From NCBI GenBank assembly GCA_944383925.1, contig CALWRM010000139.1, positions 1 through 44,052 on the forward strand: 44,052 nt of DNA, given 5' to 3'. The first letter of the stretch is position 1. Each line of letters starts with the position of its first letter. Below are positions 1 to 44,052 of the stretch, in pieces. A program made the translations under genes and the position numbers. The notes under the pieces were generated by a model. It worked only from the letters and a program-made list of their open reading frames with translations, did not search any database and had not been told where the DNA came from. This DNA is from an uncultured Clostridia bacterium. GTDB lineage: Bacteria; Bacillota; Clostridia; Christensenellales; UBA1750.

Positions 1-769
1 GGACACCCAGGCCGACGGCGCCCGGGAATACGACTGCCAGGGGCTGCCCATCCGCATCTGCGACAGCGCCATGGCCTTGGACTTTCTGATCAACCTACCG
101 GTGATCAAGGGCCACTGCCAAACCTACCTAACCTGCGCGCTGAAAAACCTCAAGGGGCTGGTGCCCAACGCCGAAAAGCGCCGCTTCCACAGCCTGGGCC
201 TGCACAAGCCCATCGCCCACCTCAACGCCAAGCTTCGCCAGGACTTCATTCTGGCCGACGGCATTTGTGGCGACCTTAACTTCGAGGAGGGCGGCAACCC
301 CGTTCCGGCGGGCCGCGCGCTGGCGGGCCGCGATCCGGTGCTGGTGGACAGCTATGCCTGTTCCCTGCTGGGGCTCGCCCTCTCCGAGGTGCCCTACATC
401 TCCCTGGCGCAATCCCTGGGCGTGGGCTGTGCGGACCTCGCTCAAGCCGTCCTGCGGGAGCTAAACCGGCCGGAAGCCCTGCCGCCCGCCCAACGCCAGG
501 GCCGCCTCGTTCGCCAGCTGGCCCGGAAGGTCTGCGCCAAGGAGGCCTGCAGCGCCTGCTACGCCGCCCTGATCCACGCCCTGGAAAAGCTGGACGGCGA
601 GGGCGCCCTGGCCCGCCTGCCGGATCCGCTGTGCATCGGCCAGGGCTTTCGGGGGCAGTCGGACCGCGCGGGCGTGGGCATCGGCAACTGCTGCGCGGGC
701 TTTGCGCGCAAGCTGCCGGGCTGTCCGCCCACCGCCCTACAAATCCGGGATTTTCTTCGGGGCCTGTGA
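1..769 (+). CDS. DUF362 domain protein, 3' part of gene
   Basis: The gene enters from outside the window; the open frame starts at base 2 and ends with TGA, so the true start is not visible. The translated part contains the DUF362 core: KNLKGLVP, then a histidine-rich turn with HSLGLHKPIAHL, then the ILADGICGD stretch and GRDPVLVDSYAC. DUF362 proteins are poorly characterised and are often tied to iron-sulfur or ferredoxin domains. The last ~100 residues hold several cysteines (CAKEACSACYAAL, IGNCCAGF) that resemble a degenerate ferredoxin-type metal site rather than a standard CxxCxxC ferredoxin. The gene is convergent with the rnf operon and shares a terminator with it. A redox role is plausible from that context but is inference. 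Confidence 0.8.
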   Translation, partial: DTQADGAREYDCQGLPIRICDSAMALDFLINLPVIKGHCQTYLTCALKNLKGLVPNAEKRRFHSLGLHKPIAHLNAKLRQDFILADGICGDLNFEEGGNPVPAGRALAGRDPVLVDSYACSLLGLALSEVPYISLAQSLGVGCADLAQAVLRELNRPEALPPAQRQGRLVRQLARKVCAKEACSACYAALIHALEKLDGEGALARLPDPLCIGQGFRGQSDRAGVGIGNCCAGFARKLPGCPPTALQIRDFLRGL

Positions 770-813
770 GCCCTCCCCGCCCAAGGCGTCCGGCGACCGC
801 CGCGCCCCAAACC

Positions 814-853
814 AAGGCCCCCGAGAAGACGACATCTTCTCGGGGGCCTTTTG
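814..853. terminator. Bidirectional intrinsic terminator between DUF362 gene and rnfB
   Basis: A perfect 16-bp stem (814-829 with 835-850) around a 5-base loop. It begins with AA and ends with TT on both strands, with further T on the plus side. It sits between two convergent genes and can stop both. Confidence 0.9.
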
Positions 854-876
854 TTCTGCCGTACGGGCATTTGCGC

Positions 877-1857
877 TTAGCGCAGCTCGATGCACTTCTT
901 GGGGCACTTGGCCGCGCAAAGCCCGCAGCCCACGCACGCATCCACATCCACGCTGTGCTTTTCCTTCAGCGCGCCGTGGATGGCGTCAAACTTGCACTGC
1001 TTGGCGCACAGGGTGCAGCCGACGCAAAGATCCTGGTTGATGTAGGCGTGCTTGCGCTTGGACAGATCGCCGTCCATGGCGCCCGTGGGGCAGTTGCGCA
1101 CGCACTCCAAGCAGCCCACGCACTTTTCCATATCCACCACGGGTAGGTTATCCTTCAGCGTGATGGCGCCAAACTTACAGCTACGCTCGCACTTTCCACA
1201 GCCGATACAGCCGGCGGTGCACACATCCCGCACGGCGCGGCCCTTTTCCAGAGCGCGGCAGCGCAACACCGTGCGCAGGTTTTCCGGCTCCAGGCGGATC
1301 ACGTTCTTGGGGCAAACGGAAATGCACTTTTTGCAGCCCACGCACTTGGACGGGTCGATGTGCACCAGGCCGTTTTCCACGCGGATGGCGTCAAACTCGC
1401 AAACCTTCTGGCAGGAGCCCAGACCCAAGCAGGAGTATTTGCAGGCCTTGGCGCCGCCGGAGGCCAGGAAGGCCGCGCGGCACTCCTGCAGGCCCTGGTA
1501 TTCAAAGCGGCTGTGGCACATGTCGTTGTCGCCGCGGCAGAGCACCGTGGCCACCATGCGCACGGGGTTTTCCTCCGCTTCCTTGCCCATGATGGCGGCA
1601 ATCTTCTTCGCCACGGCCGCGCCACCCACGGGGCAAAGGTTGGTGGCCGCCCCTTCCTGCACCACGGCGGCCGCGTAGCTGTCGCAGCCGGCGTAGCCGC
1701 AGGCGCCGCAGCCGGCGCCCGGCAGGCACTCGCGCACCTGGTCGATGCGCTCGTCCTGGGGCACGGCCAGCTTCTTGCCCGCAAAGGCCAACCCCGCGCC
1801 GAAGAGCACACCCATGCCTCCCAGCAGGCCGGCGGGGATGAGAATTTGTTCAATCAT
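877..1857 (-). CDS. rnfB: RnfB, ferredoxin-interacting iron-sulfur subunit of the Rnf complex
   Basis: Last gene of rnfCDGEAB. RnfB is thought to accept electrons from ferredoxin and pass them into the membrane complex that pumps Na+ or H+ while reducing NAD+. The 326-residue protein starts with one membrane helix (residues ~5-27). The conserved RnfB 4Fe-4S domain follows, with CLPGAGCGACGYAGC. The rest is a chain of ferredoxin motifs: CLGLGSCQKVC, CVGCKKCISVCP, CIGCGKCERSC, CVGCLECVRNCP, CVGCTLCAKQC and CVGCGLCAAKCP. That is three ferredoxin-like pairs after the N-terminal cluster domain, more than in short proteobacterial RnfB (about 190 residues). The ATG at 1857 has an AAGGAAGGA-type binding site a little further upstream than ideal. 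Family assignment is secure; cluster number is read from cysteine motifs only. Confidence 0.96.
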   Translation of the reverse strand: MIEQILIPAGLLGGMGVLFGAGLAFAGKKLAVPQDERIDQVRECLPGAGCGACGYAGCDSYAAAVVQEGAATNLCPVGGAAVAKKIAAIMGKEAEENPVRMVATVLCRGDNDMCHSRFEYQGLQECRAAFLASGGAKACKYSCLGLGSCQKVCEFDAIRVENGLVHIDPSKCVGCKKCISVCPKNVIRLEPENLRTVLRCRALEKGRAVRDVCTAGCIGCGKCERSCKFGAITLKDNLPVVDMEKCVGCLECVRNCPTGAMDGDLSKRKHAYINQDLCVGCTLCAKQCKFDAIHGALKEKHSVDVDACVGCGLCAAKCPKKCIELR

Positions 1858-1878
1858 GGCAAACGCCGTCCTTCCTTC

Positions 1879-2457
1879 TTAAATGAGGCCCTGGAATCCC
1901 AGAAACGCCATGGACATCAGCCCAGCCGCGATCAGCGTGGAGGGGAAGCCCTGGAAGGCCTTGGGAATCTTGGAGTCTTCCAGCCGCTCGCGCACGCCGG
2001 CAAACAGCACGATGGCCAGCGTAAAGCCCAGCGCCGAGCCGATGCCGTTGACCACGGAGCCCAGCAGCGAGTAGCCTTCGGTGATGTTGAGGATGGTCAC
2101 GCCCAGCACCGCGCAGTTGGTGGTGATCAGCGGCAGATACACGCCCAGGGCCTTGTACAGCGAGGGCGACATGCGCTTGATGACCATCTCCACCAGCTGC
2201 ACCAGCACGGCGATGACCAGGATGAAGGCGATGGTTTGCAGGTATCCCAGCTTGAGCGTATCCAGCAGGTACACCTGGATGAAATAGGTGACCAGGGAGG
2301 CCACGCCCATGACGAAGGTCACCGCCAGGCCCATGCCCATGGCCGTGCTCACCTTCTTGGACACGCCCAGGAAGGGACAGCAGCCCAGGAATTTGTTCAT
2401 CACGAAGTTGTTGACCAAGATGGAACTTAGCAGGATGATGAAGAGATTGTCTCCCAT
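1879..2457 (-). CDS. rnfA: RnfA, integral membrane subunit of the Rnf complex
   Basis: 192 residues, almost entirely hydrophobic, with about six membrane helices. It starts with GDNLFIILLSSILVNNFV and contains the FLGCCPFLGVSKK segment near the first loop, which is typical of RnfA/RnfE/NqrD/NqrE. In the family this cysteine-bearing segment is thought to hold an iron-sulfur centre in the membrane between RnfA and RnfE. The gene begins 3 bases after the rnfE stop codon and is followed by rnfB after 21 bases, so it must be cotranscribed. Length matches the family. Confidence 0.96.
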   Translation of the reverse strand: MGDNLFIILLSSILVNNFVMNKFLGCCPFLGVSKKVSTAMGMGLAVTFVMGVASLVTYFIQVYLLDTLKLGYLQTIAFILVIAVLVQLVEMVIKRMSPSLYKALGVYLPLITTNCAVLGVTILNITEGYSLLGSVVNGIGSALGFTLAIVLFAGVRERLEDSKIPKAFQGFPSTLIAAGLMSMAFLGFQGLI

Positions 2458-2460
2458 TCT

Positions 2461-3078
2461 TTATGCCACCCCTTCCGACTTTTTGCGGCGCAGGCTCAGC
2501 AGCTTGTTGACCGCAGCCAGCACCAAGCCCAGCGTGATGAAGCCGCCCGGGGCCAGCACGAAGATCAGGGCCGGCGGATAGGAGGGCCCCAACAGGTCCA
2601 CCCCGAAGAGGCAGCCGGAACCCAACAGCTCGCGCACGCAGGAGATGATGGTCAGCGCGCAGGTGAAGCCCAGGCCCATGCCCAAGCCGTCCAGCATGGA
2701 ATCCAGGGGCGGGTTCTTGCTGGCGAAGGCCTCGGCCCTGGCAAAGATGATGCAGTTGACCACGATCAGGGGAATGAACAGCCCCAGAGATTCGGAAAGA
2801 TCCGGCAAAAAGGCCTTGAGAAACAGATCCACCATGGTCACGAAGGTGGCGATCACCACGATATAGGCCGGAATGCGCACCTTGTCCGGCACAAAGTTTC
2901 GGATCAGCGAGATGACCAGGTTGGAGCAGATCAGCACAAAGGTGGTGGCCAAACCCATGCCCAGCCCGTTGACCGCGGCCGTGGTGACGGCCAGCGTGGG
3001 GCACATGCCAAGAACCAGCCGGAAGGTCGGGTTCTCGGTGATGATGCCGTTGAGCACAATTTTCTTGAACTTGTTCAT
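2461..3078 (-). CDS. rnfE: RnfE, integral membrane subunit of the Rnf complex
   Basis: 205-residue membrane protein homologous to RnfA, about six helices. It has the paired cysteine region NPTFRLVLGMCPTLAVTTAA and the NCIIFARAEAFASKNPPLDS loop, both typical of RnfE/NqrD. It forms the membrane core with RnfA. It follows rnfG by 22 bases; its start has a GGAGGG-type site in that gap. The C-terminus ends in a short basic tail (RRKKSEGVA). Length and motifs are normal. Confidence 0.96.
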   Translation of the reverse strand: MNKFKKIVLNGIITENPTFRLVLGMCPTLAVTTAAVNGLGMGLATTFVLICSNLVISLIRNFVPDKVRIPAYIVVIATFVTMVDLFLKAFLPDLSESLGLFIPLIVVNCIIFARAEAFASKNPPLDSMLDGLGMGLGFTCALTIISCVRELLGSGCLFGVDLLGPSYPPALIFVLAPGGFITLGLVLAAVNKLLSLRRKKSEGVA

Positions 3079-3100
3079 GAAAGCACCCTCCCTTCCCGCG

Positions 3101-3643
3101 CTATTTCAGATGGCTCTGGTAATAGTCCATGGCCTCGTTCACCGCGCTCGTCACGGCCTTGGAGCTGATGGTGGCGGCGGTCACGGCCAGGATCTCGTTC
3201 TCCGCCGGCGTGCCCGCCTTGATGACGGAAAGGCCCGCGCCCTTGCCCTGGTACTGGGATAGGAAGCTGTCCGAATCCGCATTGGCGCCAAGGCCGGGGG
3301 TCTCGGAGTGGGACGCGATGCGCACGCCCACCACCTGGTCCTGGGCGATGCCGACGGTGAGCTTCATCTCGCCGCCAAAGCCGTTGACGGACATCTCAAA
3401 CACATAGCCCACGGTCTGGCCACCCGCCTGGCCCGCATACACGGACAGGATGCCGCCCTCCTGCACGGAGAGATCCTGAAAGTCCTCCGCCTCGCTCAGC
3501 ACGGCTTGGCGAAGTTCCTGGGCCTTGATCAGCTCCTGTTGGCGGATGGGCTCCTCGGTCACGGCGTTGGTCACGCCCAGGCACAGGCCCGCCACCACCA
3601 TGAGCAGCACCAGCCGCAGGGCGACGCTGGCGATATCACGCAT
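3101..3643 (-). CDS. rnfG: RnfG, covalent-FMN subunit of the Rnf complex
   Basis: 180 residues with one N-terminal membrane helix (~6-26) and a soluble FMN-binding domain outside the membrane. The SHSETPGLGA motif (111-120) is characteristic. The covalent-FMN threonine should be T158 in the TAAT motif; the textbook form is (S/T)GAT, so glycine is replaced by alanine here while the modified threonine is kept. The start codon overlaps the end of rnfD by 8 bases, so translation is coupled. FMN attachment needs a flavin transferase (ApbE), which is not in this window. Confidence 0.95.
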   Translation of the reverse strand: MRDIASVALRLVLLMVVAGLCLGVTNAVTEEPIRQQELIKAQELRQAVLSEAEDFQDLSVQEGGILSVYAGQAGGQTVGYVFEMSVNGFGGEMKLTVGIAQDQVVGVRIASHSETPGLGANADSDSFLSQYQGKGAGLSVIKAGTPAENEILAVTAATISSKAVTSAVNEAMDYYQSHLK

Positions 3644-4562
3644 GCTCCTTCACCTCCCCGTACTTGCGCGGCCGAAAGCCCCGATCGATCAGGGGCGCGG
3701 CCACATTCATCAGCAGGATGGCGTAGGTCACGCCCTCCGGATAGGCGCCCCAGGTGCGGATGGCAAAGGTGATCAGGCCGCAGCCGACGCCGTACACCAG
3801 CTTGCCCCAAGGCGTGATGGGCGAGGTGACGTAGTCGGTGGCCATGAAGAAGGCGCCCAAGATCGCGCCGCCCAGGCCGATGGCCAGCAGCCCGTTTTCT
3901 CCAAAGGCCCAGCTCAGCAGGGCCAGGGAACCCAGATAGGCCACCGGAATGCGCCAGTCGATCACCCGGCGGAGCAGCAGATAGGCCGCGCCCAGCAACA
4001 GGGCCAGCTTGCAGGTCTCGCCGATGGTGCCGGGCACAAGGCCCAGATAGGCGTTTTGCAGGGCCGCGGCGCTCTGGGCAAAGCCCGCGTCGGCCAGGGG
4101 CGTGGCCGAGGTCAGCGCGTCCACCGCAAAGGGGTTGGGATAGCTGGTCATCTCCACGGGCCAGCAGGCCAGCAAGAAGGCGCGGCCCGCCAGCGCGGGG
4201 TTCACGAAGTTATCGCCCAGGCCGCCGAAGACCTGCTTGGCGATGAAGATGGCAAAGACCGCGCCGAACACCGGCACATACCAGGGCGCTTCCGGCGGCA
4301 GGGTCAGGCCCAGCAGCAGGCCGGTGACGGCGGCGGAGCCGTCGGAGATGGTGATGGGCCGCTTCAAGCAGCGCTGCACGAGGGCCTCCGTGCCCACGGC
4401 AGATGCCACGGACAGGGCCACCACCAACAGGGCGTACAGGCCGAAGGCCCACACCCCGAAGGCCAAGGCCGGCAACAGCGCCAGGCAGACCTGCAACATG
4501 ATGCGCCTGGTGGACGCCGAATCCCGCACATGGGGCGAGAGCGAGACGGAAAAGCTGGACAT
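3636..4562 (-). CDS. rnfD: RnfD, membrane subunit with covalent FMN
   Basis: 308-residue polytopic membrane protein related to NqrB. It contains SDGSAAVTGLLLGLTLPP near residues 73-90, GGLGDNFVNPALAGRAFL at ~113-130 and the covalent FMN site TSATPL with T154 as the expected flavinylated residue. The second position of the usual SGAT motif is serine here, as seen in other clostridial RnfD. The 3' end overlaps rnfG by 8 bases and the gene lies 40 bases after rnfC. It forms part of the ion-translocating channel. Confidence 0.96.
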   Translation of the reverse strand: MSSFSVSLSPHVRDSASTRRIMLQVCLALLPALAFGVWAFGLYALLVVALSVASAVGTEALVQRCLKRPITISDGSAAVTGLLLGLTLPPEAPWYVPVFGAVFAIFIAKQVFGGLGDNFVNPALAGRAFLLACWPVEMTSYPNPFAVDALTSATPLADAGFAQSAAALQNAYLGLVPGTIGETCKLALLLGAAYLLLRRVIDWRIPVAYLGSLALLSWAFGENGLLAIGLGGAILGAFFMATDYVTSPITPWGKLVYGVGCGLITFAIRTWGAYPEGVTYAILLMNVAAPLIDRGFRPRKYGEVKEHA

Positions 4563-4602
4563 AGGTGTTTCTTCCCCCTCCTATATTTCGATGGGCCGCG
4601 GC

Positions 4603-5928
4603 CTACTTCTTTCTGGCGGCCATGATCTGGCGCTTGGCGATGCGGATGGACGAGGTGATCTCCCGCTTGGCCGGGCAAACATAGGTGCAGGAACCGCACT
4701 CGATGCAGTCCAGCGCGCCATGCTTCTCGGCCGCGGCCCAATCGTTTCGCTCGCAATCGTTGCAAAGCTCAAAGGGCATGAGGTGGATGGGACAGCCCGA
4801 TAGGCAACGGCCGCAGCGGATGCAGGCGGTCTGCTCCCGCGGGCCCAGCTGTGCCTTGCGCAGGGCCAGGATGCCCGACATGCCCTTGGTCACGGGCACG
4901 TCCTCCTGCAGCAGGGCGATGCCCATCATCGGGCCGCCGCTAACCAGGCGCTCCACATCCTCCTTTAGCCCGCCGCATTGGCGCAGCAGGGAGGCCACGG
5001 AGTCGCCGATGCGAACCTGCAGGTTAGCCGGCTGGTTCACCCCCTCGCCGGTGACGGAAACCACGCGGGAAATCAGCGGCCGCCCCAGGGCCACCGCCTC
5101 ATACACCGCATAGGCGGAGGAAACGTTCACCACCACGCAGCCGGCGTCCATGGGCAGCTTGCCGGAGGGCACCTGCCGGCCCGTGAGCGCCTGAACGAGC
5201 TGCTTTTCCGAGCCCTGGGGGTACTTGACCTTCATGAGCTTTAGCTCCACGCCGCTGCCCTGGGCCGCCTGCTCCAGGGCCTGGAAGGCGTCCTTCTTGT
5301 TGGCCTCCACGCCGATGATGCAGCGGGAGGCGTTGAGGATCCTCTGCAAGATGGCCACGCCCTGCAACACGCCCTGGGCGCGCTCGAGCATCACGCGGTG
5401 GTCCGCGCTCAGATACGGCTCGCACTCCGCGCCGTTGAGCAGCAGAAAGTCGATCTTTTTATCCTTGGGCGGCGAAAGCTTGACATGGGCCGGAAAGGTC
5501 GCCCCGCCCATGCCCACGATTCCCCCTTCCAGCACGCGGGAAAGCAGGGCTTCCCGGTCCAGCAGGGCGGGATCCATGGGCGCGATGGAGGGGTCCCAAC
5601 GGTCCTGAAAATCGTTTTCAATCACCACGCACAGCGGGGTTGCGCCGCCCGCCACCAGACGCGGCTCCACGGCAACCACCTTGCCGGACACCGAGGCGTG
5701 CACCGGCGCGGACACGTAGCCGCGCACCTGGCCGATCTTTTGCCCCATGTATACGGAATCCCCCGCGCTGACACAGGGGGCGCAGGGCGCGCCGATGTGC
5801 TGCACGAGGGGAATGGCCACCAGCTTCGGGGCCTCGGCCTCGCGGATGGGCAGCTGGTTTGTCAAGCCCTTGCCATGATGCGTTTTTTGCAGCGGGTGTA
5901 TGCCGCCGCGAAAGCTAAGCTGTGGCAT
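4603..5928 (-). CDS. rnfC: RnfC, NADH-side subunit, first gene of the rnf operon
   Basis: 441 residues, peripheral on the cytoplasmic side, where it exchanges electrons with NAD(H) through FMN and two 4Fe-4S clusters. Visible features are the N-terminal F-R-G-G-I-H-P region, the flavin/NADH fold with GIVGMGGATFPAHVKLSPP and LLNGAECEPYLSADHRVM, and near the C-terminus CIRCGRCLSGCP and CIECGSCTYVCP, the two cluster motifs. The ATG at 5928 has GGAGGG at 5935-5940. It heads the operon, so signals upstream of it control the whole Rnf complex. Confidence 0.96.
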   Translation of the reverse strand: MPQLSFRGGIHPLQKTHHGKGLTNQLPIREAEAPKLVAIPLVQHIGAPCAPCVSAGDSVYMGQKIGQVRGYVSAPVHASVSGKVVAVEPRLVAGGATPLCVVIENDFQDRWDPSIAPMDPALLDREALLSRVLEGGIVGMGGATFPAHVKLSPPKDKKIDFLLLNGAECEPYLSADHRVMLERAQGVLQGVAILQRILNASRCIIGVEANKKDAFQALEQAAQGSGVELKLMKVKYPQGSEKQLVQALTGRQVPSGKLPMDAGCVVVNVSSAYAVYEAVALGRPLISRVVSVTGEGVNQPANLQVRIGDSVASLLRQCGGLKEDVERLVSGGPMMGIALLQEDVPVTKGMSGILALRKAQLGPREQTACIRCGRCLSGCPIHLMPFELCNDCERNDWAAAEKHGALDCIECGSCTYVCPAKREITSSIRIAKRQIMAARKK

Positions 5929-6025
5929 GCACAGCCCTCCTACTCTAGATGGATTTGGCTAAAGAATGCAGTACAGGCCGCAAACCACCCCCCGGTCGGC
6001 TCGCGCTGCATGAATTGCCACAAAC

Positions 6026-6054
6026 ATTTTACTGCATTTGAACAAAAAAAACAA
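6026..6054 (-). promoter_or_regulatory. Candidate sigma-A promoter of the rnf operon
   Basis: On the minus strand TTGTTT (-35, 6049-6054) is separated by 17 bases from TAAAAT (-10, 6026-6031). The -10 is a 5/6 match, the -35 only 3/6. The spacer and -35 lie in the T-rich run after a hairpin, so this may partly be a terminator tail rather than a promoter. Confidence 0.4.
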
Positions 6055-6078
6055 CAAAACCGCCCGGTATGTGCGGTT
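6041..6078 (-). terminator. Terminator-like hairpin in the rnfC upstream region
   Basis: On the minus strand AACCGC pairs with GCGGTT across a 9-base loop (6058-6078), followed by a long T-rich run. It lies 113 bases upstream of rnfC and points toward it. It could end transcription arriving from the clpX side, or act as an attenuator if a promoter lies further upstream. Confidence 0.5.
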
Positions 6079-6095
6079 AGTTATTTTCTTAACAA
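6078..6095. promoter_or_regulatory. Candidate Rex (redox repressor) operator upstream of rnfC
   Basis: The 18-mer TAGTTATTTTCTTAACAA compares with the Rex consensus TTGTTAANNNNTTAACAA. The right half is exact and the left half matches 5 of 7. Rex senses the NADH/NAD+ ratio and is known to control energy-metabolism operons in clostridia and Thermotogales. The site lies 24 bases upstream of the candidate -35. Confidence 0.5.
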
Positions 6096-6239
6096 CTGGT
6101 TTTCACGGGCATCCGGGCCCTCTTGTGGTGTAGGCAAATGCCATCCATGTTCTATTTGTGTGTTTTTCTGCATCTTTCTTCCATCATTTGGTCGAAGCTG
6201 TGCGTTCTTTTGCCTCGGATGGGGCGGTACGGACGCACG

Positions 6240-6278
6240 AAGGCCCCTCGGTCGCGCCTTGCGCGGCCGGGGGGCCTT
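6240..6278 (-). terminator. Probable terminator after clpX
   Basis: An 18-base-arm imperfect inverted repeat (AAGGCCCC...GGGGCCTT, two mismatched positions) with a 3-base loop, 30 bases downstream of the clpX stop. The T tract is short, so efficiency is uncertain. Confidence 0.5.
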
Positions 6279-6307
6279 GCTGTGTTCACAGGAAGCTATG
6301 CCGGGCG

Positions 6308-7615
6308 TTACGCCAGGTTTTCGTTCTGTTTCTTGCGGGGCTTGGCGTTCTTGGCCGCGATGCGGGCCGGCTTGGGGATATCCGTCGTCACCAGGCTGGG
6401 GCTGGTGGCTCGCTTGGCCGCCTCCAAGGTGACCACGCACTTGCCCACGTCCTCGCGGGAGGGTACCTCGAACATGGTGTCCAGCAGGATCTCCTCCATC
6501 ACCGCCCGCAGGCCTCTGGCGCCGGACTTGCGCTCGATGGCAGTGGAGGCGATGTGGCGCAGCGCCTCCTCCTCGAACTCCAGGTCCACGCCGTCCATGG
6601 CAAAGAGCTGCTTATACTGCTTGCACAGGGCGTTCTTGGGCTCGGTGAGGATGGAGACAAGGGCGTCCTCGTCCAGCTGGTTGAGGGTGACCACCACGGG
6701 CAGCCTGCCGACAAACTCGGGGATGAGCCCATACTTGAGCAGGTCCTCGGGCTGAATCTTTTGCAGGATCTCGCCCACGTTTCTGCGCTGCTTGGAGGGA
6801 ATTTCCGCCCCGAAGCCCAGGGTCTTCTTCCCCATGCGGTTTTCGATGATGTTTTCAATGGAGTCGAAGGCGCCGCCGCAGATGAAGAGGATGTTGGTGG
6901 TATCGATCTGCAGGAACTCCTGGTGGGGGTGCTTGCGGCCGCCCTGGGGCGGCACGGAGGCCACGGTTCCTTCCAGGATCTTGAGCAGGGCCTGCTGCAC
7001 GCCCTCGCCGGAGACGTCCCGGGTGATGGAGACGTTTTCGGACTTGCGGGTGATCTTATCCACCTCGTCGATGTAGATGATGCCCTTCTGGGCCCGTTCG
7101 ATGTCGTAATCGGCCGCCTGAATGAGCTTGAGCAGGATGTTTTCCACGTCCTCGCCCACATAGCCCGCCTCGGTCAAGGCGGTGGCGTCGCCGATGGCAA
7201 AGGGCACGTTGAGGATCTTGGCCAGGGTCTGGGCCAGGAAGGTCTTGCCGCAACCGGTGGGACCGAGCATGAGGATGTTGGACTTTTGCAGCTCCACGCC
7301 GCTGGACTTCTTCTTCCCGTCCGCGCCGATGCGCTTGTAGTGGTTGTACACGGCCACGGACAGCACCCGCTTGGCCTTGTCCTGGCCGACGATGTACTCG
7401 TCCAGCTTTTCCTTCAGCTCCTTGGGCGTGGGCAGCTCGAAGGCTTCGGCCTCCACGTCCTCGATCTGGTCCTCGTCCAGTATGTCGTGGCACAGCTCCA
7501 CGCACTCATCGCAGATGAACACGCCGGGGCCAGCCACGAGCCTACGGACCTGCTCGGAAGCCTTGCCGCAGAAGGAGCACTTGGGTTCCGTGATCTTGTT
7601 GTCGTACTTGGGCAT
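6308..7615 (-). CDS. clpX: ClpX, ATP-dependent unfoldase of the ClpXP protease
   Basis: 435 residues, family-typical length. The N-terminal zinc-binding domain shows CSFCGKAS and CDECVELC (residues ~11-42), which recruit substrates and adaptors. The AAA+ module has the Walker A motif GPTGCGKT, Walker [11 protein letters not shown], the pore loop GYVGED and the sensor-2 region [11 protein letters not shown]. The ClpP-binding IGF-type loop should lie between them, but I did not place it with certainty. It is the third gene of tig-clpP-clpX, 94 bases after clpP, and pairs with the ClpP encoded there. The C-terminus is a short basic tail. Confidence 0.97.
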
Positions 7616-7709
7616 TCTTGGTTTCCTTTCGTCGTTGTGGCCGGAGCCTAGCTGCGCTTACAGCGCTTAGGCCCGGCGCTTTGGGAAGATGCCGTTCCGC
7701 CCGGCAGGC

Positions 7710-8294
7710 TTAGCGCCGGGGCGGTACGATGGAGTCGATGATGCCAAAGTCCAGGGCTTCTTCGGCGGACAGGAAGTGGTCGCGCTCGGTGTCGCGCTCC
7801 ACCCTCTCCAGGGGCTGGCCGGTGCGCTGGGCCAAGATCTCGTTCATGCGCCGCTTGATGCGCATGATCTGCTCGGCATGGATCATGATGTCCGTGGCCT
7901 GGCCGCGGGCGCCGCCCAGGGGCTGGTGAATCATGATCTCGGCGTTGGGCAGGGCCCTACGCATGCCCTTGGCGCCGGCAGCCAGCAGGAAGGCGCCCAT
8001 GGAAGCGGCCATGCCGATGCAGAGGGTGGCCACGGGGCAACGCAGGTACTGCATGGTGTCGTAAATGGCCATGCCGGCGGTCACGGAGCCGCCGGGGCTG
8101 TTGATGTAAAGGCTAATGGCCTTGTCGGGGTCTTCCATTTCCAGGAAGAGCATCTGCGCCACGACCAGGTTGGCGGTATAATCGTCGATCTCGCCGGTCA
8201 GGAAGATGATCCTGTCCTTGAGCAACCTGGAGTAGATGTCGTAAGATCTTTCCCCTCTGTTCGTCTGTTCCACCACGACCGGTACCAAACTCAT
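7710..8294 (-). CDS. clpP: ClpP, serine protease subunit
   Basis: 194 residues from the ATG at 8294, chosen because it has a GAGAGGAG binding site and gives the standard N-terminus; the frame stays open upstream but that part is not ClpP-like. The catalytic triad is complete: S98 in [10 protein letters not shown]123 in [10 protein letters not shown]172 in RDHFLS. ClpP forms the 14-subunit degradation chamber fed by ClpX. The gene lies between tig and clpX, the usual bacterial order. A terminator and an inverted repeat precede it, so it may have its own regulation apart from tig. Confidence 0.97.
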
Positions 8295-8346
8295 ATCAAC
8301 ACGCTCCTCTCGCTGTGGCGCTTCTCGTTTGTTTAGATAGATACAC

Positions 8347-8382
8347 CCCTTTTGCCCGGAACAAACGCCGCCGGCAAAAGGG
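8347..8382. repeat. Perfect 10-bp inverted repeat in the clpP leader
   Basis: CCCTTTTGCC (8347-8356) and GGCAAAAGGG (8373-8382) around 16 bases, 53 bases upstream of clpP. There is no T tract after it on the minus strand, so it is a leader stem-loop or an operator rather than a terminator. It does not match the CtsR or CIRCE consensus. Confidence 0.6.
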
Positions 8383-8405
8383 CGCATATTTTTACAAATC
8401 CCAGA

Positions 8406-8453
8406 TAAAAACGGCAGCCTCGCCGCTTTTGTTTCAAGCGGAGAGGCAAACCG
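8406..8453 (-). terminator. Intrinsic terminator between tig and clpP
   Basis: On the minus strand a nested stem (GCCTC/GAGGC outside CCGCTT/AAGCGG) ends in TTTTTA, 24 bases after the tig stop. It should uncouple, wholly or partly, tig from clpP-clpX. Confidence 0.7.
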
Positions 8454-8477
8454 CAAATCTATCCTGTTTTACCCGGC

Positions 8478-9797
8478 TTATTCGGCCTTCGCGGGCTCTT
8501 CCTCGCTCTTCTTCTCGACTTCCACGGCCTTTTCCATTAGAAGGTCGATCACCTTCTGGGAAACCACCATGTCCTTGAAGTACTCCTTGTCCTGCTCGGA
8601 CAGCGTCTCCTTCAGCTCCTCGGCGCTGCGCTCGGACTCCTTGGCGTACTTGAGGATCTCGTTTTCCACATCCTCGTCGGTGGCCTGGATGTTCTCGGCC
8701 ACGCGCACCGCATCCAGCACCAGCTCCGCACGCACGCGGGAAGCGGCCTGGGCGTCGTACTGCTTGCGCAGATCCTCCATGGTCTGGCCGGTGTACTTGA
8801 GGAAGTCCTCCATCTTCAGGCCCTGGTAACTCATGCGCATGGACATGTCGTTGATCATGGCGTCGATCTGCCTCTCCACCATGGGACGGGGCACGTCCAC
8901 CTGGGCGTTCTGGCTGACAGTTTCGATGAGGGCGTCCATCTGGGCGTTCCTGGCGCGGTTCTTTGCCTGCTCCTCCAGTTTGGCCCTGATGTCGGCTTTA
9001 TATTCATCCAGGGTGTCGAACTCGGAGGCCTCGCTGGCGAACTCGTCGTTCAGCTCGGGCACTTCCTTTTCCTTCACCTCATGCACGACCACGTGGAACA
9101 CCGCGTCCTTGCCGGCCAGCTCGGTGGCCCTGTAGTCCTCGGGGAAGGTCACGCAAACGTCCTTCTCCTCGTCCTTGGAAACGCCTTCCAGCTGCTCCTC
9201 AAAGCCGGGGATGAAGGTGCCGGAGCCCAGCACCAGCGGGAAGTTCTCGCTCTTGCCGCCCTCAAAGGCCACGCCGTCAACGGTGCCCAGATAATCGATG
9301 CTCACGCGGTCGCCCATCTTGGAGGGACGATCCACATCCACCCAGCGGGAAACGCGCTCCTGGGCGCTCTTGAGCTCGGCCTCGACCTCGGCGTCGGTCA
9401 CCTCGGCGCTGATCTTGGGGATCTCCACGCCGAAGTACTGGCCCAGGGTCACCTCAGGACGCACATAGACCTTGGCGGTGAACACGCAATCCTCGCCCGG
9501 GCCGATGGACTCGATGTCCACCTCGGGCTGATCGACGGGATGTATATCAAGCTCTTCCACGGCCTTGTCATAGGCGTCGGGAAGCAGGGTGTTGAAGGCT
9601 TCTTCCACCAGCACGCCCTGGCCGTAATAGTTTTCAATCACCTTGCGGGGCGCCTTGCCCTTGCGGAAGCCGGGCACGCTCAGCCTGCCGCGCAGCTTGT
9701 GATAGGCGGTGTTCATGCCGCTTTCAAACGCCTCGGCCGAAAGGGTCACCGTCAGCTTAACCTGGTTGGACGAAAGTTTTTCCATCGTAGCGCTCAT
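8478..9797 (-). CDS. tig: Trigger factor, ribosome-associated chaperone
   Basis: 439 residues from the ATG at 9797, which has GGAGGG 8 bases upstream; the open frame continues further upstream without family-like sequence. The ribosome-binding signature VPGFRKGKAPR is at residues 41-51. The middle FKBP-type prolyl isomerase domain begins at GDRVSIDYLG, with FEGGKSENFPLVLGSG and FIPGFEEQLEG. The long helical C-terminal chaperone arms follow. The protein binds nascent chains at the ribosome exit. It is the first gene of tig-clpP-clpX and has a good promoter. Confidence 0.96.
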   Translation of the reverse strand: MSATMEKLSSNQVKLTVTLSAEAFESGMNTAYHKLRGRLSVPGFRKGKAPRKVIENYYGQGVLVEEAFNTLLPDAYDKAVEELDIHPVDQPEVDIESIGPGEDCVFTAKVYVRPEVTLGQYFGVEIPKISAEVTDAEVEAELKSAQERVSRWVDVDRPSKMGDRVSIDYLGTVDGVAFEGGKSENFPLVLGSGTFIPGFEEQLEGVSKDEEKDVCVTFPEDYRATELAGKDAVFHVVVHEVKEKEVPELNDEFASEASEFDTLDEYKADIRAKLEEQAKNRARNAQMDALIETVSQNAQVDVPRPMVERQIDAMINDMSMRMSYQGLKMEDFLKYTGQTMEDLRKQYDAQAASRVRAELVLDAVRVAENIQATDEDVENEILKYAKESERSAEELKETLSEQDKEYFKDMVVSQKVIDLLMEKAVEVEKKSEEEPAKAE

Positions 9798-9881
9798 TAG
9801 CCATGCCCTCCATGTGCTCCTCTTTACGACAAAGCGAGCAGTTGTTAAACCCAGCTTTCTCTCAAAAGCGGTATCCAATGG

Positions 9882-9911
9882 ATGATAGCATGGAAAGTAA
9901 GGCAAAGTCAA
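9882..9911 (-). promoter_or_regulatory. sigma-A promoter of tig
   Basis: On the minus strand TTGACT (-35, 9906-9911), 18-base spacer, TATCAT (-10, 9882-9887). Each hexamer matches 5/6. It lies about 85 bases upstream of the tig start. Confidence 0.75.
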
Positions 9912-9980
9912 TGCGCAAAGCCAGGGTTTGCTTGAAATTAACCAAAGGTTTCCCGGACAGGCAGGGGGCAAAAAGTCCGA

Positions 9981-10010
9981 TTAAGTCATCGGGCCGCGGC
10001 ATAGTATAAA
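9981..10010 (+). promoter_or_regulatory. Weak candidate promoter for the 10054 gene
   Basis: TATAAA (10005-10010) with TTAAGT (9981-9986) 18 bases upstream. The -10 is good, the -35 matches only 3/6. Position, about 45 bases before the start codon, is right. Confidence 0.35.
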
Positions 10011-10053
10011 GGGACGTGAAAAAGACATTTGTATCGGAAAGGAAGTTATCGCC

Positions 10054-10467
10054 ATGACCCCTTCCCGTTCCCTTCCCTCCACCCTGTATCATGCCCGGCT
10101 CCACCTCAGCGACCAGCGCCGCCTGCTCCCCTGTCCCGGGCTGCAGGGCCAGGTGCGCAAGGCCTATCCGCTGCTGAGCCAGTGCCACGTGCAGCTGGTG
10201 GGCTCCCTTGGCCCCGACGGCGAGGAGCGCACCCGCTGGCAATATCTGCTCTCTGTGCCGGTGATGCTGCTTTGCGAAAACTCCGCCTCCTGCGTTTCCC
10301 TGGGGCTATATCCCGAGCTTTCCACCCCGCTGCCGGAGGAAACCATGCGCTTTTCCGGCAACCTGCACCTGGACGTCTCCCTACCGGAGCTTTCCGCCTC
10401 CTTGGCCGGGCCGGAGCTTTATGAATTGCGCTTTTCCGCCAGGGTTTCGATGTATCTTTCGGTCTAG
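10054..10467 (+). CDS. Unrecognised 137-residue protein
   Basis: I do not recognise this protein. The ATG at 10054 has a clear binding site (GGAAAGGAAG, 8 bases upstream) and the frame uses codons like its neighbours, so it is likely real. There is no signal peptide and no clear membrane helix. The sequence alternates short hydrophobic and polar strands, which suggests a small beta-rich soluble domain. It stands alone between the divergent tig operon and the ABC-F gene, which has its own promoter only 18 bases downstream of this stop codon. Confidence 0.65.
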   Translation: MTPSRSLPSTLYHARLHLSDQRRLLPCPGLQGQVRKAYPLLSQCHVQLVGSLGPDGEERTRWQYLLSVPVMLLCENSASCVSLGLYPELSTPLPEETMRFSGNLHLDVSLPELSASLAGPELYELRFSARVSMYLSV

Positions 10468-10484
10468 GCGCGTCCGTCTTTTGC

Positions 10485-10513
10485 TTGACAGGCGGGAAAG
10501 GGCCCTTTATACT
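10485..10513 (+). promoter_or_regulatory. Near-consensus sigma-A promoter of the ABC-F leader
   Basis: TTGACA (10485-10490), 17-base spacer, TATACT (10508-10513): 6/6 and 5/6. Transcription should start near 10520, leaving a leader of roughly 260 bases before the ABC-F start. Confidence 0.9.
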
Positions 10514-10547
10514 GGTGTCAGACTAGGGACGATAGGAGATGAAAGGG

Positions 10548-10568
10548 ATGTCGAAGGCCTCCTTGTAA
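10548..10568 (+). CDS. Putative 6-codon leader peptide upstream of the ABC-F gene
   Basis: A tiny ORF reading MSKASL then TAA, beginning at ATG 10548. AGGAG at 10534-10538 is 9 bases upstream. An earlier in-frame ATG at 10539 would give MKGMSKASL but touches the binding site. Its last codons (GCC TCC TTG) are part of the left arm of the terminator at 10555-10641, so a ribosome held on this ORF would block the hairpin. That is the known layout of antibiotic-sensing leaders of ABC-F resistance genes. No protein-level evidence is possible for so short an ORF. Confidence 0.55.
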   Translation: MSKASL

Positions 10569-10641
10569 GCGCGCACACAGCGGCCCCGTTTCAGCGGTTT
10601 GGCGCAAAATGGCCGTGCAAGCGCAAGGAGTCTGCCTTTTT
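10555..10641 (+). terminator. Attenuator-type terminator in the ABC-F leader
   Basis: Four short helices stack into one long arm: 10555-10564 with 625-630 and 634-637 (AGGC CTCCTT / AAGGAG..GCCT), 569-576 with 615-618 and 621-624 (GCGC GCAC / GTGC..GCGC), and 582-585 with 611-614 (GGCC/GGCC). A run of T follows directly (638-641). It lies inside the ABC-F transcript, before the gene. Confidence 0.65.
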
Positions 10642-10683
10642 CTCCCTCACTCTCGCCGCGTCCGTCGATGGGCGTTTCTTTCA

Positions 10684-10728
10684 GCGCGCGTAGGGAGAGG
10701 ACCATGCTTCCTGCGCGCGCCTTGTTTT
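10684..10728 (+). terminator. Second terminator-like hairpin that also masks a ribosome binding site
   Basis: GCGCGCG (10684-10690) pairs with CGCGCGC (10714-10720), and AGGGA (692-696) with TTCCT (708-712). CTTGTTTT follows. The GGGAGAGG in its left arm and loop is the best binding site for an alternative ABC-F start at 10704. Confidence 0.5.
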
Positions 10729-10781
10729 GCCCCGCCGCTCCGGGGCCCATGTCCGACCACGAAGGGAAAGGCGAATGCCCC

Positions 10782-12362
10782 ATGGCGCTCATCCAAATAC
10801 AAAACCTGAGCTTTCACTACGAAGGCAGTTACGACAACGTGTTCACCAACGCCAGTTTTCAGCTGGATACCGACTGGAAGCTGGGCTTCATCGCCCGCAA
10901 CGGCCGGGGAAAGACCACCCTGTTGCGCATCCTGGCCGGCGAGCTTGCCTATGCGGGCCGCATCGAAACGCCCGTGCGCTTCAGCCTCTTTCCGCCGGAG
11001 GTCACCCAGCCCCAGCGCAGCGCCCGCAGCGTCGCCAAGGGCTTGATCGGTCCCTACGAGGCCCTCGAGGCGGCGATGGCCGCCGCCCAGGACGACCCGG
11101 CCCAAAGCCAGGCCTACATCGACGCCCTGGACGAGTACTTGGCCCTGGACGGGTATGTCATCGACGCGCTGTTGGAAGCGGAAACCGGCAAGCTCGGCAT
11201 CCCTTCCGAGGCGCTGGAAAGGCCCTATGAGACCCTTTCCCAGGGCGAGCGCTCCAAGCTGCTGTTGGCGGCCCTCTTCCTGCGCAAGAACAACTTTCTG
11301 CTCATCGACGAGCCCACCAACCATCTGGACCTGGAGGCCAGGCAGCTGCTGGCGGCCTACCTCTCCGGCAAAAAGGGCTTCCTGCTGGTCTCCCACGACC
11401 GTTCCTTGCTGGATCCATGCATCGACCACGTGCTGACCATCGACCGGGACGGCCAGATCCGCCTGGAAAAGGGCAACTACTCCTCCTGGCAGGCCAACAA
11501 GGACCTGCAAGACCGCTTCGAACAGGAGGAAAACCAGCGCCTGCGCGGCGAAATCCGCCGCTTGCAACAAACTTCCCGGGAAAAATCCGACTGGGCCGAC
11601 CGCGTCGAGCGCAGCAAGATCGGCAGCCACAGCGCCGACCGGGGCTACGTGGGCGCCAGGTCCGCGGCCATGATGAAGAAGGCCAAGGCGCTGGAGCGGC
11701 GTTTGGACAAGGCCGTGGAGGACAAGTCCAAGCTGCTGCACAAGATCGAGGAGGCGGACGACCTAAAGCTCTCGCCCCTCGTCCACCCGTCCAAGCGGCT
11801 CTTCCGCCTGGAGCAGCTGGTGATCGATTACGGCAACCGGCCCCTGTTCTCCCCCATCAACCTGGACTTTTTTCAGGGGCAACGGCTCTGGCTTCGGGGC
11901 CGCAACGGCAGCGGCAAGTCCTCGCTGCTTCGCCTGCTCCTGGGGGAGGACGTTCCCCACAGCGGCCAGGTCTTCCTCGCCTCCGGGCTGACCATTTCCT
12001 TTGTTAGCCAGGACAGCTCCTTCTTGCGCGGCAGCCCCGTCGAGTACGCCCAGAGCCTGTCGCTGGATCAAAGCCTGTACCTGACCATCCTGCGCAAGCT
12101 GGGCTTCGAACGGGTGCAATTCGAAAAGGACATGGCCGATTTTTCCATGGGGCAGAAAAAGAAGGCGCTGCTGGCGGCCTCTCTTTGCCAAAGCGCCCAC
12201 CTCTACCTGTGGGACGAGCCCCTCAACTACATCGATTTGCTTTCGCGCGTGCAAATAGAAAACCTGCTGCTTAAGTTTCGTCCAAGCATGGTGTTCATCG
12301 AACACGACCGCAGCTTTTCCCAAAGGGTTTCCACGGAACTTCTTTCCTTGGAACCAATCTGA
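10782..12362 (+). CDS. ABC-F ATPase of the Lsa type (probable ribosome protection protein)
   Basis: 526 residues, two ATPase domains in one chain and no membrane helices, as in ABC-F proteins. Domain 1 has DTDWKLGF, then ARNGRGKTT (Walker A, residues 38-46; first glycine replaced by alanine), signature LSQGERSK and Walker B LLIDEPTNHLD. A charged linker follows. Domain 2 has RGRNGSGKSS, a divergent signature FSMGQKKK and LYLWDEPLNYIDL, close to Lsa-family resistance proteins (lincosamide, streptogramin A, pleuromutilin). These proteins bind the ribosome E site and dislodge the drug. The start at 10782 is chosen by family alignment; ATG 10704 in the same frame has a stronger binding site and would add 26 residues. 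The drug spectrum cannot be read from sequence. Confidence 0.88.
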   Translation: MALIQIQNLSFHYEGSYDNVFTNASFQLDTDWKLGFIARNGRGKTTLLRILAGELAYAGRIETPVRFSLFPPEVTQPQRSARSVAKGLIGPYEALEAAMAAAQDDPAQSQAYIDALDEYLALDGYVIDALLEAETGKLGIPSEALERPYETLSQGERSKLLLAALFLRKNNFLLIDEPTNHLDLEARQLLAAYLSGKKGFLLVSHDRSLLDPCIDHVLTIDRDGQIRLEKGNYSSWQANKDLQDRFEQEENQRLRGEIRRLQQTSREKSDWADRVERSKIGSHSADRGYVGARSAAMMKKAKALERRLDKAVEDKSKLLHKIEEADDLKLSPLVHPSKRLFRLEQLVIDYGNRPLFSPINLDFFQGQRLWLRGRNGSGKSSLLRLLLGEDVPHSGQVFLASGLTISFVSQDSSFLRGSPVEYAQSLSLDQSLYLTILRKLGFERVQFEKDMADFSMGQKKKALLAASLCQSAHLYLWDEPLNYIDLLSRVQIENLLLKFRPSMVFIEHDRSFSQRVSTELLSLEPI

Positions 12363-12455
12363 CCGCCCCAGGCCAGGGTAAAACGAGCGCAACCCAAGCA
12401 TACTAAGAGCCGAGCTGAAGAAGCAAGGCTTTGACCTTTGAAGGAGGGTTGCGAC

Positions 12456-14138
12456 TTGTATGGTATCGTATTGGTCTTGCAGCTGGTGGTTGGGCTGATC
12501 ATGGGGTTGTACTTCATGCGCCAGCTCAAGCGGCAAAAGCAGAGCGAGGGCGGGTCCAAGCATGAGTCCCATCAGGAGATGGAGACGCTGCGCCGCCTGC
12601 GTTCCATCCACCTCAACGTGCCGCTCAACGAGCAGGTGCGTCCCAAGGCCTTTTCGGACATCATCGGCCAAGAAGAGGGGATCGCCGCCCTGCAGGCGGT
12701 GCTTTGCGGGCCGAACCCCCAGCACGTGATCATCTACGGCCCGCCGGGCGTTGGCAAGACCTGCGCCGCCCGTCTGGTGCTGGAGGAGGCCAAGCGCAGG
12801 GGCGACAGCCCCTTCCGCAAGGACGCGCCCTTTATCGAGATGGACGCCACCTGCGCCCGTTTTGACGAGCGCGCCATCGCCGATCCCCTGATCGGCTCGG
12901 TGCACGACCCCATCTACCAGGGGGCGGGGCCCTTGGGCATCCAGGGCGTGCCCCAGCCCAAGCCGGGCGCGGTCACCAAGGCCCACGGGGGCATCCTCTT
13001 TCTGGACGAGATCGGCGAGCTGCACCCCATGCAGATGAACAAGCTGCTCAAGGTGCTGGAGGACCGCAAGGTGATGCTGGAGTCCGCCTACTACGCCGAG
13101 TCCGACCGCAACATCCCAAGGCATATCCACGACATCTTCAAAAACGGCCTGCCCGCGGACTTCCGCCTGGTGGGCGCCACCACCCGCAGCCCCGAGGACA
13201 TCTCCCCCGCCCTGCGCTCGCGCTGCATGGAGATCTTCTTCCGCCCCCTCAACGCCAGCCAGACCGCGCAGATCGCCAGAAACTGCGCCGCCTCGGCGGG
13301 CTTTGAGCTGGAAAAGGGCGTGGACCTATACATCGGTTCCTATTCCGAAGGCGGCCGCGACGCCGCCAACCTGGTCCAAGTGGCCGCCGGCATCGCCAGG
13401 AGCGAGCGGCGCAGCGCCATCCGCATCTCCGATGTGGAGTACGTCATCCGCACCGGCGCCTATGTGAAACGGCCCGACCGCCATCTGCCCGGCGGGGCCC
13501 AGGTGGGCAAGGTGTTCGGCCTGGCCGTCAGCGGCGCAGGCCAGGGCCTGGTGCTGCCCATCGAGGCCGTCGCCTTCCCCCACGAGGGAACGACCCCTTC
13601 CGCCTGGCAGGCCACGGGCATCGTGGACAACGAACAGCTGAACATGGGGGCCAAGACCGTCGTGCGGCGCTCCACCGCCTCCGGCGCGCTGGAAAACGTG
13701 CGCTCCGTGCTCAAGGGCATGGGGTTGGCCGTGGAGCGCTACGACGTGCATTTGGACTTTCCCGGCGGCATGCCCGTGGACGGCCCCTCCGCCGGCGTCG
13801 CCATGGGCGCGGCGGTCTATTCCGCCATCACCGGCCAGAGCCTGCGCCAATCCATGGCCATGACCGGCGAGTTGGGCCTGGACGGCAGCGTGCTGCCCGT
13901 GGGCGGCGTGCCCGCCAAGGTGGAGGCCGCCCTGGAGGCCGGCGCGGAGCTGGTGCTCATCCCCAGGGAAAACTGGCAGCAGCGCTTCGAGGGAGATCCC
14001 AGGGTGCGGGTAGCGGATAGCTTTGCCCAGGCGCTGGAGTGGCTGCGCGCCCCCGCCCTGCCCGAAGCCGAGACGCCGGCCGCCTTGCCCGAGCCCGTGG
14101 CGGTGCTGGCCGCGGAGCCCGGCGCCACCGGCGGCTAG
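12456..14138 (+). CDS. lonB: LonB-type membrane-anchored ATP-dependent protease
   Basis: 560 residues from a TTG at 12456, which has AAGGAGGG 7 bases upstream. One N-terminal membrane helix (residues ~2-20) anchors the protein, which is typical of the Bacillus/Clostridium LonB that acts in sporulating cells. The AAA+ part has PNPQHVIIYGPPGVGKT (Walker A at ~95-102) and GGILFLDEIGEL (Walker B). The C-terminal Lon protease domain keeps the Ser-Lys dyad: S445 in DGPSAGVAM and K488 in GGVPAKVEAAL, 43 residues apart as in other Lon proteases. It has no large N-terminal substrate domain like LonA. The tail after ~530 is Ala/Pro/Glu-rich and probably disordered. It sits between two drug-defence genes, probably by chance. 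Confidence 0.93.
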   Translation: MYGIVLVLQLVVGLIMGLYFMRQLKRQKQSEGGSKHESHQEMETLRRLRSIHLNVPLNEQVRPKAFSDIIGQEEGIAALQAVLCGPNPQHVIIYGPPGVGKTCAARLVLEEAKRRGDSPFRKDAPFIEMDATCARFDERAIADPLIGSVHDPIYQGAGPLGIQGVPQPKPGAVTKAHGGILFLDEIGELHPMQMNKLLKVLEDRKVMLESAYYAESDRNIPRHIHDIFKNGLPADFRLVGATTRSPEDISPALRSRCMEIFFRPLNASQTAQIARNCAASAGFELEKGVDLYIGSYSEGGRDAANLVQVAAGIARSERRSAIRISDVEYVIRTGAYVKRPDRHLPGGAQVGKVFGLAVSGAGQGLVLPIEAVAFPHEGTTPSAWQATGIVDNEQLNMGAKTVVRRSTASGALENVRSVLKGMGLAVERYDVHLDFPGGMPVDGPSAGVAMGAAVYSAITGQSLRQSMAMTGELGLDGSVLPVGGVPAKVEAALEAGAELVLIPRENWQQRFEGDPRVRVADSFAQALEWLRAPALPEAETPAALPEPVAVLAAEPGATGG

Positions 14139-14220
14139 GCGGCCGCCTGCGCCATGGGGGGCGCGTCGCCGCCTTCCTCGATAAATTCTAAGAAAATCTT
14201 ACAGATGTTTCAATTTCTTC

Positions 14221-14249
14221 TTGCATGGTCCCAAGGGCTATGCTATACT
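14221..14249 (+). promoter_or_regulatory. Promoter of the ABC exporter leader
   Basis: TTGCAT (14221-14226), 17-base spacer, TATACT (14244-14249) with an extended TG at 14241-14242. Transcription should start near 14256, giving a leader of over 300 bases. Confidence 0.75.
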
Positions 14250-14294
14250 ACAATCACTTTGGACCGCATTTGGAACGAAAGGAGGCTCCATCGC

Positions 14295-14414
14295 ATGACC
14301 ATGCGCGCTTTGATCAACGATATTCTCGGTTGCTTTGGCGGTACGGCCGTGCAGGGCTTTTGTTTCGTGGCTGGCGGTCCCCTATGTAAGGGGCTTCCCC
14401 GGGCCTCTTCATGA
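14295..14414 (+). CDS. Putative 39-codon leader ORF upstream of the ABC exporter pair
   Basis: ATG at 14295 is preceded by AAAGGAGG with 9-base spacing, one of the best binding sites in the window. The peptide starts MTMRALINDILGCFGG and ends LPRASS before TGA; it has no recognisable domain. It lies between the promoter at 14221-14249 and the terminator at 14491-14514, ahead of a heterodimeric exporter. This is the order seen for bmrB-bmrC-bmrD of Bacillus subtilis, where translation of the bmrB leader controls readthrough. The similarity to BmrB is in layout and size class, not in sequence that I can align. Confidence 0.55.
   Translation: MTMRALINDILGCFGGTAVQGFCFVAGGPLCKGLPRASS
14379..14393 (+). 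repeat. Small hairpin inside the leader ORF
   Basis: CCCCT (14379-14383) pairs with AGGGG (14389-14393) around 5 bases, within the last third of the leader ORF. It could be an element of switching RNA structure; alone it proves nothing. Confidence 0.35.
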
Positions 14415-14490
14415 CCCGGTCCCAGGTTGCCGCCCCTCCCCTTCCCCGCAAGGGTTTGGAGATGCCGAACACGCCACGAGACAGCGCCCT

Positions 14491-14514
14491 GCGCCGTCCG
14501 CGGCGTTTCTTTTT
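14491..14514 (+). terminator. Terminator between the leader ORF and the ABC exporter genes
   Basis: CGCCG (14492-14496), loop TCCG, CGGCG (14501-14505), then TTTCTTTTT. An outer ACGCC (14471-14475) can pair alternatively with GGCGT (14502-14506), so two structures compete. It lies 60 bases before the first exporter gene, on the same transcript. Confidence 0.65.
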
Positions 14515-14573
14515 GCCCCGACACCTTTCGCCCGCTCCCCCAATGGGGTGCGCTGGCGCATCGATAGAAAGGA

Positions 14574-16391
14574 GTGACCTTTACGAACAACCGACGCATG
14601 CTGCTCGTCCGCTCGCTCATGAAGGGCAACACCGGCTATTACGTTGGGGCCATCCTGTCCACGCTCGGCATGGTGGTCATCAACTACATCACGCCCCTGT
14701 TGCTCTCCCTGGTGCTGGACAGCGTGCTGGGCGAGACGGAACCCAACGGGCCGGGGTTCATGATCGCCTGGTACCAATGGATGGGCGGCCGCCAAGCCCT
14801 GCTCAACAACCTATGGATCTGCGGCCTATGGCTGGTGCTGCTCAACGTGGGCGGCGGCCTGTTTCAGTTCCTCAACGGCCGCCTGAGCGCGGTGGCCTCG
14901 GAAAACATCGCCCGCACCCTGCGCAACCGGCTCTACAACCACCTTTCCCGCCTGGAGTTCAACTACCATGTCAAGGCCGAAACCGGCGACCTGATCCAGC
15001 GCTGCACCTCCGACGTGGAGACCGTGCGCCGCTTTCTTTCCACCCAGCTGGTGCAGATCGTCCGCGCCGTGGCCATGATGGTCATCGCCCTGTGCATCCT
15101 CCTGCCGCTCAACCGGCCCCTTACCCTGGTGGCCATGGCGATGGTGCCGCTGATCTTCCTGTTCTCGATGCTGTTCTTCAGGCTGGTGATCAAGCGCTTC
15201 CGCGAGTCCGACGAGGCGGAGGGCGTCATGAGCGCCACCTTGCAGGAGAACCTCACCGGCATGCGCGTGGTGCGGGCCTTTGGCCGCCAGCGCTTTGAGA
15301 CGGAGAAGTTCGACCAAAGGTCCAGCGATTTCCGCCGCAAGACCGACCACTTTCTCAAGCTGCTCGCCTGGTACTGGTCCGCCTCGGACTTCATGTGCAT
15401 GGCCCAGACGGGGCTGGTGCTGATCGTGGGCATCTTCCTGTGCATCCGGGGCGAGATCTCCCTGGGCACGCTGGTGGTCTTCACCCAGTATGAAAGCATG
15501 CTGCTCTGGCCCGTGCGGCAAATGGGCCGTATCCTGGCCGACATGGGCAAGTCCATGGTCTCCTTGGACCGCTTGGACGAGATCCTGCTGCAAAAGCCGG
15601 AGAGCGATGCGCCGGACTCCGTGGAGCCCCCCATCGACGGCGACATCGTCTTTCGCAACGTCTCCTTCGCCTACAACGACGACAACCCGGTGCTGCAAAA
15701 CCTCTCCCTCACCATTCCCCGCGGCAAGACCGTGGCCATCCTCGGCGCGACGGGCAGCGGCAAGTCTACCTTGGTGCACCTCTTGCAGCGCCTCTACGAA
15801 TACCGCTCCGGCTCCATCACCATCGGCGGCGTGGAGCTTAACCGCATCAAAAAGCGTTGGCTGCGCGAGCATGTGGGCATCGTGTTGCAGGAGCCCTTCC
15901 TCTATTCCAAGGACATTCGCGAAAACATCCGCATCGTCAACCCCGACCTGCCCGAGGAAGCCGTGTTCGAAGCGGCGCACATCGCCTGCATCCACGAGGG
16001 CATCCTGGAGTTTGAACGGGGGTATGACACCATCGTGGGCGAGCGGGGCGTAACCCTGTCCGGCGGGCAGAAACAGCGCGTGGCCATCGCCAGAACCCTG
16101 CTGAAGGATAACGACGTGCTCATCTTCGACGATTCCCTCTCCGCCGTGGATACCCAGACCGACGCCTCCATCCGCGCCGCCCTCAAGCACAGCACGAAGA
16201 ACCTGACCACCATCATCATCTCCCACCGCATCACCACCCTTTCCGAGGCGGATCTGATCTTCGTGTTGGAAGACGGCCACATCGTCCAAAGCGGCACCCA
16301 TGAGGAGCTCAGCCGCCAGGAGGGCCTGTACAAGCGCGTCTGCTCCATACAAAACGCCCTGGAGACGGAGCTTGGCCAGACGCTGGCCTAG
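14574..16391 (+). CDS. Heterodimeric ABC exporter half, degenerate ATP site (BmrC-like)
   Basis: About 605 residues: six membrane helices (to ~330), then an ATPase domain. Walker A is GATGSGKST (~392), the signature is LSGGQKQR (~496), and the Walker B region reads VLIFDDSLSAVD, so the catalytic Glu after the Walker B Asp is replaced by Asp. Such a site hydrolyses ATP poorly, and this is the mark of one partner in heterodimeric exporters such as BmrC or TM287. The partner follows 59 bases downstream. The start is uncertain: GTG 14574 lies on the GGAG motif itself, while ATG 14598 begins LLVRSLMKGN with a weak site. A multidrug role is inferred from the pair type and leader; the substrate is unknown. 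Confidence 0.88.
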   Translation: MTFTNNRRMLLVRSLMKGNTGYYVGAILSTLGMVVINYITPLLLSLVLDSVLGETEPNGPGFMIAWYQWMGGRQALLNNLWICGLWLVLLNVGGGLFQFLNGRLSAVASENIARTLRNRLYNHLSRLEFNYHVKAETGDLIQRCTSDVETVRRFLSTQLVQIVRAVAMMVIALCILLPLNRPLTLVAMAMVPLIFLFSMLFFRLVIKRFRESDEAEGVMSATLQENLTGMRVVRAFGRQRFETEKFDQRSSDFRRKTDHFLKLLAWYWSASDFMCMAQTGLVLIVGIFLCIRGEISLGTLVVFTQYESMLLWPVRQMGRILADMGKSMVSLDRLDEILLQKPESDAPDSVEPPIDGDIVFRNVSFAYNDDNPVLQNLSLTIPRGKTVAILGATGSGKSTLVHLLQRLYEYRSGSITIGGVELNRIKKRWLREHVGIVLQEPFLYSKDIRENIRIVNPDLPEEAVFEAAHIACIHEGILEFERGYDTIVGERGVTLSGGQKQRVAIARTLLKDNDVLIFDDSLSAVDTQTDASIRAALKHSTKNLTTIIISHRITTLSEADLIFVLEDGHIVQSGTHEELSRQEGLYKRVCSIQNALETELGQTLA

Positions 16392-16450
16392 GGTTTCGCT
16401 CCCTCCCGGCGCTTCATCCTCTTTTATCAGATAAGGCAGGTGACTTTTCC

Positions 16451-18289
16451 TTGCAGTTCCAAGAGGAACAGGATTATACCAAGCGGTTTGACCTGACGCT
16501 GTGGAAGCGCTTGCTCAAATACGCCCGGCCCTTCTACGGCTTTCTGGCGGCCCTCTGCGTGTGCATGGTGATCAACGCCGTCGTGGACGTGGTCTTTCCC
16601 ATGATGACCCGCTACGCCATCGATAACTTCATCGCCAAGGAGACGGTGGCGGGGCTTGGAGGCTTCATCGCCCTCTACCTTCTGCTGCTCCTTGTGCAGG
16701 TGCTGGTGATCTTCGGCTTTCAGCGCTGCGCCAGCAAGGTGGAGGTGGGCGTTTGCTACACCATCCGCAAGCTGGCCTTTGAAAAGCTGCAACAGCTCTC
16801 CTTCTCCTTTTACGACAAGACCTCCGTGGGCTACCTGATGGCCCGCATGACCAGCGACACCCAACGCCTGGCCGACACCATCGGCTGGACGCTGATCGAC
16901 CTGGTCTGGGGCAGCGTCTACATGGTGCTCACCGCCGTAGCCATGCTCTATTACAATTGGAAGCTGGCCCTGCTGGTGCTTTCGGTGCTGCCCGTGCTGG
17001 CGGTGGTTTCCGCCTACTTTCAAAGCGTCATCCTTAAAAACCATCGCGAGGTGCGCAAGACCAACTCGCGCATCACCGGCGCCTTCAACGAGGGCATCAT
17101 GGGTGCCAAGACCACCAAAACCTTGGTGCGCGAGGACCGCAACTTCGAGGAGTTCCAGGTGCTGACCAACACCATGCGCAATTCCTCCGTGCGCGCGGCC
17201 ACCTTCTCGTCCATCTACATGCCCATCGTCACCTCCCTCGGCTCCATCGTCACGGGCCTTGCGCTGTGGAAGGGCGGCTACGACACCTTGAGCGGCGCCA
17301 TCTCCCTGGGCACTCTGGTGATCTTCATCAACTACACCGTTTCCTTCATCGAGCCCGTGCGCTCCATCGCCAACATCTTTTCCGAGATGCAGTCCGCCCA
17401 GGCCGCGGCCGAGCGCGTGGTCTCCCTGGTGGAGACCGAGCCGGACATCGTGGACGGCCCCGAAATCACCGCCGTATACGGCGACCAGTTCTCCCCCAAG
17501 ACAGAAAACTGGCCCAAGATCCACGGGGATGTGGACTTTGAGCACGTCTCTTTCCAATATAAGGGAGGCGAAAAGGTGCTGTCCGACTTCACCCTGCATG
17601 TCAAGGCCGGCCAGAACATCGCCCTCGTGGGCGAGACGGGCAGCGGCAAGTCCACCATCGTCAACCTCATCTGCCGCTTCTACGAGCCCACCGAGGGCAG
17701 CATCCTCATCGACGGCGTGGACTACCGCCAGCGCTCCCAGCTGTGGCTGCAATCCCATCTGGGCTATGTGCTGCAAAGCCCGCACCTGTTCTCCGGCACC
17801 GTGCGCGAAAACATCCGCTACGGCCGGCTGGACGCCACCGACGAGGAGGTGGAGCGCGCGGCGGAAATGGTGCGCGCGGACCACTTCATCTCCAAGCTGG
17901 AGAAGGGCTACGACACGGATGTGGGCGAGGGCGGCAACCGCCTATCCACGGGCGAAAAGCAGCTGATCTCCTTCGCCCGCGCCATCCTGGCCAACCCGGC
18001 CATCTTCGTGCTGGACGAGGCCACCTCCTCCATCGACACGGAAACCGAGCAGGCCATCCAGTACGCCATCTCCAAGATGCTCTCCGGCCGCACCAGCTTC
18101 ATCGTGGCCCACCGCCTGTCCACCATCAAAAACGCCGACCGTATCCTGGTCATCTCCCAGGGCCGCGTCATCGAGGACGGCACCCACAAGCAGCTGCTGG
18201 AAAAACGCGGACATTACTACACCCTATACACCAACCAGTTCAAGGAGGAGGGCGAGCTCTCCGCCCTTGGCAAGAGCCTGGAGGCCTAG
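16451..18289 (+). CDS. Heterodimeric ABC exporter half, catalytic ATP site (BmrD-like)
   Basis: 612 residues from a TTG at 16451 with an AAGGCAGG-type binding site. Six membrane helices are followed by an ATPase domain with Walker A GETGSGKST (~394), Walker B AIFVLDEATSSID with a normal catalytic Glu, and a divergent signature LSTGEKQL (~497) in place of LSGGQ. The divergent signature would face the degenerate Walker site of the partner, while this subunit's intact Walker motifs meet the partner's normal signature. So the two proteins make one active and one inactive ATP site, as in BmrCD. An insert around residues 335-355 (VYGDQFSPKTENW) precedes the ATPase domain. It is the last gene of the unit, before a strong terminator. 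Confidence 0.9.
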   Translation: MQFQEEQDYTKRFDLTLWKRLLKYARPFYGFLAALCVCMVINAVVDVVFPMMTRYAIDNFIAKETVAGLGGFIALYLLLLLVQVLVIFGFQRCASKVEVGVCYTIRKLAFEKLQQLSFSFYDKTSVGYLMARMTSDTQRLADTIGWTLIDLVWGSVYMVLTAVAMLYYNWKLALLVLSVLPVLAVVSAYFQSVILKNHREVRKTNSRITGAFNEGIMGAKTTKTLVREDRNFEEFQVLTNTMRNSSVRAATFSSIYMPIVTSLGSIVTGLALWKGGYDTLSGAISLGTLVIFINYTVSFIEPVRSIANIFSEMQSAQAAAERVVSLVETEPDIVDGPEITAVYGDQFSPKTENWPKIHGDVDFEHVSFQYKGGEKVLSDFTLHVKAGQNIALVGETGSGKSTIVNLICRFYEPTEGSILIDGVDYRQRSQLWLQSHLGYVLQSPHLFSGTVRENIRYGRLDATDEEVERAAEMVRADHFISKLEKGYDTDVGEGGNRLSTGEKQLISFARAILANPAIFVLDEATSSIDTETEQAIQYAISKMLSGRTSFIVAHRLSTIKNADRILVISQGRVIEDGTHKQLLEKRGHYYTLYTNQFKEEGELSALGKSLEA

Positions 18290-18300
18290 CGCCCCATCCA

Positions 18301-18335
18301 AGGCCCGGATCCCGTTGGGGACCCGGGCCTTTTTC
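18301..18335 (+). terminator. Intrinsic terminator after the ABC exporter genes
   Basis: AGGCCCGG (18301-18308) pairs with CCGGGCCT (18323-18330), with an inner TCCC/GGGA stem, followed by TTTTTC. Confidence 0.88.
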
Positions 18336-18352
18336 ATCCCCCCTTCCCGCCC

Positions 18353-18380
18353 TTGCATTTGGCCGTCCGGCTGCTATACT
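18353..18380 (+). promoter_or_regulatory. Promoter of the isomerase gene
   Basis: TTGCAT (18353-18358), 16-base spacer, TATACT (18375-18380) with TG at 18372-18373 making an extended -10. Confidence 0.7.
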
Positions 18381-18418
18381 AAAGGCGGAATGACGTTTGC
18401 CAAAGGAGGCCATGCTAT

Positions 18419-19255
18419 ATGCGTCTAGGCGCGCCGGTCTTTCTTCAAACCAAGGATCCAGAGGCCCTTGCCCGAGCCCACGTGGCTTTGGGGTATCGGG
18501 CCGCCTACTGTCCCGATTTTCTAAGCCTGGATGACCTGGCCCAGGTCCGGGCCGTGGAAAAGGCCTTTGCCCAGGCGGATGTTTGCATCGCCGAGGTGGG
18601 CGCCTGGTGCAACCCCCTGGACAAGGATCCCGCCAAGGCCAAGGCCAACCGCCAGTATATCGCCCAACGCCTGGCCCTGGCCGACGAGGTGGGCGCCCGC
18701 TGCTGCGTGAACATCCTCGGCTCCTTCTGCGAGACGGGCCGCTGGGACGGCCCCTCCTTCGACGCCTACGACGAGACCTTTTTCCAGGCCTGTGTGGAGG
18801 TGTACCGGCAGATCCTGGACGCCGTGCGCCCCAAGCGCAGCTTCATGACCTTTGAGACCATGCCCTATTACTTCCTGGACGGGCCGGAGGAATACCTGCG
18901 CCTGCTTCGGGCCATCGATCGGCCCGGCGCGGCCGTGCACCTGGATGTGTGCAACTGCGTCAACTCCCCCAGGGTCTATGTGCAAAACGCCGAGCTCATC
19001 TCCCGGTGCTTCCGCCTCCTGTCCGGCAAGATCCGCTCCTGTCACCTCAAGGACATCAAGCTGGCGGACGACGAGGGGTGCACGGCGGTGTTCCGCGAGG
19101 TGCAGCCGGGCAGCGGCAAGCTGGACCTGGCGCGCCTGCTGTCCTGCGCGAAACGCGAGGAAGACCTGCCCGTGATGCTGGAGCATCTCCCCGCCGAGCA
19201 AAACTACCTGGACGCCCGGGACCACGTGTTGGGCCTGCTGCGCGACCTGGCCTGA
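18419..19255 (+). CDS. Sugar phosphate isomerase/epimerase family protein (TIM barrel)
   Basis: 278 residues, the AP-endonuclease-2/xylose isomerase-like fold. The expected metal and catalytic positions are present in order: E in FMTFETMPYYF, D in VHLDVCNCV, H in SCHLKDIKL and E in VMLEHLP near the C-terminus. That supports an active, divalent-metal-dependent sugar isomerase or epimerase. The substrate cannot be inferred. It is a single-gene unit with its own promoter and AAAGGAGG binding site (9 bases before the ATG at 18419). A second family member lies at 28373-29176 in a carbohydrate cluster. Confidence 0.85.
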   Translation: MRLGAPVFLQTKDPEALARAHVALGYRAAYCPDFLSLDDLAQVRAVEKAFAQADVCIAEVGAWCNPLDKDPAKAKANRQYIAQRLALADEVGARCCVNILGSFCETGRWDGPSFDAYDETFFQACVEVYRQILDAVRPKRSFMTFETMPYYFLDGPEEYLRLLRAIDRPGAAVHLDVCNCVNSPRVYVQNAELISRCFRLLSGKIRSCHLKDIKLADDEGCTAVFREVQPGSGKLDLARLLSCAKREEDLPVMLEHLPAEQNYLDARDHVLGLLRDLA

Positions 19256-19295
19256 GCGTTTCTTTCCCTACGTTAAAATACGGCTTGCTGCGGTC

Positions 19296-19325
19296 TTGAC
19301 AAAGGCGCGGCTCCCTTGCTATAAT
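19296..19325 (+). promoter_or_regulatory. Consensus promoter of the 6S RNA
   Basis: TTGACA (19296-19301), 18-base spacer, TATAAT (19320-19325), both 6/6, plus an extended TG. Predicted transcription start is near 19332, about 35 bases before the 6S closing stem. The intervening bases form their own GC-rich hairpin (TCCGG..CCGGA), so the RNA is probably processed or has an extra 5' stem. Confidence 0.88.
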
Positions 19326-19367
19326 CTGCTTACGGGTTCCGGCCGGCCTTGTGCCGCCGGACGATGG

Positions 19368-19554
19368 CTATATCCTGGGGTGTTCGTAACGCTTCGATTT
19401 TGAACCTACAGAACTCAAATGGAGTCCGCGTCGGACCTGTGAACATGCCAGGCCCCCCTCCGGGACGGGGAAGGCAGACGCACACCGCAGGACACCGCCC
19501 TGCTAGAATAGCAGGTGTCAAAATGAGGCGGACGGCACTTTGGGATATAGTTTT
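19368..19554 (+). ncRNA. ssrS: 6S RNA
   Basis: A ~183-base RNA closed by CTATATCC (19368-19375) and GGATATAG (19543-19550), followed directly by TTTTCTT as a terminator tail. Next to the closing stem are TGGGGTGTTCGTAACG on the 5' side and GGACGGCACTTTGGG on the 3' side, which line up with the conserved flanks of 6S RNA (compare GAUGUUCGCAAGCG and GGCGGCAUCUCGG in E. coli). The TTTTGAACC segment is also seen in Firmicute 6S. 6S RNA mimics an open promoter and binds the housekeeping RNA polymerase in slow growth. The region has a perfect promoter and no coding potential. Some Firmicutes have two 6S RNAs; only one is seen here. Confidence 0.85.
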
Positions 19555-19594
19555 CTTCCCTCCGATCAACGAGAAAAAACTTTTCCGTTGGGAC

Positions 19595-19623
19595 TTGACA
19601 GCTCTTGCCTCTTGTTGTATAAT
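19595..19623 (+). promoter_or_regulatory. Consensus promoter of the tRNA pair
   Basis: TTGACA (19595-19600), 17-base spacer, TATAAT (19618-19623): a perfect sigma-A promoter 35 bases before tRNA-Gln. Confidence 0.92.
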
Positions 19624-19658
19624 AGCCATCGTTGAGGCGCTTCGCCTCGATCATCCGT

Positions 19659-19732
19659 AGCGGAATGGTGTAACGGTAGCACCTACGACTCTGACTCGTA
19701 TTGCCTAGGTTCGAATCCTAGTTCCGCTGCCA
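19659..19732 (+). tRNA. tRNA-Gln(CTG)
   Basis: Acceptor AGCGGAA pairs with TTCCGCT (19722-19728), then G and an encoded CCA. D arm GTGT/GCAC, anticodon stem TACGA/TCGTA with loop CTCTGAC, giving anticodon CTG (reads CAG), and T arm CTAGG/CCTAG with TTCGAAT. All arms are intact. Confidence 0.95.
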
Positions 19733-19739
19733 ACCATAC

Positions 19740-19815
19740 GCCTCCATGGTCTAGTGGCCTAGGACACCGCCCTCTCACGGCGGCAACAGGGGTTCGAATC
19801 CCCTTGGAGGTGCCA
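19740..19815 (+). tRNA. tRNA-Glu(CTC)
   Basis: Acceptor GCCTCCA pairs with TGGAGGT (19805-19811; one G-T pair), then G and an encoded CCA. Anticodon stem CCGCC/GGCGG with loop CTCTCAC gives anticodon CTC (reads GAG). The T arm AGGGG/CCCCT is complete. It lies 7 bases after tRNA-Gln on the same transcript. Confidence 0.95.
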
Positions 19816-19816
19816 A

Positions 19817-19855
19817 CGTCGGAGCAAAGTTCGCTTTGCTCCGGCGCTTTTTTCT
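19817..19855 (+). terminator. Terminator of the tRNA transcript
   Basis: CGGAGCAAAG (19820-19829), loop TTCG, CTTTGCTCCG (19834-19843), extended by three more pairs, then CTTTTTTC. Confidence 0.95.
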
Positions 19856-19955
19856 GCCCATCGCCTTTAGGCCGCCGGACCTGACCGCGTCCCTTTGTTG
19901 GGTCTTCGCCCCCGCCCGATACCCCAACATTCCATGTTACAAGAAAGGAACCGCC

Positions 19956-20706
19956 ATGAATCGAAACCTCGCCGCCCGCCTCGTCGCGGCCGCGTCGCTC
20001 TGCCTGGCCCTTCTTGCCGGCTGTTCGACCCCCCCCTTCCCCAGCCAGCCCCTCGGCGTCCGTCGCGCCCACCCCGACCCCCTCCCCCACGGCCCAGCCC
20101 CTGCCCTCCCCCTCTCCGCAGGCCGACGCCTTGCCGGACGCCTACGCGCGCATCCTGGCCCAATACGCCGAGGCCATGGCCAACGATTATTACCTGGACC
20201 TGGAGGACGTGGACAGGGAGGCCGCCTTTGGCGCGGACGTCGCCCTGGAATGGCGCATGCGCTTCACGCCGCCGGTGCCCGCCCAATACGCCCTCTCGGA
20301 CCTGGATGGCAACGGCGTGCCGGAGCTGCTCATCTCCGCGCCCGAGGAGGAGGACGGCTACACGCTGTACGACGTCTTCACCCTGGAGCAGGACAGAGCC
20401 GTTCGCCTGTTTGAGTTCAGTTTCGGCTACAGGACCAACCTCCGCATCCTGGCCGATCGGAGCCTAATAATCAGCTGGAGCTCCAGCGCCTTCGAATCGG
20501 GCGTCGACGTCTACCGCTACACCGACGCAAGCCTGTCCCGCCTGACCGCCTACACCGCCCTGGCCGACGAGCAGGATCCCTATACCCTGCTCTATTACCG
20601 GGATGGCGAGCCTCTGGACGAGGAGGCCTACCTATCCGCCCTACAGGCATTGAACAGCCCCGGCCCCATGGCCTTCGACTGGATCAGCGCGGCCGACGCG
20701 GCCTAG
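19956..20706 (+). CDS. Lipoprotein, reading frame interrupted at a run of eight C
   Basis: The ATG at 19956 has AGAAAGGA upstream and begins a clear lipoprotein signal: MNRNLAARLV, a hydrophobic core, then LLAGC with the lipid-modified cysteine at residue 23. This frame then loses sense. From about 20037 to 20706 a different frame (shifted by +1) encodes a Pro/Ser/Thr linker and a ~190-residue acidic domain with YALSDLDGNGVPELLI, a calcium-binding-like DLDGNGxPELL repeat seen in secreted Firmicute proteins. The join lies at the C8 run, 20029-20036; seven C would fuse signal and domain perfectly. It is therefore a frameshift, a slippage switch, or a sequencing error. Read alone, the downstream frame would start at TTG 20014 and have no signal. 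Confidence 0.65.
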
Positions 20707-20721
20707 CCCGCAGACGCCGAA

Positions 20722-20757
20722 GGAGCGCGCGGATTGCATCCGCGCGCTCCCCTTTTG
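20722..20757 (+). terminator. Terminator between lipoprotein gene and sugar ABC operon
   Basis: A perfect 13-bp stem (20722-20734 with 20738-20750), 3-base loop, then CCTTTTG. It lies between convergent genes; the minus-strand tail has few T, so it mainly serves the plus strand. Confidence 0.85.
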
Positions 20758-20792
20758 CCCTTGCGCCCATGCCGGCGCGGCCCGTTTCTCCC

Positions 20793-22484
20793 CTATTGGC
20801 CTTCGTAAGGATTCTCCAATAGGAATTCGTTAAACTGCCGCTCCACCTCGGCCACGATGGTCTGAAAACCCGCCGCGTCGTATTGCGCCTGAATCCGCTC
20901 GATCTCGCCCGGAATGTCCTCCACCATGCCGTTGCCCAGGGGCGTGCCAAGGGAGGTCAGGTCGTTCATCAGGGCCTGCTCGGATTTCACCGGATCGGTC
21001 ATAAAGCTGAAGCCAGCTTCCACCTTCTTATAGATAAAGCTGGTGTCGGCGTATTTCTTGTACAGGTCTACGATGAACTCGGGCGTGGTATCCAGGTAGC
21101 GCACATAGTTGGGATTCCAGGTGAGCAGGTATCCATAGAAGTTGTAATTCTTAGCAGGGTCCACGCCCTCTGGGATTTTGTAGTAATCCTCGCCCACAGC
21201 TTCCCAATGCACGCCCTCGATGCCCAGTTCCATCAGGTCATGGTTTTCCTTGCTTTCAAAGAGCCAGTTGAGGAAGCCCATGGTCCGATCGGCATATTCG
21301 CTGGTGGTAGGGATGCCGGCAAAATTCCATGTCTTAAAATCGGACCCGGCAGCCAGAGGGGTGTCATAATAAGCGCCCGGCTCCAGCGGCAGGCATCCCA
21401 ATTCCGCGCCTTGCACGGAGCTGACCAATCTGGCGTTGATGGAGTTGTAGGTGTCCACCGCTCGCTTGAAGGAAGCGGCCCGGCCAGCCACAAATTGCCC
21501 TTCGTGGTCGGATTGGGTCAGGCAGTCGTCGGTCACATAGCCCTTTTGATACCATTCCCTGGCTACAGTATAGGCATAGAGGGGATCCTGGGCCTGAAGC
21601 TCCTCATCCAGCATGGAATAGTAGGTGGTATCCATGTTGGGGATCCAAGTCTTGGCGGCATATGCCTTGCCATCCTCGCCCACCACTACGCCGACGGAGT
21701 TGATGGTGGCGTAGTTGTGGTTCTCCGTCTGCAAGGGCTTCAATACATCGCCGAAGAGAGCGACCACCGTTTCTCCGGCGTTCATGCAAAGCGGCATCAT
21801 GCCCGGCTCATTCTCCACGATGGCATCGTAGAACTGCGTAAGCTGTTCCAGGGTCTTGATCTCGCCAATCCCATATTTCTTCGCAAGATCCAACCTGTAA
21901 TAGAGGCAGTTCCCGTTGACAAAGCTCTGTCCAAAGGGAACCGCATATACATGATACTCTCCGCTTGCGTCGGCAAAACTGTTGTTGCGCAGGTATTCCT
22001 CGTCAAACAGCTTTCCAAGCGCCGGATACTCCGGTGAGTCGAAGTAGGAATCTAGGTTCAAAAGCATCTCCTTGGACACCATCTGGTTGAGCGTTGGGTT
22101 GGTCCAAGGGGCAACAAAGCATAGGTCCAGTTGTTCGCCGGAAGCAATCTTTAGGGAAACCTTTTGGCCGATCTCGCCGATGGTGGTGAAGGTGTAATGG
22201 ATGCGGATGTTCAAAATATCGTCCGTCTTCTCGTACACCGCTTCCAACACCTTGTCAAAGTCGTTGAAGTTGGTTTCCGGCGCAAAAGCCATAAACTCCA
22301 GCGTCACCTGTTCCGGCTTTCCCGTGGATTCCGTCCCATTGTCCGGTTGCTCCTGGTCGGTCTGCGTCTCGCCCGAGGTTGCGCTTTCTTGCGGCCCGGA
22401 GCTGGTTTGCGCACAGCCAAGCAGCAAGCATAGCGCCAGCAGCAGGCATATCAGGACCAGCGACTTTTTGCGGGTGCTCTTCAT
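20793..22484 (-). CDS. ABC transporter solute-binding lipoprotein, sugar type
   Basis: 563 residues from the ATG at 22484 (AAGGAGG about 10 bases upstream). KSTRKK, a hydrophobic core and LLLGC give a lipoprotein signal with C24 as anchor. A Ser/Thr/Gln/Glu-rich spacer follows, then a large binding domain of the family 1 type used by oligosaccharide importers (LplA-like), with GEQLDLCFVAPWTNP and GYLLTWNPNYVRYL. It captures the substrate outside the cell and hands it to the two permeases encoded just upstream. The operon has no ATPase gene; such importers usually share a common MsmX-type ATPase elsewhere. The sugar is unknown, though the sugar-enzyme cluster at 28-31 kb suggests a glycan. Confidence 0.9.
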   Translation of the reverse strand: MKSTRKKSLVLICLLLALCLLLGCAQTSSGPQESATSGETQTDQEQPDNGTESTGKPEQVTLEFMAFAPETNFNDFDKVLEAVYEKTDDILNIRIHYTFTTIGEIGQKVSLKIASGEQLDLCFVAPWTNPTLNQMVSKEMLLNLDSYFDSPEYPALGKLFDEEYLRNNSFADASGEYHVYAVPFGQSFVNGNCLYYRLDLAKKYGIGEIKTLEQLTQFYDAIVENEPGMMPLCMNAGETVVALFGDVLKPLQTENHNYATINSVGVVVGEDGKAYAAKTWIPNMDTTYYSMLDEELQAQDPLYAYTVAREWYQKGYVTDDCLTQSDHEGQFVAGRAASFKRAVDTYNSINARLVSSVQGAELGCLPLEPGAYYDTPLAAGSDFKTWNFAGIPTTSEYADRTMGFLNWLFESKENHDLMELGIEGVHWEAVGEDYYKIPEGVDPAKNYNFYGYLLTWNPNYVRYLDTTPEFIVDLYKKYADTSFIYKKVEAGFSFMTDPVKSEQALMNDLTSLGTPLGNGMVEDIPGEIERIQAQYDAAGFQTIVAEVERQFNEFLLENPYEGQ

Positions 22485-22571
22485 TCCCTCATTCCTCCTT
22501 ATTCCCTGGGATGGTCTATTCTTCAGCGCGCCCAAAGCCCAGGCGGCAAGCGCGCTTGGGATCCATTCTTG

Positions 22572-23483
22572 TTACCCCTTCACCGAGCCGATCAGCAGGC
22601 CTTTGATAAAATACCTTTGTAACAGTGGGTAGAGCAACACGATGGGCCCGATGGAAATCATCGCCGTGGCCAAGCGTATGCCCACCGTTGGGATGGACAC
22701 AAAGCTCAAGGCCTGCCTAGCAGCCGGGTTCAGGGAAGAGGTCAAAAAATCCACCTGTTGTTGCAAACGCATGATCAGGTATTGCAGGGTATACAACTGC
22801 GGTTCCTCGATGTATAACAGCACCTTATACCATTCGTTCCAATAGCCCATGGAAGCAAAGAGCGCAATGGTGGCCAAAATGGGCTTGGACAGAGGCAGGA
22901 TGATCTTAAAAAAAATCAGGATGTCGCTGGCGCCGTCGATCTTGGCGGATTCCGCCAGGGAAGCCGGTAGCGTCGCGAAGAAGTTGCGCATCAAAAACAT
23001 GTTGTAAGCGTTCAGCGCGCCGGGGATGATCAGTACCAGCAGATTGTTCTTCAGGTGCAAAAAGCGCACCATCATTATATAGGTGGGCACCAACCCTCCG
23101 CTAAAGACCATGGTGGCATAGGCAAAATAGGCGATGGCATTGCGGTATTTGAGGCTCTGCACGGTGATAGGGTAGGCCAACATGGCCGTAAGCACCACGG
23201 TGAGCGCGGCGCCGCAAACCGTGGTGAGAATGGTGACGCCATAGGCATTGAGCACGGTGTCCGTGCCGTCAAAGATGAGCTTGTAGCTGGTCAGGTCCCA
23301 CTGGTTGATCCACAGGCCATAGCCGTCGCGGATCACAGCGGATTCGTTGGAAAAGGAAGCGACCAACGCAACCCAAAGGGGCAAGAAGCAGAACAGCGCG
23401 AACAGCACGCACAGCAATGTGCCAAACACTTCCACCAGGGTGTCCTTTCCGCTCGAACGGATGCGCCGTTTGGCAACCGTCAT
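22572..23483 (-). CDS. Sugar ABC transporter permease, LplC/MalG type
   Basis: 303 residues, six membrane helices, second permease of the importer. It carries the permease ATPase-docking loop ESAKIDGASDILIFFKIILPLSKP (EAA motif, here split as ESAKIDGAS and IILPLSKP). The C-terminus RYFIKGLLIGSVKG is typical of this subfamily. The ATG at 23483 has AAGGAGGG upstream. It lies 12 bases after the first permease gene and 87 bases before the binding protein gene. Confidence 0.92.
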   Translation of the reverse strand: MTVAKRRIRSSGKDTLVEVFGTLLCVLFALFCFLPLWVALVASFSNESAVIRDGYGLWINQWDLTSYKLIFDGTDTVLNAYGVTILTTVCGAALTVVLTAMLAYPITVQSLKYRNAIAYFAYATMVFSGGLVPTYIMMVRFLHLKNNLLVLIIPGALNAYNMFLMRNFFATLPASLAESAKIDGASDILIFFKIILPLSKPILATIALFASMGYWNEWYKVLLYIEEPQLYTLQYLIMRLQQQVDFLTSSLNPAARQALSFVSIPTVGIRLATAMISIGPIVLLYPLLQRYFIKGLLIGSVKG

Positions 23484-23495
23484 CTCTCTCCCTCC

Positions 23496-24473
23496 TTAAA
23501 ACAGCGAGGACTCTGGGTCCATCCAACGCACGGCGGCGTTTGCGCAGACCACCATCACAAATCCAATCACCGACTGGAAAAAACCCACCGCAGCCGACAT
23601 GCCGATTTCGTTGTTCACGCGCATGGCTCGATAGACAAAGGTGTCGATCACATCGGTTGTGGAGCGCAGCAGCGCGTTATCCCCCACAAGGGCGTATATC
23701 ATGCCAAAGTCCCCGTAGAAGATCTTGCCGACATCCATGATCAACAACATGCAGGTGGTGGTCTTCAGCAACGGCAGCGTGATGTGCCAGATCTTTCCAA
23801 AGCGGCTGGCGCCATCGATGGTGGCGGCCTCGTAGATGCCCTGGTCGATGCCGGAGATGGTGGCCAAGTAGATCACCGTTCCAAAGCCGGCCCCCTTCCA
23901 CAGGCGCAAGATGACCAGGATGGCAGGCCAAACGCCCGGTTCCTGGTAGTAGGCAACGGTTTGCCCGCCAAGGCGCAGCGCCATGGTGTTGAGCAGACCG
24001 CCGTCCGTGGAAAAGATGGCGATGGCCAAGACGGAGATAACCGTCCAAGAGATAAAGTTGGGCAGGAACATGAAGGTCTGAGCCAGGCGCTTAACCAACC
24101 GCAAGGTCATCTCGTTGAGCGCCAGGGCCAGCGTGACCGAGACGAGTAAGCCCGTGGAAATAAACAGCGCATTTAAATACAAGGTGTTGATGGTCACCTT
24201 GATCCAGGTATCCGTCATGAAGAAAAAACGAAAATTGCTGAGCCCCACAAAGGGACTGCCCAGCCCAAAGGCAGGCGCTACCGGGCTGTAATCCACAAAG
24301 GCCAGATACAGCCCAACCATCGGCAGATAGTTGAAGACGATGAAATAGGCGATGCCGGGAAGCGTCAAGAGATATAAATATCGATTTCGAACGATCTCCC
24401 GCCAAAGGGCATGTCTCTTTTTTTTGCTCTTGCCCAGCGGTGGGCCGATGGTCTTTGCCTGCACCTGTGCCAT
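23496..24473 (-). CDS. Sugar ABC transporter permease, LplB type
   Basis: 325 residues, first gene of the importer operon. Six membrane helices follow a basic N-terminal tail. It has LPGIAYFIVFNYLPMVG at the first helix, the docking loop YEAATIDGASRFGKIWHITLPLL (EAA motif) and the C-terminal GFFQSVIGFVMV region. The ATG at 24473 is preceded by GGGGGAG. It forms the transmembrane channel with the neighbouring permease. Divergent from the AraC-type regulator, which likely controls it. Confidence 0.92.
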   Translation of the reverse strand: MAQVQAKTIGPPLGKSKKKRHALWREIVRNRYLYLLTLPGIAYFIVFNYLPMVGLYLAFVDYSPVAPAFGLGSPFVGLSNFRFFFMTDTWIKVTINTLYLNALFISTGLLVSVTLALALNEMTLRLVKRLAQTFMFLPNFISWTVISVLAIAIFSTDGGLLNTMALRLGGQTVAYYQEPGVWPAILVILRLWKGAGFGTVIYLATISGIDQGIYEAATIDGASRFGKIWHITLPLLKTTTCMLLIMDVGKIFYGDFGMIYALVGDNALLRSTTDVIDTFVYRAMRVNNEIGMSAAVGFFQSVIGFVMVVCANAAVRWMDPESSLF

Positions 24474-24536
24474 GGCTTCGTCTCCCCCTTCGTACTCCGT
24501 CTCAGCATCCTTGCGTCAGGGAATTCCTCGGCTTGC

Positions 24537-24565
24537 ATCATAACGCGTTGCCAATAAACATGCAA
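24537..24565 (-). promoter_or_regulatory. Promoter of the sugar ABC operon
   Basis: On the minus strand TTGCAT (24560-24565), 17-base spacer, TATGAT (24537-24542). The spacer contains AACGCGTT (24542-24549), a CG-centred palindrome of the kind bound by LacI-family regulators such as CcpA, though it is not a full cre site. Confidence 0.65.
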
Positions 24566-24578
24566 AGTGTAAATTCTA

Positions 24579-24618
24579 ACAATTCCGATATTTGATAACC
24601 ATTTCTTTTCACAATTCC
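24579..24618. promoter_or_regulatory. Direct repeat, candidate AraC-type operator
   Basis: ACAATTCC occurs at 24579-24586 and 24611-24618, 32 bases (about three helical turns) apart, on the same strand and just upstream of the importer promoter. Direct repeats in phase are typical of AraC-family binding sites. Confidence 0.5.
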
Positions 24619-24671
24619 ATAAAGTGTTAAAAATCGTATCAATTTGGAGAATCCCGTTTCCCCTTTTTTTA

Positions 24672-24680
24672 TGCTATACT
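24672..24680 (+). promoter_or_regulatory. Extended -10 promoter of the AraC-type regulator
   Basis: TGCTATACT (24672-24680): extended TG plus a 5/6 -10 hexamer. No convincing -35 at the right distance, so it may need activation. Start codon is about 46 bases downstream. Confidence 0.55.
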
Positions 24681-24725
24681 GAATAGGCCATAACGGGCCA
24701 TCTGAAAAGATAGGAGGTAAGAGCA

Positions 24726-26984
24726 TTGCGCAGCCCCATGCTTCGTCAGCTTCGACTCTCCTATGCGCGCTTTGGGATGAGCTCGCTTTTTGTGCGCTTT
24801 GTCGGGGTGATTGCCCCCACCGGTTTGCTGCTCATCCTGCTCTTCTCCCTTTGCTTTTACAGGATTTATTCGGACAACCATGTGCGCCAGGTCATCCAGT
24901 CCTCTAAGGAAAGCATGGAGCAATCCGTCGGCGCGCTGGACCTGATGTTTTCCTCTTTATATAGTCTGATGGAAAAGGAGTATAAGTTTAACGCTCTGCT
25001 TCGGCGCAGCATGGAGGACAAAAACTTCGGCCCGCACGACCTGTACAACATACACAAGGTTATCGGCGGCATTAAGGCCTCCAACCAAGCCATCGACTCC
25101 ATCTATGTCTACAACGCGCACCGAGACGCCTATTTTTCGGATCTTGTGAGCCTTTGTCCGGCAGAGGACTTTTATGACGAGCAGGTCGGCCAAATGTTGG
25201 ACCAAATGCGCAAGAGTTCCACGCCCATGACGCTGTTTTCCGTGTGCTACCGTCCCCTACCCTACAGCTATGGCAGCGAGCAACACCACGCCAACGTAAT
25301 TTCCATGGTGTTCCATTCGGAAAGCTCAGACGCTGCCATTGTCTATAACATCGACCAGCAGGCCTTGCAGGAGGCGCTCATGGGTTCGCCCTTGCAGGGC
25401 GCGGTGCGCACCTTCGTCATGGATGCAGAGGGACTGATTATCTCCGACTCCCAGGTGGAAACCATCTATACCAATTGCGTCTCCGAACCGTACTTTGCCT
25501 CTCTGTCCGCCGGGGAGGAAAGCTTCCTGGCGGAGGTGGATGGCCGCACGCTCTTGGTCACCTGTCAAACCGTGCGCCGCTACAGCTCCCTGCACTGGGT
25601 GGTGGTCCGCATGTACGATTATGCCGCACTCATGGATACCGCCCGTGGAGCTTCCTATTTACTGGCTGCGGCGATGGTCGGTTTTGTGCTTCTCTACATG
25701 CTTTTTATCTATTGCCTGGCCCGCTGGCTGGGCGGCCCCATCGAACGCTTGCTGCGTTACATGCCCCCCGGCGCAGATGGCACCGCGTCCAAGGACGAGT
25801 TTGACCTATTGGAAAGCTCCATGGCGCAGCTTTCCGAAAATGTGCAAAACCTTGCCCACACGGTTCGTTCGCCCTTGGTGCAAAACGCCTTTTTGCTTTC
25901 CCTGCTCTATGGCAACGACGACACCGCAAAGGCCTACGGACAGGCCGCAGGCAAACTTGGGCTTCCACGCTTGCATCGCGTTCGTTTTTTGGCCGTCAAG
26001 TGCGACATTCCCGACGGCAGTCCGCCCAAGGATGCGGAAGCTCTGCGCGCTCTTTTGGAACCCTGCTTGGCGCCGCTGGGTCCTGCGCTATGTTTTGACG
26101 ATCGCACATATGCCTGTGCCATCCTTCCATCCCCCATCCATCCGCCGGCCTTGCTCGCTTGCCTAGAGGATCTGCGCCAACGGCTACGGGCGGAGGGTAA
26201 GGCGGTTTTCCCGGTGGGGATCGGACGGGAGGTCCTCCTTGGGGAGCTAAAAGAAGGATACGCTTCCGCGCGCAGGGCAGTGAAACACTACTTTTCCCAT
26301 ACCCGAGAAGCCATTGTTTTTGAGGAATCCCTGAATCCCGATGAAGAGCGGCATTGCGGCTATCCGAGCGATCTGGAAGTCGCTGCTTTGGATGCCATTC
26401 GCCGCGACTCCGACGCCACGGAGGCTGTGAAGGCCTTTTGCAACGCCATTCGCCCCTTCCCCATCGATGCGTTGCTGGTGGCCTTGCATCAGTTTTCCGA
26501 TCGCGTGGTCTCCGCTTTACCCAGTTTGGAGGAAACGGAGCGTACCAAGGCGTTGGCGGAACTGCGCCGTTCAGAGACCTTGGATGAGGCGTGCGCACGT
26601 CTTTGCGCCCATTTGGAGGAAGACTGCCGCCGCCGTAGGGAGCGAAGGAGCGAAAAGCTCTTGCGCCTCACGCTGGAAATCGAACAGTTGGTTCAGGCGC
26701 AATACGCCATGCCGGAACTCTCCATCGAGGGCATCGCCCAAGCACTGGGGCTTTCCGTCAATTACGTGCGAACCCTCTATAAGGACAGTCGCGGCGTCTC
26801 CCTCTCCAAATACATCGCCAAGGTGCGCCTTGACGCAGCCAAGCGTTTGCTCGAAGAAACGGACCTACCCGCCAACCGCATCGGCGAGATGGTGGGCTGC
26901 AGCCAGGGTAGCTATTTCTATGCCACCTTCAAGAGAGCGGTCGGCGTCTCTCCGGACGCTTATCGCAAAGGGCTTGGCAAATAG
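24726..26984 (+). CDS. Membrane-bound AraC-family transcriptional regulator (YesN/YtcQ-like)
   Basis: 752 residues from a TTG at 24726 with TAGGAGGT upstream. Two membrane helices (~20-40 and ~305-325) flank an extracytoplasmic sensor of ~270 residues, likely a Cache-type fold. A short signalling segment and a ~300-residue cytoplasmic region follow. The last ~100 residues hold two helix-turn-helix units of the AraC type: IAQALGLSVNYVRTLYK and IGEMVGCSQGSYFYATFK, ending GVSPDAYRK. It binds DNA while sensing an external signal directly. Such proteins often sit divergent to LplABC-type importers, as here, and activate them; the direct repeat at 24579-24618 is the likely target. The ligand is unknown. 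Confidence 0.9.
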   Translation: MRSPMLRQLRLSYARFGMSSLFVRFVGVIAPTGLLLILLFSLCFYRIYSDNHVRQVIQSSKESMEQSVGALDLMFSSLYSLMEKEYKFNALLRRSMEDKNFGPHDLYNIHKVIGGIKASNQAIDSIYVYNAHRDAYFSDLVSLCPAEDFYDEQVGQMLDQMRKSSTPMTLFSVCYRPLPYSYGSEQHHANVISMVFHSESSDAAIVYNIDQQALQEALMGSPLQGAVRTFVMDAEGLIISDSQVETIYTNCVSEPYFASLSAGEESFLAEVDGRTLLVTCQTVRRYSSLHWVVVRMYDYAALMDTARGASYLLAAAMVGFVLLYMLFIYCLARWLGGPIERLLRYMPPGADGTASKDEFDLLESSMAQLSENVQNLAHTVRSPLVQNAFLLSLLYGNDDTAKAYGQAAGKLGLPRLHRVRFLAVKCDIPDGSPPKDAEALRALLEPCLAPLGPALCFDDRTYACAILPSPIHPPALLACLEDLRQRLRAEGKAVFPVGIGREVLLGELKEGYASARRAVKHYFSHTREAIVFEESLNPDEERHCGYPSDLEVAALDAIRRDSDATEAVKAFCNAIRPFPIDALLVALHQFSDRVVSALPSLEETERTKALAELRRSETLDEACARLCAHLEEDCRRRRERRSEKLLRLTLEIEQLVQAQYAMPELSIEGIAQALGLSVNYVRTLYKDSRGVSLSKYIAKVRLDAAKRLLEETDLPANRIGEMVGCSQGSYFYATFKRAVGVSPDAYRKGLGK

Positions 26985-27047
26985 GCAAGCCTCCCTATCC
27001 CCCTCCTCCTCACAGAAATCCCGACCCCTTCCTTGTCTTCTGCGTAG

Positions 27048-27094
27048 TTGGCGCAAGAAAAGCCTCGCTGGCGCCAGACGAGGCCAAAGGGAGC
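27048..27094 (+). repeat. Copy 1 of a structured promoter/leader element
   Basis: Starts TTGGCGCAA, then a hairpin GCCTCG-CTGGCGCCAG-A-CGAGGC (27062-27084), then CAAAGGGAGC. It matches copy 2 at 27673-27714 with a 2-base gap. Differences in the stem are mostly compensatory. The -10 region seen in copy 2 is degraded here (GCGTAG instead of CTATAC). Confidence 0.65.
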
Positions 27095-27641
27095 TTCAGG
27101 AGGAGCAAGACGTGCATCCGCCTTGCTCCCGATCGGCCGCACCCGGCATTTTCGTTCGGATTGACGGGGCTTTCGCCGTGGTTGCTCAAGCCACAAACGA
27201 GGATAGGCAAACACGCCGAAGGCAAATATGCAACCGATCCATGTCGCTACAATTCAAGTTTGACAATGGTTCTGGAGGATATGTTGGATGTATAGACGAG
27301 CAGCGCGGCTCCGATGGAGCAAGGGGCTGCGGCACATGCCGCCGCTTGTGGATCATACGCCAGACGCATCGGGCTGCCGTGCAATTCAAGTGGGCAAACA
27401 CGGCTTCGCCAAATGGATGCGGCAACGCGCCCACTCCGTTTCTCCACTTCCCATTCGTCCCTCCTTAGCCTGTTGCGCTTGCATTTCCGTTGGCTATTTC
27501 GGGGATGTAGGTTGTGGATGGGTTTTAAAGCATGGCTTTTGCTTCATGGGTTTATCCGGTCGGGGCGCTAACCGTGCGCCTCTATCGGCGGAAGTCCCCT
27601 TCCTTTGATGGGCCCGAAGGCAAGCTTCCGGCCGTTGCCCC

Positions 27642-27670
27642 TTGCTTTTTGGGCCTGTCCGCCCTATACT
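27642..27670 (+). promoter_or_regulatory. Promoter of the GNAT acetyltransferase gene
   Basis: TTGCTT (27642-27647), 17-base spacer, TATACT (27665-27670). Transcription would start near 27677, right at the foot of the copy 2 hairpin. Confidence 0.7.
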
Positions 27671-27672
27671 TG

Positions 27673-27714
27673 GCGCAAAAGGCCTCGCCGGCGCCGGATG
27701 GGGCCGAAAGGAGC
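27673..27714 (+). repeat. Copy 2 of the structured leader element, the whole 5' UTR of the GNAT gene
   Basis: GGCCTCG-CCGGCGCCGG-ATG-GGGCC forms a stem-loop directly upstream of the GAAAGGAGC ribosome binding site. Compared with copy 1, T-A pairs in the inner stem have become C-G, so pairing is kept. Confidence 0.6.
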
Positions 27715-27718
27715 CTCT

Positions 27719-28309
27719 ATGGAGAACACGCCTTCTCTTTGGACCCAACGCCTGCTGCTGCGCCGCTTCACGCCGGAAGACCTGCCCGCGCTGTTGGCCA
27801 TTTACGGCGATCCGCAGGTCAATACCTTTTTGCCCATGTTCCCCCTGAAGACGCCCCAGGAGGCCGAGCGCTTCCTGCAAGAGCGCTACCTCAACGCCTA
27901 TCGGCTGCCCATCGCCCACCGGTATGCGATTTGTCCGCGCGAAGGCGGTCTGCCCATCGGCTATGTGCACGCGGACGGCGGGCCCGCCCATGACCTTGGC
28001 TATGGGTTGCGCCGGGACTGCTGGGGGCAGGGCTTCGCCACCGAGGCCTGTTCGGCCCTGTTGCAGCGGCTGCGCGAGGACGGCCAGCCCTTTGTCACCG
28101 CCACCCATGACGTGCAAAACCCAAAGAGCGGCGCCGTCATGCGCCGGCTCGGCATGCGCTACCGCTACACCTACCAGGAGCGCTGGCAGCCCAAGGACCG
28201 CTTGGTCTACTTTCGGATGTACCAGCTCAATCTGGACGGCCAGGAAGAGCGTTGCTACCGGGGCTATTGGGACCGCTATCCGGTCCATTTCGTGGAAGAG
28301 GGACTGTAG
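27719..28309 (+). CDS. GNAT-family N-acetyltransferase
   Basis: 196 residues from the ATG at 27719 (AAAGGAG upstream). The start is typical of the RimJ/RimL-like branch: TQRLLLRRFTPEDLPAL. The acetyl-CoA loop lies in LGYGLRRDCWGQGFATEAC, where the Q/RxxGxG/A signature reads CWGQGFAT. This is followed by TATHDVQNPKSGAVMRRLGM, a family-typical NxxS helix. It transfers an acetyl group to an amine of a protein or small molecule; the acceptor is unknown. It is a single gene with its own promoter and terminator. Confidence 0.9.
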   Translation: MENTPSLWTQRLLLRRFTPEDLPALLAIYGDPQVNTFLPMFPLKTPQEAERFLQERYLNAYRLPIAHRYAICPREGGLPIGYVHADGGPAHDLGYGLRRDCWGQGFATEACSALLQRLREDGQPFVTATHDVQNPKSGAVMRRLGMRYRYTYQERWQPKDRLVYFRMYQLNLDGQEERCYRGYWDRYPVHFVEEGL

Positions 28310-28320
28310 CTTTGCTTAAA

Positions 28321-28362
28321 AACAAAAAACAGAGGCTTTCGATGAAGCCTCTGTTTTTTGTT
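28321..28362. terminator. Bidirectional terminator after the GNAT gene
   Basis: AAAAAACAGAGGCTT (28324-28338) pairs with AAGCCTCTGTTTTTT (28345-28359), 6-base loop. A-rich and T-rich arms make it work on both strands, for the convergent genes on each side. Confidence 0.95.
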
Positions 28363-28372
28363 GTGCGGGTTT

Positions 28373-29176
28373 TCATTTCGATTGGGCCTTGTAGAGCAGG
28401 GGCGCAAGCACGCGCTTGGCTTGGGCCAACTGCAGGGCCACGTTGTTGTACTCGTTGACGGACTTGTGGCTTTCGATGCCCCAGCAGCCGCTGTAGCCGG
28501 CCTGCGCCAGGGGCGGGAATTGGTTTTCGGCGTCCTGGCAGGCCTCGAAATGCATGTGCATATGCATGGCCTTGGGGGCAAACTCGCGGTCGTAGGCGCA
28601 GCCGGCCGAAAAATCCACCCCGGGCGTGCAGCGCCAGTTCCCCAAATGCAGCAGCATGGAGAAGTTTTCCGCCTTGACGGCCTGGAACAGCTTGCGCATC
28701 ACCTGCACGTTCGTGGAAGCGCCCCAATGGTTTTCCGGGCCCAGGCGGGCGCCGAAGGCAGCCGCCTGTTGGCAATAGCGATCGTAAACCTTGGCGCAGC
28801 GCTCAATCTGCTCGTCGCTGGCCTCCTCCTCCACGATGCCAAGGTCGATGCGCACGGTTTGCGCCCCAAGCAGCTCGGCCGCGCGCAGGCATTCCTGCGC
28901 GCGACGGTCGCAGGCGGCCTTCTGCGCCTCGTCCTGGTTCCAAATATGGGCTCCGTCGCAACATAGGTTGACCAGTTGCAGCCCGTGCTCCTCCATCTGC
29001 TGCTTGACCAGCTCGAGGTACTCCTCCTCATAGCTGGCGAGCATGCCGTTCCAGATGTCGGCCGTATCCAGGTTGTAGCGGTAGCGCACCGTCTCAAAGT
29101 AATGGAAGAGGTTCATCACGCCCGCGGCCAGCAGGCCGTGGAACGAGTAGGACGCCACGGAAAAACGGTTTGCCAT
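28373..29176 (-). CDS. Sugar phosphate isomerase/epimerase family protein (TIM barrel)
   Basis: 267 residues from the ATG at 29176, chosen for its GGGAGG binding site; the frame is open further upstream. AP-endonuclease-2-like barrel with VASYSFHGLL at the first strand, DLGIVEEEASDE, LGPENHWGAS, LHLGNW and MHMHMHFEA, then GYSGCWGIESH near the end. The residues E, N/D, H and E in these positions match the usual metal-binding set. It is the last gene of a probable carbohydrate operon with the oxidoreductase upstream; the substrate is unknown. Confidence 0.85.
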   Translation of the reverse strand: MANRFSVASYSFHGLLAAGVMNLFHYFETVRYRYNLDTADIWNGMLASYEEEYLELVKQQMEEHGLQLVNLCCDGAHIWNQDEAQKAACDRRAQECLRAAELLGAQTVRIDLGIVEEEASDEQIERCAKVYDRYCQQAAAFGARLGPENHWGASTNVQVMRKLFQAVKAENFSMLLHLGNWRCTPGVDFSAGCAYDREFAPKAMHMHMHFEACQDAENQFPPLAQAGYSGCWGIESHKSVNEYNNVALQLAQAKRVLAPLLYKAQSK

Positions 29177-29228
29177 GGTTCTTGCCTCCCTTTGCATCGG
29201 CATTTGTGTTTGCATCGAACGGGGGTTG

Positions 29229-30389
29229 TTATAGGAAGGGATACGGCCGGTAGCGCAGCTGGCCAAAGGGGGTCTCCTGCACCTGGATGGCGTTGGACGT
29301 GCTCAGCTCGGGGATCTCCTCCGCCTGAATCTCCCTGCCCAGCTTATCGCTGAGGAAGATGCCCTCGGAGATCAGCATGGTTTGCAGGGCGATGCTGGGG
29401 GTGTCGATCTGCTCGCACTCCCCGCGCAGCGCGCCCACCCAATGGGCCTGGCTGTTCTTGTACAGCAGGCGGCTGGGCGGGTCCAGCATCGTTCGCCGGT
29501 AATCCTCGCCGGCCACGTCCAGGGTGGTCTCCGCCATGTAGCCGGCGATCTGGGAGTAATACTTGAGCTTGCCGGGCTGGCAGAACTGCACGCCCCCCTT
29601 GGCGCCGTACACCGCCGACGGCGGGAACTCGCCGCCCTGGATGGCCCAGGATTCCAGCACGTCCATGCTGCACCCGTCCTTGAACTTCACCAGGCCAAGC
29701 CCCAGCTCCTCCACGTCAAAGCCGCTGATCCTTCGTCTCGTCTCGTCCATGTCCAACTCCTAATAGACCCTGCCGCTCACCCTGTCCACGGGAGGACAAC
29801 CCAGCAGGTAGAGAAGCTGGGAGATGTGATAGACGCCCATGTCGTACAGGGCGCCGTGGCCCGCCCACTGGCTGGAGTCGAACTCCTTTTCCCCATAGCC
29901 GTCCACGTAGGGACGGCCGCGGCGGCGGTAGCCGTAGCTTCTGGTATGGTAGATCTTTCCCAGATAGCCCTCGTCGATCAGCTTCTTGGCCGCGATCACC
30001 TCGCCGCCGTAGAGCATGCCCAGCTGGATGTGGAACTTGACCTTGTAGTGCTCGGCCGCCCGCTTCATGGCCGCCGCATCCGCATAGGAGCCGGCCATGG
30101 GCTTTTCGCAGTAGCAGTTCTTGCCCGCAGCCATCACGTCCACGGAGATGGGCGCGTGCAGGTTGTTGTGCAGGCAGACGTCCACGGAGCATAGATCGTC
30201 GCGCTCCAACAGGCGCCGGTAGTCCAGGTAGCGGTGCTCGATGCCGTACTTGTCGCAGAAGGCGTTCAGCTTCTCCTCCTGCAGGTCGCAGGCTGCCACC
30301 ACCTTCACGCCGGGGATGTCCCGGTACATCTCCATGTGCTGGTGGGCGATGATGCCCGTGCCGATCAGGCCGACTCGAATCTCCTTCAT
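29229..30389 (-). pseudogene. Gfo/Idh/MocA-family oxidoreductase, interrupted by an in-frame TAG
   Basis: The whole frame encodes a ~386-residue NAD(P)-dependent sugar dehydrogenase. The N-terminal part has the Rossmann motif VGLIGTGIIAHQH and the CEKPMA motif with its conserved Lys. The C-terminal part begins LDMDETRRRISG and continues to the end as expected for the family. A TAG at 29760-29762 cuts the protein after ...SGRVY, and the reading frame continues in phase on the other side. Related proteins usually have a residue such as Gln there, which fits a single CAG-to-TAG change. ATG 29756 follows and has TAGGAG 6 bases upstream, so the C-terminal 175 residues could be made by reinitiation. 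Other genes nearby end with TAG, so the codon is not reassigned. Confidence 0.85.
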
Positions 30390-30488
30390 GGCTTTCCTCC
30401 CCTTGTGCAGGCCGCCGTCGCCGCCCCGGCCTGAAGGCCAGGCGCGCGGGGGCCTTTGTTCGTCCTTGCTTTGGCTCGACGCCGCGCT

Positions 30489-31556
30489 CTAGAGCGGGAG
30501 GCCGACCAGCGCCTCCAGCTGCCCCCGCTTTGTCTCCATGGCGCGGTGCAGGGCGATCTGCGCCCTGGCCCGCACCAGGTTGTGGCCGGGATAAGCGGTC
30601 TTGTAATAAACGTCCCCGTTGAGGTGATCCGTCAGGAAGCGCATGGCCTGTTCCAGGGTGATGGTCAGGGCGCCCAGGGGCAGAAGCCGGCGCTCCAGCG
30701 GGGTCAGGACCGCGTCGGCGCCGCGCAGATAGCCCCGCGTAAAGGCCGACGCCAGCTCCATGTCCAGGTCCACGCGCGCCTCGTCCGGCTCGTCCTCCTC
30801 CGCCGTGGAGGCGCCATAGCGCAGCATGTCCCCGTAGTCATACAGGGCGCTGCCCGGCATCACCGTGTCCAAATCGATCACACACAGGGCTTGGTTGGTC
30901 TTCTCGTCCAACATCACGTTGTTGGGCTTGGTGTCGTTGTGGGTCACGCGAAGGGGCAGGCGGCCGGAGCGCAGGCCCTCCACGATGCAGCCCATGGCCT
31001 CCCGCCTGTCCAGGATGTACTCGATCAGGGGCCGCGCCTCCTCCGCCCGGCCGGCCAGGTCCTCCTCCACGGCCTTTTGAAAGGTCCGCAGGCGCAAAGG
31101 GGTGTCGTGGAAGCCAGGCAAGATCTCGTGCAGCTGCCTGGGGTCCAGGCCCTCCATCTGGCGCAAAAACCGGCCGAAGGCAAGGCCCGTCTCCTCGGCC
31201 ACCGCCGGCGTGGAGCGCTCCGGCGCATAGGCGTTTTCCAGGAAGCGGAACATGCGGTAACACGCGCCGTCCTGCCAGAGCAGCAGCCCGCCCGCCTTCA
31301 GGGGGACCGTTTCCAGCACCCGGCGCTCGGCCCGGTCCCCCAAGGCCCGCTTCTGCTGCTCGGTGATGCGCACGATGTTTTCCATCACCAGGGCGGGCTG
31401 GGGAAAGACGGCGGTGTTGACGCGCTGCAGGGCGTAGGATCCCCCTGTGCAGCGCAGCCGATAGGTGTCGTGGATGTGCCCCTGGCCGCAGGGGCTCAGC
31501 TGCAGGGGTTCCCCTTGGGTTGCGAAGGCCTCGGCGGCCAAGCGCAGTTTCTCCAT
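30489..31556 (-). CDS. APH-fold sugar kinase, NahK-like
   Basis: 355 residues from the ATG at 31556; GAGGAG lies about 13 bases upstream, a little far. The kinase core is that of aminoglycoside phosphotransferases: GHIHDTYRL as the phosphate-binding region, YALQRVN with the ATP-anchoring region, the catalytic loop RVTHNDTKPNNVML, and VIDLDTVMPG with the metal-binding Asp. The HNDTKPNN form and DTVMPG(S)ALYDYGD are close to N-acetylhexosamine 1-kinases and related proteins of gut bacteria rather than to resistance enzymes. It lies upstream of the dehydrogenase and isomerase, so a role in phosphorylating an amino sugar is likely but not proven. Confidence 0.8.
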   Translation of the reverse strand: MEKLRLAAEAFATQGEPLQLSPCGQGHIHDTYRLRCTGGSYALQRVNTAVFPQPALVMENIVRITEQQKRALGDRAERRVLETVPLKAGGLLLWQDGACYRMFRFLENAYAPERSTPAVAEETGLAFGRFLRQMEGLDPRQLHEILPGFHDTPLRLRTFQKAVEEDLAGRAEEARPLIEYILDRREAMGCIVEGLRSGRLPLRVTHNDTKPNNVMLDEKTNQALCVIDLDTVMPGSALYDYGDMLRYGASTAEEDEPDEARVDLDMELASAFTRGYLRGADAVLTPLERRLLPLGALTITLEQAMRFLTDHLNGDVYYKTAYPGHNLVRARAQIALHRAMETKRGQLEALVGLPL

Positions 31557-31598
31557 TTGGCAACAAACGCTCCTCTTTTTGTAAAATCCGTTGCCTAG

Positions 31599-31607
31599 AG
31601 TATAGCA
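31599..31607 (-). promoter_or_regulatory. Extended -10 promoter of the sugar kinase
   Basis: On the minus strand TGCTATACT, ending at 31599. A -35 at the correct spacing is weak. It lies about 45 bases upstream of the kinase start. Confidence 0.5.
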
Positions 31608-31637
31608 CCAAACCCGGCGCAGCAACATAGCCCGGGT

Positions 31638-31667
31638 AAAAAAAGCCCCGCTGCTTGATGCGGGGCT
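31638..31667 (-). terminator. Terminator of the metallophosphoesterase gene
   Basis: On the minus strand AGCCCCGC pairs with GCGGGGCT around 8 bases, followed by seven T. It lies 11 bases after the stop codon. Confidence 0.93.
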
Positions 31668-31677
31668 GGAGGGCTCG

Positions 31678-32748
31678 TCAGGCGACGGACTTGGTCAGCT
31701 GGATCAGGGTGATGGTCGGGGTGGAAAACCAGCGCTGGGAATACCAGCGGACGCTGCCCGTGCCAAGGCCCGGGCTGATGTACTGGGTCCAGCCGCTCAG
31801 GTTGGACAGCCCGCTGACCAGGGCGTTGTTGGGCAGCCAGCCTCCCCTTGGGAACTGCTCGTTGAACACGCGCAGGCAGCCCAGCAGGGGCAGGCGCACG
31901 CCGCCATGGTTGTGGCCGGCCAGGATGAGGTCCGCGTCCTTGTAGATGCTCGTGGTGGTCTCGGTCTGGTATTTGCCCGGCATCGCCGGCAGGTGGGTCA
32001 GGAAGATGTTTAGGTCGTTTTGGGTGTGCAGCTCCATCTGCGCCTGAAAGGCTAGGGTGTTTTGCCGCCTGTAGTCGATGCTCTGCAGCAGGGCTTCCAG
32101 GCTGTGCCCCGTGGCGGCCACGGCGGCCTCGTCGTTCAGATAGGTCTGTTCCAGCGCGTCCAGGGACTTGAGCGCCGATTGGGTGTCCAGCAGCAGGGAG
32201 CTGGTCGGCAACAGCCAAAGGCCGGTGTCCCCCTCGTAGAGGTTGACGGGCAGGTCCAGGTAGATGGCGCCCAGCTCCGCGGCGCGCTGGTATAGCTCGT
32301 TGACGCCGAAGCTGCCGTCGGCCTGGTAATCCGTATAGGGCGGGTCCCGATCGCCCAGCACGTAATAGCAGGGGATCTTCTGCTCCTGCAAATAGCCCAG
32401 GGCCTGCAAAAAGCCCTCCGCTCCGCCCTCGTCGTCGGTCAGGCCGCCGGAGATCACCGCGATGGAGGGCTTGGCCCCGTCCAGGGCCTCCGCCAAGGCC
32501 TGGGCCCCCTCGCCGAAGGTAAACTCGTGGATGTCGGACAGATGCAGGATCGTGTAGCCTTCCAGGGCCTTGGGCAGGGTGGGCATGGAGATGCGCACGC
32601 TGTCCAGGCGGATGCGGCTGCCGTCGTAGATCATATAGGAAAGCAACAGCAGGAGCGCCAACAGGGGCGCCAGCACATAGCCCCAGGAAAAGCGCCTGCG
32701 CACCTTGAACAGCTTTTTCGTCTCCTTGCTCAGCTTCATGCTACGCAA
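31678..32748 (-). CDS. Membrane-anchored metallophosphoesterase-like protein with altered metal ligands
   Basis: 356 residues. One membrane helix (~23-41), then a calcineurin-like phosphoesterase fold of the YaeI/YkuE branch. Motif 1 is intact (LSDIHE, D72 and H74) and so is the last motif (AGHNHGG) and the preceding THLP. But motif 2, normally GDxxD, is GGLTD (101-105), losing the bridging Asp, and motif 3, normally GNHD, is GDRD (132-135), losing the Asn and His. Two of the five ligand groups are therefore changed, so the enzyme may have a different metal site or be inactive. The start is TTG 32748 with GGAGGG 9 bases upstream; ATG 32739 is the alternative. It has its own promoter and terminator. 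Confidence 0.82.
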   Translation of the reverse strand: MRSMKLSKETKKLFKVRRRFSWGYVLAPLLALLLLLSYMIYDGSRIRLDSVRISMPTLPKALEGYTILHLSDIHEFTFGEGAQALAEALDGAKPSIAVISGGLTDDEGGAEGFLQALGYLQEQKIPCYYVLGDRDPPYTDYQADGSFGVNELYQRAAELGAIYLDLPVNLYEGDTGLWLLPTSSLLLDTQSALKSLDALEQTYLNDEAAVAATGHSLEALLQSIDYRRQNTLAFQAQMELHTQNDLNIFLTHLPAMPGKYQTETTTSIYKDADLILAGHNHGGVRLPLLGCLRVFNEQFPRGGWLPNNALVSGLSNLSGWTQYISPGLGTGSVRWYSQRWFSTPTITLIQLTKSVA

Positions 32749-32802
32749 GCCTCTTATCCCTCCTCCCGCGGCGAAAAACGCCTCATTTCGTCCTGTTTAT
32801 TC

Positions 32803-32831
32803 AGTATACCACCTTTTTCGCCCCAAGCCAA
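32803..32831 (-). promoter_or_regulatory. Promoter of the metallophosphoesterase gene
   Basis: On the minus strand TTGGCT (32826-32831), 17-base spacer, TATACT (32803-32808), with TGG before the -10. Confidence 0.65.
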
Positions 32832-32915
32832 CCCGGCGTTGCCCCCTTGCGGCGCCCGCCGCCATGAACAAGTTGTTACATCCGCGCCGCCATCCTACCA
32901 TTCCAGGCGGGCTTG

Positions 32916-32924
32916 TGGTATACT
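32916..32924 (+). promoter_or_regulatory. Extended -10 promoter of the 32990 gene
   Basis: TGGTATACT (32916-32924); the -10 matches 5/6. There is no good -35 at 17 bases. Confidence 0.5.
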
Positions 32925-32989
32925 ATATGGTGTGAAGGGTTGCGCGCTTCGCCGCCCCATCCGTTTGTAAAGAAAGGCAGGTTTTGGGG

Positions 32990-34279
32990 ATGCCGGAAAG
33001 CAAAAACAGGCTTAGACGCCGCGTATATAAGAAGAAACGCATCGATTTTGACTCTATCCGCTGGGGCAACGTGCTGCTGGCCCTGGCCGGCTGCGTGGTG
33101 GTCGTGGTGGGGGCGGTTTTCGGGCTGCGCGCCCTGTTCTCCACCCTGACCAAGCCCAAGGCCGATCCGGCTCCAAGCGCCGGCGGCGCGCAGATCCTCT
33201 CCTCCCCCTCCCTGGCCACTTCCCAGCCCGTGGATCTAGCCCCCAGCCAGCCGGAGGGCAGCCTGGAGAGCCCCTTGGATCTTTCCCTGGAGGTGCAAAA
33301 GGTGGTCTCCCAGGAGGAGAACGTGAACATCCCCGACATCCACGGCAAGGAGATGGTCTACTCCGCCGGCACCGGCTCCTTGCGCGAGCCCCTGCTCAAG
33401 ACGCTTTATCTCTACAACTTCGAGACCGGGACCGAGACCAAGGTGGCCGACGTGCAGCTGGACAAGGGCGAGATCTTCCAGACCGTGGTCAACGAGGACT
33501 ACATCGCCTGGCTGGACACCGACCAGCGGGGCTCCAACCGCATCTATTGCCTGAACCGCAACGAGGAAAACGCCGAACCCAAGCTCATCAAGTCCTGCAA
33601 GTTCGCCGTGCCCAAGCTCCGGCTCTCCATCGACTTTCTCATCTGGATCGAGCAAAACGAGGACAAGGAGGAGCGGCTGTACATCGTGGACCTGATCAGC
33701 GAGGAGAACGCCTCCATCCCCGGCTTTATCGAATCGGTGGAAAAGGCCATGTCCACCTACGGCGTCAGCGCGCCGGGCATCTACAACACCCAGGTGGTCT
33801 GGGCCGCCTCCGACCCCAACCAGAGCGACGAGGACCGCATCCTCAATGGGGAAAAGAGCGCCATCTATTCCTGCGACCTGAGCCGCTTCATCGAGGACGA
33901 CTACGCGCCCAGCGCCTTTAGCCCCGGCATGTACGTGCACGACCCCATCACCAACGGCGAGGTCTGGGCTTGGATCGACAAGAACAAGGCGCCCGACTCC
34001 AGCCTCTACATCAAGCTGGAGGACGACCAGGTGCTCAAGGTGGCCGACAACGTGATCACCTATGCCCTGGGGGATGAGATGCTGGTCTTCGGCAAGGATG
34101 AAAACATCTACGTCTACTTCTACAAGACCAACCAGTACGGCAGGGCCAATGCCGAGGGCACCAAGGGCATCATGCCGGTGGTTTCCGGCCGGCGCATCGT
34201 TTGGTTTGACAAGACCGAATCCGGCGGCAAGGACCAGCTGATGACCGTTGTCGTGCCCTACGAAACCGCCGGCGACTAG
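32990..34279 (+). CDS. Membrane-anchored protein with a propeller-like extracellular domain, unknown function
   Basis: 429 residues from ATG 32990; a TTG 6 bases earlier is an alternative start. A very basic tail (KNRLRRRVYKKKR) and one membrane helix (~25-47) place the rest outside the cell. After a Pro/Ser-rich linker comes a ~320-residue domain with repeated strands ending in YLYNFETGTETKVA, RIYCLNRNEENAEPK, RLYIVDLISEENA and SLYIKLEDDQVLKV. This pattern resembles the blades of a beta-propeller (TolB-like). Such proteins have no known enzymatic role. It lies 36 bases before radA in the same direction and could be cotranscribed. The name is descriptive; I do not recognise a family. Confidence 0.8.
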   Translation: MPESKNRLRRRVYKKKRIDFDSIRWGNVLLALAGCVVVVVGAVFGLRALFSTLTKPKADPAPSAGGAQILSSPSLATSQPVDLAPSQPEGSLESPLDLSLEVQKVVSQEENVNIPDIHGKEMVYSAGTGSLREPLLKTLYLYNFETGTETKVADVQLDKGEIFQTVVNEDYIAWLDTDQRGSNRIYCLNRNEENAEPKLIKSCKFAVPKLRLSIDFLIWIEQNEDKEERLYIVDLISEENASIPGFIESVEKAMSTYGVSAPGIYNTQVVWAASDPNQSDEDRILNGEKSAIYSCDLSRFIEDDYAPSAFSPGMYVHDPITNGEVWAWIDKNKAPDSSLYIKLEDDQVLKVADNVITYALGDEMLVFGKDENIYVYFYKTNQYGRANAEGTKGIMPVVSGRRIVWFDKTESGGKDQLMTVVVPYETAGD

Positions 34280-34315
34280 GGCGCAGGACGGCGACCACAG
34301 GAAGGGAAGGCTTGG

Positions 34316-35692
34316 ATGGCAAAGGCGCAAAGGACACGATTCGTTTGCCAGGAATGCGGCTATGAGACCCCGCGCTGGATGGGGCGCTGCCCGGATTGCG
34401 GCAGCTGGAATTCCCTGCAGGAGCAGGCGGAACCCCCGCCGGCGACGCCGGCGGGGGCGGCGGCGCGGCCGGCTCCGCCGCCCCCGGAACGGCCGGCCCC
34501 CACCCTGGACCAGGTGGAGGTGGGCCCGGAGACCCGAACGCCCATCGGCATTCAGGAGCTGGACCGGGTGCTGGGCGGCGGCGTGGTTCCCGGCTCCCTC
34601 ACCCTCATCGGCGGGGACCCGGGTATCGGCAAGTCCACCCTGCTGTTGCAGGCGGCGGACCGCCTGGCGCGGCAGGGGGCGCGGGTGCTCTATGCCTCCG
34701 GCGAGGAATCCGTCCGCCAGATCAAGCTGCGCGCCGCCAGGCTCGGCGTGGACGGCCAACGCATCCACGTCGTTTCCGGGACGGACGCCGAGAAAGTGGA
34801 GGCCCACCGGGCCGCCCTCCAGCCGGACTATATGGTGGTGGACTCCATCCAAACCATGTACCTGCCCGGCAGAAACTCCGCGCCAGGCTCCATCTCCCAG
34901 GTGCGCGAGGTGACTTCCCAGCTGATGCGCTGCGCCAAGCAGACGGGGGTGAGCGTCTTTCTGGTGGGGCATGTGACCAAGGAGGGCGCCTTGGCGGGGC
35001 CGCGGGTGCTGGAACACATGGTGGACGCCGTGCTCTACTTCGAGGGAGACCGGCGCCAGGACCATCGCATCCTGCGGGCGGTCAAAAACCGCTTCGGTTC
35101 CGTCAACGAGATCGGCGTGTTCCGCATGCAGCAGGAGGGCATGGTCGAGGTGCCCAACCCCTCCCAATTCCTACTGTCGGGCCGGCTGCCCGGGGCCACG
35201 GGCGCGGCCGTAACCTCCACCATGGAGGGGTCCCGGCCCGTCCTGGTGGACATCCAGGCCCTGGTGGCGCCAAGCTCCTTCGCCTCCCCCCGCCGCCAAT
35301 CCTTGGGCTTCGATCAAAACCGCATGGCCCTTTTGCTGGCGGTGCTGGAAAAGCGGGCCGGCTTTTCGCTCTACAACCAGGACGCCTATGTCAACGTGGC
35401 CGGCGGCCTGGAGCTGGACGAGCCCGCCGCGGACCTCTGCGTGGCCGCCGCCTTGGTTTCCTCCATCAAAAACCGGCCCGTGCCCGAGGATTGGGTGCTC
35501 ATCGGCGAGCTGGGCCTCAGCGGCGAGCTGCGCGCCGTGGGCCAGATGGAGCGCCGGCTGCGCGAATGCAGCCGCATGGGCTTTCAAAACGCCCTCGTCC
35601 CCAGCGGCAACCTCAAGGGCCTGCGTCCCGTGGAGGGCCTGCAGGTGTACGGCGCCTCCACCCTGCACAAGGCCTTGGCCTTGCTCTTCTAG
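34316..35692 (+). CDS. radA: RadA, recombination and DNA repair ATPase
   Basis: 458 residues. An N-terminal zinc finger with C11, C14, C25 and C28 (FVCQECGYE, RCPDCGSW), then a Pro/Ala-rich linker. The RecA-like core has Walker A GGDPGIGKST (99-108), Walker B YMVVDSIQTMY and the RadA-specific KNRFGS motif (257-262). A Lon-like C-terminal domain without a protease dyad follows, with ELDEPAADLCVAAALVSS and GELGLSGELRAVGQMERR. RadA drives branch migration of recombination intermediates. In Bacillus it is followed by disA and yacL; here the YacL-like gene follows directly and no disA is seen. Confidence 0.97.
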   Translation: MAKAQRTRFVCQECGYETPRWMGRCPDCGSWNSLQEQAEPPPATPAGAAARPAPPPPERPAPTLDQVEVGPETRTPIGIQELDRVLGGGVVPGSLTLIGGDPGIGKSTLLLQAADRLARQGARVLYASGEESVRQIKLRAARLGVDGQRIHVVSGTDAEKVEAHRAALQPDYMVVDSIQTMYLPGRNSAPGSISQVREVTSQLMRCAKQTGVSVFLVGHVTKEGALAGPRVLEHMVDAVLYFEGDRRQDHRILRAVKNRFGSVNEIGVFRMQQEGMVEVPNPSQFLLSGRLPGATGAAVTSTMEGSRPVLVDIQALVAPSSFASPRRQSLGFDQNRMALLLAVLEKRAGFSLYNQDAYVNVAGGLELDEPAADLCVAAALVSSIKNRPVPEDWVLIGELGLSGELRAVGQMERRLRECSRMGFQNALVPSGNLKGLRPVEGLQVYGASTLHKALALLF

Positions 35693-35844
35693 GCATTCTG
35701 GCAAGCTTGTTCTCAAATTGTTCAGAATTAATTCACCTGCCCGGGTGAAGGATTTAGCCCCTTCCTTGTGTAACTGTTAGTAAATCGTGGAAATTTTCCC
35801 GTTTTTCCTTTCCAAGCTGCGACAAAACAGGAGGTGGTGTTTTT

Positions 35845-36966
35845 TTGAAGAGGTTGCTCAAGATCCTGATCTCCCTCATCGGCTTTGGCGTGGGCATCGG
35901 CGTGTCCCAGGCGCTGCGTCAGTTTCTGGACGACGCCCGGCTGCTGGTGAACCTAAGCTCCATGGGCTACTTCTTCACGGTTCTCGGGGTGTATCTGGCG
36001 GGCGCGATTTTATTTGCTTTCATCTTTTATCTCATCTCGGGCCCCATCATCCGGCGCTGCGAGCGCATCGTGAACGGTTCGGAGGCGGAGCTGCGCTCCG
36101 TGCCCATGACGGACATCCTCTTTGGCTGCGTCGGCATGCTGCTGGGCCTGCTGATGGCCTTCCTTATCTCTCGTTTGCTGGATTCCCTGGTGGTTCCTTG
36201 GCTGTCGATGCCCCTTTCCCTGCTGATCTACATCATCCTGGCCTATTTGGGCGCGCTGCTCTTCTACAAGCGCTGGCGCGAGCTACCCGGCATGCACGCC
36301 ATGCGCCGGGTCTATGACCAGCGCCGCGCCGACGGCTCCGCAGAGGACGAGCTTACCCCCTCCGCCTCGGTGCCCAAGGTGTTGGACACCTCGGTGATCA
36401 TCGACGGCCGCATCTTCGACATTTGCGCCACGGGCTTTATGGAGGGGCCGCTGGTCATCCCCAGCGTGGTGCTCAGCGAGCTGCGCCACATCGCCGACGC
36501 TTCCGACGCCCTCAAGCGCAACCGCGGCCGCCGGGGCTTGGACATCCTGCAGCGCATCCAAAAAGAGCTGGACATCGAGGTGCGCATCGACTCCCGCGAA
36601 TTTGAGGACACAGACGAGGTGGACGTCAAGATCCTGCGCCTGGCCCAGGCGCTGCACGGCTGCGTGGTCACCAACGACTATAACCTCAACAAGGTGGCCG
36701 GCGTCAGCGGCATCAAGGTGCTCAACGTCAACGACCTGGCCAACGCGGTCAAGCCGGTGGTCATCCCCGGCGAGGAGATGCAGGTGGTCGTCATCAAGGA
36801 GGGCAAGGAGGCGGGCCAGGGCGTGGCCTATCTGGACGACGGCACCATGATCGTCATCGACAGCGCCCGCAAGCTCATCGGCGAGACGGTGGACATCGTG
36901 GTCACCAGCGTACTGCAAACCTCCGCCGGCCGCATGATCTTCGCCAAGCTCAAACAAGCCGCTTAA
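35845..36966 (+). CDS. PIN/TRAM-domain membrane protein (YacL-like)
   Basis: 373 residues from a TTG at 35845, which has AGGAGGTGG 8 bases upstream. About four membrane helices (to ~150), then a cytoplasmic PIN nuclease-like domain (~178-310) starting PKVLDTSVIIDGR, with the acidic residues for metal binding (D in LDTS, E in LSELRHI, D in EVDVKIL, D in TNDYNL). A C-terminal TRAM domain follows (~315-370: GQGVAYLDDGTMIVID). The family occurs widely in Firmicutes, next to radA/disA. Ribonuclease activity is suspected from the fold but unproven. Length and domain order are normal. Confidence 0.93.
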   Translation: MKRLLKILISLIGFGVGIGVSQALRQFLDDARLLVNLSSMGYFFTVLGVYLAGAILFAFIFYLISGPIIRRCERIVNGSEAELRSVPMTDILFGCVGMLLGLLMAFLISRLLDSLVVPWLSMPLSLLIYIILAYLGALLFYKRWRELPGMHAMRRVYDQRRADGSAEDELTPSASVPKVLDTSVIIDGRIFDICATGFMEGPLVIPSVVLSELRHIADASDALKRNRGRRGLDILQRIQKELDIEVRIDSREFEDTDEVDVKILRLAQALHGCVVTNDYNLNKVAGVSGIKVLNVNDLANAVKPVVIPGEEMQVVVIKEGKEAGQGVAYLDDGTMIVIDSARKLIGETVDIVVTSVLQTSAGRMIFAKLKQAA

Positions 36967-36977
36967 GGGCGCGAATC

Positions 36978-37022
36978 GGGCCGAAAGCGCCATCCGAAAG
37001 GCGCTCTTCGGCCCCTTGTTTT
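36978..37022 (+). terminator. Terminator after the PIN/TRAM gene
   Basis: GGGCCGAA (36978-36985) pairs with TTCGGCCC, and inside GCGCC pairs with GGCGC; then CTTGTTTTC. Confidence 0.85.
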
Positions 37023-37049
37023 CCGTCCTTTGAAAGGGAGGTCTTGCGC

Positions 37050-37400
37050 ATGGACGAGGCTTTTTGGCGCGCGGCCGAACGCCTGGCCGAGGAAAGCGAG
37101 CTGGTGATCGACCGGCCCAAGGGCAGCGCCCACCCGCGCTACCCGAACTTGCGATACCCTCTGGATTACGGATACCTGCGCGGCACCGCCTCCATGGATG
37201 GCGGCGGCATCGACGTTTGGCTGGGCTCGGATCCGTCGCGGCGCCTGACGGGCCTGCTCTGCACCGTAGACCTGCGCAAGCGGGATTCGGAAATCAAGCT
37301 GTGCCTGGGCTGCACCGAGGAGGAACTCCGCCTGGCGTTGCAACAGCTAAACAGCGGATCCATGCGCGCCCTGCTCCTGCGCCGCCCCGACGGCCCATAG
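37050..37400 (+). CDS. Small inorganic-pyrophosphatase-like protein
   Basis: 116 residues from ATG 37050, which has AAAGGGAGG 8 bases upstream. Residues ~18-55 hold the family I pyrophosphatase signature region: VIDRPKGSAHPRYPNLRYP, LDYGYLRGTASMDGGGIDVWLG. Full-length bacterial pyrophosphatases are ~170 residues; this belongs to a short group found in Firmicutes that keeps the first half of the active site (GYxxG, DGxxxD-like) and replaces the rest. The canonical DGDPLDVLV motif is DGGGIDVWL here, so catalysis is uncertain. The 3' half of the gene and its terminator are repeated in tandem downstream. Confidence 0.75.
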   Translation: MDEAFWRAAERLAEESELVIDRPKGSAHPRYPNLRYPLDYGYLRGTASMDGGGIDVWLGSDPSRRLTGLLCTVDLRKRDSEIKLCLGCTEEELRLALQQLNSGSMRALLLRRPDGP

Positions 37401-37418
37401 CGCCGGAAAGACACAAGA

Positions 37419-37459
37419 AACCCGTCCGCGGCTTCTCTTCGCGGGCGGGTTATCCTTTG
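37419..37459 (+). terminator. Terminator A of the pyrophosphatase-like gene
   Basis: AACCCG-T-CCGCG pairs with CGCGG-G-CGGGTT around a 9-base loop (37419-37451), followed by a T-rich but broken tail. Confidence 0.8.
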
Positions 37460-37635
37460 CTTCCTTTGCCTCCTTTTTCGCCGCAGACCTGCGCAAGCGG
37501 GATTCGGAAATCAAGCCGTGCCTGGGCTGCACCGAGGAAGAGCTTCGCCTGGCGTTGCGGCAGCAGAACAGCGGGTCCATGCGCGCCCTGCTCCCGCGCC
37601 GTCCCGACGGCCCCTAGCGCCGGAAAGAAACATGA

Positions 37636-37682
37636 AACCCGTCCGCGGCTTCTCTTTGCGGGCGGGTTGTCCTTTGCTCTTT
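37636..37682 (+). terminator. Terminator B, duplicated copy
   Basis: The same hairpin as terminator A, with one C-to-T change turning a base pair into a wobble, then CTTTGCTCTTTTT. It backs up terminator A. Confidence 0.8.
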
Positions 37683-37785
37683 TTCCCCGGCCTTTGCAAG
37701 GGTTGGGCGCGGACGGGCGCGTCCGGCCGGGCCGAGCGCTTTCCGCTCCCGGCTTCTTCCTCCCAAAAGGCTTGCGCGCCCGCGC

Positions 37786-38544
37786 TCAGGCCGCTTGCCT
37801 CTGGTCCAGCCGGTCGTATTTGCCAAAGTCCCTCTCGGTGGTGGACACATAGGGGCTGGGCAGCAGGGATTGGCGCAGGGCTTCGTCCTGCTCGCCGTCC
37901 ATCACCCAGACCAAGGTGCCCGCCGCGCAGTTGTCGCTGAGCCAATGGGCGTCCTCGTCCAGCATGCGGATGCAGCCATGGGAAGCCCGCGTACCCAGCT
38001 GCTTGTAGGACTTGCTGTTGAGGGAAGACAGGCTTTCCCGGTTGTAGAGCACGGAGTGGAAGAAGTAGTTGCCATAGATGCGCACCGCATAGCGGATGTA
38101 ACAGTTGGAGGTGGGGAAATAGCGCCATTCCTTGCGGGTGGATTTGGTCAGGTAGTGGACGCCCTCGGGCGTCCAGGATCTGGAGGCCCCGGTGGAGCAG
38201 ATGTACTGGTCCACCACCTTGGAATAGACGCCCATCTCGTTCCTCTCCACCACGGTGATGATCTGGTTCTCGCGGTCCACCATGATGGCGTAGGGCATGT
38301 CATAGTCCTCGGGCGCGAACACGCCCTGCACATAGAGATCCTTCGCCGGCTCCTGGGCCGCCTGTTCGGTCTGTTCGGCCCGCACGGGCTGGATCCAGGC
38401 GTCCGCCTGTCGGGACTCGGCAAGCTCGTCCTCGTCAAAATGCCTCTCGCTGCGGATGTAGGGCTCCTCCTGGGCCAGGGCTAGGCCCGCCAGGCAGAGC
38501 ACGAAGAGCGTGAGCAAGAGCAAGAGCTGAAAACATCTTCGCAT
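37786..38544 (-). CDS. L,D-transpeptidase (YkuD fold), exported
   Basis: 252 residues. A signal peptide (RRCFQLLLLLTLFVLCLAGLALA, here split: basic RRC, hydrophobic core, ALAQ cleavage) is followed by a ~45-residue acidic linker and the YkuD domain. The catalytic motif is complete: SHGCIRML with C191 as nucleophile and the upstream H in FFHSVLY. These enzymes make 3-3 cross-links in peptidoglycan or attach proteins to it, outside the membrane. The ATG at 38544 has GAGGAG 11 bases upstream. It stands next to an S66 carboxypeptidase, another peptidoglycan enzyme, on the same strand. Confidence 0.92.
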   Translation of the reverse strand: MRRCFQLLLLLTLFVLCLAGLALAQEEPYIRSERHFDEDELAESRQADAWIQPVRAEQTEQAAQEPAKDLYVQGVFAPEDYDMPYAIMVDRENQIITVVERNEMGVYSKVVDQYICSTGASRSWTPEGVHYLTKSTRKEWRYFPTSNCYIRYAVRIYGNYFFHSVLYNRESLSSLNSKSYKQLGTRASHGCIRMLDEDAHWLSDNCAAGTLVWVMDGEQDEALRQSLLPSPYVSTTERDFGKYDRLDQRQAA

Positions 38545-38591
38545 GGTCGTAGCTTCTCCTCAATGGCTTGGGCCGCAAGGCCCTTTCCAAT

Positions 38592-38606
38592 AAGTATGCC
38601 ATACTT
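38592..38606. promoter_or_regulatory. Perfect inverted repeat upstream of the transpeptidase, possible operator
   Basis: AAGTATG-C-CATACTT, 7-bp arms, 48 bases before the start codon. On the minus strand CATACT could serve as a -10, so a bound protein would block transcription. Confidence 0.45.
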
Positions 38607-38704
38607 TTGCGCGCTTGCCTAGCATTTTTAGACAATTTTCCCTTGCCGCCTTCTTCCAGCCGCCCGCAACGCCCCGCCGGCGCAGGCCGTTCCCATCAGA
38701 AGAA

Positions 38705-38730
38705 GGGCGCGCCGCAGCTGCGGCGCGCCC
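38705..38730 (-). terminator. Terminator of the S66 carboxypeptidase gene
   Basis: A perfect 26-base palindrome (13-base arms) starting GGGCGCGCC, followed on the minus strand by TTCTTCT. It lies 38 bases after the stop codon. The pairing arms have no spare loop, so about four central bases must stay open. Confidence 0.7.
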
Positions 38731-38767
38731 CTGGGCGCTTGGCGACGTACTCCCCTTTCGCGGGGGT

Positions 38768-39661
38768 TCATTCAAAGAGCAGGCTTTGGGCGTCGGCATC
38801 CAGCTTGGCCCGCCGGCCGATGGGCAGCACGGCGTGCCGCGCGCCGTGGCCGAAGTCGTCGGTGTACACCACGGGGATGTTGTTCCTCTCCCCCAGGCGC
38901 TGCAGGCAGCGCAGCAGCGCCTCGGGCGCTTCGGCCGCATACTGGCCGAAGATCAGCCCGGTGACCCGCTCCATGAAGGCGCTTTGCTCCACAAAGCCCA
39001 GGTAGGTGGCCGCCTCGCCCACGTTGCTGAACATCTCGTGGTCCTCCAGGAAGAGCAGGTACTTCTCCTGCCCGTCGTAGCGGAAGTAGCGGTTGGACAG
39101 CAGCAGGGCGAACAAGGCGCTGTAGCCGCCGATCAGCCGCCCCTCGCAGCTGCCGCCGTGGAGCGTCTTCCACTCGCTGTCGCTGACAAAGGCCTTGGGC
39201 GCCTCGTAGCCCTGGACGAAATGGGCGCAAAACTGCTCGTAATTGTACAGACGCAGGTCCGCGAAGTCCCCCGCCCCCGGGCCATAATAGGTGACGAGCC
39301 CGGTTCTTGCGTGGATGGTGTTGAGGATGGAGGTGGCGTCGCTATAGCTGCAAAACAGCTTGGGATGGCGGCGGATGGCCTCGTAATCGATGTGGGGCAG
39401 GATCTCCACGGCGCTCTCGCCGCCGTTGAACAGAACCATCTGCACCTCTTCGTCCGCCACCAGCTCGTTGAGGTCCTGCGCGCGCTCCTCGGCGCTGGCC
39501 GCATAGCCGTAGCTATCCAGGCAAACGTTCTTCCCGAACTTCACCGCAAAGCCCAGGCGCTCCAGCGCCCGGGCCGTCTGGGCATAGCGCTTCATGTCCG
39601 CCACATGGCTTGGGCAAAAGATGCCGATGGTTCCTCCCTTGCGCAGCCTTTCCGCCTGCAT
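38768..39661 (-). CDS. S66-family peptidase (LD-carboxypeptidase/MccF-like)
   Basis: 297 residues, cytoplasmic, no signal peptide. N-terminal region GGTIGIFCPSHVA, then the nucleophile elbow CSYSDATS with S107 as expected nucleophile. The first Gly of the common GYSD motif is Ser. The acidic and histidine members of the Ser-Glu-His triad fit in LFLEDHE and GHGARHAVLPIG. Family members either trim tetrapeptides of peptidoglycan (LdcA) or detoxify microcin C-like peptide-nucleotides (MccF). The neighbour is an L,D-transpeptidase, which favours cell-wall recycling, but MccF-type self-immunity cannot be ruled out. Confidence 0.9.
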   Translation of the reverse strand: MQAERLRKGGTIGIFCPSHVADMKRYAQTARALERLGFAVKFGKNVCLDSYGYAASAEERAQDLNELVADEEVQMVLFNGGESAVEILPHIDYEAIRRHPKLFCSYSDATSILNTIHARTGLVTYYGPGAGDFADLRLYNYEQFCAHFVQGYEAPKAFVSDSEWKTLHGGSCEGRLIGGYSALFALLLSNRYFRYDGQEKYLLFLEDHEMFSNVGEAATYLGFVEQSAFMERVTGLIFGQYAAEAPEALLRCLQRLGERNNIPVVYTDDFGHGARHAVLPIGRRAKLDADAQSLLFE

Positions 39662-39691
39662 GCAAATCCGCCCCTTTCCGTCGTTTCCGCG

Positions 39692-40366
39692 CTAACCGCG
39701 CACCGACAGGTCGTCCAACTTGTTGATGGCATCCACGCTGCCCACGGCGATGAGCACATCCCCCGCGCTCAGCGCGTCCGAGCCCATGGGAGATACGGTG
39801 ATGCCCCCGTCGGTGTGGCGGATGGCCACCACGTTGATGTCATAGCGCACCCGCAGGTTCAGCTCCCGCATGGTCTGGCCGTTCCAGGCCTTGGGCACCT
39901 CGATCTCCACCAGGGAATAGTCCTGCGAAAGCTCGATATACTCCAGAATGTTCGTGGTCACCAGGTTGTGGGCCACGCGCACGCCCATGTCCCGCTCGGG
40001 GAAGATGACCTTGTCCGCCCCCACCCGGGAGAGCACCTTGGCGTGCAGCTCGCCCATGGCCTTGGCCAGCACGAAGGGCACGCCCTGCTCCTTGCAGAGC
40101 ATGGTCACCAGGATCGAGGCCTGGATGTCTCCGCCGATGCAGACGATGGCCACGTCGAAGTTGCGAAGGCCGATGGCCTTGAAGGCGGCCTCGTCCGTGG
40201 CGTCCAGGCGGACCGCATGGGTCACCTGCTCGGCGATGTCCTCCACCAGCTCCAGATCCTTATCGATGGCCAACACATCATGGCCCATGGAGTACAGCGT
40301 GGTGGCGATGGAATTGCCGAAACGCCCAAGGCCGATCACCACGAATTGCTTGTTCTTCTTTGGCAT
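39692..40366 (-). CDS. ktrA: KtrA/TrkA-type regulatory subunit of K+ uptake
   Basis: 224 residues: an RCK-N domain with the nucleotide-binding GLGRFG (GxGxxG, 12-17) and the acidic ribose-binding D35/K36 region, then an RCK-C domain from ~140. KtrA forms a ring of eight that gates the channel KtrB in response to ATP/ADP or c-di-AMP. It follows ktrB by 60 bases on the same strand. Length is family-typical. Confidence 0.93.
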   Translation of the reverse strand: MPKKNKQFVVIGLGRFGNSIATTLYSMGHDVLAIDKDLELVEDIAEQVTHAVRLDATDEAAFKAIGLRNFDVAIVCIGGDIQASILVTMLCKEQGVPFVLAKAMGELHAKVLSRVGADKVIFPERDMGVRVAHNLVTTNILEYIELSQDYSLVEIEVPKAWNGQTMRELNLRVRYDINVVAIRHTDGGITVSPMGSDALSAGDVLIAVGSVDAINKLDDLSVRG

Positions 40367-40426
40367 GGATGCATGTCCTCCTCCATTGGTCTATGGAAAC
40401 ATATGCTTAAATTGTGCCCCTTCTGT

Positions 40427-41788
40427 TCAGCCGATCATCAGCCTGCCCTGGGGGTAGGATAGCCGGCTCTCGCCCTTTTTCGCGCGCCTGGACAGGCCAA
40501 CGGCCAACGTCAACAGGCCCACGCGGCCGATGTACATCACCGCGGACATCCAAACCTTGGCGACGTCCCCCATTTGCTCGGTCACGCCGATGGTCAGCCC
40601 CACGGTGCCGAAGGCGGACACCACCTCGTACAGCACAAAGGAGGAACCGATTTCTTCCGGCAGGAACAGGGTGAGCACCATCTGGGAGAGCACGATCAGC
40701 ACGAAGGCCAGGATCAGCAGCACCGTGGCCCTGTTCACCAGCTCCTGGGAGATGGAGCGCTTGTAGACCTCGATGCGCGGTTTTCCCTGCAACACCTGCA
40801 GGACCATCAGCAAAAACACCGAAAAGGTGGTGGTCTTGATGCCACCGCCGGTGGAGGCGGGCGAGGCGCCGATGAACATCAGCAGCACGGTGAGCATCAG
40901 GGCCGGCGGCGTCATGGCTGCCTGGTCGATGGTGGCAAAGCCCGCCGTGCGGCAGGTGACGGATTGAAACAGCGCGCCCATTGGACGCATCAGGGGATGC
41001 AGGCCTTCGGCGGCCAGGGTACCGGGGTTTTCCCATTCCAGCAGGCCGAAGAGCAGCGCGCCGCCAAAGGTCAGCGAGGCAGAGGTAACCAGCACCAGCT
41101 TGGAGTGAAACTCCAGCCGCCGCCAGCGGCCGCCGCTGCGCCGGATATCAAAGAGCACATGGAAGCCGAGGCCGCCGATGGTGATCAGCGCCATGATGGC
41201 CAACAACACCACCGGATCGTTTTGAACGGTAATAAACCCGCCCTCCAGATCGAAGCCCGCATTGCAAAAGGCGGAAACCGAGTGGAAAATCGCGTGCCAA
41301 ATGCCCTTGAGCAGTCCATGCCTTGGCACCATGCGGGTCACCAGCAGCAGCGCGCCCAACCCCTCCGTGGCCAAGGTCACCAGCACGATCCGCAGCGTCA
41401 GGCCCACCACCCCCTGCAGGGCGTCCTGGCCGAGGGAGCTTTGCAGGGTCAGCCGGTCGCGCAGGCCGATGCGCTGGCCCAGGGCCACCATCAACAGCGT
41501 GGAAAGGGTCATGAACCCAAGGCCGCCAAACTGGATCAGCAGCATCAGCAGCAGCTGGCCGAAGAAGGTCAGGTCCGTGCCGGGGTCCAGCACCGAAAGG
41601 CCGGTGACGCAGACGGCGGAGGTTGCGGTGAACAGGGCGTCCACGAAGGACAGAGGCTCGCCCGTGGACATCAGCGGCAAGCGGAACAGCAGCGCGCCTG
41701 TGAGGATAAGGAGCAAGAATCCCACGAGCAGGATGCGCGAGGGCGTAAACAGGCGTCTGAGCAACAGGATGCGGTTGAAGCTCTTCAA
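40427..41788 (-). CDS. ktrB: KtrB/TrkH-type K+ channel subunit
   Basis: 453 residues from a TTG at 41788, which has GGGAGG 7 bases upstream; an upstream ATG lies at 41803. Four selectivity-filter loops are visible in order: SAVCVTGL, SAFCNAGF, TCRTAGF and SAFGTVGL, each with the conserved Gly of K+ filters. About eight membrane helices. It imports K+ (often with Na+) together with the KtrA encoded downstream. Osmotic control is likely in the family; no riboswitch is seen upstream. Confidence 0.93.
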   Translation of the reverse strand: MKSFNRILLLRRLFTPSRILLVGFLLLILTGALLFRLPLMSTGEPLSFVDALFTATSAVCVTGLSVLDPGTDLTFFGQLLLMLLIQFGGLGFMTLSTLLMVALGQRIGLRDRLTLQSSLGQDALQGVVGLTLRIVLVTLATEGLGALLLVTRMVPRHGLLKGIWHAIFHSVSAFCNAGFDLEGGFITVQNDPVVLLAIMALITIGGLGFHVLFDIRRSGGRWRRLEFHSKLVLVTSASLTFGGALLFGLLEWENPGTLAAEGLHPLMRPMGALFQSVTCRTAGFATIDQAAMTPPALMLTVLLMFIGASPASTGGGIKTTTFSVFLLMVLQVLQGKPRIEVYKRSISQELVNRATVLLILAFVLIVLSQMVLTLFLPEEIGSSFVLYEVVSAFGTVGLTIGVTEQMGDVAKVWMSAVMYIGRVGLLTLAVGLSRRAKKGESRLSYPQGRLMIG

Positions 41789-41844
41789 GCGTTTTCCTCC
41801 CATCGGGCCAAAGGCTTGGGCTTGCGGCAAGCCCCATTCCTGTT

Positions 41845-41873
41845 ATCATAGCACCAAGGGGAGGCTTTGTCCA
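41845..41873 (-). promoter_or_regulatory. Promoter of the ktrB-ktrA operon
   Basis: On the minus strand TGGACA (-35, 41868-41873, 5/6), 17-base spacer, TATGAT (-10, 41845-41850, 5/6) with an extended TG. Confidence 0.75.
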
Positions 41874-41979
41874 GGCTTTCTTTCCCTTGCAACGCCTTGA
41901 CGAACGGGGGGCTCTGTGACAAACTACAGATAGAGGAAGGCCGGACCTCCACACAGGTCCGACGGCAGGGGGGGATTCC

Positions 41980-42930
41980 ATGGCCATCAACCGCGTGGTG
42001 CGCGCCGCGCTCAAGGCCCTGTCCTATCCGGACATCGATCTAAAGAAAAACTACCGGATCAAGCGCAAGCTCCAGGAGGCCATCAGCTACCCCGTGCGCA
42101 AGCTTCGATATGAGGCCTGGGATTACGAGGTGCTTTCCGGAGATCACCGCGTGCCCGTGCGCATCTTCCATCCGGCGGAGGGAACGCCCCTGGGGCCGCT
42201 GCTGCTCTTCTTCCACGGCGGCGGCTGGGTGTCCGGCACCATCGACAGCTACAACGATGTCTGCGCCTCCATGGCGCTGCTTACCGGTCGGCGGGTGGTG
42301 AGCGTGGATTATTCCCTGGCGCCGGAACATCCCTTTCCCGCCGGCCTGTTGGATTGCTACGCCGTTGCCAAAACGCTGTTCCTCCATCCCGGCCTTTTGG
42401 GCGCGGAACCGGAGGATATTTGCCTGATCGGCGACAGCGCCGGCGGCAACCTGGCGGCCGTGGTCAGCCTCATGGCCCGGGACCTGGGGGAGTTTTTGCC
42501 CAGCAAGCAGATTCTCCTCTATCCGGCCACCCACTTCGACCATTCGGAAAGCTCGCCCTTTGCCTCCGTTCGAGAAAATGGCACGGATTATCTGCTGACC
42601 AGCAAGAGCATATGCGACTACATGGACCTATATCTCTTCCGGGAGGAGGACCGCCGCAACCCCTATGTTGCCCCCCTGCTGAGCGAGGATCTCTCCCGCC
42701 AGCCGGACACGCTGCTCATCACCGCCCAGTACGACCCTTTGCGGGACGAGGGCGAGGCCTACGGCAAGGCCCTAGCCGCCGCCGGCAACCGCTGCAAGGT
42801 TCTGCGCTTCGACGACGCCCTGCACGGCTTTTTCTCCCTACCGCCCAGCTTTGCCCTGGTCAAGGAGGCCTACCGGGCCATCAACGCATTCTTGGAGGAG
42901 GAGGTCGCCCATGCTCCCACGGCAAAATAA
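41980..42930 (+). CDS. Alpha/beta hydrolase of the hormone-sensitive lipase family
   Basis: 316 residues, no signal. It has the HGGGW oxyanion motif in LLFFHGGGWVSG, the nucleophile elbow GDSAGG, the acid in QYDPLRDEG and the catalytic His in DALHGFF, so the full Ser-Asp-His triad is present. It hydrolyses esters of small acyl groups; the substrate is unknown. The ATG at 41980 has CAGGGGGGG upstream. Its 3' end overlaps the next gene by 20 bases, so the two are translated together and may act on the same acylated molecule. Confidence 0.92.
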   Translation: MAINRVVRAALKALSYPDIDLKKNYRIKRKLQEAISYPVRKLRYEAWDYEVLSGDHRVPVRIFHPAEGTPLGPLLLFFHGGGWVSGTIDSYNDVCASMALLTGRRVVSVDYSLAPEHPFPAGLLDCYAVAKTLFLHPGLLGAEPEDICLIGDSAGGNLAAVVSLMARDLGEFLPSKQILLYPATHFDHSESSPFASVRENGTDYLLTSKSICDYMDLYLFREEDRRNPYVAPLLSEDLSRQPDTLLITAQYDPLRDEGEAYGKALAAAGNRCKVLRFDDALHGFFSLPPSFALVKEAYRAINAFLEEEVAHAPTAK

Positions 42931-44052
42931 GCCCAAACAATGGAGCCGCCTGGACAACGCGGCCAAGCTGTTTGCCTCCACGGTAAACAAGGCGGACGCC
43001 AAGGTGTTCCGTTTCGGCTGCGAGCTGACCCAGGAGGTGGACCCCAGCTGCCTGCAGCGCGCCCTGGACCGGACCGTGCTCTCCTTCCCCCTATACCGCT
43101 GCGTGATGAAAAAGGGGCTGTTTTGGTACTACTTTGAGGAGTGCAACCTGCGGCCCGTCATCGCCGCCGAGACCCAACGGCCCTGCAGCGCCCTGTTCGA
43201 TAAAAACGAGAAGGGCCTGCTGTTTCGGGTGAGCTTTTACAAGCAGCGCATCAACCTGGAGGTCTTCCACGCCCTGAGCGACGGCACGGGCGCGCTGGAG
43301 TTCTTGCGCCTGCTGGTCTACAACTACCTGAGCGACAAGCTGGCCCTGGAACAGGCGCCGCCCCTGCAATACGATGCCTCCCGCTCCCAGCGCATGGACG
43401 ATAGCTTCGCCAAGTACTATCGCCGCCAGCCCAGGGCGCGCTCCTCCCACGTGCGGGCCCACCAGCTGCGCGGCCCGCGCCTGGCCGAACACCGCCTGCG
43501 CATCCTGGAGGGCAGCTTCTCCACCTCGGCGGCCCTGCGCCTGGCCAAGGAGTATGGCGCCACCATCGGCGTGCTCTTCACCGCCGTGCTGCTCTGCTCC
43601 ATCAACCAGGAGTTGGCCGTGCGGGACCGCCGGCGGCCCGTGGTGATCACGGTGCCCGTAAATTTGCGCAAGTACTTCCCCTCCGCCTCGGCCCGCAACT
43701 TCTTCAATACCATCATGGTCCCCTATCTGTTTCAAAGCCCCCAGGCGCCGCTGCGCACGGTGGTTGCCTCCGTATCGGAAAGCTTCCGCCGCCAGCTGGA
43801 GGCCGAGCAGGTGGAGCGGCGCATGAACGCCTTTGGCGCCATCGAGCGCAACGTCTTTGCCCGGGCAACGCCCCTGACGCTGAAGGATGTGTTCATCCGC
43901 CTGGGCGACCATTACGCCAACGCGGCGTGCACGGCGGCCTTTTCCAACGTCGGAAAGGTGGAGATGCCGGATTGCTTCGCGCCCTACATCCGCCTGTTCA
44001 ACGTCTGCGTCAGCACCAACCGCCTACAGCTTTGCCTCTGTTCCTTCGGGGA
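42911..44052 (+). CDS. Condensation-fold acyltransferase-like protein, 5' part
   Basis: Begins at ATG 42911 inside the end of the hydrolase gene (GAGGAGGTCGCCC upstream) and runs off the window after ~380 codons. The motif HALSDG (H120-G125) matches HxxxDG, the active site of condensation/chloramphenicol-acetyltransferase-like enzymes. A second landmark fits: VPVNLRKYFPS with the later NFFNTIMV, as in alcohol acetyltransferases of this fold. They transfer acyl groups from CoA or carrier proteins. Overlap with an esterase suggests an acylation/deacylation pair. Being truncated, its length and C-terminus are unknown. Confidence 0.8.
   Translation, partial: MLPRQNKPKQWSRLDNAAKLFASTVNKADAKVFRFGCELTQEVDPSCLQRALDRTVLSFPLYRCVMKKGLFWYYFEECNLRPVIAAETQRPCSALFDKNEKGLLFRVSFYKQRINLEVFHALSDGTGALEFLRLLVYNYLSDKLALEQAPPLQYDASRSQRMDDSFAKYYRRQPRARSSHVRAHQLRGPRLAEHRLRILEGSFSTSAALRLAKEYGATIGVLFTAVLLCSINQELAVRDRRRPVVITVPVNLRKYFPSASARNFFNTIMVPYLFQSPQAPLRTVVASVSESFRRQLEAEQVERRMNAFGAIERNVFARATPLTLKDVFIRLGDHYANAACTAAFSNVGKVEMPDCFAPYIRLFNVCVSTNRLQLCLCSFG

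Follow-up and report, generated by a model that had tools for sequence, protein, structure and literature searches.

In Bacillus subtilis, the leader of the ABC-F gene vmlR carries a short upstream ORF (uORF). Antibiotic-arrested initiation on this uORF prevents an anti-antiterminator, an antiterminator forms and intrinsic termination stops (PMC9226507). The inducers are drugs which stall initiating ribosomes, and mutation of the uORF start codon abolishes induction. The leader also has a NusG-dependent pause motif and a fourth hairpin which sequesters the Shine-Dalgarno (SD) sequence (PMC9226507). For cplR of Clostridioides difficile, the published report (PMC10201436) describes a mechanism like that of vmlR with translational control as a second layer, and induction by retapamulin and lincomycin. 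The same report gives a uORF predicted by uORF4u for lsa(A), with the peptide MAGN.

The window analysed here, a stretch of 44,052 nucleotides from an uncultured Clostridia bacterium, contains a leader of comparable design. Positions 10485-10781 precede an Lsa-like ABC-F gene and very probably serve it as a transcription attenuator that is operated by ribosomes and responds to antibiotics. This conclusion rests on the anatomy of the leader, its homology to a leader family and the covariation of three helices; the drug, the stall position and the working in the organism we infer. Relatives such as vmlR have already established the principle, to which the window adds a further case. Like vmlR, the window has a short uORF inside an anti-antiterminator, a competing antiterminator and an intrinsic terminator (both predicted in the case of the window), and precedes an ABC-F gene of the pleuromutilin/lincosamide/streptogramin A type (PMC9226507). 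The uORF peptides differ (MIN in vmlR, MSKASL in the window), and vmlR is likened to the window by architecture. cplR (PMC10201436) shares with the window a uORF-containing 5' hairpin, a 3' terminator and an antiterminator, the latter two being predicted for the window. It differs in its uORF (MRI), in a terminator that sequesters the SD of the gene, which the window's terminator does not, and in its product, which belongs to an ABC-F subfamily other than that of the window gene. According to the same report, lsa(A) falls in the subfamily of the window gene (ARE3, Lsa) and has a short uORF upstream, with a different peptide; MAGN was not seen in the leader set found in the present analysis.

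The ABC-F ribosomal protection gene (10782-12362, forward strand, like all locus features given here) encodes 526 amino acids. As the sequence-only reading had proposed, it is Lsa-like: its best relative in the PDB, 7nhk, is Lsa(A), with E = 1.5e-109 and an alignment that spans residues 1-80 and 131-521. NCBIfam NF000355 (ribosomal-protection-like ABC-F) matched residues 4-522 with 427.9 bits, over its curated cut-off of 380. ABCF_Lsa_all was the top ABC-F subfamily with 594 bits, under its curated cut-off of 750, and the gene is therefore termed Lsa-like and not Lsa. The start at 10782 was chosen because MALIQIQNLSFHY aligns with residue 1 of Lsa(A); the open frame continues upstream. Starts at 10704 and 10749 were considered. 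The terminator loop contains 10704, and in the sister species (G001) the counterpart of this start is apparently out of frame, so that 10782 was preferred. The open frame of G001 has 531 amino acids, with little room upstream for an earlier start.

A sigma-70-type promoter, TTGACA-17-TATACT, is located at 10485-10513 (11/12 consensus matches against 0.2 expected). The leader ORF, MSKASL, occupies 10548-10568 (codons ATG TCG AAG GCC TCC TTG TAA), and its SD, AGGAG, lies at 10534-10538. Promoter, SD and six-codon ORF had all been picked out from the letters alone and are present; in the family model the SD is aligned with the conserved GGAGgUGAAAgGAUG and the start codon with the conserved uORF start. 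An in-frame ATG at 10539 (MKGMSKASL) was rejected as the uORF start, being only 0-1 nt from AGGAG, and the model aligns 10548. From sequence and homologous position, then, the window has a uORF with an SD, predicted to be translated, upstream of a resistance-type ABC-F gene. Segment R1 (10554-10576), the 5' arm of the anti-antiterminator in our folds, overlaps the 3' half and stop codon of the uORF, and its CUCCUUGU is aligned with the family's UUUCUUGC. Segment R2 (10615-10636), placed by folds and alignment, can pair with R1 as anti-antiterminator or with R4 as antiterminator; in the covariance-model alignment its GCAAGGAG (10623-10630) stands on the family's GCAAGAAA. It is followed by a pyrimidine tract (10637-10650), the counterpart of the family's UcuuUUucaCuc segment, which in fold and duplex computations is able to pair with the SD and start region of the uORF. 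Further downstream, hairpin computation and alignment, together with folds for R4, place R3 (10684-10696), the 5' arm of the terminator hairpin, and R4 (10703-10720), its loop and 3' arm. This terminator-like hairpin, 10684-10720, has a computed energy of -26.1 kcal/mol and is followed by an imperfect T-rich tract, CTTGTTTTG (10721-10729). R4 mimics the uORF region, so that R2 is able to pair with it.

A 137-amino-acid ORF without a Pfam match (10054-10467, forward strand) lies directly upstream of the promoter, and the sequence upstream of the leader appears similar by eye in G001, G005, G007 and G008. Elsewhere in the window, 19369-19812 on the forward strand holds a 6S RNA (RF00013, 52.5 bits) followed by two tRNA genes.

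On this anatomy, the switch would work as follows. When no drug is present, ribosomes would clear the tiny uORF, R1 would be bound by R2, and transcription would end near 10729 at the R3:R4 hairpin and the T-rich tract behind it. A drug acting against the first steps of elongation would hold a ribosome on the uORF and cover R1; by analogy with vmlR and cplR, the inducer would be a pleuromutilin, a lincosamide or a streptogramin A. With R1 covered, R2 would pair with R4, the terminator would be blocked and RNA polymerase would read into the resistance gene.

The sequence-only reading had likewise proposed drug-responsive attenuation, which is the best-supported reading given the homologous leader family, but by another route: it took 10555-10641 for the terminator, with 10637-10641 as its U-tract, and let a ribosome stalled on the uORF block the terminator arm directly, with no antiterminator. 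The helix overlapping the ORF does exist. In RNA ending at 10645, 10554-10576 and 10615-10641 form about 22 expected pairs, and pairing of the uORF segment with sequence downstream exceeds that in dinucleotide shuffles (p = 0.027). Direct blocking is also compatible with TTTTTCT immediately 3' of this helix, and with the effect of a ribosome at the start codon: with the P site on 10548 and an assumed footprint of ~10528-10564, masking cuts R1:R2 from ~23 to ~4 expected base pairs (for the helix 10555-10641, from 22 to ~5). As a terminator, however, the helix fares poorly. Its stem has large internal loops, and the fold of RNA 10515-10650 is not exceptional, as 43 of 200 shuffles did equally well (z = -0.81). 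A T-run after R2 is absent in all five full-layout relatives of the window's family, and in the wider family this segment is pyrimidine-rich, often without a T-run. 10637-10641 aligns with this conserved pyrimidine segment. Every full-layout family member also has a cleaner T-tailed hairpin downstream, in the window the stronger 10684-10720, which the first reading overlooked. We thus regard it as unlikely that 10555-10641 is itself an intrinsic terminator, whether alone or as a second one. Most likely it is the anti-antiterminator, formed by the uORF with R2, and the predicted terminator is probably the second hairpin, 10684-10729. Both an anti-antiterminator that includes the uORF and a predicted intrinsic terminator between uORF and gene are then found in the window.

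With the anti-antiterminator and downstream terminator so assigned, antiterminator formation is the weakest step in the window. When its segments were picked automatically, R2:R4 was indistinguishable from shuffles (p = 0.38); better values came from hand-chosen segments, and since statistics on such segments are optimistic they were replaced by the automatic choice. Support for the window's antiterminator therefore comes mainly from homology, that is, from the 94% of paired cells in the wider alignment and an exact 9-base triple in G001. In RNA to 10729 with only the start-codon ribosome masked, equilibrium favours the terminator (R3:R4 13.4 pairs, R2:R4 0.8), and the antiterminator prevails once the mask covers the whole of R1 or the RNA runs on to 10800. 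Under a ribosome mask, equilibrium folding produced the antiterminator for the window and for G001 but for none of G005, G007, G008 and G009; folding was therefore not taken as proof by itself.

The gene is present in 9 of the 11 genomes of the window's family (at the threshold used, G006 and G010 are without it), and six members, namely the window, G001, G005, G007, G008 and G009, share a common layout. This consists of a TTGACA promoter with a spacing of 17-18, an SD and short ORF, a region complementary to the ORF, and a GC-rich T-tailed hairpin before the gene. Promoter, uORF, R1:R2 and downstream hairpin are retained despite differing sequences and peptides. No leader peptide is conserved among MSKASL, MRKTV, MYYSLC, MHSSFC, MLSACC and MRFDR; even the sister species G001 has MRKTV where the window has MSKASL. 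Conservation of leader ORF and stem, named by the sequence-only reading as a check, thus holds for the position of the ORF and for the stem but not for the peptide. In G001 a 9-base word, GCGTTTTTT, serves in all three roles (R1, R2 as its complement, and R4). With hand-chosen segments, own-species pairing beat cross-species pairing for R1:R2, R2:R4 and R3:R4, with 2, 3 and 1 of 720 permutations as good.

The full layout is absent in the orthologs G002 and G003. In these (leaders L113 and L115), which have another genomic context, uORFs MRKTILLPA and MRQNAPFFA lie 60-75 bases before the gene without a terminator, and in G003 the uORF codons CTCCTTT are able by eye to pair with the gene's AAAGGAG. 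The G003 arrangement suggests a switch to translational control. One might ask whether the window, too, works mainly by translational attenuation, with uORF-dependent refolding governing access to the ribosome binding site and not termination. Such a second layer is published for cplR (PMC10201436), and in G003 the uORF codons seem, by eye, paired with the ABC-F SD with no terminator between. The window hairpin, however, lies ~50 nt before the start codon used and excludes its ribosome binding site, and the conserved covarying hairpin has a T-rich tail, which makes mainly translational control here quite improbable. Control of termination remains the preferred reading for the window.

Eighty further Lsa-like loci were collected; 89 leaders entered a word search and 39 an alignment. 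Most of the 80 have a tiny ORF with an SD ~200 bases before the gene, and these uORFs very often end in Ser-Cys-stop (MRNISC, MYISC, MFKLSC, MDISC; M-x-S-C widely). The R1 word TTTCTTGC in the uORF is complementary to GCAAGAAA in R2 and is repeated in R4 before the T-run. An unbiased search, blind to ORFs and terminators, was made for any word that is followed by its reverse complement and then recurs. Of the 89 leaders, 25 have such a word of at least 8 bases, where shuffles predict 0.2; the triples mostly begin at the tiny ORF and finish at the T-tract. In the 39-leader alignment, standard pairs make up 95.8% of cells for R1:R2, 94.2% for R2:R4 and 95.3% for R3:R4, with two-sided changes in 14, 32 and 81 cells, respectively. 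None of 500 shuffles was as high as observed in cell counts or covariation scores for any of the three helices, and pairing dropped to 40-70% when partners were slid as a control. R2:R4 excludes R3:R4, and R1:R2 excludes R2:R4; this mutual exclusion is the predicted logic of anti-antiterminator, antiterminator and terminator. The two R2 sites, for R1 and for R4, overlap in 38 of 41 cases (25.3 expected), which is only mildly informative because the duplexes are long.

The 39 aligned leaders, which come from distant Lsa-like loci and do not include any of the window's family, served to build a covariance model. It matched the window end to end at 10527-10750 with 31.2 bits (next window match 11 bits), at E = 3.1e-06 in 324 kb and 4.2e-07 in the window, values which are rough because the calibration was shortened. 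In this match 10548 falls on the conserved uORF start and the T-run 10637-10641 on the conserved pyrimidine segment, while the terminator of the model is matched by 10684-10720 and CTTGTTTTG. The own-genome search with the model had overlooked the window, presumably owing to a coarse first look, and direct cmsearch recovered it. The model also matches G007, G009 and G004; no match over the full length was obtained in G001, G005 and G008. The elements of these three are divergent in sequence, and layout and complementarity were used to assign them. One could still suppose that the window holds the terminator of the upstream gene plus chance, with no drug-dependent regulation, since terminator-like hairpins and short ORFs are common and the local fold 10515-10650 is unexceptional. 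Against the model match and three covarying helices, and with promoter and leader co-occurring in relatives, such a coincidence is very hard to credit. By homology, the leader is a divergent member of a widespread family of putative RNA switches.

This leader family is apparently uncatalogued. Rfam gave no leader match at gathering score in the window or seven related loci, and a literature search outside subscription papers found the mechanism described but neither the leader family nor bacterial start-stop uORFs. A sample of 299 genomes from the phylum yielded model matches at E <= 0.001 in 27 of them. Eighteen of the best 20 matches stand immediately in front of an Lsa-like ABC-F gene, and one more precedes a truncated ABC-F remnant. 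In L145, a 145-bit leader match is followed by an ABC-F frame that loses similarity after ~27 codons (MSQIKVTNLTFAYDGSYDNLFEIVSFQ); here the switch has apparently survived the loss of its gene. Two weaker matches in G530 (L163 and L170, uORFs MIVTTC and MIITIC, terminator GGCTGTAAGAAGG..TTCTTGCAGCC-TTTTTT) do not precede ABC-F genes but a nucleotidyltransferase-like gene (weak Pfam Polbeta) in one case and a SnoaL-like gene in the other, and possibly constitute a small regulon.

Where would the ribosome stall? Codons 3-6, as proposed earlier, do not agree with the relatives, in which the peptide is not conserved and some uORFs are reduced to AUG-stop. Leaders from Agathobaculum and Lacrimispora (L007, L026) have the uORF MK-stop or MKK-stop, with a conserved UUCUUG after the stop codon. 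Eleven Paenibacillus leaders (L014, L021, L038, L041, L042, L047, L055, L070, L072, L077, L080) have a bare ATG followed by TAA or TAG and then the R1 word TTTCTTGC, ~200-230 bases before the ABC-F gene and farther in L077. A twelfth by pattern, L009 from Cohnella, is ambiguous with MR-stop; 12 leaders compare with 0.005 expected in shuffles, and ATGTA is invariant in the ten start-stop leaders that were aligned. As R1 lies beyond the stop codon in the MK, MKK and AUG-stop leaders, the Ser-Cys ending is best explained as a side effect of RNA pairing. A peptide that is not conserved, RNA complementarity that is kept, and AUG-stop uORFs together argue for arrest at or just after initiation. The sensor is thus probably a ribosome arrested there and not at codons 3-6, and the start-stop leaders are possibly sensors of initiation arrest.

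These observations can be joined in a single reading, which we consider plausible but tentative. Across Bacillota, and in relatives from Synergistaceae and Negativicutes, the leaders of Lsa-like ABC-F genes would all belong to a single uncatalogued RNA family, in which the peptide of the uORF does not matter. Ser-Cys codons would occur only because UCUUGC must pair with R2, the uORF would shrink to MK-stop, MKK-stop and finally AUG-stop in Paenibacillus, and the sensor would be the initiating ribosome itself. If this is true, a start-stop uORF reports any drug that freezes initiator tRNA in the peptidyl transferase centre.

For the bacterium, the window gives a clear comparative case of inducible ABC-F resistance built into the chromosome, with predicted inducing drugs, and it corrects which hairpin should be mutated in experiments. 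At the level of the family, the comparison sets apart what a leader has to keep, RNA complementarity and a start codon, from the peptide, which it need not keep. Whether these uORFs respond to arrested initiation and not to a peptide motif thus becomes a testable question.
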